A DNA stretch of 38,016 bases from a virus: IMG/VR virus record IMGVR_UViG_3300049846_001206, positions 1-38,016 of that record, one strand, 5' to 3'. Shown one piece after another: positions 1 through 38,016 of this stretch (within the stretch, counting starts at the first letter, position 1; each line of letters opens with the position of its first letter). The notes under the pieces were generated by a model. It was not told the origin of the DNA and did not search any database. It worked only from the letters and a program-made list of their open reading frames with translations. The translations under genes and the position numbers were made by a program.

Positions 1-184
1 CATCAGCTGCCTCTTGCATCTGCCCACGTGTCACGTAGGTTGCAACGGTTTGAGAGCGTTTGGCGCGGTAAGTTTCCGCGTAGGAATCAGCACAGAGCGC
101 CAGAATGGCCCATTGCTCGTTGGTTAGGGTTACCGATCTCCTGATTTCGTTCTCAGGCTCACCGGCGATAACAATCAGGTCCAT
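1..184 (-). CDS. Hypothetical protein, C-terminus cut by window edge
   Basis: The reading frame starts at an ATG at 184 (protein begins MDLIVIAGEPENEIRRSVTL) and runs off the left edge after 61 codons with no stop. The middle is a helical stretch with alanine, glutamine and arginine. I do not recognise the family. It starts just after the stop codon of the preceding 50-aa gene, so it is probably the last visible member of the operon that begins at the promoter near 1710. Confidence 0.6.
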   Translation of the reverse strand, partial: MDLIVIAGEPENEIRRSVTLTNEQWAILALCADSYAETYRAKRSQTVATYVTRGQMQEAAD

Positions 185-187
185 TGG

Positions 188-340
188 TTACAGGCGCCAT
201 TCACAAGACTTTGGCGATACAGATTTGATTTCGCGTATGAGAGCCGCCTCATTGTGAGGAGGCAGCTTATTCGCAACTACACGGGCTATTAGGGTGTTTG
301 CTTGCCCACAGGTGAGGAAAATTACCATCGGGAGCAACAT
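188..340 (-). CDS. Small protein with hydrophobic N-terminus (50 aa)
   Basis: ATG at 340, TAA at 188. The first 13 or so residues (MLLPMVIFLTCGQA) look like a signal or lipoprotein-like peptide with a cysteine at position 11, followed by a polar tail ending CEWRL. The stop is only 3 bases before the next ATG. Its real status rests on tight packing in the operon and the plausible exported N-terminus. No function can be given. Confidence 0.5.
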   Translation of the reverse strand: MLLPMVIFLTCGQANTLIARVVANKLPPHNEAALIREIKSVSPKSCEWRL

Positions 341-369
341 AGAAAAGTTTGCGTTTTCTAACCAAACTT

Positions 370-606
370 TTACCTGTTTTTGTTTTCCTTTAGAAATTCA
401 CTCGCCAAACGATCCGCATTTCGTTTTATTTCGAAACGAACCCACGGGCTGTCAGGGTGATACCGAATTCGGAACCACAGACGTTGAAACCACAGAGAAA
501 CATTCTTTGATTGCAACACCAGCCAATCGAATACGTTGGCGTCTTGCACAACAATGTAAATCAGGCAGGCGCCAATTGTAAACCAAGTTAGCGTGGCGAC
601 GTTCAT
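370..606 (-). CDS. Small membrane protein (78 aa)
   Basis: The first 20 or so residues are hydrophobic (TLTWFTIGACLIYIVV), consistent with one membrane span. A basic, tryptophan-rich tail follows, carrying FQRLWFRIRYHPDSPW and ending KENKNR. The ATG at 606 overlaps the TGA of the upstream 60-aa gene (ATGA), which supports this start and translational coupling. I do not recognise the family. Confidence 0.65.
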   Translation of the reverse strand: MNVATLTWFTIGACLIYIVVQDANVFDWLVLQSKNVSLWFQRLWFRIRYHPDSPWVRFEIKRNADRLASEFLKENKNR

Positions 607-785
607 CGGTTCCGGGTGTCCTGAACAATCAGGCTTGAACCAATGGCGATGAGAAACGTATTCAGCAGCTTCTGAATCTTATTGTCATCCACGTGCTCCC
701 CGTTGATGCTTACGTTCAGATCGGTGTCGTGGTTGTCGTTGTAGGAACGAAAGCTAAAGTCGATGTTGTTACGCTCAGAATTCAT
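603..785 (-). CDS. Hypothetical protein (60 aa)
   Basis: The start is taken at ATG 785 (MNSERNNIDFSFRSYNDNHD), inside the end of the upstream gene; a longer in-frame extension to 860 would lie entirely in that gene. The polar N-terminal half (SYNDNHDTDLNVSINGEHVD) is followed by an amphipathic or hydrophobic helix, KLLNTFLIAIGSSLIV. The stop overlaps the next start as ATGA. Function unknown. Confidence 0.6.
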   Translation of the reverse strand: MNSERNNIDFSFRSYNDNHDTDLNVSINGEHVDDNKIQKLLNTFLIAIGSSLIVQDTRNR

Positions 786-1047
786 GTTGCTTTTTGATGT
801 TAAGGAGAAGGAGGAAACCTTCGTACTTTGAGAAGGTTGGAATTGGTTGCCAGTGACCAAGGTAAGCAGTGGCTAGAAACCACTCGCCACCCTTCTGATA
901 AACACGGGCGATCGGTTGGCCTTTGTAACCTGCGGCGTAAACAATCTCCGTATCTGATTGGGAGACGATCCAAAGCGGAGACTGATAAGCCAAGGGTTCA
1001 CCGTACGAGACGTATGTTTTCCCAGTAAGCAGAGACTGGACGTTCAT
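775..1047 (-). CDS. Hypothetical protein (90 aa)
   Basis: The protein begins MNVQSLLTGKTYVSYGEPLA and looks like a small beta-rich fold with alternating aromatic and hydrophobic residues (WIVSQSDTEIVYAAGY, GEWFLATAYLGHW). Its 5' end overlaps the end of the upstream gene by about 50 bases and its 3' end overlaps the downstream gene by 11. No family recognised. Confidence 0.65.
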   Translation of the reverse strand: MNVQSLLTGKTYVSYGEPLAYQSPLWIVSQSDTEIVYAAGYKGQPIARVYQKGGEWFLATAYLGHWQPIPTFSKYEGFLLLLNIKKQHEF

Positions 1048-1306
1048 TTGGTTTTACTTTGATTGGGTTCAGGGTAGCCTTTCGACGTTTTAGAATTTCC
1101 CACAGACCTGCCTTGAGGCGAGGGTCGGTAGTAGTATTATAGGCAGTCACCAATTTGGTAAATGCCTCGTCGCGTTCGGGGATGCGAAGGTTTTCCTTCG
1201 AGAGAATTTCTTTTGTAAGCTCAAGGTCACCAGGCTTGCCTTTGACCTTTGCTTTGCCGAAATTACCAGTGTGGGTTCCGGTGGTACGAAGTCCGTGATT
1301 ACTCAT
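998..1306 (-). CDS. Hypothetical basic protein (102 aa)
   Basis: Start chosen at ATG 1306, which forms an ATGA overlap with the TGA of the upstream secreted-peptide gene; the open frame extends further upstream but would overrun that gene. The protein is lysine/arginine rich, with a central helical segment (LTKEILSKENLRIPERDEAF) and a basic C-terminal part (ILKRRKATLNPIKVKPNERP). Possibly nucleic-acid binding, but this is only inferred from charge. Confidence 0.6.
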   Translation of the reverse strand: MSNHGLRTTGTHTGNFGKAKVKGKPGDLELTKEILSKENLRIPERDEAFTKLVTAYNTTTDPRLKAGLWEILKRRKATLNPIKVKPNERPVSAYWENIRLVR

Positions 1307-1470
1307 TTGTTCGCGTTGATTTCGAGAGTTTGTTGATCGGGTCCCCAGCCCATATACCGGTCGTATTGAGCCTGACTTTGAAAGCAAATACCGTCGTGGA
1401 AGACCACGCACTCGGGCAAGAGGACCGTGGGGACAGCGACCGCGAGGGCAGCGAGCAGGGCGTATTTCAT
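1303..1470 (-). CDS. Small putatively secreted protein (55 aa)
   Basis: ATG at 1470, TGA at 1303. The N-terminus MKYALLAALAVAVPTVLLPE is a typical signal peptide, followed by a short mature part with two cysteines (ECVVFHDGICF) and an aromatic segment (YDRYMGWGPD). Both ends use ATGA overlaps with neighbours, which fixes the start and stop well. The cysteine pair suggests a disulphide-bonded periplasmic peptide. Role unknown. Confidence 0.65.
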   Translation of the reverse strand: MKYALLAALAVAVPTVLLPECVVFHDGICFQSQAQYDRYMGWGPDQQTLEINANK

Positions 1471-1700
1471 TTTACACCCTCCAGCTCGGCGGCGATGGCG
1501 AGGAGGTCGGCGCGAACATCGTGCTTTGTTTCAGCATAAATGTCGCCTTCTTCGTGCCAGAACTCCGGCACCACCTGATCCGCAGCAGCACGTAGGGCGG
1601 CGGCAATGCTGGGGCAATCGCGCAGATGAGGCACGGCACGACAGGCATTCAGCACAGCCTGCGCGGCGGGGGAGAGGGTCATAGCGGTTTCGTTTTCCAT
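1467..1700 (-). CDS. Small protein of the LSPxAQxxL family (77 aa)
   Basis: The protein has the layout LSPAAQAVLNACRA ... IAAALRAAADQVVPEF ... RADLLAIAAELEGVK. Many small picocyanobacterial and cyanophage hypothetical proteins look like this (recalled, not searched). It is a clear paralogue of the gene at 5380-5580 in this window. Start set at ATG 1700: the upstream in-frame ATG lies inside the promoter (-10 hexamer at 1707-1712), so it cannot be on the transcript. This places the ATG 6 bases after the -10, predicting a leaderless mRNA. First gene of the left-edge operon. Confidence 0.75.
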   Translation of the reverse strand: MENETAMTLSPAAQAVLNACRAVPHLRDCPSIAAALRAAADQVVPEFWHEEGDIYAETKHDVRADLLAIAAELEGVK

Positions 1701-1706
1701 GCTATA

Positions 1707-1771
1707 AGCATAGCTCATTTTCGTGTTGAGGCAAAGGGGGCAAACCGCCCTGCCAGGTACGGTTAACCGCC
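1707..1771 (-). promoter_or_regulatory. Intergenic module copy 1 (hairpin plus promoter)
   Basis: Read on the minus strand: GGGCGGTTAACCGTACC, then GGGCGGTTTGCCCCC (can fold GGGC/GCCC), then CTTTGCC as -35 and TATGCT as -10. The -10 is at 1712-1707, 6 bases before the ATG at 1700. The module touches the TAG stop of the 42-aa gene at 1772. One of three copies with the identical AGCTATGCTTATAGCATG end. Confidence 0.75.
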
Positions 1772-1900
1772 CTATTCATGATATCCGATAATCACGAAGC
1801 CTTGTTTACGTAAATCGTCGAGGGCGTGCTTCCCCCAGGGAACCCATCGCCACTCAGTTCTCCCACCAGGGAGTAACAAATGAACGCACATGTACCGCAT
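1772..1900 (-). CDS. Hypothetical protein (42 aa)
   Basis: ATG at 1900, one base after the TGA of the 5' nuclease gene; TAG at 1772, directly against the repeated promoter module. The sequence is MRYMCVHLLLPGGRTEWRWV followed by a 'WGKHALDDLRKQGF' helix and 'VIIGYHE'. The compact mix of aromatic, basic and hydrophobic residues reads like a real small folded domain. Last gene of the kinase/phosphatase/nuclease operon. Function unknown. Confidence 0.6.
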   Translation of the reverse strand: MRYMCVHLLLPGGRTEWRWVPWGKHALDDLRKQGFVIIGYHE

Positions 1901-1901
1901 G

Positions 1902-2780
1902 TCAGCAACCCAGTGTTTGGAGAATTTTGTTCTTTCGTTTCAGCATTTGACGAAACTCGAGACCCTCAAACAGCGCCTCAACGTGCAGAGGAATAGGCGG
2001 GCTGGAAGCAAACCAAACCAGCTCTGGAACGTCGTTTTCCAGTGTCACAAGGCGTAAGTTTGCCAGGAACGTTCCAGCGTGGTCTTTCACCTTCGGGTGG
2101 AGGCAAATCCGGTCAGCACCTGTGAACTCAGGGAAGGCTTCAGTAGGTCGGCACTCTTCAATGATCTTGACCGCAGTCTTGGGGCCGATTTTAGGAATCC
2201 CTGCGACGTTATCGCTAGCGTCTCCGCTCAGCGCCTTGAAGTATTTGACCTCTGCAGGGTAAACACCGAAGTGACCAATAACTCCGTCGATGTCAACGAG
2301 TTCCATCTTCTTGGCGGAGTTAAACAGGAGGACTTTCACCTTGTTAGTAACCAACTGGAGGAGGTCCTTGTCACATGTGACGATGTGAACTTCGTCGTAC
2401 ATGTTTGAATGACGCGAAATATGCGCGATTACGTCGTCGGCCTCGTAGCCTGGTGCCTTGGCCACGGTCATGCCAAGCGTGGGGAGGACATCCTCAAGCA
2501 GCAGACTTTGATCAGCGTAATGAGCAATGTTTGCGCTATCTCTGTTGGCTTTGTAGTCGCTCGACTCCTTCTTTCGCCAGTTATTTCCTCCCTCTGCACA
2601 GGGAATCACGCAGCTGTACTCATATTTCGCCATAATAGCGAACAGTGCGTTGAGGAACCCCATAGTTCCTGTCACAGGGATACCAGCGGAGGTTGTCAGC
2701 TCCCCGCAGGTCCGGCTCAGAGCTGAGCGAGAGCGGTGGAACAGTGCGGAGCAATCAACCAACAGCAGCCGTTTCGTCAT
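1902..2780 (-). CDS. 5'-3' exonuclease / flap endonuclease (T4 RNase H-like)
   Basis: This protein is 292 aa of the FEN-1/PolA 5'-nuclease family, which removes RNA primers and 5' flaps during lagging-strand synthesis. Visible motifs in order are the N-terminal metal-binding Asp in LLLVDCSALFHR, the YKANR basic arch region, YEADDVIAH, VTCDKDLLQLV and the metal/helix-hairpin-helix segment SGDASDNVAGIPKIGPKTA. All expected acidic clusters are present, so it should be active. Start chosen at ATG 2780 (MTKRLLLVD); an in-frame TTG 12 bases upstream is less likely. It overlaps the remnant end of the phosphatase gene upstream. Close in role to T4 rnh or the T5 D15 nuclease. Confidence 0.9.
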   Translation of the reverse strand: MTKRLLLVDCSALFHRSRSALSRTCGELTTSAGIPVTGTMGFLNALFAIMAKYEYSCVIPCAEGGNNWRKKESSDYKANRDSANIAHYADQSLLLEDVLPTLGMTVAKAPGYEADDVIAHISRHSNMYDEVHIVTCDKDLLQLVTNKVKVLLFNSAKKMELVDIDGVIGHFGVYPAEVKYFKALSGDASDNVAGIPKIGPKTAVKIIEECRPTEAFPEFTGADRICLHPKVKDHAGTFLANLRLVTLENDVPELVWFASSPPIPLHVEALFEGLEFRQMLKRKNKILQTLGC

Positions 2781-2892
2781 TCGTAATCTCAACTTGAAAG
2801 AAAGTTTCTCGAGTAGCGTTGTAGGCGGTTAACACGCCTGTCATGTAAGCTGCGGTATCAATGCAGACTCCCTGAGGGATTTGATACACGTT
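2755..2892 (-). pseudogene. Detached C-terminal piece of the metallophosphatase
   Basis: In a different frame from the gene upstream, this stretch encodes NVYQIPQGVCIDTAAYMTGV followed by LTAYNATRETFFQVEITNDE and ends at TGA 2755. The 'CIDTxAYxTGxLTA' block is the hallmark C-terminal strand pair of phage and bacterial PPP-type phosphatases. A stop codon at 2893-2895 closes this frame on its 5' side, so the shift or deletion lies at about 2861-2892. It would have overlapped the nuclease start at 2780, a normal arrangement here, which supports an originally intact gene. Confidence 0.75.
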
Positions 2893-3424
2893 TCAGGTCG
2901 GGATTCCACTCTTCAAATTCCGGACCATAAGTCAGGAACGGTTCCCGCATCCACAGGAGGTTGTTAGTTTTCCCGGCATTGATCGTGTCAATAGGGTCTT
3001 TTCCGGGGTAAATACCAGCGTGAATAAACATAGTGTCCCCGATCGTCATGTAAATCGGGAGTTCCTGAAGCCACTCCAAGTGGTCTTGGAAATCGTCGTA
3101 CTGCTCAAAATTACCACCGTTTTCCCTCCACAAAACAACGCTCATGAATGGCCCTGTGACAGCATCGATAAGCATTGCCTCGTGGTTACCCATCAAGGCG
3201 AAAACATTGGCAAGACCTTCGCTTTCGGGGTCGTCAAGGAGTTGCTTGACTTTGTCGAGAACTTGAGCGTCTTGCCCGCCACGGTCAATCAGATCACCAA
3301 GGAAGATTACCGTAGCCTGGGTGCCACGAAGACGGTCCAGGAGTAACTCAAGAAGATCGTAACGTGCGTGTAAATCACCGACTGCGATTACATCGCCAGG
3401 TTCGATAGTGTCGTTGTAAAGCAT
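2858..3424 (-). CDS. Calcineurin-like metallophosphatase, C-terminus lost by frameshift
   Basis: The family is the PPP/Ap4A-hydrolase-type metallophosphatases. Visible metal-site motifs are VGDLHARYDL (GDxH), FLGDLIDRG (GDxxDRG), LMGNHEAML (GNHE) and IHAG. The last family motif, GH(T) near the C-terminus, is missing: after about residue 178 (WNPDLKRV) the frame runs into an unrelated 10-residue tail (SNPSGSLH) and stops at 2858. The expected C-terminal sequence continues in another frame (2755-2892). The ATG at 3424 overlaps the kinase stop as TGATG. Either a recent inactivating deletion or a truncated protein. A sequencing error alone would not explain the missing GHx segment. Confidence 0.8.
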   Translation of the reverse strand: MLYNDTIEPGDVIAVGDLHARYDLLELLLDRLRGTQATVIFLGDLIDRGGQDAQVLDKVKQLLDDPESEGLANVFALMGNHEAMLIDAVTGPFMSVVLWRENGGNFEQYDDFQDHLEWLQELPIYMTIGDTMFIHAGIYPGKDPIDTINAGKTNNLLWMREPFLTYGPEFEEWNPDLKRVSNPSGSLH

Positions 3425-3882
3425 CAGAAAATAAAGTTGATTCGATCAAAAGGCTCGTTATAGATATTTTTCAGAGACGCATTCAGCTTCTGGTGCATGG
3501 TGCGAATCACATGCTCAGGAACTTTGCGGGAACGGGAAGCGTTGCGCTTCAGGCAGGTTTCAACAGTCGGGTTGACCACCACGGCTTCCACCTTGGAGTA
3601 ACCGTAAGACTTCAGAAGGGCAACAGCCTCCTTCCGGTAAGACGCTCGATAGTGAGTACCGTCCAGAATGACAGACATACCGCAAGCCTCAGAAACCAGT
3701 TCCTCGATGCGGTCATGAATCTCGGTCCAGTTCCCTTGGATATCTGCGGACCCGTAGAGTTCAGCGCGGACGTCGTCGCCGGAGACAACAAAAGCATTCT
3801 CAGACTCAGCCAATTCGTGAGCGAAGGTGGATTTGCCGGAGCCGGGAGCGCCGACCATCACGTAAGCACGGAGTTCGTTCAT
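3424..3882 (-). CDS. Polynucleotide 5'-kinase-like P-loop kinase
   Basis: 152-aa P-loop kinase of the T4 Pnkp N-terminal/zeta-toxin-like group. The Walker A motif GAPGSGKS is at residues 11-18. SGDDVRAELYG follows as the substrate-binding Asp region, then VILDGTHY and an arginine-rich lid (CLKRNASRSRKVPEHVI). There is no C-terminal phosphatase domain; the separate metallophosphatase follows at once. With the RNA ligase at 14252-15325 it could repair tRNAs cut by host anticodon nucleases, as T4 Pnkp and Rnl1 do. The start is secure because the P-loop begins 10 residues in. The -10 of module 2 ends 6 bases before the ATG, so the mRNA is probably leaderless. Confidence 0.85.
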   Translation of the reverse strand: MNELRAYVMVGAPGSGKSTFAHELAESENAFVVSGDDVRAELYGSADIQGNWTEIHDRIEELVSEACGMSVILDGTHYRASYRKEAVALLKSYGYSKVEAVVVNPTVETCLKRNASRSRKVPEHVIRTMHQKLNASLKNIYNEPFDRINFIF

Positions 3883-3888
3883 GATATA

Positions 3889-3955
3889 ACTATAGCGCCT
3901 TTCGGCCGTTTCGTAAAGGGGGTAAGCCGCCCTGCAAGGTACGGTTAACCGCCCC
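3889..3955 (-). promoter_or_regulatory. Intergenic module copy 2
   Basis: Minus strand: GGGCGGTTAACCGTACC, GGGCGGCTTACCCCC, -35 TTTACG, 17 bases, -10 TATAGT at 3894-3889. It drives the kinase gene (ATG 3882, gap 6 bases). The GGTTAA of the first half-site supplies the TAA stop of the preceding gene (3945-3947). Confidence 0.75.
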
Positions 3956-4175
3956 TCTGGTCAGCGAGGAAGAAACGGTACTCCTCCAGCCAATCTTTCA
4001 ATGGATCGCACTCGATTACGTCCGGATTAGCGTTAACAAAGTCTTGTACGACCCATGCAACCTCCTTGAAGTCAAGGTCAGACCATGGCCCGTTGGACGG
4101 AGGAAAGATGTTCAAAGCTGGCGTCCCTTTCAGGAGCTTAAGCAGCTTTTCTTGAAGCTTCGCAGGATTTTTCAC
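3945..4175 (-). CDS. Hypothetical protein (76 aa)
   Basis: Begins MKNPAKLQEKLLKLLKGTPA and continues with an acidic/aromatic C-terminal half (DFKEVAWVVQDFVNANPDVI, DWLEEYRFFLADQRGG). Probably an all-alpha soluble protein. It starts inside the end of the NMNAT-like gene (about 38 bases overlap). Its last two glycine codons and stop come from the promoter module. Function unknown. Confidence 0.65.
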   Translation of the reverse strand: MKNPAKLQEKLLKLLKGTPALNIFPPSNGPWSDLDFKEVAWVVQDFVNANPDVIECDPLKDWLEEYRFFLADQRGG

Positions 4176-4677
4176 GGTGGACTTCCTCTTTACGGAGAAT
4201 CATTGCCAAAGTCACAGCGTACTCATCGCCCTGATACAAGGGCAACAGATCCTCACGGAAGTCCTCCGCGTCGAGGAAATATCGAACTTGCGTCGAAGAG
4301 TTGCTACGACGGTTGATGATCGTAGGGCAATCGTAATGCTCACCGAGCGTACGAGCGATGTCCTGCTGATCAGAGCCAAGAACGATCGCAGCTTCTCGCC
4401 ACGGGGAGGATTCCACCGCATTGGCAACCGCTTCAAAGGGACTCTTGGCTTTGCAAAAGTATACCCGATTCATATCCAGCTTAGCTTCTCGGCACAGGTG
4501 CGTTAGAAGAAGCACACGAAGATCCCAATCGTTGTTTGCTGCACCGTCAGAAACGTAAACGTGGGCTTCCTCGCCGTGAGCGAGCATTTTCTGGATAAGT
4601 TCAACGTGGCCGGAGTGAGCGATGTTAAAGCGACCAAAGGTCACGGAGCGCTCGTAGCGGATGGGTTCTGTCTTCAT
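4138..4677 (-). CDS. Nicotinamide-nucleotide adenylyltransferase-like protein
   Basis: 179-aa nucleotidyltransferase of the HxGH superfamily, NadM/NadR-like. These enzymes transfer AMP to nicotinamide mononucleotide to make NAD+. Seen directly: TFGRFNIAHSGHVELIQKML with the HSGH signature at residues 21-24, the central GSDQQDI segment (101-107), and SSTQVR at 127-132, the equivalent of the family's ISSTxxR nucleotide-binding motif. All core motifs are intact. Known T4-like relatives include NadV/NadR-type NAD salvage proteins; no partner NadV is in this window. The substrate could be another nucleotide, as pantetheine- and CTP-type members share the fold. Module 3 places its -10 6 bases before this ATG. 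Confidence 0.8.
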   Translation of the reverse strand: MKTEPIRYERSVTFGRFNIAHSGHVELIQKMLAHGEEAHVYVSDGAANNDWDLRVLLLTHLCREAKLDMNRVYFCKAKSPFEAVANAVESSPWREAAIVLGSDQQDIARTLGEHYDCPTIINRRSNSSTQVRYFLDAEDFREDLLPLYQGDEYAVTLAMILRKEEVHREKSCEASRKAA

Positions 4678-4683
4678 GCTTTA

Positions 4684-4750
4684 ACTATAGCGTGTTTTGG
4701 CCCAAAGCGAAAGGGCGCAAACCGCCCTCCGAGGTACGGTTAACCGCCCT
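4684..4750 (-). promoter_or_regulatory. Intergenic module copy 3
   Basis: Minus strand: GGGCGGTTAACCGTACC, then AGGGCGGTTTGCGCCCTTT, a clean hairpin (AGGGC/GCCCT) with a short T-run. The -35 is TTTCGC and the -10 TATAGT at 4689-4684, 6 bases before ATG 4677. The half-site TTAA is the stop codon of the upstream gene (4740-4742). Confidence 0.75.
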
Positions 4751-4961
4751 TTTCACAATACAGGAAATATTGCCAGTTATTCGAGGAATCTGTGTAACGA
4801 ACAACGTCACAATCCTTATACTTGTCAACAACCTCAAACTTTTTAGCAGGTTGCCTTTCCCCTGGAATGAAAATGGCTGCAAAGAGTGCAACCAACGAAA
4901 CCACCGCAAGTACAAACAGTGCTCCGTTACGAAACTCAGCAAACGCTTCGCGATCTGTCAT
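4740..4961 (-). CDS. Small membrane protein (73 aa)
   Basis: One clear membrane span near residues 13-31 (GALFVLAVVSLVALFAAIFI) after a short charged N-terminus. A soluble C-terminal part carries two cysteines (KDCDVVRYTDSSNNWQYFLY-CEKGG). That tail looks like a small beta domain and may be periplasmic. Its stop codon is within the promoter module. A hairpin lies immediately before its ATG. Family not recognised. Confidence 0.65.
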   Translation of the reverse strand: MTDREAFAEFRNGALFVLAVVSLVALFAAIFIPGERQPAKKFEVVDKYKDCDVVRYTDSSNNWQYFLYCEKGG

Positions 4962-4963
4962 TT

Positions 4964-4982
4964 AAACCACCCCCTGTGGTTT
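4964..4982 (-). terminator. Possible intrinsic terminator hairpin
   Basis: AAACCAC and GTGGTTT form a 7-bp stem around an AGGGG loop, just 2 bases before the ATG at 4961. The T-run is short, so it may instead attenuate or shape the ribosome-binding region. Confidence 0.4.
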
Positions 4983-5025
4983 ATATACCAGATTATTAAA
5001 ACGATGGAGAGAGCTAGCCAGACCA

Positions 5026-5205
5026 TTAGAAATCTTCCTCGTCAAACGTGAAGTACTCATACATTTGCGCCATAACGGTTTCCGATATACGGTCAATAAT
5101 CAACTCTTCCAGGGGGTTGTCGTCGTGCTTATGCGCCAGTCGATACCCTCTTCGCACACCTTCTTCGATGGCTTGCTCAAGAATCACTCTGATTTTTGGT
5201 CGCAT
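5026..5205 (-). CDS. Hypothetical protein (59 aa)
   Basis: ATG at 5205, TAA at 5026. The protein is helical and charged (MRPKIRVILEQAIEEGVRRG, then YRLAHKHDDNPLEELIIDRI, ending MYEYFTFDEEDF). It overlaps the upstream gene by 29 bases in the manner usual for this genome. The phrase 'EGVRRGYR' recalls the 'DGFDYG' and 'EGYDYG' helices in the two small proteins at 5577-5982, so they may be distant relatives. Function unknown. Confidence 0.6.
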   Translation of the reverse strand: MRPKIRVILEQAIEEGVRRGYRLAHKHDDNPLEELIIDRISETVMAQMYEYFTFDEEDF

Positions 5206-5380
5206 TGTATTGCTCCTTGGTAATGGGTTCGTCTAGATAGATTTTGGGACCGGTGTCAGTCAGCTCCCAGTATAATAGCTTGGCGTAAATTTGGTAAGCT
5301 TCGCCCTGCCCCTCAATCGCAGAGGTTACGGCTACTTGCCACATGATTCGAAGGTGCGAGTCGTCGGGTAGTTGCTTCAT
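5177..5380 (-). CDS. Hypothetical protein (67 aa)
   Basis: Begins MKQLPDDSHLRIMWQVAVTS and has a tyrosine-rich middle (YQIYAKLLYWELTDTGPKIY) and a polar tail. Its start overlaps the upstream stop as TAATG, so the two are translationally coupled. No family recognised. Confidence 0.6.
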   Translation of the reverse strand: MKQLPDDSHLRIMWQVAVTSAIEGQGEAYQIYAKLLYWELTDTGPKIYLDEPITKEQYNATKNQSDS

Positions 5381-5580
5381 TACAGGTTCTCCAGTTCATC
5401 AGCAATATCAAGTATAGCACGGGCATCAATTATCATATCTTCTCCACACTCACCAAAGTTGTAGTATTGAAGTTGATAAGCTACCTCACGGAGAAGAGCA
5501 ACAATACCCTCTTCTTCTGTCGTATCAATATTGTAGTATGCTTCCATAATTGCCTTTGCTGTGGGAGAAAGTTTAGTCAT
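5380..5580 (-). CDS. Small protein of the LSPxAQxxL family (66 aa), AT-rich copy
   Basis: Paralogue of the 1467-1700 product. It shares the opening LSPTAKAIMEAYYN (compare LSPAAQAVLNACRA), the central helix VALLREVAYQLQYY and the ending ARAILDIADELENL (compare LLAIAAELEGVK). Unlike that copy, its codons are strongly AT-biased, which points to separate acquisition rather than recent duplication. The start overlaps the upstream stop (ATGA). Confidence 0.7.
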   Translation of the reverse strand: MTKLSPTAKAIMEAYYNIDTTEEEGIVALLREVAYQLQYYNFGECGEDMIIDARAILDIADELENL

Positions 5581-5768
5581 ACATTCTCATCTCCCATATC
5601 AATAGAACAATTACTGTAACCTTCATCATATCCATAGTCATAACCTTCATCATAAAGTGCTCGGGCAAAGTTTAAGATTTGTAGAGTATCTGCCTTCCAA
5701 CAAACATCATTCCACTTTTCAAAAGTTAGATAATTTTCAGCAAGTTGTAGGATTTGTTCTTCAGTCAT
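5577..5768 (-). CDS. Hypothetical protein with YDEGYDYG motif (63 aa)
   Basis: Start at ATG 5768 (MTEEQILQLAENYLTF); another ATG is immediately upstream. The protein has a helix-rich N-terminus and a tyrosine/glycine/aspartate stretch (ARALYDEGYDYGYDEGY) before an acidic end. The next gene upstream has a similar 'DAYKDGFDYGCVRS' stretch, suggesting a tandem paralogue pair. AT-rich codon use. Function unknown. Confidence 0.65.
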   Translation of the reverse strand: MTEEQILQLAENYLTFEKWNDVCWKADTLQILNFARALYDEGYDYGYDEGYSNCSIDMGDENV

Positions 5769-5982
5769 CATCAGTTCCAATAAGATTAACAAGTTCTTGA
5801 ATAGTCATATCAGCAAGAGTTCCAAGAGGAATTGATTCCTCTCTTGAACGAACACACCCATAATCAAATCCATCCTTGTAAGCATCTTTGATTACTCTAT
5901 AAAGTTTCGTAAAATCAGAAGATGAAATATTGGGTGATTCCCGCAGTTCCGTAATTTTGTCGTTAGTGCTGTCGGAAAACAT
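5761..5982 (-). CDS. Hypothetical protein with KDGFDYG motif (73 aa)
   Basis: First gene of an AT-rich mini-operon. The sequence MFSDSTNDKITELRESPNIS leads into a helix, YRVIKDAYKDGFDYGCVRSR, and an acidic tail ending TDDD. Upstream on the minus strand there is a good -10 (TATAAT, RC of 6009-6015) but not the GGGCGG module found at other operons. It resembles the following gene around the DGFDYG motif. Function unknown. Confidence 0.65.
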   Translation of the reverse strand: MFSDSTNDKITELRESPNISSSDFTKLYRVIKDAYKDGFDYGCVRSREESIPLGTLADMTIQELVNLIGTDDD

Positions 5983-6053
5983 TTGGAGTTCCTTTGTCTA
6001 TGAGAGTATTATAAGGCATCACAGGGGCATTTGGAGTGTCCCTGTGCCAGTTC

Positions 6054-6269
6054 TTAAGGCAAAATCTCCCAGTGCCCATCAACCTTGCTGCCGAAGCGAT
6101 TGCTCCCTGTTCGAGTGCTCATCCAGAAGGAATAGCGCCGATTTTCAGACACTAAGAAGATATCGCCATCTACTTCTTGCTCTACGATACAGGTAGGATT
6201 GCTATTCATAAGATTGGCAAATCGGTTCTTAGCTTTTGCGGACACTGGCCGCACAGATACAGTCTTCAT
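6054..6269 (-). CDS. Hypothetical protein (71 aa)
   Basis: Start chosen at ATG 6269 because a GGAGAAAAGGAA ribosome-binding site lies directly before it and it forms an ATGA overlap with the 27-aa gene upstream. A longer in-frame extension would cover that gene. The protein starts MKTVSVRPVSAKAKNRFANL and ends in a beta-rich part with two NR-[YF] phrases (SENRRYSFWMSTRTGSNRFG). Function unknown. Confidence 0.65.
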   Translation of the reverse strand: MKTVSVRPVSAKAKNRFANLMNSNPTCIVEQEVDGDIFLVSENRRYSFWMSTRTGSNRFGSKVDGHWEILP

Positions 6270-6349
6270 TTCCTTTTCTCCAGATCCTCCCAGATGAACA
6301 TTATCGGAAAGATAGACAACAGCGCCAAAGCGCAAACGGTGGTAATCAT
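6266..6349 (-). CDS. Tiny membrane peptide (27 aa)
   Basis: ATG at 6349, TGA at 6266. A single hydrophobic span (MITTVCALALLSIFPIMFIW) with a charged tail (EDLEKRK). It is joined at both ends by ATGA overlaps to the primase-like gene and the 71-aa gene, which argues that it is translated. Function unknown. Confidence 0.55.
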   Translation of the reverse strand: MITTVCALALLSIFPIMFIWEDLEKRK

Positions 6350-6915
6350 TTTGCAAGCTCCTTCAGACGCAGACGCTCACCGTTGGCGTCGTAGTGGAAG
6401 AAACCGCTGTTGGAACCTTGCCACATGCGAGTTGGATTCGCAGCGTGTTTATCGGCAAGATTGTTGGACATCGCACGCATCTTCTTGAGCGCACGAGCGC
6501 ATTCGTCGTACGACAGGTTCAGATCGGTTTCAACACGCCACAGCAGACGATAGCTTTGACCGCCCTTGGAGGGATCGTTGCTGAAGGTGTAATAACCGAG
6601 CCAAGGCTTGAGGCCAAGGTACTGGAAATGCTTAGCCATGTCGTTGCCGGACACGGAGCAAACGTCAAAGTCAAGACCGACAAGCGACTGGGTACGCCAG
6701 CAGAGCTTTTCAAACTGCAGGTCCATCAGGTCGCGACCGTTCAGGAGCGCACCGTAGAACGGGCAGCCGAGTTCAGTTACGAGGTGAACGAAATCAACCT
6801 CGGAGACAGCTTCCCAGGGACGCTGAATCATCTTTTCGCGGAGCTTACCATACTCAGCGAGGGTAGCGGGCTTGGCGACGCGAGGATCACCCAGGTGGCA
6901 AACGATTTTCTTCAT
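6346..6915 (-). CDS. Candidate archaeo-eukaryotic-type primase (AEP) domain protein
   Basis: 189 aa, starting MKKIVCHLGD at ATG 6915, which overlaps the upstream TGA (ATGA). An in-frame GTG further up would run through the upstream gene. The arrangement fits small AEP/RepB-type primases: a strand with two acidic residues (GLDFDVCS, D82 and D84), then a serine/lysine-glycine segment before a basic strand (FSNDPSKGGQSYRLLWRV, 111-128), then a C-terminal Asp and proline-arginine-glycine segment (LADKHAANPTRMWQGSNSG). These would form the metal and nucleotide site. No helicase or PriCT domain follows. The assignment is by pattern only. T4-like phages normally use a DnaG-type primase, so a separate role is likely. 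Confidence 0.55.
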   Translation of the reverse strand: MKKIVCHLGDPRVAKPATLAEYGKLREKMIQRPWEAVSEVDFVHLVTELGCPFYGALLNGRDLMDLQFEKLCWRTQSLVGLDFDVCSVSGNDMAKHFQYLGLKPWLGYYTFSNDPSKGGQSYRLLWRVETDLNLSYDECARALKKMRAMSNNLADKHAANPTRMWQGSNSGFFHYDANGERLRLKELAK

Positions 6916-7040
6916 CGTACGTTCAGTTGTTTCTTGAGAGAGTTTAAGGATTGTTTCCGAGCACGCACTTGGCCCTTGCACAGACCCTTGGTCCGCTTGC
7001 GCTTCCCGGAGTTGTGCAACCAGTTCGGTACTCGTTTCAT
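6912..7040 (-). CDS. Small basic protein (42 aa)
   Basis: ATG at 7040, TGA at 6912. The sequence MKRVPNWLHNSGKRKRTKGL and the rest (CKGQVRARKQSLNSLKKQLNVR) carry about 13 Lys/Arg, suggesting nucleic-acid binding. It lies 6 bases after the -10 of module 4, so its mRNA is predicted leaderless, and it is coupled to the primase-like gene by an ATGA overlap. The pairing hints at a shared role, but that is inference. Confidence 0.6.
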   Translation of the reverse strand: MKRVPNWLHNSGKRKRTKGLCKGQVRARKQSLNSLKKQLNVR

Positions 7041-7046
7041 GCTATA

Positions 7047-7113
7047 AGCATAGCTCAAAAGGCGGTCCCCGTAAAGCCGGGAAACCGCCCTAAGAAGGTA
7101 GGGGAAACCCTAC
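7047..7113 (-). promoter_or_regulatory. Intergenic module copy 4
   Basis: Minus strand: GGTAGGGTTTCCCCTACC (here a perfect hairpin), AGGGCGGTTTCCCGG, -35 TTTACG, 17 bases, -10 TATGCT at 7052-7047. The end AGCTATGCTTATAGCATG is identical to copies 1 and 9. Drives the 42-aa and primase-like genes. Confidence 0.7.
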
Positions 7114-7164
7114 CCATCGAAAACAGTCTGTGGGGAGCCCAGCCGGGGCTAGGCACCCTTACCC

Positions 7165-7410
7165 TCACACAGCGGCAGGCTCGGCTGCGGGCTCTGCAGG
7201 GGCCTCTTCAGGGAGGCTCAGGCCGAAGGCTTCCAGGATGTCAGGGTAGCCTGCCTGGGCGATCGCACGGATAAGACCGTCGTCGTCCATCTGACCTACA
7301 GCAGCTTGAACTGCTTCACTATATACACGGATCAGTTCGCGCAGAGGTGCATTTTCTGTAACGCGTGAAATCAGAACGTTTACTACGTCTTCGCGGTTTT
7401 CAATAGCCAT
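7165..7410 (-). CDS. Hypothetical acidic protein (81 aa)
   Basis: Start at ATG 7410 (MAIENREDVVNVLISRVTEN). Several amphipathic helices are followed by a low-complexity alanine/proline/glutamate tail (PEEAPAEPAAEPAAV). The body (RELIRVYSEAVQAAVGQMDD, GLIRAIAQAGYPDILEAFGL) looks like a small helical domain. It is the first gene after tRNA-Ser. I have seen similar small proteins in cyanophages but cannot name a function. Confidence 0.7.
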   Translation of the reverse strand: MAIENREDVVNVLISRVTENAPLRELIRVYSEAVQAAVGQMDDDGLIRAIAQAGYPDILEAFGLSLPEEAPAEPAAEPAAV

Positions 7411-7464
7411 AACAATGAATGTAAAAATTCGCAAACTCTTTGGTTTGCTGGTTTGATGATAGCA

Positions 7465-7492
7465 AGTTACACGTAAAGTAAATCGTGTAACT
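7465..7492 (-). repeat. Perfect 9-bp inverted repeat after tRNA-Ser
   Basis: AGTTACACG and CGTGTAACT flank a 10-base loop just past the 3' end of tRNA-Ser. No T-run follows, so it may be a processing or stability hairpin rather than a terminator. Confidence 0.5.
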
Positions 7493-7495
7493 AAC

Positions 7496-7579
7496 GGAAA
7501 GGGTGGGATTCGAACCCACGGAGGCTTTCACCTCGGCAGTTTTCAAGACTGCAGCCTTAAACCACTCGACCACCTTTCC
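7496..7579 (-). tRNA. tRNA-Ser (UGA)
   Basis: Class II tRNA with acceptor GGAAAGG/CCTTTCC, anticodon stem GCAGT with loop CTTGAAA (anticodon UGA, reads UCA/UCG), a long variable arm, and T-loop TTCGAAT. CCA is not encoded. Confidence 0.93.
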
Positions 7580-7582
7580 AAG

Positions 7583-7665
7583 TAGAAGCGGGGGGACTTG
7601 AACCCCCACGGTCAAAGACCAGCGGATTTTAAGTCCGCTGCGGCTACCGATTACGCCACGCTCCC
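7583..7665 (-). tRNA. tRNA-Leu (UAA)
   Basis: Class II tRNA. Anticodon arm GCGGA-CTTAAAA-TCCGC gives anticodon UAA. The variable arm is GGTCTTTGACC and the T arm GGGGG-TTCAAGT-CCCCC. The acceptor stem has two G-U pairs. Confidence 0.9.
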
Positions 7666-7669
7666 TTGG

Positions 7670-7741
7670 TACCTCTGCTGGGAATTGAACACAGTTCACA
7701 CCGTTATAAGCAGTGGGCCTTAACCAATAGGCGACAGAGGC
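7670..7741 (-). tRNA. tRNA-Ile (UAU)
   Basis: Anticodon arm CACTG-CTTATAA-CGGTG gives anticodon UAU, matching the AUA codon rarely used by GC-rich hosts. Acceptor GCCTCTG/CAGAGGT with a G1-U72 pair. The T-arm includes GTTCAATTC. Confidence 0.85.
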
Positions 7742-7744
7742 ATA

Positions 7745-7818
7745 CACCCCGTGCTGGATTTGAACCAGCGGCCGACCGCTTAGAAGGCGGTTGCTCTAGT
7801 CCGCTGAGCTAACGGGGC
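7745..7818 (-). tRNA. tRNA-Arg (UCU)
   Basis: Acceptor GCCCCGT/ACGGGGT, D arm AGCTCAGCGGACTAGAGC, anticodon loop CTTCTAA (UCU, reads AGA/AGG) and T loop TTCAAAT. All arms pair well. Confidence 0.92.
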
Positions 7819-7833
7819 ACGAACAAAAACAGT

Positions 7834-8109
7834 TTAGCTAGAACTCACTAGCCGGTAAATTGGTCCTATTCGATTCCGAAACATTAGCTCGATCGTTGAA
7901 AGTTCCGGCGATCCTTCAGCTTTTTTGCGTGACTGGAAGTCCTTCCAGAAGATTAACGTCTCAACCATTCCGCCAGGGTTGACTGAGTGCGTCTTGCGCA
8001 AGAAACCAGGCTGGCGTTGAAGCCACGGAAGCCACACTTGGTTGTCTGCGATAATGAAGTCTTCAACAAGAGTGGGAGTTACTTGGAACAGCAAACGTTC
8101 AATCTCCAC
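7834..8109 (-). CDS. Cyanobacterial ABM-like small protein (TIGR03792-type)
   Basis: 91 aa, GTG start at 8109. The pattern MEIERLLFQVTPTLVEDFII ... NQVWLPWLQRQPGFLRKTHS ... VETLIFWKDFQSRK resembles a family of about 100-aa cyanobacterial proteins with a dimeric alpha/beta ferredoxin-like barrel, related to antibiotic-biosynthesis monooxygenases (my recall of TIGR03792). Substrate unknown. Probably host-derived. It is the last gene of the 9836-7834 operon, and four tRNAs follow directly, probably on the same transcript. Confidence 0.65.
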   Translation of the reverse strand: MEIERLLFQVTPTLVEDFIIADNQVWLPWLQRQPGFLRKTHSVNPGGMVETLIFWKDFQSRKKAEGSPELSTIELMFRNRIGPIYRLVSSS

Positions 8110-8362
8110 GTTTCCACTCCTCCCACTTGTCGATGGGGCACCGCATATTCGCCGCAGCAGTCTTCAGGGGCATGAAACAACCGCAAACCTCGCAGGTTTG
8201 ACTGTCGCTGCGATAACGGTCACAGCTCTCACAGATTACCATGCGATCTTTTGCTACGGCGCGAGGGGCAATCGTTGGGTCTTCGAGAAGCCGCTTGGCC
8301 GTGTCTTTGATCGAGGCTGCGAAACTTCGACGACAACAATCCGGATCGTTCACATCCCCCAT
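8099..8362 (-). CDS. Zinc-ribbon protein (87 aa)
   Basis: Two CxxC-type pairs are visible (CESC ... CEVCGC) plus a later cysteine in MRCPIDKW, after an alpha-helical N-terminus (SFAASIKDTAKRLLEDPTIA). This C4-type ribbon ending in 'KxxxxxMRCPxxKW' is seen in many phage hypothetical proteins (recalled). A GGAGG site precedes ATG 8362. Probably binds one structural zinc. Partner unknown. Confidence 0.7.
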   Translation of the reverse strand: MGDVNDPDCCRRSFAASIKDTAKRLLEDPTIAPRAVAKDRMVICESCDRYRSDSQTCEVCGCFMPLKTAAANMRCPIDKWEEWKRGD

Positions 8363-8535
8363 GCTTTCCTCCGCTGGGCGTTTTCAGGGCTGCAATCTTG
8401 AGCGTAACCCATTGGCTGAACTCCTTGCCACTTATCACTGTTGTCGCCGGAAATAAGCGGAAGGGTTTCGTCGTGAGTCAAGTTCTCGTATTCGGTGCCG
8501 TCACGCATAATCACTCGGTAAAGAGGTTCATTCAC
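8350..8535 (-). CDS. Hypothetical protein (61 aa)
   Basis: Begins MNEPLYRVIMRDGTEYENLT, probably a small beta-sheet protein. The start overlaps the upstream stop (ATGA) and the end overlaps the zinc-ribbon gene. Function unknown. Confidence 0.65.
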   Translation of the reverse strand: MNEPLYRVIMRDGTEYENLTHDETLPLISGDNSDKWQGVQPMGYAQDCSPENAQRRKAWGM

Positions 8536-8737
8536 CCACTAAATCCTCAAATCGGTAAACGTAAGCGAATGCCTCAGCGGCTTGGTACGCGAATGAGGCA
8601 GCGGAGCCTAGCGCTCTTTCAAATTGCTTTGGGTCTTCACTCTGCAACGTAACGACGTTTTCCATCTTGAAGTCTTTCACTATGTTGATGTAGACCTCTT
8701 TGGCGACCTCAAGGTGAGCAGCTTGAATCGGATCCAT
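8528..8737 (-). CDS. Hypothetical protein (69 aa)
   Basis: Helical protein beginning MDPIQAAHLEVAKEVYINIV with an alanine-rich second half (ALGSAASFAYQAAEAFAYVY). The TGATG overlap with the upstream gene supports the start. The form resembles many small cyanophage proteins, but no function is known. Confidence 0.65.
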   Translation of the reverse strand: MDPIQAAHLEVAKEVYINIVKDFKMENVVTLQSEDPKQFERALGSAASFAYQAAEAFAYVYRFEDLVGE

Positions 8738-9219
8738 CAGTCCCAGTACGAATGAAGTGTGCGAAGATGCGAGAGTATTATACCGTCCTCGACAGAGCGG
8801 TAAACTGAGGGCAGCTTCCCGTGTTGCTTGTAGTATGCCAGCTCAGAAACAACGGCACGAGTCACGGTGCAATCGGCAACCCACTCACGAAACCAGAAAC
8901 AATCGAACTTTTCAATATACCGCCAAGTGGGATCTTCGTGGGTCCACGCTCTGCCATAACCATCGTACTTACTAGAAAGACTCCAGCCCAGATCGTCGCA
9001 AATCCAGGCATCGTAACGCTCAGGGTCGTCGATAGTGAGGACCTGTTTATACTCTTCGGATCCGCCCTTTGCTTGACACCAGACGAAGTCTTCGCCGGGA
9101 TCGTTTGAACGACTGCATTTGAAAACGCAGTTGACTATCATGTAGGGGACATTGGGCCACGGTTTAGGCGACTCCGATGTACGAAAGTCCACCCGAAGGT
9201 TTGTGATTTGCAAGGTCAT
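8737..9219 (-). CDS. Hypothetical protein (160 aa)
   Basis: Soluble, tryptophan- and aspartate-rich protein beginning MTLQITNLRVDFRTSESPKP. Phrases such as PERYDAWICDDLGWSLSSKY and DCFWFREWVADCTVTRAVVS are distinctive but I cannot link them to a family. There is no signal peptide or membrane span. It lies in an operon of small genes, 22 bases after the previous stop. Function unknown. Confidence 0.7.
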   Translation of the reverse strand: MTLQITNLRVDFRTSESPKPWPNVPYMIVNCVFKCSRSNDPGEDFVWCQAKGGSEEYKQVLTIDDPERYDAWICDDLGWSLSSKYDGYGRAWTHEDPTWRYIEKFDCFWFREWVADCTVTRAVVSELAYYKQHGKLPSVYRSVEDGIILSHLRTLHSYWD

Positions 9220-9241
9220 GGTTTATCTCCCAGAAGAATAA

Positions 9242-9589
9242 TCAGTCATCGAGTTGCTCCAGTGCGCGGCGGATGGTGTCCCAATCAGAATCTTCTTGAT
9301 AATTGCAGGGGAATCCATCTTTAGAAAGCCTTTGTAAGATTTCCAGCGCCTGCTCCTTCAAGCTCGGCGGATTGGGGCGGCGCATTGCAAGCAGCCAATC
9401 AGCTTTGTCCTTGCCGTACATTGTGTGGATGTTGGCTAGACACGCCACCAGTTCCGTATCGGCGCCCCACTGGGCGGCGCGATCAATCATGTAATCTTCG
9501 CGCTCAACGCTAATAACCTTGAACCGCGACTCTGATTGCCATTCACACCGCAGCTCCGGCGGCGGGATGATGGGGTGTTGTTCAGTCAT
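9242..9589 (-). CDS. Picocyanobacterial-type small protein (115 aa)
   Basis: Start chosen at ATG 9589 (MTEQHPIIPPPELRCEW), whose first codons overlap the upstream stop. The opening 'HPIIPPPEL', the middle 'RAAQWGADTELVACLANI' and 'RRPNPPSLKEQALEILQRL' match a very common small-protein layout in marine and freshwater Synechococcus genomes (recalled). It is probably a host-derived or shared accessory gene. Function unknown. Confidence 0.7.
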   Translation of the reverse strand: MTEQHPIIPPPELRCEWQSESRFKVISVEREDYMIDRAAQWGADTELVACLANIHTMYGKDKADWLLAMRRPNPPSLKEQALEILQRLSKDGFPCNYQEDSDWDTIRRALEQLDD

Positions 9590-9836
9590 TGGAACCTTCA
9601 AGAATTGCCTTGAAGAAAGCTAGCCGATCGGGCGTGTAAGTACCGTCCACACCGTAACTAGCGCAGAGCGCAAGGAGCGCCTTGTCGATTCCTCCGATGT
9701 ATTCCCGTGCGAAGGGACCGTACTCGACGTGCTCGAGAAACTGCTGGCGAATGAGGTCTCTGAGGACGGTGAGGTCGGCCTCGTCCACGGTGATGGAGCG
9801 TTCGCGCGGAGCGTAGCCGTAAAAGGTAATTTGCAT
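9582..9836 (-). CDS. Hypothetical protein (84 aa)
   Basis: Begins MQITFYGYAPRERSITVDEA, with a strand followed by helices (DLTVLRDLIRQQFLEHVEYG). It ends EGSND with its stop overlapping the next gene. An overlapping frame at 9620-9871 is proline/serine-rich shadow and was not chosen. Function unknown. Confidence 0.65.
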   Translation of the reverse strand: MQITFYGYAPRERSITVDEADLTVLRDLIRQQFLEHVEYGPFAREYIGGIDKALLALCASYGVDGTYTPDRLAFFKAILEGSND

Positions 9837-9867
9837 TGCGGTAGAAAGTGATGTGGACGGAGTTGGG

Positions 9868-10275
9868 TCACTTGTTCATTTGCAGAGTAGGAACAGGCAT
9901 ACCACCTTCAGTAGGCACATAGATGGTCACATTACCTTTCTGCGAACCTTCTTCGATACCAGTGATATACAGATACTGAAGATACTCACGGTTATCTTTC
10001 AGTGAGTTGCCAATTATTTGGTTTGCTTTAGCAACACCACTAGCACGGATGATTTCAGCATCAGCTAGTTGTTGTGCAGAATCTTTCTTTGCTTGTGCTT
10101 CCAGAACTGCTACCTGGCGAGTGTATTCTGCCTTCTGAAGTTCTGCCTTACCGGCAAGAGATTGTTGCCACACATTATATTGTGGACCACCAATGAATAC
10201 GATGGCAGCAAATACACCTACACCAAGCGCAATAGCAGCAACGGTGGGGTCAATAAATCCGTTTTGAGTTTTCAT
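9868..10275 (-). CDS. Prohibitin/SPFH-tail-like membrane protein (135 aa)
   Basis: An N-terminal anchor (VAAIALGVGVFAAIVFIGGP) is followed by a long alanine/lysine/glutamine coiled coil (AELQKAEYTRQVAVLEAQAK, DSAQQLADAEIIRASGVAKA). The end, YLQYLYITGIEEGSQKGNVT and YVPTEGG, is the typical C-terminal end of prohibitin/stomatin-family proteins. The globular SPFH domain is absent, so it is a tail-only version. Such proteins occur in T4-like cyanophages, and their role at the host membrane is unproven. Confidence 0.75.
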   Translation of the reverse strand: MKTQNGFIDPTVAAIALGVGVFAAIVFIGGPQYNVWQQSLAGKAELQKAEYTRQVAVLEAQAKKDSAQQLADAEIIRASGVAKANQIIGNSLKDNREYLQYLYITGIEEGSQKGNVTIYVPTEGGMPVPTLQMNK

Positions 10276-10278
10276 GGT

Positions 10279-10581
10279 TTAGTGAGTAATAACGACAAGT
10301 TTTTCTTGGGGAATCAGACTCAGAATCTCATTCATCGTGGGAGATTCTTTCTCACCCAGAAACTCTTTACAAATTTCCCCATAGTTTAGTCCAAATTCGT
10401 GAGTGAATACAGGACGACCCAGTGACTTCTCAACTGCTTCGTGAAAGACATCGAAGGGGCAACAAAGTTCTTTTGTGAAAAGTTGAAATTCAGCAATTTC
10501 ACGATAAGACTTTTCTTTCCACCACTCAGTATCATACAATGCAATTGCCTTTTCCGCACCAATAGAATTTTTAGGAGACAT
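10279..10581 (-). CDS. Hypothetical protein (100 aa)
   Basis: Start at ATG 10581 (MSPKNSIGAEKAIALYDTEW) with AGGAG just before it; an in-frame extension would overrun the upstream gene. Soluble, aromatic and acidic, with two cysteines in FTKELCCPFDVFHEAVEKSL. It is 3 bases from the prohibitin-like gene downstream. Function unknown. Confidence 0.7.
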   Translation of the reverse strand: MSPKNSIGAEKAIALYDTEWWKEKSYREIAEFQLFTKELCCPFDVFHEAVEKSLGRPVFTHEFGLNYGEICKEFLGEKESPTMNEILSLIPQEKLVVITH

Positions 10582-10585
10582 ATTT

Positions 10586-11116
10586 TCAGATTGCCTCCGT
10601 AACGATCTTGGCACCCTTGAACTTGGAGCGAGCACCTTTGTTCTTGGTGTCAACGCCGGTCACCACCGCAACTTGCGGCGTGGCGGAACCAGTGTGCAGC
10701 AGAATATCATCTTTCTTCAGAACATCGGGAGTGCCGATGTAATGGGTTTCCTTGCCATTGATAGAGGCGCTGAAGGTGTAAGGCACAACTTCTTCCAGTT
10801 GGTCCTTATCCAGAACGTGGATGGCACCGGTGGTCTTTTCCTCAATCAGATACTTGTTCTGACTGTTGGTACCGATGTGAACGCCGTATGCGGTTTTGCC
10901 GTCAACAGTGAAGGAGTACAGGTTTTTGGTGTCAGTCATTTCAGTTTCTTGTTCGTAGGGTTTCAGGTCGATGCCGTAGGCATGGAAGGATTGGCGAGAG
11001 TCTTGGTAGACGCATTTGTAGTAGCCTTGCATATTGGATTCTTGACGCCAAGCTACTTCTGCGGGTTTTTTGCCGTTTAACTTGGTGACGAGGTCACCGA
11101 TTTGAAATTTCATCAT
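10586..11116 (-). CDS. Hypothetical two-domain protein (176 aa)
   Basis: Starts MMKFQIGDLVTKLNGKKPAE; the first 55 residues look like a small beta-barrel with a weak resemblance to YodC/DUF2158 ('FQIGDxV'). A second part begins about MTDTKNLYSFTVDGKTAYGV and contains strand-rich sequence (LIEEKTTGAIHVLDKDQLEE). A basic tail with KNKGARSKFKGAK follows. An internal Met at the domain boundary could be a second start. Function unknown. Confidence 0.6.
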   Translation of the reverse strand: MMKFQIGDLVTKLNGKKPAEVAWRQESNMQGYYKCVYQDSRQSFHAYGIDLKPYEQETEMTDTKNLYSFTVDGKTAYGVHIGTNSQNKYLIEEKTTGAIHVLDKDQLEEVVPYTFSASINGKETHYIGTPDVLKKDDILLHTGSATPQVAVVTGVDTKNKGARSKFKGAKIVTEAI

Positions 11117-11130
11117 CTTGTTATAGAGGA

Positions 11131-11157
11131 ACAAAGGGGGGGAGATTTATCTCCCCA
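11131..11157 (-). terminator. Intrinsic terminator after the DUF932 gene
   Basis: On the minus strand GGGGAGA and TCTCCCC pair around TAAA and are followed by CCCTTTGTT. It lies between the DUF932 stop (11164) and the next gene (11116). Confidence 0.6.
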
Positions 11158-11163
11158 GTAGGG

Positions 11164-11997
11164 TCACACAGCAGCCAGTTCGGTCAGCACACGCATCGCA
11201 CGCTGGTTGATGCGAGAGCCCTGGCCAAAGTTGGCGTAGTTGAAGCGACCAGCGGCAGACTTCCGCGAGTAGTTGGAAGCGTATTCGGTCACAGCGTTGA
11301 ACGCATCGTAGAAGGTGCGACCCTCGTTACCGCGACCGGTGTAGAACAAACCGTTCAGTTGGGTCACGAAGGAGTCACGCATGGTGCCCACATCCTTCTG
11401 GTAGATGGCTTCCAGAGCGTTACGGAACTGAACCGAGGAGCAAGGCGTAACGGCCAGCTTATCTACGTACTCGGCGTATTTCTTCATCGCACCGTTGACG
11501 TAATCAACCACAGCGGTGGATTCAAGCACACGCTCGTTCACACCGGCCTGGTGGCGATACTTCTCGCTCAGGTCGGAGTAAGCCATTGCGAAAGTGTTTC
11601 CGCAGATCACGCGAGTGGCCGAAGGACCGATCGCAACGCTGGCGTTACCAACGTGACCGTTCAGAAGAGTGATGTAAGCCTTGTAGTTCTCACCGATCAC
11701 TTTGAACTCTTGGTTAACTTGGGCTTGGGCAAAGACCCGAGCACCGTTGTTCAGGTAGCCCATGTTCTCGATGGTGAGCAGACCTTCTTCAACCATCGGG
11801 TTGATCAGTTTGAGCAGGTCGGCATTCTGAACCGTTTCGTAGTTAGGGGAAACGGAACCAAGGCACTTACCGTTGTCATCGCGGACCACGGCAACCTTCT
11901 CGTCCCACTTGATGGGCTGGCCGTCGTTTCCGGTGAAGAACAGGGGACGGTGAGACACGGTCCAGTCGAGGTTGTTGGTGACAGCAAAAGCAGGCAT
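11164..11997 (-). CDS. DUF932 family protein (277 aa)
   Basis: The layout matches DUF932 / phage-plasmid-like proteins: an N-terminal 'WTVSHRPLFF' and 'KVAVVRDDNGKCLGSVSPNY' with 'ETVQNADLLKLINPMVEEGL', a core with 'GARVFAQAQV', 'YITLLNGHVGNASVAIGPSA', and 'TRVICGNTFAMAYS', then a helical C-terminus. Such proteins are common next to replication or recombination genes of phages and plasmids; no activity is established. The promoter is module 5, but here a 32-base leader separates the -10 from the ATG, unlike most other copies. A terminator follows the gene, so it can be a one-gene transcript. Confidence 0.85.
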   Translation of the reverse strand: MPAFAVTNNLDWTVSHRPLFFTGNDGQPIKWDEKVAVVRDDNGKCLGSVSPNYETVQNADLLKLINPMVEEGLLTIENMGYLNNGARVFAQAQVNQEFKVIGENYKAYITLLNGHVGNASVAIGPSATRVICGNTFAMAYSDLSEKYRHQAGVNERVLESTAVVDYVNGAMKKYAEYVDKLAVTPCSSVQFRNALEAIYQKDVGTMRDSFVTQLNGLFYTGRGNEGRTFYDAFNAVTEYASNYSRKSAAGRFNYANFGQGSRINQRAMRVLTELAAV

Positions 11998-12029
11998 GTT
12001 GTTTTCGGAAGTAGTTTCGAACTGTAAGT

Positions 12030-12096
12030 ATTATAGCGGGTTTTGGGGCGGAAGTAAAGCGGGTAAACCGCCCCGGCGAGGTACGGGAAACCGCCC
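12030..12096 (-). promoter_or_regulatory. Intergenic module copy 5
   Basis: Minus strand: GGGCGGTTTCCCGTACC, GGGGCGGTTTACCCGC, -35 TTTACT, 17 bases, -10 TATAAT at 12035-12030. Drives DUF932 with a 32-base leader. Directly abuts the TGA stop of the 70-aa secreted gene (12097). Confidence 0.75.
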
Positions 12097-12309
12097 TCAG
12101 CGCACGCAGTAGTCGCGCGAGCGAGTCCAGCCGATGGGGCAGGTTTGCCCACCGTTGTAAAACACCTGGGCGTCATTCACAGGGACGCAGGCGCCACCGG
12201 AAGCAAACGTTCGGATCGGGCAACCGCCGAACTTCTGCACAGGAGTGTTTTGAGCTAGGGCAACTTGACCGACGATCACAGAGCCGAGGCAAAAGAGAAA
12301 CGCTTTCAT
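12097..12309 (-). CDS. Secreted cysteine-rich small protein (70 aa)
   Basis: Signal peptide MKAFLFCLGSVIVGQVALAQ with a likely cut after ALA or AQ. The mature part has two copies of a short motif: CPIRTFASGGACVP and CPIGWTRSRDYCVR (C-P-I-x-aromatic/Thr ... C-V). Four cysteines could form two disulphides. This motif is seen in small exported cyanobacterial proteins (recalled). ATG 12309 overlaps the upstream stop (ATGA). Probably periplasmic. Role unknown. Confidence 0.7.
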   Translation of the reverse strand: MKAFLFCLGSVIVGQVALAQNTPVQKFGGCPIRTFASGGACVPVNDAQVFYNGGQTCPIGWTRSRDYCVR

Positions 12310-12542
12310 TGAGCTTGATTCAGATCGTTAATGAACAGAAAGGAGAGCCCGGAATCACACGCTTCGGCGAGCTCGAGACCCTCGGCGCGAAGCAACTCGG
12401 CTTCAACGTGATTACCCTGTTGATAAAGGAAATCAACTTGATCAGCCATGTCTTCAAGACGACCCGCAACGAGTGTCTGAAGTTCAATTCCGCGCATGTT
12501 TTCGAATTCGTCGATGAAATAGGAGTGTTCGGTGTGGTTCAC
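12306..12542 (-). CDS. Hypothetical acidic helical protein (78 aa)
   Basis: GTG start at 12542 overlapping the upstream TGA (GTGA). The protein is acidic and helical (QTLVAGRLEDMADQVDFLYQ, GNHVEAELLRAEGLELAEAC) and ends FINDLNQAQ. The helical hairpin resembles a small all-alpha protein. Function unknown. Confidence 0.65.
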   Translation of the reverse strand: MNHTEHSYFIDEFENMRGIELQTLVAGRLEDMADQVDFLYQQGNHVEAELLRAEGLELAEACDSGLSFLFINDLNQAQ

Positions 12543-12679
12543 TGATATTTCTGCTCGAGTTGTTTGATAATCGGTTCAATTTCGCGAGCGCCGTAAGCAG
12601 TCGCGCTGTAGACGCCATCGACGTAGATGTCGTAGCGAGGGCCGAGGTGGGTACGGCGGACCTTGGTCGTGATTTTCAT
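12539..12679 (-). CDS. Small protein (46 aa)
   Basis: Start at ATG 12679 (MKITTKVRRTHLGPRYDIYV), which is 6 bases after the -10 of module 6; any in-frame start further upstream lies in the promoter. It continues 'DGVYSATAYGAREIEPIIKQ' and 'LEQKYQ', giving a beta-hairpin followed by a helix. Predicted leaderless mRNA. Function unknown. Confidence 0.6.
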   Translation of the reverse strand: MKITTKVRRTHLGPRYDIYVDGVYSATAYGAREIEPIIKQLEQKYQ

Positions 12680-12685
12680 ACCTTT

Positions 12686-12752
12686 ATTATGGCTCATTTG
12701 GACGCAGGAGTAAAGGGGGTAAACCGCCCCCTCTAGGTACGGGAAACCGCCC
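12686..12752 (-). promoter_or_regulatory. Intergenic module copy 6
   Basis: Minus strand: GGGCGGTTTCCCGTACC, GGGGGCGGTTTACCCCC (clear GGGGG/CCCCC hairpin) followed by TTTACT as -35, 17 bases, -10 CATAAT at 12691-12686, 6 bases before ATG 12679. Touches the TGA stop at 12753. Confidence 0.75.
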
Positions 12753-13181
12753 TCAGGCATCTTCGTCCTCCAGCTCCTCCTCGTCGTCGTAGTCCACACC
12801 TTTGGTGTCGATTACAACTTTGTAGAAGCCAAGCTCGCCATCTTCGGACCAGCAGTCATACTCGTCGATCTCAGAAGCAAACTCGTGAAGTTGGCCACCT
12901 TCGATGTAAGCCTTTTCGTCGCGAATATCGCTAAGTTTGATCGCACCGATGGTTCCGGAATCTACGGAGTAGGCATTGCCTTCCTGGTCATAGTATTCAC
13001 CATCGCCGTATGCGGTCGGGAATAGGATGAATTTGCGACCGTCTTCGAGTTCAAACTCGCCAGTAACTTGATCGTCAGAGTCAGGAGGAAAGGTAAGGTC
13101 GCAAACTTCACTCCAGACATCGTGCATCACGTAGCACAGGTCGCCGATGTAGTATTGCACAGGGTAGGTTGTTTCGTTCAT
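12753..13181 (-). CDS. Conserved phage-type hypothetical protein with acidic tail (142 aa)
   Basis: Begins MNETTYPVQYYIGDLCYVMH followed by 'DVWSEVCDLTFPP', a pattern I associate with a family of T4-like phage and bacterial small proteins ('YYIGDPCYV'). The middle is beta-rich with aromatic and acidic residues (GRKFILFPTAYGDGEYYDQE). The last 12 residues are almost all acidic (YDDEEELEDEDA). Single-gene unit between modules 6 and 7. The -10 is 6 bases before the ATG. Function unknown. Confidence 0.75.
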   Translation of the reverse strand: MNETTYPVQYYIGDLCYVMHDVWSEVCDLTFPPDSDDQVTGEFELEDGRKFILFPTAYGDGEYYDQEGNAYSVDSGTIGAIKLSDIRDEKAYIEGGQLHEFASEIDEYDCWSEDGELGFYKVVIDTKGVDYDDEEELEDEDA

Positions 13182-13187
13182 GAGTTA

Positions 13188-13252
13188 ACTATAGCTGGTT
13201 TTGGCTGTTTTGCAAAGGGGGGCAACCGCCCTAAAAGGTAGTGGAAACCGCC
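13188..13252 (-). promoter_or_regulatory. Intergenic module copy 7
   Basis: Minus strand: GGGCGGTTTCCACTACC, AGGGCGGTTGCCCCCC, -35 TTTGCA, 17 bases, -10 TATAGT at 13193-13188, 6 bases before ATG 13181. It abuts the TAG stop at 13253. Confidence 0.75.
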
Positions 13253-13966
13253 CTATGCAGCGATCTCGACCAGACGCTCAGCGCCAGCGTCCCACAGGAC
13301 CAGGGCAGGCGCCTCGTTACAGAACCACGACCGCTTTACACCGCCACAGCCGGCATCCAGGACCAGGCAGTTATCGTTTGAATGAACCACATGGTAGTGG
13401 CCGGCGACGCGCACCCACGACCGTTCGCTAGGGTGTTCCCACCAAAATACACGGGAATTTCCTTCTTTGTGATTCGGACCGTACATCATCAGCTTTTGAG
13501 CCTTCTTCGGCACGTCAAATACCATATGAAAGAGCGGGTAATCAGGCACTTCTATCCACGAAGGGAAGTATGCGTGCGAACATCTGTACTCTTTGTTTGA
13601 AGAATCGCGAAAACAGAAGCCGTAGGGCATCGTGTCAAGCCACTGGCCCACTTCCGACAGCGGAACACCCGCTTTTTCAAAATCTTCAATCGTGCGTGCT
13701 AATTCAGGCGAAACGCGAACGTTATTGCCACGAATGTACCGCTCAAGCTTATCCTGGTGGTTGGAACGCAGGACAATCGCACCCAGCTCTTTCTGGGCTT
13801 GCTTCAACAGATTGTAGACTCCAACGGAATCGCTGAAGTCGCACCGCGAATCAAACACATCACCCAGGATCACAGGGATTCGGGCATTATTCTGGCAGTA
13901 GGAGAGAGCCTCCCACAGAGGGCGATACTGCGAGTGAATATCGCCGATCAGGACGTAATCGCGCAT
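13253..13966 (-). CDS. Calcineurin-like metallophosphoesterase (237 aa)
   Basis: An intact member of the metallophosphoesterase superfamily: GDIHSQY (GDxH), ILGDVFDSR (GDxxDxR), RSNHQDKL in place of GNHE, CSHAYF and a complete GHYHVVH near the C-terminus. Start chosen at ATG 13966; a GTG two codons earlier overlaps the upstream stop. It could be a 2',3'-end or nucleotide phosphatase working with the kinase and RNA ligase, a role fitting the missing Pnkp phosphatase domain, but the substrate cannot be read from sequence. It contrasts with the broken relative at 2755-3424. Confidence 0.85.
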   Translation of the reverse strand: MRDYVLIGDIHSQYRPLWEALSYCQNNARIPVILGDVFDSRCDFSDSVGVYNLLKQAQKELGAIVLRSNHQDKLERYIRGNNVRVSPELARTIEDFEKAGVPLSEVGQWLDTMPYGFCFRDSSNKEYRCSHAYFPSWIEVPDYPLFHMVFDVPKKAQKLMMYGPNHKEGNSRVFWWEHPSERSWVRVAGHYHVVHSNDNCLVLDAGCGGVKRSWFCNEAPALVLWDAGAERLVEIAA

Positions 13967-13968
13967 GT

Positions 13969-14178
13969 TCACTCAACCTCCACTTTCTTGATCACGTAGC
14001 CGTCGTACTTTACACCGTTCTCCATGTACACTTCGGACGAACCATTCACCAACGATTCACCGTACTTTACACCGTCTTCGTAGTTCAAGAACACCTTGCC
14101 CGAGTCTTCCACCCAATCACCTTCGTAATCGAACGACCCGACAACCATGTAAACAACCATCTCTTTCTTCATTTCCAT
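13969..14178 (-). CDS. Hypothetical protein (69 aa)
   Basis: Begins MEMKKEMVVYMVVGSFDYEG, with alternating beta-strand-like sequence and two copies of a '[DN]GVKY' phrase (EDGVKYGESLVNG and ENGVKYDGYVI). Acidic. The -10 of module 8 is 6 bases before this ATG, so the mRNA is predicted leaderless. It runs straight into the metallophosphoesterase gene. Function unknown. Confidence 0.7.
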   Translation of the reverse strand: MEMKKEMVVYMVVGSFDYEGDWVEDSGKVFLNYEDGVKYGESLVNGSSEVYMENGVKYDGYVIKKVEVE

Positions 14179-14184
14179 ACCTTA

Positions 14185-14251
14185 AGTATAGCTCACCTTG
14201 CCCGTTTTCGAAAGGGGGCAGACCGTACCTCGGAGGTACGGGAAACCGCCC
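14185..14251 (-). promoter_or_regulatory. Intergenic module copy 8
   Basis: Minus strand: GGGCGGTTTCCCGTACC, then a diverged second half; CCGTACCT and AGGTACGG form a perfect 8-bp stem with a 3-base loop. -35 TTTCGA, 17 bases, -10 TATACT at 14190-14185, 6 bases before ATG 14178. Abuts the TGA of the RNA ligase gene at 14252. Confidence 0.7.
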
Positions 14252-15325
14252 TCACAGGCCCAGCAGGGCATCCAGCTGCTTCGGCTTCATTTGAGCCACA
14301 TATTCCGCGAAGTTAGCAAACTTGCCAGCACGGATTCCGAACATGGCACCGGAAACATTCGGGTGGAGTGCAAGCACAATCGCCGCGAACTCTTTCTGAT
14401 TGTAGTTGGAGTACTCTTCAACAAAGCACTCCACGCCCCAACCGATCAGGTCTATCATCACAACCAGGGCGCCAAACTTCTCGGAATAGTCAGGGAAGTG
14501 CAGCAGGAACTCGTCCAGGTCGTCGTTCAGGAACAGCTCGGAGAAGTTCGGCTCACCGTTACCGCGAACGCGATGCAGCTGAACGTAAACGTCAGACTTG
14601 ACTTTGATGCGGCGCCCGTAAGCGTCACAGACGATAAAACCTTCGTGGTCAGCACCGCGAGCGTTCACAGCCTGCAGCAACTGAAGTGCACCGTAGTCGA
14701 AAGACTCAGCCACCCAGAAGCTTCGCGAGAAGTTTGCCAAAGGCAGCTCAACGAAATCGTTCGCCCGGTCACGCACTGCCAGCAGGCGCAACATCGGCTC
14801 GTCGTACTTCACAACGATGCGGTTCTCGGGAGCGCACAGCTCGAAAACGTAGCAGTAGTCAGGATTCAGGTCGAAAGCGTTGTAGCGCATGTACCGGAAC
14901 GTATCCCAGAACAGCTCTTCAAACGACTTGCCGGAGTCGCCAACGTTGCCAGCACCACCGACAGAGCCGGAGGTAGAAACAACCCACTGCACACCGTTCC
15001 AGAACAGCTTGATCAGCGAACCGTCATACTTCTCGTAGACAGTTGCGGACGACCAATCAATCTTGGCAGCGTTGCCCTCGCCTAAGTTGAAGAACCGGTC
15101 GAAAGCGTAAGCAACCAGAGAGAAACCTTCGTCGCTCTCCTGAACCACGGCACCACGGCACGCACACACGATCGGGTCGGCCTTGTCGGCCATGATCGAG
15201 CCGTACTTCAAGTTATACAGGCCAGGAAACCGCTCGTCGGTCGAGACGCGGATATCCATTTCCTTCAGCGGCTCCAGACCGTTCTGGTTCAGCCAGTTGA
15301 TCAGGTTGTTTCGCAAGTTATCCAT
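14252..15325 (-). CDS. RNA ligase, T4 Rnl1-like (357 aa)
   Basis: ATP-dependent nucleotidyltransferase that joins RNA 3'-OH and 5'-phosphate ends. Motif I EKYDGSLIK has the AMP-accepting lysine at residue 99. Upstream is CRGAVV, the conserved Arg-Gly before the active site. YCYVFELCAPENRIVV corresponds to motif III, DHEGFIVCD to motif IV and RIKVKSDVYV to motif V with its lysines. The C-terminal 120 residues are helical as in T4 RNA ligase 1. All catalytic motifs are intact. Start at ATG 15325; the in-frame extension upstream is promoter and tRNA sequence. With the kinase (3424-3882) it fits tRNA repair. Module 9 gives a predicted leaderless mRNA. Confidence 0.9.
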   Translation of the reverse strand: MDNLRNNLINWLNQNGLEPLKEMDIRVSTDERFPGLYNLKYGSIMADKADPIVCACRGAVVQESDEGFSLVAYAFDRFFNLGEGNAAKIDWSSATVYEKYDGSLIKLFWNGVQWVVSTSGSVGGAGNVGDSGKSFEELFWDTFRYMRYNAFDLNPDYCYVFELCAPENRIVVKYDEPMLRLLAVRDRANDFVELPLANFSRSFWVAESFDYGALQLLQAVNARGADHEGFIVCDAYGRRIKVKSDVYVQLHRVRGNGEPNFSELFLNDDLDEFLLHFPDYSEKFGALVVMIDLIGWGVECFVEEYSNYNQKEFAAIVLALHPNVSGAMFGIRAGKFANFAEYVAQMKPKQLDALLGL

Positions 15326-15331
15326 GCTATA

Positions 15332-15396
15332 AGCATAGCTCATTTTCGCCAAAGACGAAAGGGGGTAAACCGCCCTCCGAGGTACGGTTAACCGGT
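15332..15396 (-). promoter_or_regulatory. Intergenic module copy 9
   Basis: Minus strand: CCGGTTAACCGTACC, AGGGCGGTTTACCCCC, -35 TTTCGT, 17 bases, -10 TATGCT at 15337-15332, 6 bases before ATG 15325. Sits between tRNA-Val and the RNA ligase. Confidence 0.75.
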
Positions 15397-15398
15397 CA

Positions 15399-15470
15399 TG
15401 CTCCCAGACGGATTCGAACCGCCGACGTCCCACTTGTAAGGAGGGCACTCTACCGCTGAGTTATAGGAGC
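15399..15470 (-). tRNA. tRNA-Val (UAC)
   Basis: Acceptor GCTCCTA/TGGGAGC, D arm ACTCAGCGGTAGAGT, anticodon loop CTTACAA (UAC) and T arm GGCGG-TTCGAAT-CCGTC. The anticodon stem CCCTC/GTGGG has one U-U mismatch. Confidence 0.82.
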
Positions 15471-15545
15471 TGGCGGCCCTTTTGTTGACGGAGTGAAGCC
15501 GAACTCCGAGGGTACTTGTAAGAGTGGACCTTACTTTTCCCGATA

Positions 15546-15643
15546 CCCGATGGGTGGAATCGAACCACCAGCTTTATTACGGTCTCAAAGAGACAACGGG
15601 GAGCGCCACTCCTCCTAGGGAAACTACCAGTGCCTTCATCGGG
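15546..15643 (-). ncRNA. tRNA-like RNA with perfect acceptor and T arm but no normal anticodon arm
   Basis: Ends CCCGATG and CATCGGG give a perfect 7-bp acceptor stem. The T arm GGTGG-TTCGATT-CCACC sits exactly next to it as in a tRNA, and a CTGGTAG phrase resembles a D loop. The 60-odd bases between do not form a standard anticodon arm. Instead they hold GGAG/CTCC and GTCTC/GAGAC hairpins. T4 makes stable RNAs C and D from its tRNA cluster, which may be an analogy. It could also be a decayed or intron-bearing tRNA. Confidence 0.5.
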
Positions 15644-15647
15644 GTTA

Positions 15648-15718
15648 CCACCGTGCCGGAATCGAACCGACTTTCCAACTGCATTGTCTGCGTGTCCTTA
15701 CCAATAGACTACCGGCGG
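15648..15718 (-). pseudogene. Degenerate tRNA-like sequence
   Basis: 71 bases with tRNA spacing: acceptor CCGCCGG/ACGGTGG (one mismatch, one G-U), D arm GTCT/GGAC and T arm GTCGG-TTCGATT-CCGGC. The anticodon stem (CGCAG against AGTTG) does not pair and the loop lacks U33, so no anticodon can be assigned. Probably a decaying tRNA or an RNA with another role. Confidence 0.5.
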
Positions 15719-15773
15719 AAAAGAGCCGCTTACGGCGGCCAGTCGTCACACGGAAGGGGTTTTAGCGATTAGC

Positions 15774-17240
15774 TCAGAAAGTGAACTTCGTTTGAATCAC
15801 ACCGCCCCACTTGGAAGCATTGTCAGTCAGACGCTGGTTGTCACTTGCGTAGAAAATCGCAGGAGTGATGCTAATGTTATCAGACACTTGGTACTTGTAG
15901 AAGATTTCAAGCATCGTTGCATCTTCCAGGTCTTCGCCTGTAGGTGCTTGACCCACAGCAATACCAGCAGAGTTACCCTTGGCGAACACATCAGCCCACT
16001 GAAGACCCGCGAACCAGGATTGACTGTCGGTAGCAGCACTCTCAGTACCACTTACAGTATTCCAGCCGTAAGATGCAGAGACCGAAGGAATCCAGCCAGA
16101 CTGCTTAGGTTGCCAGTAAGCGTTCACTGCGTAACCGTTCGAGGTTTGACCAGGAACCAAAGTGCCAGAAGCGCCGTTCAGGCCGTTGTAAGTACGAACG
16201 CGAGTTCCCTCGGTACCATAACGGTAGCCAAAAGCAACACCGTAATTAACACCTCGGTAACCAATCTGAGCCAGAGTGTTCAGGGCACCCGTCTCATCAA
16301 ACACTCCGGTATCACTGTTGTCACCGTTTTGGGCAACGTAGTTGACACCAGCCACGAAACCTTTCTTACCTTGGCTCCACTGAGCGCCGAAACCAGCACC
16401 GGTTGCCTTGTTATAGACACCCGGAGCACCAGCAACTTGGAAGAAATCAAGGATGTCCGACTTGTAAGCGGAGGGAATCCAAGCCATTTCGGTGTTACGA
16501 ACCTTAGCACCAGCAGTCAGAGTTGCCTTGTTGTTCAGGGCAGGGAACTGGTAATACAGACGGTCAATAACAACGGCGTCACCGATATCGGTCTGAGTGT
16601 TATCAGCCTTGTCAAGCTTAAACAGCGAGGACGAAGTTCCGAACGGGTCAGCACTGAAGTTTGAGGAACGCAGACGGGTGCGGAGCAAATCCTTACCAGT
16701 AAACGAAGTATCAAAGTTCAGGCGAACATCGTAGTTGAAAGCAGTATTGCCATTCTGAGTGCCTGCCTTGGTATCATAACCAGGAACACCACCCAAAACA
16801 AACGTTGCTTCACCACGCAGTTTAGTGGTAGTAGAGAACTGAGTTGCTTCCAGTTGACCTACCTTGGACTCCAGACTGTCAACACGACCGTTAAGAACAG
16901 CCAGCTCCTGAGCGAATTCGCTCTGCAGGCGCTTCAGCTCGTCAGTCACTTCGGTAACCCGGTCCAGGCAAGCATTCAGCAGAGCTGCTGCTTCGTAACG
17001 GGTCATCGATTTGCCACCGCCATAGGTTCCGTTCGGGTAACCTGCAACACAACCGTAACGGTCTACCAGGCTGGTGAGGGCTTGGTAAGCCCAATCAGTT
17101 GGTTTCACGTCGGAGAGTTGAGTGACGCTAGTAACTTGTTCTTGGGAGTATTGATTAACTGCGGCGATATTAAGATCAGCAGCAGACGCAACCAGCGGAG
17201 TCATAACGACAGCGCCAGCCACAAAGATGGTTTTTAGCAT
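15774..17240 (-). CDS. Cyanobacterial-type outer-membrane porin (SLH + OprB-like, 488 aa)
   Basis: A complete host-type porin of the SomA/SomB/OprB group. In order: a signal peptide (MLKTIFVAGAVVMTPLVASA, cut about residue 20); one SLH domain (about 41-95: LSDVKPTDWAYQALTSLVDR, GYPNGTYGG, MTRYEAAALLNACLDRV), which binds the cell wall; a coiled-coil linker (96-132); and a long beta-barrel region with alternating residues from about 138 to the end. It finishes in phenylalanine (VIQTKFTF), the outer-membrane insertion signal. Length and layout are full-size, so it should be functional. In a phage it could change the permeability or surface of the infected cell. Origin by transfer from a host is likely. 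It lies between tRNA genes. Confidence 0.88.
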   Translation of the reverse strand: MLKTIFVAGAVVMTPLVASAADLNIAAVNQYSQEQVTSVTQLSDVKPTDWAYQALTSLVDRYGCVAGYPNGTYGGGKSMTRYEAAALLNACLDRVTEVTDELKRLQSEFAQELAVLNGRVDSLESKVGQLEATQFSTTTKLRGEATFVLGGVPGYDTKAGTQNGNTAFNYDVRLNFDTSFTGKDLLRTRLRSSNFSADPFGTSSSLFKLDKADNTQTDIGDAVVIDRLYYQFPALNNKATLTAGAKVRNTEMAWIPSAYKSDILDFFQVAGAPGVYNKATGAGFGAQWSQGKKGFVAGVNYVAQNGDNSDTGVFDETGALNTLAQIGYRGVNYGVAFGYRYGTEGTRVRTYNGLNGASGTLVPGQTSNGYAVNAYWQPKQSGWIPSVSASYGWNTVSGTESAATDSQSWFAGLQWADVFAKGNSAGIAVGQAPTGEDLEDATMLEIFYKYQVSDNISITPAIFYASDNQRLTDNASKWGGVIQTKFTF

Positions 17241-17265
17241 GCTCTAATTTAGAGTTTCTGTACAG

Positions 17266-17286
17266 CGCCCGTTAGAGTATCGGGCG
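17266..17286 (-). repeat. Hairpin between tRNA-Gly and porin
   Basis: CGCCCG and CGGGCG pair around ATACTCTAA. A second palindrome, CTCTAAATTAGAG, sits at 17242-17254 directly before the porin ATG (17240), where a ribosome-binding site would be expected; no clear GGAG is seen. These could control porin translation or mark tRNA processing. Confidence 0.45.
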
Positions 17287-17287
17287 A

Positions 17288-17361
17288 AGCGGGCTAGGGG
17301 TGACGATCCCCTTACCTCCTGCTTGGAAGGCAGGCGCTCTACCAACGTGAGCTAAGCCCGC
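17288..17361 (-). tRNA. tRNA-Gly (UCC)
   Basis: Acceptor GCGGGCT/AGCCCGC, D arm AGCTCACGTTGGTAGAGC, anticodon arm CCTGC-CTTCCAA-GCAGG (UCC) and T arm with GATCGTC loop. Its first 10 bases overlap the end of the HNH gene. Confidence 0.88.
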
Positions 17362-17729
17362 AAACGTGTTGACTTCCCTTTGTTTAAGGCCCGGAAGTTG
17401 GGTGTTAATGAGTGACAGTTTGGGCACAGCAGCTCCAGATTCAAGGGACTGTTGTTTGTGGCATCCCCATCGATGTGATTGATCTCTAGAGGAACGTTCC
17501 CAGTAACCGGGTGGACCTCACCCCATCCGCACCGTGGGCAGCAACTATTTGCCTGTTCAAGTAAGTACCTTCTGACATGACTTGATTGCTTAACCGACGA
17601 ACCGAGAGTTATCTCACCGGATAACCACTTACGGATTGCTTCCGTATACTGGTACTCAACCTGACAACGGTTGCTGCAGTACTTATTGTTTTTTCGGCGG
17701 CAGGTTGCCCCGCAGGTTAAGCAAGTCAT
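17352..17729 (-). CDS. HNH endonuclease, homing-type (125 aa)
   Basis: Start chosen at ATG 17729 (MTCLTCGATCRRKNNKYCSN). The N-terminus holds a small zinc finger (CLTC ... CSNRC). The C-terminal half is an HNH nuclease: CPRCGW, then LEINHIDGDATNNSPLNLEL with the catalytic-type His-Ile-Asp, then LCPNCHSLTPNF. Free-standing enzymes like this cut DNA next to their own site and spread into phages lacking them. It is wedged between tRNA-Thr and tRNA-Gly, with the stop codon inside the tRNA-Gly 5' end. Confidence 0.85.
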   Translation of the reverse strand: MTCLTCGATCRRKNNKYCSNRCQVEYQYTEAIRKWLSGEITLGSSVKQSSHVRRYLLEQANSCCPRCGWGEVHPVTGNVPLEINHIDGDATNNSPLNLELLCPNCHSLTPNFRALNKGKSTRLRA

Positions 17730-17738
17730 ATTTGAAGG

Positions 17739-17810
17739 AGCCCCCGACATGATTTGAACATGCGACATCCTCATTACAAGTGAGGCGCTCTACCTCTGAG
17801 CTACAAGGGC
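17739..17810 (-). tRNA. tRNA-Thr (UGU)
   Basis: Acceptor GCCCTTG/CGGGGGC (two G-U pairs), D arm AGCTCAGAGGTAGAGC, anticodon arm CCTCA-CTTGTAA-TGAGG (UGU) and T loop TTCAAAT. Confidence 0.9.
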
Positions 17811-17868
17811 AAAAGAAGGGCGCCGAAGCACCCTGTATCCAACATAGCGTTAGCTTACGTTCGTAAAC

Positions 17869-18237
17869 TTACACCCGGGAGTAACACACGTTGATGTGGC
17901 CACGACCTGGACTTGCCAGGGCACTGAATGCGGCGTAGGAGAGATCAAGGTCTCGGCCAGCCACAAATGGGCCACGATCGTTGATTCGCACGACGACCGA
18001 ACGGCCCTCGTGAGTCACTCGGAGGCGGGTTCCAAATGGCAGGTAACGGTGTGCCGCAGTCATGGCATAGGTGTTGAATCTTTCACCGCTAGCTGTGGTT
18101 TGACCGTGGTATCCATCACCAACTCCGTAATAGCTGGCTCCGTTGCAGGAAGCAGCAAGAGAAGGTGTAGGAGCAAGAATTGACATCCCTGCAACAACGG
18201 CCACACCAAGGAGACCCTTTAGTTTCGTAACAAGCAT
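17869..18237 (-). CDS. RlpA-like double-psi beta-barrel protein, secreted (122 aa)
   Basis: Start at ATG 18237, giving a signal peptide ([20 protein letters not shown], cut near SLA at 28). The mature part is an RlpA/DPBB domain with the family motifs [36 protein letters not shown] (Asp87, the usual catalytic-type acid) and DLS. RlpA proteins are lytic transglycosylases or wall-associated proteins of bacteria, often with an SPOR domain, absent here. A role in host wall remodelling or lysis is plausible but unproven. Probably host-derived. Confidence 0.82.
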
Positions 18238-18320
18238 TAGATAAGGTAGAACTCGACATCCGCCTCGCAAAGTGTGAATCCGCGTTTCAGCGGCACTTGT
18301 GGGCGGCTCTAGGTATTTAA

Positions 18321-18364
18321 GAGATGACTTCATCTCCGAGTTGCCCCGTGCGGTTTCTTGCACG
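18321..18364. repeat. Two adjacent palindromes
   Basis: GAGATGA-CT-TCATCTC at 18321-18336 and CCGTGC-GGTTTCTT-GCACGG at 18345-18364, in the gap between the 57-aa gene and RlpA. No T-run follows, so they may be RNA-processing hairpins or the leader of RlpA. Confidence 0.45.
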
Positions 18365-18402
18365 GCTGGCCTCATAAACCAGTCGGTAAAAGCAACGGTT
18401 CA

Positions 18403-18576
18403 TTATAGGTTTTCCTTAGAATCGGTAAACCTATGCCGGAGTGGCTGCTCTTTGCACCATGCGGCAAATTCCTGCTTCATGGTTTCCCACGATTCTTCGC
18501 AGGGAGTTGCGCCAACTATTTCACATGCTTTTGGCACGTTGATTTTAGCAGCAAAGAGTAACTCTAAATGTTCCAT
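18403..18576 (-). CDS. Hypothetical protein (57 aa)
   Basis: ATG at 18576, TAA at 18403. Sequence MEHLELLFAAKINVPKACEI, then VGATPCEESWETMKQEFAAW and CKEQPLRHRFTDSKENL, reads as a compact helical protein with three cysteines. A terminator-like hairpin ends with its T-run directly against the ATG, so its expression may depend on read-through. Family not recognised. Confidence 0.6.
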   Translation of the reverse strand: MEHLELLFAAKINVPKACEIVGATPCEESWETMKQEFAAWCKEQPLRHRFTDSKENL

Positions 18577-18602
18577 AAAAGAAAAGGGAGGTTACCCTCC
18601 CC
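18577..18602 (-). terminator. Intrinsic terminator/attenuator before the 57-aa gene
   Basis: Minus strand GGGAGG-GTAA-CCTCCC followed by TTTTCTTTT, then the ATG at 18576. A strong hairpin with a good T-run. Confidence 0.65.
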
Positions 18603-18721
18603 AGATCGCTCAGAGTGCGTTGCTCAAACGGCAACAGCAGTCCTGCGGAAAGAAACAATGTTGTTCGCAGTTACGAACGCTATCCCCTGCCCGGTCGATA
18701 ACCAGTTTACCCCCGAGGAGT

Positions 18722-18745
18722 GGAGGTAAGGCGATTCGAACGCCT
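18722..18745 (-). pseudogene. 3' half of a tRNA (T arm plus acceptor strand)
   Basis: AGGCG-TTCGAAT-CGCCT followed directly by TACCTCC is a perfect T arm and acceptor 3' strand. No GGAGGTA partner or anticodon arm lies within 100 bases on the 5' side, which is taken by the end of the protease gene and its CAATCAG/CTGATTG hairpin. Probably a tRNA remnant. Confidence 0.5.
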
Positions 18746-18793
18746 GTGTCGGACAAGGTATCCCAGTTTTAAGTCATTTGGAAGGACTTTCAA

Positions 18794-19717
18794 TCAGCTA
18801 AACTGATTGGTATCTAGCCACTCTTTGTTAATGAGTGACCACCAGTCTGCAGTCATTCCTGCAGTGATGTATTGGTAGGGAATCCAGCCATATCCGCTGG
18901 AACCCCAGCTAGTTCCCCAGGAGTTACGAATCAGGATTGCACCAGTTGTTTCAATACCACCGCTTGCGGAATTTTGAATCTTCTTGGTGTCGTCGTAGCC
19001 AACTGCAACAACAGCGTGACCACCGACAACAGACTCGCTAGGACGTGGGTACACAATCGAGCCGCCATTCGAGTTGGATTGGGTGTAAGAACTAAACACC
19101 GTGAAACCAAACATCGAAGGAAGGTTATTGGAAAGGTTTGTTTTAACCTGATCCAGTAGCGAAGCCCCCGAAGTTCCCGGAGGGTCAAGTCGGTAGTAAG
19201 AAGTTGCCTGGAACGATTGAGCCATCGCATAAACGAATGCGGAGGGCTCGTTATCGAACCGAGAAATGACATGAGGATAGTAACTCTCGGGCGGCGCACC
19301 AAACATGGTTAGTGCTTGCATCGTTGTTCGCATGTACGCCCCAGTGTCACCTGTAACGCGCATTAAATTCCTCGTTGTTTTATAAATGAAGAGACGAGAA
19401 GCTTCAATATGCTTTCCGTACGCTCGACGTTCGAAATATTCGAGCAATCCTGCAGCTGCTTGCGCCGTGCAAGAACCAAGAGCTCCCTGATTCTCAATCG
19501 GCGAGCACCACTGACGAAGGTCAACTGACGCAGGGAGACGATTAGTTGGAACAGACCCGCGAGGGAGAGCACCAGCGCGAACCAACATTTGATTCACAGC
19601 AGGTTGATTATACTTAGCCAGACGGGGAGTTGCGTTCAGACTGTCGATCGTGAAATCACGAGCGTCTGGGTAATCCCGCATCCAGCCAAATTTAGGCAGG
19701 AGTTCAGTTTCATCCAT
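18794..19717 (-). CDS. Papain-like (C1A) cysteine protease (307 aa)
   Basis: Start at ATG 19717 (MDETELLPKFGWMRDYPDAR). There is no signal peptide. The short pro-region-like N-terminus reads 'FGWxxDYPDARDFT'. The catalytic domain carries the oxyanion Gln77 and nucleophile Cys83 (ENQGALGSCTAQA), His234 (VVGGHAVVAVGYDD) and Asn265 (ILIRNSWGTSWGSSGYGWIP). The whole triad is intact, so it should be active. Similar C1 peptidases occur in cyanobacteria and some phages. Here it could trim virion proteins or attack host proteins. It lies between tRNA genes with no module of its own. Its stop codon is within a 7-bp hairpin. Confidence 0.85.
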   Translation of the reverse strand: MDETELLPKFGWMRDYPDARDFTIDSLNATPRLAKYNQPAVNQMLVRAGALPRGSVPTNRLPASVDLRQWCSPIENQGALGSCTAQAAAGLLEYFERRAYGKHIEASRLFIYKTTRNLMRVTGDTGAYMRTTMQALTMFGAPPESYYPHVISRFDNEPSAFVYAMAQSFQATSYYRLDPPGTSGASLLDQVKTNLSNNLPSMFGFTVFSSYTQSNSNGGSIVYPRPSESVVGGHAVVAVGYDDTKKIQNSASGGIETTGAILIRNSWGTSWGSSGYGWIPYQYITAGMTADWWSLINKEWLDTNQFS

Positions 19718-19750
19718 AACATATCTTGCAAGATATTTGCCCGGAGGCAA

Positions 19751-19823
19751 TGGAGAATAGGAGACTCGAACTCCTGACATCCTGCTTGCAAAGCAGGCGC
19801 TCTACCAACTGAGCTAATTCCCC
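19751..19823 (-). tRNA. tRNA-Ala (UGC)
   Basis: Acceptor GGGGAAT/ATTCTCC, D arm AGCTCAGTTGGTAGAGC, anticodon arm CCTGC-TTTGCAA-GCAGG (UGC) and T arm AGGAG-TTCGAGT-CTCCT. Confidence 0.93.
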
Positions 19824-19827
19824 AAGG

Positions 19828-19915
19828 CGGAAGATGAAGGATTCGAACCTTCGGAGGGGTGAACCCCCTCGGGAGTTTAGCAAACTCCTGCTTTCAACCA
19901 CTCAGCCAATCTTCC
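19828..19915 (-). tRNA. tRNA-Ser (GCU)
   Basis: Class II. Acceptor GGAAGAT/ATCTTCC, anticodon loop TTGCTAA (GCU, reads AGC/AGU), a long GC-rich variable arm and T arm GAAGG-TTCGAAT-CCTTC. Confidence 0.93.
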
Positions 19916-19919
19916 GTGG

Positions 19920-19993
19920 CACTCCCCATAGGATTTGAACCTACGACCTTCTGATCCGTAGTCAGACGCTCTAATCCGCTGAGCTAGGGGAGT
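19920..19993 (-). tRNA. tRNA-Arg (ACG)
   Basis: Acceptor ACTCCCC/GGGGAGT, D arm AGCTCAGCGGATTAGAGC, anticodon arm TCTGA-CTACGGA-TCAGA (ACG) and T loop TTCAAAT. A34 must be deaminated to inosine to read CGU/CGC/CGA, so it depends on a TadA enzyme, presumably the host's. Confidence 0.9.
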
Positions 19994-20010
19994 ATATTGC
20001 CCGAAGGCAA

Positions 20011-20082
20011 TAGTCCATACGGGATTTGAACCCGTGCTGCCACCTTGAAAGGGTGGTGACCTAACCGCTAGTCGAATGGACC
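20011..20082 (-). tRNA. tRNA-Glu (UUC)
   Basis: Acceptor GGTCCAT/ATGGACT, anticodon arm CCACC-CTTTCAA-GGTGG (UUC) and T arm ACGGG-TTCAAAT-CCCGT. Confidence 0.92.
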
Positions 20083-20091
20083 AAATAGAGG

Positions 20092-20163
20092 TTCCGAGAG
20101 AAGGATTCGAACCTGCGAATGGCGGGACCAAAACCCGCTGCCTTACCACTTGGCGATCTCGGA
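20092..20163 (-). tRNA. tRNA-Gln (UUG)
   Basis: Acceptor TCCGAGA/TCTCGGA, anticodon arm GCGGG-TTTTGGT-CCCGC (UUG) and T loop TTCGAAT. Confidence 0.9.
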
Positions 20164-20216
20164 GTAGGTTGCCCCGGACTCTCCAGGCTATCTGCCTAGC
20201 GTCACACGACGGGCTA

Positions 20217-20290
20217 TGGAAATGGCAAGATTCGAACTTGCGACCTTTCGATTATCAGTCGAATGCTCTAACCAACTGAGCTACATTTCC
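20217..20290 (-). tRNA. tRNA-Ile (GAU)
   Basis: Acceptor GGAAATG/CATTTCC, D arm AGCTCAGTTGGTTAGAGC, anticodon arm TTCGA-CTGATAA-TCGAA (GAU) and T arm GCAAG-TTCGAAT-CTTGC. Confidence 0.93.
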
Positions 20291-20421
20291 GAAAAGGGCG
20301 AGGGTATCCACCTACGTTCACCGAACCTCGCTGGTGCCGTGTTGCCACGAACTAAACGGTGAATCTACGATGTGGCCTAGGGGACCCTTCATTTAAGTTA
20401 CCGTTCCTTGGTAACCCCAAG

Positions 20422-20503
20422 TGGGAAGAGCAGGATTCGAACCTGCGAAGGCAGAGCCGTCTGATTTACAGTCAGATTCCTTTAACCACTCGGAAATCTT
20501 CCC
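20422..20503 (-). tRNA. tRNA-Tyr (GUA)
   Basis: Class II. Acceptor GGGAAGA/TCTTCCC, anticodon arm TCTGA-CTGTAAA-TCAGA (GUA), a short variable arm and T arm GCAGG-TTCGAAT-CCTGC. Confidence 0.92.
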
Positions 20504-20524
20504 TTGATTCCCCTATCGGGGAAA

Positions 20525-20596
20525 CTGGCCCGGCAGGGATCGAACCTGCGACAACTTGATTAACAGTCAAGCGTTCTACCGCTGAACTACAGGCCA
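20525..20596 (-). tRNA. tRNA-Asn (GUU)
   Basis: Acceptor TGGCCTG/CGGGCCA, D arm GTTCAGCGGTAGAAC, anticodon arm TTGAC? CTGTTAA with GUU anticodon and T arm GCAGG-TTCGATC-CCTGC. The first base is U, as in cyanobacterial tRNA-Asn. Confidence 0.9.
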
Positions 20597-20599
20597 TTG

Positions 20600-20984
20600 T
20601 GGCAGGAGGTGGGGAGCGGCATGTGCATCACCCCACTCTTTCACTTCATCTAGCCGTATGGACCGACCAGCGAGAGGTGTTACACATCCTGCGAATATTG
20701 CGGGGGTGATCAATCCCCCGGCCTGGTTACCCAGGACTTAGTGCCGGTTTGGATTTATACCACCCAGGACTATGTAAACCAGCAAAGCCATCCTGAGATA
20801 ACCTCGTTTTCCCTCGGAGAAGCCCGTAGGCCACCGGGACGGTGATTGCCGACCGCAACTTGCACGAGGAAGTGCTACCCTTACCAACGAAGGACACCAG
20901 AACTCGGCAAACCACACCGAACAGAGCAGTGTGGGATTCAATGCCACAACCGCCAGCGAGGATTACTCAACCGGCAGCGTGGCA
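20600..20984. other. Non-coding gap inside the tRNA cluster
   Basis: About 385 bases between tRNA-Asn and tRNA-Asp. No tRNA and no convincing gene: the longest frames on the minus strand lack a ribosome-binding site and a protein-like composition. A GGGGG/CCCCC hairpin around ATTGATCA lies at 20702-20719, and other short stems (GCAC/GTGC, GCCGA/TCGGC) are present. It may hold unrecognised stable RNA. Confidence 0.5.
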
Positions 20985-20985
20985 A

Positions 20986-21057
20986 CGACCCTAGCGGGAT
21001 TTGAACCCGCGCTACCACCGTGACAGGGTGGCGTGCTAACCGCTGCACTATAAGGTC
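20986..21057 (-). tRNA. tRNA-Asp (GUC)
   Basis: Acceptor GACCTTA/TAGGGTC (with G-U pairs), anticodon arm CCACC-CTGTCAC-GGTGG (GUC) and T arm GCGGG-TTCAAAT-CCCGC. Confidence 0.92.
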
Positions 21058-21061
21058 AAGG

Positions 21062-21133
21062 TCGGGACTGCAGGGATCGAACCTGCGACTTCTTGCTCCC
21101 AAAGCAAGCATTCTACCGCTGAACTAAGTCCCG
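21062..21133 (-). tRNA. tRNA-Pro (UGG)
   Basis: Acceptor CGGGACT/AGTCCCG, D arm GTTCAGCGGTAGAAT, anticodon arm CTTGC-TTTGGGA-GCAAG (UGG) and T arm GCAGG-TTCGATC-CCTGC. Confidence 0.92.
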
Positions 21134-21232
21134 GAACGCCCCATTTAACACGTTAGAACACGGCTCAAGACCGGCCAGAGGTGGGGGCTAGGGCGGAATA
21201 AATTCCGCGAGTGCCAACAGAAACGTTGGCAA

Positions 21233-21315
21233 TGCTCAGAAGAGGACTCGAACCTCCACGCCACAAGGACACTGGTACCTAAAACCAGGGCGTCTACCAA
21301 TTCCGCCATCTGAGC
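21233..21315 (-). tRNA. tRNA-Leu (UAG)
   Basis: Class II. Acceptor GCTCAGA/TCTGAGC, anticodon arm CTGGT-TTTAGGT-ACCAG (UAG), a variable arm and T arm GGAGG-TTCGAGT-CCTCT. Confidence 0.92.
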
Positions 21316-21447
21316 AAGGGGTTGCCGGCTCTTCCCTTTACCTTTCCCCAATTCGCATCCCGAAGAGAACGGGCAGGGGTAATTTAACGAGGTTTCGCGT
21401 TTCGAACTTAATCTACTTTGCTTTTCTCAAATCGGGCGGCAACCCAA

Positions 21448-21520
21448 TGGGCACGGTCGGGTTCGAACCGACGACTTGCAGGTTAAAAGCCCGCTACTCT
21501 ACCAACTGAGTTACATGCCC
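21448..21520 (-). tRNA. tRNA-Lys (UUU)
   Basis: Acceptor GGGCATG/CGTGCCC, D arm ACTCAGTTGGTAGAGT, anticodon arm GCGGG-CTTTTAA-CCTGC (UUU) and T arm GTCGG-TTCGAAC-CCGAC. First tRNA after the tandem promoters. Confidence 0.92.
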
Positions 21521-21571
21521 GGTAAATTTCAGTTTTCAAGGTGCGAGGCGGACTGACCCAACCACCCCTTA

Positions 21572-21632
21572 ACTATAGCGCCTTTCAGAGCCGGAGTAAA
21601 GGGCGGGAAACCGTCCGTGAAGGGCGGTAACC
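21572..21632 (-). promoter_or_regulatory. Intergenic module copy 10 (proximal tRNA-cluster promoter)
   Basis: Minus strand: CGGGTTACCGCCC, GGACGGTTTCCCGCCC, -35 TTTACT, 17 bases, -10 TATAGT at 21577-21572, about 51 bases before tRNA-Lys. It is followed by GGGGTGGTTGGGT, shared with copy 11. Confidence 0.7.
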
Positions 21633-21719
21633 CGGTGGCAGTGTCTGCGTGCCTCGAAGGAAACCGCAGACTGGTGACCCGGAGGCGAGAAGCCAACCGA
21701 AGCACCCAACCACCCTATA
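21633..21719 (-). ncRNA. Possible structured leader RNA between tandem promoters
   Basis: Downstream of module 11 and before module 10. It starts GGGTGGTTGGGTGCTTCGG and includes GTCTGCG and CGCAGAC, a 7-bp stem. No open reading frame of note. Because the same GGGTGGTTGGGT also follows module 10, the promoter and its start region look duplicated as one unit. RNA function is a guess. Confidence 0.35.
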
Positions 21720-21784
21720 ACTATAGCGCCTTTCGGGGTCCGGGTAAAGCGGGCAAACCGTCCATTCGGGGCGGTTAACCGTCC
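21720..21784 (-). promoter_or_regulatory. Intergenic module copy 11 (distal tRNA-cluster promoter)
   Basis: Minus strand: ACGGTTAACCGCCCC, GGACGGTTTGCCCGC, -35 TTTACC, 17 bases, -10 TATAGT at 21725-21720. Its GGTTAACC supplies the TAA stop of the 43-aa membrane gene (21775-21777). Confidence 0.7.
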
Positions 21785-21906
21785 TTTTCCTGTTCTTTAC
21801 GGTAAATGTACTGAATTCCAAGAGCCGGAATCACAATTACACCGAATCCGCATATTCCGAGCCATACGGGACTATGGGCCAGGTATTCAACGATTCGAAA
21901 AATCAT
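21775..21906 (-). CDS. Small membrane protein (43 aa)
   Basis: ATG at 21906 overlapping the upstream TGA (ATGA); TAA at 21775 inside module 11. One long hydrophobic span (VWLGICGFGVIVIPALGIQY) and a charged tail (IYRKEQEKDG). The last two residues come from the module sequence. Function unknown. Confidence 0.6.
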   Translation of the reverse strand: MIFRIVEYLAHSPVWLGICGFGVIVIPALGIQYIYRKEQEKDG

Positions 21907-22169
21907 GCACCCTCAAAGTACTCAAAAGTCGGCCACTTATCTTCGACCCAAATAATCGTTTTAACAATATCTGCGCGAGCTTGATTTTTTGTGGCTGCAA
22001 TACCGTTGTGCATATGTGTGCCATATGGGCCACCATCTTCCCAGATCAGACACCAATGCCACTCTTGTTTACCTTCACACCACCAAAGTTGTGCATTGGC
22101 GCATCGTTTGTCAATGTGAACGGTGCTCATGACCGAGTTGCCTGACCCTTTAACTAAATCAAACGTCAT
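21903..22169 (-). CDS. Hypothetical protein (88 aa)
   Basis: The core MSTVHIDKRCANAQLWWCEG and KQEWHWCLIWEDGGPYGTHM is rich in Trp, His and Cys and may be a small metal- or RNA-binding fold. It ends IWVEDKWPTFEYFEGA. The start may be ATG 22169 or the internal ATG at MSTVHID; the overlap with the upstream stop favours 22169. Function unknown. Confidence 0.6.
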   Translation of the reverse strand: MTFDLVKGSGNSVMSTVHIDKRCANAQLWWCEGKQEWHWCLIWEDGGPYGTHMHNGIAATKNQARADIVKTIIWVEDKWPTFEYFEGA

Positions 22170-22260
22170 ATCGAGCGTTATCCTGCATGTCTCGAATCCT
22201 CAGTTCTTCTTTGAGGCGACGATTCTCATCAGCCAGCAGGGCTAGTTTCTCCAGAATCAC
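22159..22260 (-). CDS. Short coiled-coil protein, GTG start (33 aa)
   Basis: The GTG start at 22260 gives MILEKLALLADENRRLKEEL followed by RIRDMQDNARYDV, a single amphipathic helix with a leucine heptad (leucine-zipper-like). It overlaps the AbrB-like gene upstream and the 88-aa gene downstream. The same frame stays open further upstream, but there it would be a shadow of the AbrB-like gene. Moderate support only. Confidence 0.4.
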   Translation of the reverse strand: MILEKLALLADENRRLKEELRIRDMQDNARYDV

Positions 22261-22423
22261 CTTCGGTACAGGGCCAGAGTACGATTCGCCCCGCGAAGAC
22301 GTCGATGTTAAGCATTGTCCCTTCTTCCCAGCCCATGGCTTCAAGAAGGTCTTCAGGAAATTCCAAGACCAAGTTCCCATCTTCGTCCTCCGAGACTTGA
22401 GTGGTAAAAGTTGATTCGTTCAT
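22229..22423 (-). CDS. AbrB/SpoVT-like small DNA-binding protein (64 aa)
   Basis: Start at ATG 22423 (MNESTFTTQVSEDEDGNLVL). The pattern 'TTxVxEDEDGNLVLEFPEDL', 'LEAMGWEEGTMLNIDVFAGR' and 'IVL' is the swapped-hairpin AbrB fold as used by MazE-type antitoxins and cyanobacterial small regulators (recalled). No toxin gene is adjacent, so it is more likely a stand-alone regulator. The proline/threonine/serine tail (CTEGDSGETSPAG) is unstructured. Confidence 0.7.
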   Translation of the reverse strand: MNESTFTTQVSEDEDGNLVLEFPEDLLEAMGWEEGTMLNIDVFAGRIVLWPCTEGDSGETSPAG

Positions 22424-22427
22424 GTTG

Positions 22428-22622
22428 CTAATTTGACCAGGCATTGTTTTCGCTAACAACCAAAGTTCGCTTCGGGTCAACCATCAACATTTCATTTCTG
22501 ATCTGGTTGATCTTTTCGCGGTTCTTGGAAGAAGTTGGAAACTCATGTAGAAGAAGTTTTTGCTCCCCAACAACTTCGTAAAGTTGAAGGATTCCAGGGG
22601 GTGTGAATCTAGGTGGGATCAT
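22428..22622 (-). CDS. Hypothetical protein (64 aa)
   Basis: Begins MIPPRFTPPGILQLYEVVGE, a strand-turn-strand N-terminus, followed by a helix (SSKNREKINQIRNEMLMVDP). ATG 22622 overlaps the upstream stop (ATGA). Function unknown. Confidence 0.65.
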   Translation of the reverse strand: MIPPRFTPPGILQLYEVVGEQKLLLHEFPTSSKNREKINQIRNEMLMVDPKRTLVVSENNAWSN

Positions 22623-22777
22623 TCGTGAGTTTTCGGGAAAATCCGGGCTTCTTCAAGGTCTTCTCCCTCCTCGTGAAGGGACCTGGCGGCAGCTGCGGGG
22701 GAGAAGAACTCTTTCCCACGTAGACTCCAGGAAAAACCGTCCCAGTATTTACCCTCGGCATTAACAACCAGGAACAT
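22619..22777 (-). CDS. Hypothetical protein (52 aa)
   Basis: ATG at 22777, TGA at 22619. The start MFLVVNAEGKYWDGFSWSLR and 'GKEFFSPAAAARSLHEEGED' resemble a small beta-hairpin plus helix module found in phage proteins ('WDGxxW'). The ATGA overlap with the next gene supports translation. Function unknown. Confidence 0.6.
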   Translation of the reverse strand: MFLVVNAEGKYWDGFSWSLRGKEFFSPAAAARSLHEEGEDLEEARIFPKTHE

Positions 22778-22826
22778 GGTCTTTTCAAACACTGGAGTAG
22801 CTTAGCGCCCAGTTTCGCCCGTAAAC

Positions 22827-23264
22827 TCAGTGCCCGGCAAAGGCTTGCAGGAGATACAGGTCCCCTAGAATTGCTTCAGCCATGGCCTGGAGGTGGCTCC
22901 CGATTCCAACGAGTCGAGGATCTTGACTGTTTTCTTCACAGAAATTGTAAAAATAACCGACGGCACTATTAAGAGCCATAACATAGTCAAGATTAAGCTC
23001 CACCAGGGACTTCGCATCAAAAAACTCCATCGAGATCCCTGGACCAGAAAAAAGATTGAAGTCGGGGTCAAGACCACAGGCACGAAGGGCTTCCACCAGA
23101 CCGTCCAGTAGATCGGCTAAATCCCCGTAAATTCTACCAAACATTTGGTGCGCTTCGTAGAAGTTTGGACCACGAACATTCCAGTGAGAAAGACGGGCAA
23201 CAATAGCAGCATCATTCAGATACTTGACCGACTTATTGGCATAGACTGTTAATTCTTCGTTCAT
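22827..23264 (-). CDS. Dps-like ferritin (DNA-starvation protein, 145 aa)
   Basis: Dps proteins form 12-subunit cages that oxidise iron with peroxide and protect DNA. The family signature is clear: LSHWNVRGPNFYEAHQMFGR followed by IYGDLADLLDGLVEALR. The four ferroxidase ligands fall at His27, His39, Asp54 and Glu58, with the same 12-15-4 spacing as in E. coli Dps. The remainder fits a four-helix bundle. It is about 20 residues shorter than bacterial Dps, lacking the DNA-binding N-terminal tail. The gene overlaps the downstream end of the 70-aa basic gene. A host-derived origin is likely. Confidence 0.82.
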   Translation of the reverse strand: MNEELTVYANKSVKYLNDAAIVARLSHWNVRGPNFYEAHQMFGRIYGDLADLLDGLVEALRACGLDPDFNLFSGPGISMEFFDAKSLVELNLDYVMALNSAVGYFYNFCEENSQDPRLVGIGSHLQAMAEAILGDLYLLQAFAGH

Positions 23265-23473
23265 GGCTTCTTAGCACGGAGTTCTTGACGAAGTTTTTGT
23301 CTTTCTTCGCCTTTTAGTTTGTTCATCTGTGCCCTTTTAGCCATACGCTCTTTACGCATTTCTTGCATACGTGCATGCCTTTCTTGAGGAGGGAGCTGAG
23401 CTAACTCTTCCTTTTGTGCTAAATGCTCAACCGCACGCGGGCCGATTGGGTAACGGGGACGACGAGGTTCCAT
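23261..23473 (-). CDS. Small highly charged helical protein (70 aa)
   Basis: Very rich in Arg, Lys, Glu and Gln: MEPRRPRYPIGPRAVEHLAQ, then LPPQERHARMQEMRKERMAK and KLKGEERQKLRQELRAKKP. Probably one long helix; nucleic-acid or virion-DNA binding is possible. The stop overlaps the Dps start (ATGA). Function unknown. Confidence 0.65.
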   Translation of the reverse strand: MEPRRPRYPIGPRAVEHLAQKEELAQLPPQERHARMQEMRKERMAKRAQMNKLKGEERQKLRQELRAKKP

Positions 23474-23483
23474 AACTCTGTTC

Positions 23484-23660
23484 CTACAGACGATTGCCGT
23501 ATTTTGAACTATGCTCAGGTTTTACCCTTTTCCTACATTCTTTCACATGTTCAGCAAGCTGTTTAAGGTCGCAAATTAAAGACTGGTTTGTTTCTTCGCA
23601 ACCAATTACCAGCCCGCACAAAGGACAACGAAATTGTGATTTTGTATAATTTGCATCCAT
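23484..23660 (-). CDS. Small zinc-finger protein (58 aa)
   Basis: ATG at 23660, TAG at 23484. A CPLCG pair followed at distance by HVKEC gives a CCHC-type zinc finger (RCPLCGLVIGCEETNQSLIC). A basic tail follows (RKRVKPEHSSKYGNRL). A GAGGAAAT ribosome site precedes the ATG. AT-rich compared with neighbours. Function unknown. Confidence 0.6.
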   Translation of the reverse strand: MDANYTKSQFRCPLCGLVIGCEETNQSLICDLKQLAEHVKECRKRVKPEHSSKYGNRL

Positions 23661-23666
23661 ATTTCC

Positions 23667-23939
23667 TCATTTTTTGTAAACTTGACGGGAGTGCGCATAC
23701 AACTCCACCGACACGGAATCTCCGTGTTGATGCACCGCGAGGTACTCTCGTTCGGGATCGTAATTTGCGAGAGTCTCTACCAGTTTTTCCGCGAAAATAT
23801 CTTTTTCTTCCCTCACAGGCAAAGACTGCAGAAACTTGAAAACGTCAGTCCACGTCAGGAAATTACAAGTTTCCGAGTCATAAAAATGACAGCCACGTTC
23901 TCCAATGTGGCGTTGAAAACTACGGGCGAGGTGATTCAT
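23667..23939 (-). CDS. Hypothetical protein (90 aa)
   Basis: Begins MNHLARSFQRHIGERGCHFY with 'LTWTDVFKFLQSLPVREEKD' and 'YLAVHQHGDSVSVELYAHSR' following. A helical N-terminus and a beta C-terminus suggest a small folded domain. It is separated from the zinc-finger gene by 6 bases. Function unknown. Confidence 0.65.
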   Translation of the reverse strand: MNHLARSFQRHIGERGCHFYDSETCNFLTWTDVFKFLQSLPVREEKDIFAEKLVETLANYDPEREYLAVHQHGDSVSVELYAHSRQVYKK

Positions 23940-24102
23940 CTTGATACCTCATTGGAACTAACGCCCCTCGCACGCGCCTCTTAATTACCGGGCGAGGGTC
24001 GCTGATCATCTTTGCTGTGCGATACGCCGCATCCTTACCATTCAGTTCGGGGGAACCTTCGCAGGGTTGCGTTTCATCGTATTTGGATGACGTATCGCTC
24101 AT
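23920..24102 (-). CDS. Hypothetical protein (60 aa)
   Basis: Polar, probably unstructured N-terminus (MSDTSSKYDETQPCEGSPEL) and a basic proline-rich end (RPVIKRRVRGALVPMRYQDE). Overlaps the next gene by 20 bases and lies 3 bases after the previous one. Function unknown. Confidence 0.55.
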   Translation of the reverse strand: MSDTSSKYDETQPCEGSPELNGKDAAYRTAKMISDPRPVIKRRVRGALVPMRYQDESPRP

Positions 24103-24105
24103 AGA

Positions 24106-24714
24106 TCAATAGGAAATTTGCCAGTTACCGTCGGACTTTTCCGAGATTGTGAAGGGGAATTGCTTTGCCTTTTCTCCCGGAGCAGCATCATAGAATAGAC
24201 CGCTGAAAGATTTACCGTCGTCTGCCATCAGATAGTTGTTGGCTTCGTTCGGCGGATTGCCTTCTTTGTCGGTCACATCTGTAACACCGTCCAGGTAAAC
24301 GCTGGCGATCACTTTCTTCAGGAAGGTTTCCATCTTGGTGCTCATGTCGCCTTCAGCGAAATCAAACTCGTCGAAGTCGAAAGGCTCGGGCTCCAGCTCA
24401 AAGTCCAGCTTATTCGCTTGAACCTGAACAACAGAATCCGGGTCAGGCCACTGAGAAGGGTCCACGCTCATGAGAGCGTCAACAACTTCGCAATACTCGT
24501 CGTAAGTTGCGTCCGGTCCCAGATCGATTCGATCGATCAACTCAAGCATCGAGATTCTGCCATCGGCAAACTCATGACGCAAGGTTTCCAGATAAGATCG
24601 AGGGAATTCCGAGAAGTTCCCTCCTGTTGTCTCCCACAGAAGATCGGTTACGCGTCTTGCGCTTTCGGAGAAAGAGTGGTCCGCTCCGAACTTCGGATTT
24701 CGGTCAAAGGACAT
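24106..24714 (-). CDS. Hypothetical acidic protein (202 aa)
   Basis: Start taken at ATG 24714 (MSFDRNPKFGADHSFSESAR); a GTG five codons upstream is the alternative. The protein is very acidic in the centre (ELEPEPFDFDEFDFAEGD). It ends in a beta-rich domain (YLMADDGKSFSGLFYDAAPG, FTISEKSDGNWQISY). A GGGTAAAA element lies 24 bases upstream, as before virion genes, so it may be expressed late. Function unknown. Confidence 0.7.
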   Translation of the reverse strand: MSFDRNPKFGADHSFSESARRVTDLLWETTGGNFSEFPRSYLETLRHEFADGRISMLELIDRIDLGPDATYDEYCEVVDALMSVDPSQWPDPDSVVQVQANKLDFELEPEPFDFDEFDFAEGDMSTKMETFLKKVIASVYLDGVTDVTDKEGNPPNEANNYLMADDGKSFSGLFYDAAPGEKAKQFPFTISEKSDGNWQISY

Positions 24715-24738
24715 GGCAAAAGAGGACACTTTGACATA

Positions 24739-24746
24739 TTTTACCC
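24739..24746 (-). promoter_or_regulatory. GGGTAAAA element before the 202-aa gene
   Basis: Minus-strand GGGTAAAATATG, 24 bases before ATG 24714. One of several copies found before late-type genes. Possible late promoter. Confidence 0.35.
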
Positions 24747-24771
24747 TCTTTTGTGCTAAGTAAACCAGACA

Positions 24772-25602
24772 TTATCCAATATTGCCTATGTTCGCACCGG
24801 TTCCTAAACAAACTACCTTTAGGTAGGAGTTTGACAACACCGATGTAGATGTCGCAGAAGAAAAGAGAAGAAGATCGAGCCTGGAATTAGAGACCGGCTG
24901 TATTAAACCTTTGATAGTAAGTCCGTAGGAAACACCAGCGGTAAGTGATGCAGAAGTGAATATTGTGACAGGACTGACTGTTCCTCCGATAACAACTGAT
25001 GAAACTCCAGTGTTAGACTGCAGGGTCGCAAAGGTAAAGTTGCCAGTCGATAAAGCTGCCTGCAAGGTGATAGTTCCCGCGTTTGTCACCTTTGTGGCAA
25101 ACAACACTGCTTCTATTTCATAAATGTTTCCGGCCAACAATGCGGGTCTTGTTGTGGCCCCAAAGATTGAAGTACCTGGGCTGGCTATTGCGGTGATGGA
25201 AAGGTCCGAAGTTCTTCGAATGAATTGATACTCCGGGATTAACGCACGTTTATTTCCGTTAGTGGTATCATTTTGTGTATGGTACAGAAGAACGTTGTCG
25301 TACTCAAAAGCACCGGCTTCGGGTGTAGTCATCAACGTGGCTGATGACACTGTCAGCTTAAAAGGTGCAGTGGATGCAGCTGTCGATCCTCCCCCCGTGA
25401 CATGAAGTCTTGCAGTTGGTGAAACGTTTATACCAACGTTCCCTGACGAGTCAACTCTTGCACGTATCGAGCCATTTGTAGCCGCTGTGACTTCATTGGC
25501 CCCGGTTGCAGAAAGATTAAATGCACCGCCCGTTGCAGTTAAGTTCGCAGCACCCGTCCAAGAAATGCTATTGGAAATAAGTTGAACAGAAGTTTGTGAC
25601 AT
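24772..25602 (-). CDS. Tail-fibre/adhesin-type virion protein (276 aa)
   Basis: The N-terminus is Ser/Thr/Ala-rich and contains VDSSGNVGINVSPTARLHVT, a phrase typical of phage fibre shafts. The C-terminal part (about 120-276) is an all-beta domain with alternating residues (AGNIYEIEAVLFATKVTNAG, TFATLQSNTGVSSVVIGGTV). It parallels the C-terminal domain of the 1688-aa fibre in layout: 'ANATYTVDCFVTFQ' there corresponds to 'AGNIYEIEAVLFAT' here. Probably a separately encoded receptor-binding tip or accessory fibre. Preceded by a terminator and a GGGTAAAA element. Confidence 0.75.
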   Translation of the reverse strand: MSQTSVQLISNSISWTGAANLTATGGAFNLSATGANEVTAATNGSIRARVDSSGNVGINVSPTARLHVTGGGSTAASTAPFKLTVSSATLMTTPEAGAFEYDNVLLYHTQNDTTNGNKRALIPEYQFIRRTSDLSITAIASPGTSIFGATTRPALLAGNIYEIEAVLFATKVTNAGTITLQAALSTGNFTFATLQSNTGVSSVVIGGTVSPVTIFTSASLTAGVSYGLTIKGLIQPVSNSRLDLLLFSSATSTSVLSNSYLKVVCLGTGANIGNIG

Positions 25603-25620
25603 TATTTACCTGATTTGTAC

Positions 25621-25641
25621 AAAACTGGGCCAACCCAGTTG
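25621..25641 (-). terminator. Intrinsic terminator between two fibre genes
   Basis: Minus strand AACTGGG-TTGG-CCCAGTT then TTGT, downstream of the 1688-aa fibre stop (25669) and before the 276-aa gene. Confidence 0.6.
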
Positions 25642-25655
25642 CCATGCATAACCAC

Positions 25656-25663
25656 TTTTACCC
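25656..25663 (-). promoter_or_regulatory. GGGTAAAA element before the 276-aa fibre gene
   Basis: Minus-strand GGGTAAAAGTGG, 53 bases before ATG 25602, and upstream of the hairpin. Possible late promoter. Confidence 0.3.
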
Positions 25664-25668
25664 GCTAA

Positions 25669-28600
25669 TTATGCGATCCTTGTGAGTTGCATTGTTGAAC
25701 CGATTTGCAGAGTGATTGTCTGAGTGCCAACCTCTGTAGCGAACTGAATCTGAAAGTTTCCGGCAGTTCCACCATTCTTGATGATTCCGCTGAGTCGAGC
25801 CGTATGGTTACTGTTGATTGCTGTAACACCCGTACCTGTTACGCTTCCGCTTGTGGTGGAGCCGGCGTTGGGGAAGGTGATTCTTAACGCACTGGCCGCA
25901 GCCGTGGAAACGATTGGAACTACGATTTCAACCATTGGGTTACATCCCGTGGGAGATGTGAAACCTAATATTAGACCGTTGGTTGTAGCCGATGACTGAA
26001 ATGTTACAAAACAATCAACGGTGTATGTGGCGTTGGCCTCAAGGGAAGCAACAAGCTGAGTAACGTTTGCTAACGCTGTTGTTGTGCTTTGCTGGGTGGC
26101 TGTTAGGCTGACGACCTGCGAAGTTCCAATGTTACTCCAACTTGGGGCAGCGGCGGAACCACCGGAGCGGTAAGTTTGCCCGGAAGTCCCTGCTGAACCC
26201 GCTACCAGCCAAGCTCCGGAGGTGTTGATACCGAAAGCGTCAGTGGCTCCAGAGTTTACAACAAATCTAACTTGGTTTGATGTTGTAGTGCCAAGAACAA
26301 GGTCCCCCGTTGTTGCAGTAACATACGTTGCATTTGGTAAGCTAAATGAACCACTACCTGAGTACGCCGAGCTGTTGATGCCGAAGTTGCCATAAGTAGT
26401 TGTATCTGTTGATGCGTCGTTGCAGACCACGAAGTCGGTTGAGGCGCCAGCGTTGTTGCTGGTGTTCTGCAGAACGACTTGGTAGTACGACGTTTGCGAT
26501 GACGTAAAGTTGGCACCCATGCGGCTGCCGCTGAAGCCCAGCGTGCCAACCGAAAGCAGACCGTTACTGGTGGTAGCAGGGTTAAGGCTGCCTGTCAGCG
26601 ACAAGGCTTGGTTGGCCTGGGACGACTGGATTAGCTGGGCGCCGAAGTTGGGCGCGATCTTGGTGCCAGCAATCGCAGCCGTGGCGCTGACCTCAGCATC
26701 AACGATCACGCCGGTCCCGATTGCGGTGACGCCGCTGCTATTGACCGTGATGTCACCGCTGAGCGTGGTCGCCGTAGGAACGCCAGTGGCATTCCCGAGC
26801 AGCACCTGACCGGCGGTAAAGCTGGCGAGTTTGCTGGTGGCAATCGCTGCGTTGGTGGCGATCTCGGCGTTGGTAATCGTCCCATCGACAATCATTGTGC
26901 CAGTAACTGACCCTGTGTCGCCCGTTGTAACAACCGTTCCCGTTGTTGCGGGCAGAGTCAAAACTGTTCCAGTTCCAGCTGCTGCGGTGGGAATGATTTG
27001 TACCGACCCTGAAGTAGAACCTGGCAAAGTAACACTGCTAATGCCAGTCAATGCTTGGTTTGCACTTGAGGTTTGCAGCGTTGTCGTTCCTGCGAAAAGG
27101 GAAACGCTGCCGCCAAGAGAAGTTGAAGCACCGTTAACACTGATTGCGCTGTTTAAAAGTTTGTTATTTGCGATACTACCCGCAAGCATCGTGTTGGTAA
27201 CCGATCCCGTATCTCCACTTGTGATTACTGTCCCTGTTGTGGCGGGCAAAGTTAAAACAGTTCCTGTTCCTGCAACGGCTGTTGGTATAACTTGAACTGT
27301 TCCAGAAGTTGCACCCGGCAGAGTTACACTGCTAATTCCAGTTAACGCTTGGTTAGCACTGCTGGTTTGAAGCGTTGTTGTACCGGCGTAGAGAGTGACA
27401 CTTCCGCCAAGAGAAGTTGATGACCCGTTGACTGTTATCGCACTGTTTAAAAGTTTGTTATTTGCAATACTACCAGCGAGCATTGTGTTGGTTACAGTTC
27501 CTGTGTCACCAGTTGTTATAATCGTTCCGCTAACGTCAGGTGCTGTAAGGGTCCTGGACGCAGTGAGGGTTCCTGGAATAAGTTCCACAGTAAGGGATGT
27601 TGTTCCTCCCGCCCTTCCCCGAAGCAAAATTCCATCTTGGGTAGCGGCTTGACGGAATATTTGCCCTGTAGCGTTGGTGAACGTGTTTGCACCGGTGAAC
27701 GCATTGTTTGCAGACAACGAAACGCCCGAAGGGGCAGCCCAGGTTCCATCCGCGCGAAGGAAGTTGGTTGTTCCTCCACCGGAGGCGGGGGCTAAACCTT
27801 TCAAAGCAGAAGTGAACGTGTCAAGTAAAGTTGTAGCCTGAGTTCCGGTCAGATCCTCAACATTACCGGTGGCTGCAGTAACTCTTCCCTTGAACGTAGA
27901 GGTGGCAACCTGAGCTAGTTTTGCGTTTGTGACAACGTTGGCATCAATCGTCCAAGTGGATCCATTAGCCGAAACAGTTATATCCCCTTTATCGCCGTCG
28001 ATAACGTTCGTGTACCCTCCATTAGCAATAATGAAGCAGTCTAGGCCACTCACCGGCGCTGTTGTGAATGTGATTGTAGAGGTGCTAACAGTGAAGTCGG
28101 TACCTGGTTTTTGCACAACACCGCCAAGGACAACTGTTAACTGTGCGGCATTCGAAGGTGTGTAAGCCACCGATGCCAGAGTCAAGTTGAAAGTTGCCGT
28201 TGTACCGTTGAAGCCTGCTGTAATTGAGTCAAGAACAGAGTTTGATGCGGTTACGGTGCCAGGATTAGCCCATACCGGCGCAAGAGATGATCCACATGAA
28301 GTTAAAACTTGCCCAGCAGAGCCGTAGTTCGCCCCGTTAATTCCTAAAGCGCCAGTGTTGTTGAAAATTAAGCGGTTGGTTCCAGCCCCATCTGCCAGGA
28401 AAATATGGTTGCTGCTAGTTGTGAAGCCAGTCCCTGTAAAACCGCCAACAATCACGTTGCAAGAGCCAGTGGTAGTTAGGCAACCGGCATAAGCACCAAG
28501 GAAAGAGTTCTGAGCTCCTGTCGTGATGTTAAGACCCGACTGTCTTCCGACTACCAGATTATTAGCCCCGGTTGTGCAGGCTGCTCGTGTTGCACTCCGA

Positions 28601-30735
28601 CCTGCACAGTTACCAATGTAAATATTGGAGGCGCCATTATTCCAGTAACCTGCATTGCAACCGATCGCAACCGAAGCCCCCGTAACTGTATTCGCTTGGC
28701 CAGCTTGACTTCCGATGAACACATTTTCGGTGCCTGTTGTGTTATATCTTGCGGAAAGCCAACCGAGTCCGATGTTACAGCCGCCCGAAGTATTATCGGT
28801 ACCGGATAAATTCCCAATAAAGAGGTTATCACTACCCGTTGAGTAATACCCGGCTTGACGACCAGCGAAAAAGTTTCCACTACCGTTGCTGTATTGTCCA
28901 GTAAGGTAACCAAAATAATTGTTGTATTGCCCTGTTGTTACTCCGCATCCAGAGTTTAAGCCAAAGAAGTTATTATAGCGCCCCGAGGTCAAAGCATAGC
29001 CGGCGTACGTACCGAAAAGATGGTTTCCACCCCCGGTCATACCAGCATTTGACCCTGCTTTACAGCCAATGATGATATTTTTACTCCCGGTTGTTATACG
29101 AGCCCCAGCATTACAACCGACTACAAAGTTCTCGCTACCTGTTGTCGTGTTTAATCTTCCAGCCACGTATCCGGCGTCTTGCCCGAGGTAAATATTTTGA
29201 TTACCTTGATTCCAGAAACCCGCTCTGTTTCCAACTGCTATCGACCCGCTAGTGGTTGTGTTGCAATTTCCGGCAGTACAACCAACGAAGAAATTCCCCG
29301 ACCCCGTGGTGTTAAGTAACCCGGAACTGAAGCCAACAAAGTAATTGTTGCACCCCGTTGTGTTACAATAGCCTGAGTTGGTGCCAAGGAAGACATTTTG
29401 TCCGCCTGCGTTATTATACGACCCTGCGTAAGCTCCAATAAATACGTTCTGAGTGGACGAACTCGCGTAAGCTCCGGCATACCTGCCAATAAAAACGTTC
29501 GAAATTCCGCCAGCAGTTGCGGCTCCAGTGCAAGCACCCAGGAAGATATTATCCCTTCCAGTTCCATTCAACTTGCCGGCATTCCAACCAACAATCAAGT
29601 TACAGTTTGCCCCTGTTGCCCCGCAACCCGCGTTCACACCAATAAATGTATTCCTACAACCTGTCGTAAGGCTTGCACCCGCACCGAACCCGGTGATAAA
29701 ATTATCCGCTCCCGTGATACAAGTCAAACGACCTGTCAGATACCCTGTGTCTTGTCCAAGAAAAATGTTACGGTCTCCGTTATTGAAAGATCCAGCCCTA
29801 TTTCCAATCGCAATAACGTTGCTAGCCGTTGTGTTTGACGTGGCCGAATCACTCCCCAAGAAGATATTATTCGCTCCCGTAGTATTATTGTATCCCGGAA
29901 GTTTGCCAATGGCAATATTGTTGCTGGCAGTAAGGTTACTAAATCCTGCTCCAGATCCTAAGAAAACGTTATAGCAACCTGTTGTGTTCGAACAACCAGC
30001 AAAATCACCAAAGAAATTATTACTATATCCCCCAAGAGTGCTACAACCTGCATACGGTCCAAAGAAATTATTCTTATCGCCAGTTGTTCTAACGCCAGCG
30101 AACTTACCAAAGAAATTATTGCAATCCGAACCGCTTGAAAGAGCGCCAGCGCAGTATCCTATGTAGTTATTATAGTTACCGGTTGTGCTTCCCGCACAGG
30201 TTCCTGCGAAGAAATTTTCAGAGTTGCTTCCGGGTGCTTTTGAGATGCTCGAATAAATGTTTGACCCATTGTTTATGAAGGCACCGAACGAAGAATACCA
30301 CTGTGTTGTGCTAGTTGCGTTGAACTCTAGCCAACCCTTGACAGGGATCTGAATCGAAACGTTCGTACCAAGCGCGTCAATTTGAGCACCTGTGGCCGGA
30401 TACACATTGATGGGGTTGGTCCCCCTGTTAAAGACCAGAAGTTTTCTTCCAAGTAAAGCGGTCGGGAGTGTTACACCGGACGGGTTGGCAGTTGTTGTTG
30501 TAACAAGGTTGACATTGCTTGTCAAGGGGCCTTGGCCTTGGGCATTGGTGCCAGCTGTCACCGTAGCCGAAACCGATTGGCCCCCGACTTGCACAACTTT
30601 GTTTGTGCCGTCGTTCATTAGAGTGTATAACACTCCGTCGCATGTATTGGCTGCCAGTTCCCCTAACGCCAAGTCTGAAGTTAAGGGAACCTTTGCGGCA
30701 ACTGCGGATCGCTTTAATTTAACTGTCTGTGCCAT
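25669..30735 (-). CDS. Giant repeat-rich tail fibre/adhesin (1688 aa)
   Basis: Domains in order: N-terminal attachment module (1-55, MAQTVKLKRSAVAAKVPLTS, then LALGELAANTCDGVLY), similar to the start of the 922-aa fibre; a beta region (56-170); 36 short repeats (about 174-785) with core [NV]-x-F-[FIL]-G-x-x-[AS]-G; a linker and beta domain (about 800-900, VLGGVVQKPGTDFTVSTSTI); shaft repeats including two near-identical 98-residue blocks; and a C-terminal beta domain with a GLILGF phrase. The repeats probably form a long beta-solenoid or trimeric beta-roll that binds the cell surface. Cysteines are frequent in the repeats, unusual for an extracellular fibre. Confidence 0.88.
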   Translation of the reverse strand: MAQTVKLKRSAVAAKVPLTSDLALGELAANTCDGVLYTLMNDGTNKVVQVGGQSVSATVTAGTNAQGQGPLTSNVNLVTTTTANPSGVTLPTALLGRKLLVFNRGTNPINVYPATGAQIDALGTNVSIQIPVKGWLEFNATSTTQWYSSFGAFINNGSNIYSSISKAPGSNSENFFAGTCAGSTTGNYNNYIGYCAGALSSGSDCNNFFGKFAGVRTTGDKNNFFGPYAGCSTLGGYSNNFFGDFAGCSNTTGCYNVFLGSGAGFSNLTASNNIAIGKLPGYNNTTGANNIFLGSDSATSNTTASNVIAIGNRAGSFNNGDRNIFLGQDTGYLTGRLTCITGADNFITGFGAGASLTTGCRNTFIGVNAGCGATGANCNLIVGWNAGKLNGTGRDNIFLGACTGAATAGGISNVFIGRYAGAYASSSTQNVFIGAYAGSYNNAGGQNVFLGTNSGYCNTTGCNNYFVGFSSGLLNTTGSGNFFVGCTAGNCNTTTSGSIAVGNRAGFWNQGNQNIYLGQDAGYVAGRLNTTTGSENFVVGCNAGARITTGSKNIIIGCKAGSNAGMTGGGNHLFGTYAGYALTSGRYNNFFGLNSGCGVTTGQYNNYFGYLTGQYSNGSGNFFAGRQAGYYSTGSDNLFIGNLSGTDNTSGGCNIGLGWLSARYNTTGTENVFIGSQAGQANTVTGASVAIGCNAGYWNNGASNIYIGNCAGRSATRAACTTGANNLVVGRQSGLNITTGAQNSFLGAYAGCLTTTGSCNVIVGGFTGTGFTTSSNHIFLADGAGTNRLIFNNTGALGINGANYGSAGQVLTSCGSSLAPVWANPGTVTASNSVLDSITAGFNGTTATFNLTLASVAYTPSNAAQLTVVLGGVVQKPGTDFTVSTSTITFTTAPVSGLDCFIIANGGYTNVIDGDKGDITVSANGSTWTIDANVVTNAKLAQVATSTFKGRVTAATGNVEDLTGTQATTLLDTFTSALKGLAPASGGGTTNFLRADGTWAAPSGVSLSANNAFTGANTFTNATGQIFRQAATQDGILLRGRAGGTTSLTVELIPGTLTASRTLTAPDVSGTIITTGDTGTVTNTMLAGSIANNKLLNSAITVNGSSTSLGGSVTLYAGTTTLQTSSANQALTGISSVTLPGATSGTVQVIPTAVAGTGTVLTLPATTGTVITSGDTGSVTNTMLAGSIANNKLLNSAISVNGASTSLGGSVSLFAGTTTLQTSSANQALTGISSVTLPGSTSGSVQIIPTAAAGTGTVLTLPATTGTVVTTGDTGSVTGTMIVDGTITNAEIATNAAIATSKLASFTAGQVLLGNATGVPTATTLSGDITVNSSGVTAIGTGVIVDAEVSATAAIAGTKIAPNFGAQLIQSSQANQALSLTGSLNPATTSNGLLSVGTLGFSGSRMGANFTSSQTSYYQVVLQNTSNNAGASTDFVVCNDASTDTTTYGNFGINSSAYSGSGSFSLPNATYVTATTGDLVLGTTTSNQVRFVVNSGATDAFGINTSGAWLVAGSAGTSGQTYRSGGSAAAPSWSNIGTSQVVSLTATQQSTTTALANVTQLVASLEANATYTVDCFVTFQSSATTNGLILGFTSPTGCNPMVEIVVPIVSTAAASALRITFPNAGSTTSGSVTGTGVTAINSNHTARLSGIIKNGGTAGNFQIQFATEVGTQTITLQIGSTMQLTRIA
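26920..27510 (-). repeat. Tandem 294-bp coding repeat in the giant fibre
   Basis: Two copies with a period of 294 bases (98 codons). For example, GTTTAAAAGTTTGTTATTTG occurs at 27151 and 27445. They encode near-identical blocks containing LAGSIANNKLLNSA and TTLQTSSANQALTGISSVTL. Substitutions are mostly silent. Confidence 0.8.
28385..30216 (-). repeat. Region of 36 short glycine-rich protein repeats
   Basis: Coding region for the F-[FIL]-G-x-x-[AS]-G units, mean spacing about 17 residues. A longer 56-residue segment (AIGNRAG ... NIFLGQDTGY ... ENF) occurs twice, near 29860-29640 and 29250-29080, so the array grew by segmental duplication. Confidence 0.75.
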
Positions 30736-30782
30736 GTGGCCGTCCTTTTTACGCTATATAGCAGGAAGATTAAAATGTAAAC

Positions 30783-33551
30783 TTAGTATGTACCGCCGTC
30801 AATCGTATTGGTCCAAGTCGGAACACCCGAGGAGTTAACCGACAGAATCTGACCGACGCTATTGGTAGCATCCCAGGATCCAGCGGCTGTTACACCGGCT
30901 GCACTTGTACCATTACCGTAGACAACTCCATTTGTTGTCAGAGTTGTTAAGCCTGTACCACCGTTTGCAACGGCGACCGTTCCAGTGACGTTGGCCGCCG
31001 TTCCCGTAATGTTCGAGTCGGTGAACGCAATCGTCTTGGTTGCTGTACCGTTATAGAACTTGATCGTTCCAGAGTTGTTCCAGAAGTCACCGCTCGCAGG
31101 AGTTGTGGGATCCGCAACACCGGTCCCAAGGTTGACGCTAGCAGTTGTTGCCGAGGCGTTAACCAGCGTGATCTTGCCGGTCATTGTGCCACCGGACTTC
31201 GGCAGTGCAGCGTTAGCAAGGTCGTAGGCAGTCTTCACCGAGTTTGGTGAAGCGGCGGTTGTTGTCGAGGTTGAAGAAACAGAATCGGTAATCTGTAAGA
31301 TACCAGTCTGAGCTGTCGAACCAGTGCGAACGTTGGCGGTTACTGTACCAGTTACGCGACCATAGCTATCAATCGTCTGCGACTGAACGAAGCTAATTCC
31401 GTCGGTACCAGAGCTATTGCTCTGTGTGACAGTAGCCAGGTCAACTTGGTCAGAGCCGTTGATAACTGTGCGGCCTGAAGCAACGTTAACGTCAAGAGTG
31501 TTGCCTGTCTTGGTAAGACCGTTTCCAGCGGTAATTTGACCAGCACCCGAGAACTGAGTGAAGGCGATTGAATCCCCAGTGAAGGTTGTGTAACCCGCAC
31601 CCGAGATACCCATTCGGATCGGAGAGTTCTGAGTTTGAACGAAACCGTTTCCGCCGTTGGTAGTTCCAGATGTAACGTAGATGAAGTCACCAGGAGCGAT
31701 TTCACCCGTCGGAGCGTTATCAAAGTCGGTGGCTCGTGTCCAAACACCGTTGGCACCCGTGCCAATTGTTGTAATGGTGTAAACACCATTGTAGGCTGCC
31801 GTTGTGTGATCCTTAACAAGGATTCTCAGACCCGTCGTAGCGAACGTTCCTGAACCGTCCAGAGCGTTAGGTGTACCGGTTAAAGTAGCGCCAACACCGG
31901 GGTTGCCAGTTACGCCAATGCTGAGACCAGTACCGTTGGTCAGAACGGCGTTCGAACCACCATAGGTGGCCGAAACTTTAACCTGGGTGCTTGAAGGAAC
32001 AGCAGTGACATAGTATGTCGTGTTGGCGGTAAGACCTGTGCCTGTTACAGTGTCACCTGTACGGAGCTGAGCGTTAACGAGTAAGCCGTGCGCCGCACTG
32101 AAGGTAATTGTATCCGTTCCAGTGATTGTTGTAATCGTGAGCGCAGTTCCACCCGAAACGTAGGTGTAAGAAACTGAGGTGGTTGTTGCGTAATCTGCGG
32201 CGGCGTGAACGTTCAGGCTCTGAGCAATCGAGTCAGCATACTGCTTGTTGACCGCATCATTCGCGCCTGTTGGTGTGGCAACGTTTGTGATACGGAAGTT
32301 TCCAACATCAACTGTACCCGTACCTGTCGGAACAAGGTTAACGTTGCTGTTTGCACCGCCTGCGGTGAATGTAAGAGCGCCAGTACCAGTGATTGAACCA
32401 GTCGCAGTTCCTGTACCACCGTAAGCAACAGGAATGATACCTGCGTTCCAAGTACCAGAAGTGATCGTTCCAACCGTTGCCAAGCTCGAAAGACTTGTTA
32501 CAGCGGTATTGACCAGAGTTCCGGAAGTTGGCAGAGTAACGTTGGTGTTACCGGTTACGGTTAGCGTTGTTGTAAACGCCCCTGAAGTCGTCAGGTTGCC
32601 GCCAAGGGTAATCGTGCTGGAACCGTTGTTGACTCCAGTGCCACCGTAAGTTGGGCTGATGATCGAACCGTTCCAAGTACCGGAGGTAATTGTACCAACA
32701 GTTGCCAGACTTGACAGGGAGGTAACAGCGGTGTTGACTAAAGTACCGCTGGTTGGTAGCGTAACGTTCGTAGCACCCGTTGTGGTTAGAGTGAGAGCGT
32801 TGGCACCTGAAGTGGTCAGGTTACCAGCGAGAGACAGGTTTCCGCCTAGGGCGATTGTTCTTGCGGCGTTTTGAACGTCGATCGTAAGTGCACGACCAGC
32901 AGTCAGAGCAACAGAAGAAGTTGCACCGATTGAAACATCAAACGCTGCGCTTGTATCGCGCAGAGCAAGAGTTCCAAGACCCGTAATACTTGTCAGGCCA
33001 GCAATCGTCGTTGCCGTACCGCCTAGCGAAACTGAAGTCGAACCTAAAGTTACCGAGCTATTAACTAACTTGGTGTTCGGAATCGAGTTGTTTGCAATCG
33101 ACAGCGAAACTGTAACGTTGCTTCCCGAAGGCTGGGTAGCGGTGGATGACAGGATTGTGCCGTCACCTGTGATTGAGAAGGTGTTTCCAGTTGCAAAAGT
33201 GAAGCTTCCGGTGTTACCGGTGACGGTAAAGGTGGATGCTACGGCAGCAACTGCAGTGCGAACATATGCAGTTGAAGCGGCCTTCGTGCTGTTATCCGAC
33301 TGAAGTTGAGTCGGAACGGTAATTGTTGCACCGGTAAAGTCTTTGGTGCCAGTAATTGTTGCGTTGGCACTCAGAGATACAAAGGCACCTGCACCGCCGA
33401 TGGCAATAATCGAGGTTGCAAGACCGGCTGAGTTACCTGAACCGTAGTACAGGATAGCGTCGTTTTCGTTAAACGCTAATTCACCGTTGTAGAGTGAAGA
33501 CGGAGCCCCTGTAGACCCAGCCCGGCGTTTGATGCGAATAATGTTGGCCAT
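30783..33551 (-). CDS. Tail fibre protein (922 aa)
   Basis: N-terminal phage-fibre module MANIIRIKRRAGSTGAPSSL with NGELAFNENDAILYYG, the same kind as in the 1688-aa fibre. A long Ser/Thr/Gly/Val shaft follows, with repeated phrases such as 'ATVGTITSGTWNGSIISPTY' and 'SGTLVNTAVTSLSSLATVGT'. Then a knob-like part (about 430-680, KDHTTAAYNGVYTITTIGTG, DFIYVTSGTTNGGNGFVQTQ) and more shaft. The protein ends NTIDGGTY. Probably a long or short tail fibre of a cyanomyovirus. The ATG shares its A with the TAA of the upstream gene (TAATG), so the two are coupled. Confidence 0.85.
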   Translation of the reverse strand: MANIIRIKRRAGSTGAPSSLYNGELAFNENDAILYYGSGNSAGLATSIIAIGGAGAFVSLSANATITGTKDFTGATITVPTQLQSDNSTKAASTAYVRTAVAAVASTFTVTGNTGSFTFATGNTFSITGDGTILSSTATQPSGSNVTVSLSIANNSIPNTKLVNSSVTLGSTSVSLGGTATTIAGLTSITGLGTLALRDTSAAFDVSIGATSSVALTAGRALTIDVQNAARTIALGGNLSLAGNLTTSGANALTLTTTGATNVTLPTSGTLVNTAVTSLSSLATVGTITSGTWNGSIISPTYGGTGVNNGSSTITLGGNLTTSGAFTTTLTVTGNTNVTLPTSGTLVNTAVTSLSSLATVGTITSGTWNAGIIPVAYGGTGTATGSITGTGALTFTAGGANSNVNLVPTGTGTVDVGNFRITNVATPTGANDAVNKQYADSIAQSLNVHAAADYATTTSVSYTYVSGGTALTITTITGTDTITFSAAHGLLVNAQLRTGDTVTGTGLTANTTYYVTAVPSSTQVKVSATYGGSNAVLTNGTGLSIGVTGNPGVGATLTGTPNALDGSGTFATTGLRILVKDHTTAAYNGVYTITTIGTGANGVWTRATDFDNAPTGEIAPGDFIYVTSGTTNGGNGFVQTQNSPIRMGISGAGYTTFTGDSIAFTQFSGAGQITAGNGLTKTGNTLDVNVASGRTVINGSDQVDLATVTQSNSSGTDGISFVQSQTIDSYGRVTGTVTANVRTGSTAQTGILQITDSVSSTSTTTAASPNSVKTAYDLANAALPKSGGTMTGKITLVNASATTASVNLGTGVADPTTPASGDFWNNSGTIKFYNGTATKTIAFTDSNITGTAANVTGTVAVANGGTGLTTLTTNGVVYGNGTSAAGVTAAGSWDATNSVGQILSVNSSGVPTWTNTIDGGTY

Positions 33552-34837
33552 TAATAGGTTCCCCCATTGGTTATGTCAAGTATGGTGGTGTCGGTTTGCC
33601 AAATTGCGGTAGCTGAGTCGTAAACAAGGGTGCTTTTATCAGTCAACCCTACATCACTAACATCGGGTAGATCCGTGATCGGAACTGCCGTTCCGTGCTC
33701 TGCGATGTAATCTTGAACCCACTGAATCGTAACAAAAGCTAGAGGATCAGCGGGAATTGTGTAACCAGCAAGGATAGGTCCTTCAAATGTCCCGCCTTGA
33801 GTGGTTACCATTTCTTGGGGATAGGGAACAACGGAAATCCATTGACCACCATCAACATCCACATACCACATATTGAGGTTGCTATTCTCGGCGTCGTACC
33901 AAAAATCCCCTGGAGAGGGATTTGGTGGTGGGGATGAACTAATTGTTGTTTTTGTGCAACTTACAGGATCTTCCGAAACTTCTGAGATAGGTATCCAGAG
34001 GCCAGTGACACCGGAGTTATCTCGCAGGTACAAGACGTTTTGAATAGTGTTGTACCACAAAGACCCGTTCACAGGATTAGTTGGTTCTGTAGCACTGACA
34101 AGAACCGGAGGGGGAGCCCGTCCGGGTTCAGGAGTTATGGCGATCCAGGACCCACCCGAAGGCCCAAGGGTCCAGACCTTTAGAAGATCGCTTACCGTGT
34201 CATACCACAAATAACCTTCCAGTGGGTTTGCTGGCGGGGATGCACTCACAAGGACTGGACTTTCTTCTTCTTCACATCCTTGAGAAATTAGAATCCAGCT
34301 TGATGTTCCGAATGGGGCTTCCTTCCAGACTTTTAACTCATTTGTAATATCGTTGAACCACAAAGCCCCTTGAGGTGGATCGGGTGGTGGTGAAACACTG
34401 ATCGTTACTAGGTCGCAGCAGGAAGTCCCAGAAGATGCGGCATTTTCCCAGATGTTTCCCCCGGGAGTAGCAACTCGAACCTTTAAAACATCCTCAGATA
34501 AGTCAAACCACAAAAAACCCGGCTGCGCATTCACAGGAGCCACCGAGCTGATTAGAACAGGTGGCTCAGGTTCAGGAATTTGTGACGTGATATCAATCCA
34601 GTGCGGTGCTGAATCCCCGTTTAAGTAACCCCAGATCTTGAGGGTCTCATTTATAGTATCGTACCACAATGCGCCCTGAACAGGGTTCTTCGGTGCTGCG
34701 GCGCTGAAATATACGGGTGCGGATGTAGATGTGGGAACGTTGACAGCGAGCCACTGAACTCCTGTCCATTTCCAAGATCTTCCGTTAAAGGTATATACTT
34801 GACCGAGAGTGGGATTTGATGGAAAATTGTATGCCAT
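33551..34837 (-). CDS. Virion structural protein with six WYD repeats (428 aa)
   Basis: After a short N-terminal unit (FPSNPTLGQVYTFNGRSWKW) come six repeats of about 50 residues with the core P-x-x-P-x-x-G-x-[LF]-W-[YF]-[DN] followed by LKVW and a final W-I-x-I (for example NPLEGYLWYDTVSDLLKVWT). This is a carbohydrate-binding-like or spacer repeat seen in marine phage structural proteins. The C-terminus (IQWVQDYIAEHGTAVPITDL) ends DITNGGTY, matching the end of the 922-aa fibre. A GGGTAAAA element lies 30 bases upstream of the ATG. Probably part of the fibre or baseplate assembly. Confidence 0.78.
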   Translation of the reverse strand: MAYNFPSNPTLGQVYTFNGRSWKWTGVQWLAVNVPTSTSAPVYFSAAAPKNPVQGALWYDTINETLKIWGYLNGDSAPHWIDITSQIPEPEPPVLISSVAPVNAQPGFLWFDLSEDVLKVRVATPGGNIWENAASSGTSCCDLVTISVSPPPDPPQGALWFNDITNELKVWKEAPFGTSSWILISQGCEEEESPVLVSASPPANPLEGYLWYDTVSDLLKVWTLGPSGGSWIAITPEPGRAPPPVLVSATEPTNPVNGSLWYNTIQNVLYLRDNSGVTGLWIPISEVSEDPVSCTKTTISSSPPPNPSPGDFWYDAENSNLNMWYVDVDGGQWISVVPYPQEMVTTQGGTFEGPILAGYTIPADPLAFVTIQWVQDYIAEHGTAVPITDLPDVSDVGLTDKSTLVYDSATAIWQTDTTILDITNGGTY

Positions 34838-34867
34838 TAACCAGCGGGCTCAGCACTCTTTTCAAGG

Positions 34868-34875
34868 TTTTACCC
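34868..34875 (-). promoter_or_regulatory. GGGTAAAA element before the 428-aa virion gene
   Basis: Minus-strand GGGTAAAACC, 30 bases before ATG 34837 and overlapping the end of the 76-aa gene. Possible late promoter. Confidence 0.35.
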
Positions 34876-35100
34876 TGCATTTAGTTCGGGTTCCTGAAAT
34901 TTAGGGTTACGCGTGCCACCCGAGTGCCAGATTCTTAGAATCTTGATTCCGCGATCCCAGTAATAGTCGAAGATTTTTACCGAACTGTAGCTTCGAACTA
35001 GGTCAATCTCTCCGCTTGCTCGACGAACAAACTTGCAGTCATTGGTTAGTTTTTTGGGATCTACCAAAGCTAGATCTACGTCTTCGCGAAGAATCTGCAT
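34870..35100 (-). CDS. Hypothetical protein (76 aa)
   Basis: Begins MQILREDVDLALVDPKKLTN and continues 'FVRRASGEIDLVRSYSSVKI', 'WDRGIKILRIWHSGGTRNPK'. The lysine/arginine pattern with alternating strands suggests a small structural or chaperone-type protein. It sits between two virion genes, and a GGAGGTAAAA element precedes it, so it is probably expressed with them. Function unknown. Confidence 0.65.
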   Translation of the reverse strand: MQILREDVDLALVDPKKLTNDCKFVRRASGEIDLVRSYSSVKIFDYYWDRGIKILRIWHSGGTRNPKFQEPELNAG

Positions 35101-35139
35101 GAGGGTAATGCGGAGGTAATGGATTTTACCTCCTTTGCA

Positions 35140-36837
35140 TCATCGAGAAACTTCTTCCCAATCCATGCTTGCGTAAACAAGCTGGCTGGCATTCGCACCG
35201 GCAACTGCGAGAGACAAAGTGTAAGGAGTTCCGGTCAAACCGTTTCGCTCAAGCTGGAAGGCAAATAGCGCTTCTTTCAGAATGTCGATTGAAGGGGAAC
35301 CCTGGTTTGAAGCTGAGGTAAAACCAGACGCAAGAACGCGGCCACCGGTGATTCCCGTACCAGTAAGATTATATTCCACAGAGGAATCGACGCCTGCGCT
35401 TACCCACGCTCCACCAGTGATTGTTCCATTCGCAATTATTCGCCAGTTATAAGTCTCATTATTTCCGCTTCCTAGAATAGAAATTGCAGTGAGAATTGCA
35501 ATCGCATCTAGTCTAGATGTTTTCAGCTGTAACGAGATGACTGGGTAGTAAGTTCCAGCAACGGTTAAAGTTTTAGGAGTTGTAATTGGCGTTCCAACAG
35601 CTTGCTGAGAACCTCTTAGCTCGTAACCTCCCTCAGAAATTACAGTAGTGCAAATCTGCTTCATCGTGCTTGCCGATGCCGTCGTTCCGATGTTTTTAAT
35701 CTCATAACGCATCGGTAGACACGCCGTGGTAATGTAAGTCGAGGCAAGCAAGTTTGCGTGCTGGAATTGATGGCAAAGTATGAATGTTCCGTTGATAACA
35801 AAACCGAGACGAACAGTTCCGACGCCCAGCCATTCCATGTCCAGGAACAGAATCTGAGCTTTATTCACTTCCAGGGTCAGTCCTGAAGGACCGGTCCCAT
35901 TCAAAGGATCAACGTTCCACCCAGTATCACTCGGGCCATACACACCGCCAGAGCGACTAATTCTTGTTTCAACTAGAGAGCCAGACACCGAGCTTCTTTC
36001 TACGAAACACAGACTATTGGCGTCGTCGTTCAGTTCTAGGAAATAACCGTTAGCAGCGCCGTAATAACCAACTCTTTGACGCAGGTTGGTTTTCGGCGTG
36101 TTGAACACAAATGTGTCCATAACCAGCAGCGATTTGCCAGGCTGGTAAGCGAAAACCTTCGTCGTTTCGCGAATCACTTCCGCATTTGCTGCGGTAGTCA
36201 CATTCAGATCGACTAAACCTTGGGCAGCGTTGAAGGAGGTTGAACCGCCAGTTACAGTTGCTGTGCTCCAGAGGTTGTTGTCTGCGTATCTATGACTGGA
36301 GTCAAACAGGGTGTATGGGGCGGAAGTGCGAAGGCGTCCGAAGGCGTCCGTCGACATGTAAGGGAATGCCGAGACAGTCGAGGTCGTTGTTAAGTTTCCT
36401 GACACAACCCAAGGTGAGGTTCCTTGGTTTGCGGTCACAGTTCCACTGATAGGGAGGGGATTACCAGTATCGTTTTTAACTTCGACCTCACCAGTGACTG
36501 ACACTGCGCCGTTGATATTTTGTGAGGCAGGCCAGTTTGTTACTGCAACGTTTGAGGAAGGGCCGCTTCCACCACCCGAGTACAGATCATACATTACGAT
36601 CTGAAGTTCGTCGGTTGGTTGACAGAAGCTGGTATTTTGATGCAGAGTCACAGTAGTTGCGATTCCATCGTCTGCAACTGTGATTGTTGCCTCGTGCTCT
36701 TGCGGGTCAAAGAGAGGGATGTTACGGGTAATGTTTGTGATTAAAGCAAACTGCTCAATCGTATATACGCCAGGAATTTCAATCTCACCTGCACCCTCAG
36801 CACCGGGGGTGAAGGTCCAGTTCTGTAAAACGTACAT
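35140..36837 (-). CDS. Large virion structural protein (565 aa)
   Basis: N-terminal beta region (MYVLQNWTFTPGAEGAGEIE ... TLHQNTSFCQPTDELQIVMY), a short Ser/Gly linker (YSGGGSGPSSN), NINGAVSVTGEVEVKNDTGN repeats, then a jelly-roll-like domain (about 170-400: DAFGRLRTSAPYTLFDSSHR, GKSLLVMDTFVFNTPKTNLR, GYYGAANGYFLELNDDANSL). A second beta domain closes the protein. I associate this layout with uncharacterised virion proteins of marine T4-like cyanophages, but no T4 counterpart is known to me. Preceded by GGGTAAAA 21 bases before the ATG. Confidence 0.75.
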   Translation of the reverse strand: MYVLQNWTFTPGAEGAGEIEIPGVYTIEQFALITNITRNIPLFDPQEHEATITVADDGIATTVTLHQNTSFCQPTDELQIVMYDLYSGGGSGPSSNVAVTNWPASQNINGAVSVTGEVEVKNDTGNPLPISGTVTANQGTSPWVVSGNLTTTSTVSAFPYMSTDAFGRLRTSAPYTLFDSSHRYADNNLWSTATVTGGSTSFNAAQGLVDLNVTTAANAEVIRETTKVFAYQPGKSLLVMDTFVFNTPKTNLRQRVGYYGAANGYFLELNDDANSLCFVERSSVSGSLVETRISRSGGVYGPSDTGWNVDPLNGTGPSGLTLEVNKAQILFLDMEWLGVGTVRLGFVINGTFILCHQFQHANLLASTYITTACLPMRYEIKNIGTTASASTMKQICTTVISEGGYELRGSQQAVGTPITTPKTLTVAGTYYPVISLQLKTSRLDAIAILTAISILGSGNNETYNWRIIANGTITGGAWVSAGVDSSVEYNLTGTGITGGRVLASGFTSASNQGSPSIDILKEALFAFQLERNGLTGTPYTLSLAVAGANASQLVYASMDWEEVSR

Positions 36838-36858
36838 TGTCGGTGGGCTTTTGGTTCA

Positions 36859-36866
36859 TTTTACCC
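36859..36866 (-). promoter_or_regulatory. GGGTAAAA element before the 565-aa virion gene
   Basis: Minus-strand GGGTAAAATGAACC, 21 bases before ATG 36837 and just after a terminator. Best-placed copy of this element. Confidence 0.4.
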
Positions 36867-36873
36867 GCCTACA

Positions 36874-36896
36874 ACAAAGGGGAGGTTTCCCTCCCC
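36874..36896 (-). terminator. Intrinsic terminator
   Basis: Minus strand GGGGAGG-GAAA-CCTCCCC then TTTGTTGT, ending the psbA-side operon 6 bases after the stop of the 32-aa gene. Confidence 0.75.
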
Positions 36897-36901
36897 GAAG
36901 T

Positions 36902-37000
36902 TCAAACGATGCCAGTTGGAACGTTGAACTTGAACTGTTTGCGAATTCGCTCAGCAATTTTACGTTTTGCTTGAATCCACAGGATAAGTCCAGGTTTCAT
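36902..37000 (-). CDS. Small basic peptide (32 aa)
   Basis: ATG at 37000, TGA at 36902: MKPGLILWIQAKRKIAERIR followed by KQFKFNVPTGIV. A strong CGGAGG ribosome site lies 4 bases before the ATG, and a perfect GAAATGT/ACATTTC hairpin (37008-37027) lies just upstream. It is followed by a strong terminator. An amphipathic basic helix; it might act at membranes or bind RNA. Unknown. Confidence 0.55.
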   Translation of the reverse strand: MKPGLILWIQAKRKIAERIRKQFKFNVPTGIV

Positions 37001-37087
37001 GGTGCCTCCGAAATGTGTTTACATTTCGCGTTCCTTCAGCTAAAGCCTACTTCCGTCTCAACGAGATGAACGTAATAATTGATACCC

Positions 37088-37378
37088 TTACAGGTTTTCT
37101 TCCTGCTCGGTCAGAATAACGCAGTCGGATTTAGGGTAAGCAACGCAGGTAAGAACCCAACCCTCTGCCATCTGGTCGTCGTCAAGGTAGGATTGTTCTT
37201 CGTTGTCAACTTCGCCAGAGATTAGTTTTCCGGCACAGGCGGAACAAGCGCCGGCTCGGCAAGAGTAAGGCAGGTCGATCTCGGCTTCTTCAGCAGCTTC
37301 GAGGATGTATTGGTCGGGTTCACAAGAGATGACGTTCTCGGTTCCGTTAGGAGAACGAAGAGTAATCGTGAAAGCCAT
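37088..37378 (-). CDS. petF: Plant-type [2Fe-2S] ferredoxin
   Basis: 96 aa, full length for photosynthetic ferredoxin I. The cluster is bound by Cys40, Cys45, Cys48 ([14 protein letters not shown]) and Cys78 (WVLTCVAYP). Other conserved segments are [17 protein letters not shown] and [16 protein letters not shown]. It carries electrons from photosystem I to FNR or to phage-encoded bilin reductases. Ferredoxin is a common auxiliary metabolic gene in cyanophages. It shares a transcript with the 56-aa membrane gene unless the terminator between them is efficient. Confidence 0.92.
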
Positions 37379-37433
37379 TGTTTCGATTAAATTAGAACGA
37401 TTAGTAAAGGGATTGCTATTGTAGCAATTCCAA

Positions 37434-37465
37434 GAAAAAAGCCTCCGATTTCAAGAATCAGAGGC
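37434..37465 (-). terminator. Strong intrinsic terminator
   Basis: Minus strand GCCTCTGATT-CTTGA-AATCGGAGGC (one mismatch) followed by TTTTTT. It overlaps the stop codon of the 56-aa membrane gene (37451-37453). Confidence 0.85.
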
Positions 37466-37621
37466 ATCAGACTGTAGGGTTGCATTTTTGCGAAGAGTGA
37501 TCTCCCGCTTTGCCACATTACCGCTAGCAGTCGCCATTACGACAGCAACAGAAGCGAAGCCAATGAGGCCGATCACAGCGAGAGCAAGGTCGGTACCAGT
37601 GAAGATGGCCCAGGTTTCCAT
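37451..37621 (-). CDS. Small membrane protein downstream of psbA (56 aa)
   Basis: ATG at 37621, TGA at 37451. Membrane span about residues 8-31 (GTDLALAVIGLIGFASVAVV), then a basic, polar tail (GNVAKREITLRKNATLQSDA). The single span and position between psbA and ferredoxin suggest a thylakoid protein, but it does not match small photosystem subunits I know. Transcribed from module 12 with a 23-base leader; its stop lies inside the terminator hairpin. Confidence 0.65.
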   Translation of the reverse strand: METWAIFTGTDLALAVIGLIGFASVAVVMATASGNVAKREITLRKNATLQSDASDS

Positions 37622-37644
37622 GAGTCGTTTGATTAACTGAGTTA

Positions 37645-37706
37645 ATTATAGCCCGCCCACGGGCAAAAGTAAAGGGCGGTTTCCCGCCCTAAACATTCGG
37701 TTAACC
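37645..37706 (-). promoter_or_regulatory. Intergenic module copy 12 (psbA end)
   Basis: Minus strand: CGGTTAACCG, then AGGGCGGGAAACCGCCCT with TTTACTTTT, the clearest terminator-type hairpin of all copies. -35 TTTACT, 17 bases, -10 TATAAT at 37650-37645. Abuts the psbA stop at 37708. Confidence 0.8.
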
Positions 37707-37707
37707 G

Positions 37708-38016
<309 letters not shown>

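Follow-up and report, generated by a model that had tools for sequence, protein, structure and literature searches.

The porin gene and its neighbours

The window (the whole 38,016-nt stretch analysed here, a 38-kb viral record listed in IMG/VR as IMGVR_UViG_3300049846_001206) contains T4-like structural genes, an RNA ligase gene and 19 tRNA genes, and the carrier of its porin gene is a freshwater T4-like phage of Synechococcus or Cyanobium. In the span from 15774 to 17254 there is a single intact open reading frame, which runs from an ATG to a TGA codon and encodes 488 amino acids (Table 1). As judged from profile matches, its product is a cyanobacterial porin of the SLH/OprB (SOM, por_somb) family. 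The NCBIfam model NF033921 (por_somb) spans residues 36-488 with an E-value of 1.7e-92 and a score of 310.6 bits (cut-off 100), and the Pfam models for the SLH domain (27.3 bits, cut-off 20.8) and for OprB (residues 101-488, 46 bits, cut-off 22.9) were also matched. The SLH region additionally matched the S-layer homology proteins 8bym and 8bz2 in a phmmer search of the PDB, and a search of PHROGs returned no family for the window porin.

Table 1. Positions of the porin gene, its parts and nearby features in the window
Feature	Position	Strand	Basis
Phage porin gene, SLH/OprB (SOM, por_somb) family	15774..17240	-	ORF, translation, NF033921, Pfam
Signal-peptide-like N-terminus, residues 1-21	17178..17240	-	sequence inspection, N-termini compared
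SLH domain, residues 43-85	16986..17114	-	Pfam PF00395
Long helix, coiled-coil linker, residues 100-133 (34 residues)	16842..16943	-	AlphaFold2 secondary structure
16-stranded beta-barrel, residues 138-488, Phe at end	15777..16829	-	AlphaFold2 model, Foldseek
Loop L5, residues 343-365	16146..16214	-	entropy; extracellular side taken from porin topology
Palindrome CTCTAAATTAGAG adjoining start codon	17242..17254		inverted-repeat search
GC-rich inverted repeat between tRNA-Gly and porin, without T run	17266..17286		sequence search
tRNA-Gly(UCC), directly upstream of porin	17288..17361	-	as in S-SRM01 and other relatives
tRNA-Thr(UGU), next tRNA upstream in window and S-SRM01	17737..17810	-	tRNA calls
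tRNA-Val(UAC), next tRNA downstream in window and S-SRM01	15399..15470	-	tRNA calls
tRNA-like remnants	15552-15735
HNH endonuclease gene	17352-17774	-
RlpA-like (DPBB) wall enzyme gene, close upstream of porin	17869-18375	-
GCTATAGTTA, five copies	3887-3896, 4682-4691, 13186-13195, 21570-21579, 21718-21727	-
Glutamine riboswitch aptamer	37025-37074	-	RF01739, 57.9 bits

The original prediction had described a full-length porin with signal peptide, SLH domain, coiled coil, barrel and terminal Phe all intact. This description holds, and the gene can now be assigned to the minus strand. The N-terminus, MLKTIFVAGAVVMTPLVASA-A, resembles a signal peptide with an AxA-type site when judged by eye, and the C-terminus reads ...TKFTF, so that the last residue is Phe. 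An AlphaFold2 model, for which the input alignment consisted of 59 sequences from the window and the collected loci, has a helix at residues 100-133 and 16 strands between residues 138 and 487; most barrel residues have pLDDT values above 85, whereas values are low at residues 1-45 and 65-72. When this model was used in a Foldseek search, OprB (4gey) was the best match and OprP (2o4v) the fourth, and general porins such as OmpF reached similar scores. Insertion of the phage porin in the outer membrane, as had been predicted, is therefore plausible from these sequence features.

A scan of viral contigs identified 335 IMG/VR stretches that encode relatives of the porin, and 80 of these, with porins that are 76-89% identical, were fetched as loci. 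In the window, the order tRNA-Thr(UGU), tRNA-Gly(UCC), porin, tRNA-Val(UAC) is the same as in the genome of the isolated Synechococcus phage S-SRM01. Among the 78 loci with upstream sequence, the phage porin was found in two mutually exclusive settings. In 43 of them the gene immediately before it codes for an LPS-type glycosyltransferase of family 25, and the porin usually closes a series of glycosyltransferase and nucleotide-sugar genes, which we refer to as a glycan cluster. In another 29, including the window and S-SRM01, it follows tRNA-Gly(UCC) in a tRNA array.

Several other elements were observed in these surroundings. The HNH endonuclease gene of the window lies between tRNA-Thr and tRNA-Gly and overlaps both. 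Between tRNA-Val and the porin there are tRNA-like remnants with the T-arm motifs GGTGGAATCGAACCACC and GCCGGAATCGAACC, for which neither ARAGORN nor Rfam gave a call. A permuted tmRNA called by ARAGORN at 18340-18811 on the minus strand was unconfirmed by Rfam and is probably false. Further away, the glutamine riboswitch aptamer has a ferredoxin gene (37378-37088) on one side and a gene for a virion structural protein (36837-35140) on the other. Lastly, a 103-amino-acid protein with a signal-peptide-like start is encoded directly downstream of the phage porin in nine loci (cluster 42; for example L009:11488-11796), and it had no match in Pfam or NCBIfam.

Upstream DNA and candidate control signals

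A palindrome at the place where the ribosome-binding site would be expected had been taken as a hint of control. The palindrome is indeed present at that position; it consists of 6-nt arms around a 1-nt centre and stops 1 nt before the porin ATG. However, the proposed control function is unsupported, since the element occurs at near chance frequency and in no relative. Of 20-nt stretches drawn at random from the window, about 1% contain an inverted repeat of this size, 3 of the 49 minus-strand ORFs of the window have such a repeat just upstream, and an exact search among 208 loci returned a single hit, the window itself (L001). We therefore rejected it as a control element, and the palindrome is probably not a conserved control site.

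The upstream DNA of the 81 phage relatives is unrelated to that of the window, and many of these regions have no Shine-Dalgarno sequence. The 111-nt stretch that contains the GC-rich inverted repeat of Table 1 has a folding z-score of -2.0, and scans for sigma-70 promoters and terminators near the porin gave scores no higher than those of shuffled sequences. A scan for Pho boxes gave a best phage score of 12/16, in 7 distinct upstream regions, which is near the scores of shuffles; the host control genes were negative as well, and Pho-box prediction in phages has been called unreliable (PMC10976474).

The motif GTCSTWTAG was present in 34 of the 54 distinct stretches upstream of phage porins, and a T4-type late-promoter motif in 7 of the 54. 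Because of these motifs, the porin relatives seem to use phage-type signals, which are placed at differing positions. In the window itself, GCTATAGTTA occurs five times where 0.15 copies would be expected, and the first three copies stop 4-5 nt before the starts of ORFs. It is likely a phage promoter-type motif, to which the GTCSTWTAG found ahead of many phage porins may be related.

The 5' ends of the phage porin genes (L002, L005-L084) are modular, with at least three types of signal peptide and unrelated upstream DNA in front of collinear mature proteins, which suggests that promoter and signal peptide are exchanged together among these genes. The signal-peptide type of the window porin was absent from its 81 relatives when the N-termini were compared.

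Probable descent from a host phosphate locus

The comparison with host porins that had been proposed as a check placed the phage porins in a clade of their own, nested among host porins. All 82 phage porins fell into one clade (support 99) in a tree that had 175 rows. In a second tree, built under a mixture model and with closer host sequences, the 20 phage rows again grouped together (support 99), and the phage branch lay inside a fully supported (100) clade of 46 rows that also holds 26 host porins. The closest host porin found is at most about 64% identical to the phage porin, and 27 residues, many of them in loops L5 and L8, are fixed in the phages and rare in hosts. The term 'host-type', which had been used for this gene, needs to be revised, since the porin belongs to a lineage found only in phages.

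The median pairwise dN/dS of the phage porins was 0.18. For the window porin and its nearest relative, dN was 0.067 and dS 0.99, which gives a dN/dS of about 0.07, and the frames extracted for this comparison contained no stop codons. These ratios point clearly to purifying selection on the phage porins. The gene is, accordingly, host-derived, fixed in phage lineages and under purifying selection, the features by which phage auxiliary metabolic genes are defined.

As the porin belongs to a common outer-membrane family of hosts, one might suppose that host DNA was misjoined to the phage contig, or acquired by it recently. The chance of this is negligible in view of the phage-only clade, the hundreds of phage contigs that carry the gene and the dS of about 1 to the nearest phage relative, and because the same tRNA slot is occupied in the genome of the isolate S-SRM01. 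An assembly join, which would have undermined the original prediction, is refuted by this isolate and by the phage clade.

The nearest host porins often lie in a locus in which CHAD, porin and pstS genes share one strand. This arrangement was seen in L085/L165, L087, L191, L192, L194 and L195, and also in L207, which is outside the 46-row clade; in L181 and L198, whose flanks are short, only pstS was seen. The CHAD genes are presumably such, having been recognised from sequence and not by a family search. A pstS gene was adjacent in 9 of the 26 host rows of the phage-containing clade versus 3 of the 39 other host rows (Fisher p-value of 0.009, uncorrected for relatedness and with flanks of unequal length). 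In one of the nine, L193, pstS is located upstream of the porin rather than downstream.

A similar arrangement was found in the phages. In 29 loci the porin is followed by a pstS gene on the same strand, with a gap of 15-146 nt in 19 of the 29, the phage PstS being identified by TIGR00975 (E-value 2e-81). This occurs in both settings (16 of 35 loci of the glycosyltransferase type and 8 of 23 of the tRNA type), and pstS is present in about 43% of the loci with enough downstream sequence. It was recognised neither in the window, which is a fragment, nor anywhere in S-SRM01, and none was seen in the two large contig fragments L016 and L020. The absence from the window and S-SRM01 indicates that the porin is independent of the phage's own pstS. 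In a tree of PstS proteins, those of the freshwater phages lay apart from three marine cyanophage PstS, with low support for the freshwater group (38/84) and with an abnormally long S-SM1 row (L211) that is too divergent to place. This separation suggests that the freshwater phages captured pstS separately from the marine ones.

Read from trees and gene order, the phage porin descends from the porin of a host phosphate locus of the CHAD/porin/pstS type.

Candidate functions and known counterparts

Four basic residues, K208, K260 (in the constriction loop L3), R329 and R347, are kept in the phages and in the host group with pstS-linked porins, and are rare in other host porins. They are shared by descent, and they support, without proving, a choice for anions. 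In the PhoE porin of Escherichia coli, a lysine in L3 (Lys125) is one of the main determinants of anion preference. The net charge of the barrel differs little (-2, -4 and -8) and shows a weak trend only.

The pstS linkage, the nesting among host porins of pstS loci and the basic residues lead us to favour a functional outer-membrane porin, derived from a host phosphate-locus porin, that admits phosphate or anions at the step before PstS; we would put the chances of this being correct at about even. During infection, the porin would be expressed, exported by means of its signal peptide and folded as a 16-stranded barrel in the outer membrane, where the SLH domain and the helix would anchor it to the cell wall. 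It would then admit phosphate, or anions generally, into the periplasm, and PstS, which many relatives encode next door, would pass phosphate to the PstCAB transporter of the host. The added phosphate could support phage DNA synthesis in phosphate-poor water. The basic residues and the pstS linkage, together with the literature on porins under phosphate stress, make phosphate or anion entry the best single model. In Prochlorococcus MIT9312 under phosphate limitation, the porin PhoE rose more than 15-fold along with PstS (PMC3349580). PhoB controls the SLH/OprB porin gene slr1908 (PMC11126600), and the pstS of marine cyanophages is controlled by the host PhoBR system (PMC10976474). Of the effects that had been proposed for this gene, a rise in nutrient uptake is consequently the best supported, and the pstS linkage narrows it to phosphate or another anion, the transport being presumptive. 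Against the model, no pstS was recognised in the window or S-SRM01, only about 43% of the loci that could show it have pstS, and the family label of the porin points to iron uptake.

The strongest conservation within the phage porins was observed in loop L5, which includes R347. Its entropy was 0.23 in the phages, compared to 1.59 and 2.22 in two host groups; it is less variable in the phages than the strands (0.31), whereas in hosts it is among the most variable parts. Because it contains R347, L5 could shape the pore, or it could form a surface patch with another role. A surface role would fit a porin that remodels the cell surface and causes superinfection exclusion, its fixed loops replacing or masking receptor porins of the host alongside phage glycan enzymes. 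The 43 loci in which the porin adjoins a family-25 glycosyltransferase gene, mostly as the last gene of a glycan cluster, agree with such a role. The lambdoid phage PA-2 provides a precedent, as it carries the Lc porin and lowers the display of its own receptor porin. Nevertheless, the other main setting, that of the window and S-SRM01, is a tRNA array and not a glycan cluster, and surface remodelling gives no role to the descent from a phosphate locus or to the pstS linkage. We therefore regard it as unlikely.

An extended form of the phosphate model is possible, though we hold it only tentatively. Porin and PstS would here be a two-step phosphate module that was captured from the host locus and exchanged between the two slots, and the phage-fixed extracellular L5 (about GTEGTRVRTYNGLNGASGTLVPGQTSN), gained by the porin, would serve an additional function: it could be a built-in selectivity element, or it could be a patch on the surface by which rival phages are blocked.

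Uptake of iron or another metal, as reported for Slr1908 of Synechocystis, is rather less probable than a surface role. NCBIfam does name the whole por_somb family 'iron uptake porin', but this name covers all SLH/OprB porins. Mutants in slr1908 contained less iron (PMC8707739), and in 20 of 60 loci a gene for a Dps/ferritin-like protein is found no more than 2.5 kb downstream of the phage porin, with ferredoxin genes nearby in others. However, the host group nearest to the phage porins is characterised by pstS and CHAD and not by iron genes, and the additional conserved residues are basic, not acidic.

After L5, the SLH domain was the most conserved region of the phage porins (entropy of 0.25). 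This would also be expected if the SLH domain and helix served mainly to hold the outer membrane to the peptidoglycan, preventing the shedding of vesicles or early breakage while host protein synthesis stops. Disruption of slr1908 caused hypervesiculation (PMC8707739), the SLH proteins of the marine phages S-PM2 and S-CREM1 have no large barrel, and the RlpA-like gene is found just upstream of the porin not only in the window but also in L012, L040, L075 and L078. Yet the whole barrel is likewise under purifying selection (dN/dS of 0.17), every clade member examined has it, and channel residues would not need to be kept in a tether. We consider such a tethering role very doubtful.

If the phosphate model is true, lytic phages re-engineer the outer-membrane permeability of the infected cell, and hundreds of freshwater phages keep an outer-membrane channel of the phosphate pathway. 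As the phosphate-locus porin often lies beside pstS in related viruses, the early steps of phosphate uptake, outer-membrane entry and periplasmic binding, may both be supplied by such viruses. It was already known that marine cyanophages carry phosphate genes that act at periplasmic or regulatory steps (pstS, phoA, phoH) and that phages encode proteins with porin folds. In the open literature, which leaves most subscription journals outside, we found no discussion of a phage-lineage porin of phosphate-locus origin that is often paired with pstS, nor any of the S-SRM01 porin beyond its annotation.

Among the known systems, Pseudomonas OprB and OprP have the same barrel fold as the phage porin (Foldseek E-values of 1e-13 and 1e-11), but they are only 12-13% identical to it and have no SLH domain. 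The 'S-layer protein' of S-PM2 (Q5GQG9) and the 'iron uptake porin' of S-CREM1 share with it the SLH domain, part of the helix and the terminal Phe. They are, however, about 280-290 amino acids long, with a different and much shorter C-terminal part, and score below the por_somb cut-off. Both S-CREM1 and S-PM2 proteins (L003:4935-5813 and L004:4932-5771) end in KF, and their C-terminal part is perhaps a small outer-membrane barrel. Marine cyanophages such as P-SSM7 and S-SM1 resemble the freshwater phages in carrying phosphate genes (pstS/phoA), and a porin beside pstS was seen in none of the three annotated marine loci inspected. Prochlorococcus PhoE and Synechocystis Slr1908, which were left out of the porin trees, are cyanobacterial porins that are controlled by PhoB or induced by phosphate stress, Slr1908 having been reported as iron-selective.

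The phage counterpart in an isolate genome is the S-SRM01 porin (QPX48248.1), which is 73% identical over 98% of the window protein and occupies the same slot between tRNA-Gly(UCC) and tRNA-Val(UAC), but differs in its signal peptide and upstream DNA. It is annotated as 'porin' only, and the paper on its genome (PMC8557907) does not use the word in its main text. The host counterparts are the SLH/OprB porins of phosphate loci, as in Synechococcus GFB01 (L085/L165) and in the best host match (L181). They have the same domains, fold and basic residues as the phage porins, but are no more than about 64% identical to them, and the 27 phage-fixed residues are rare among hosts.
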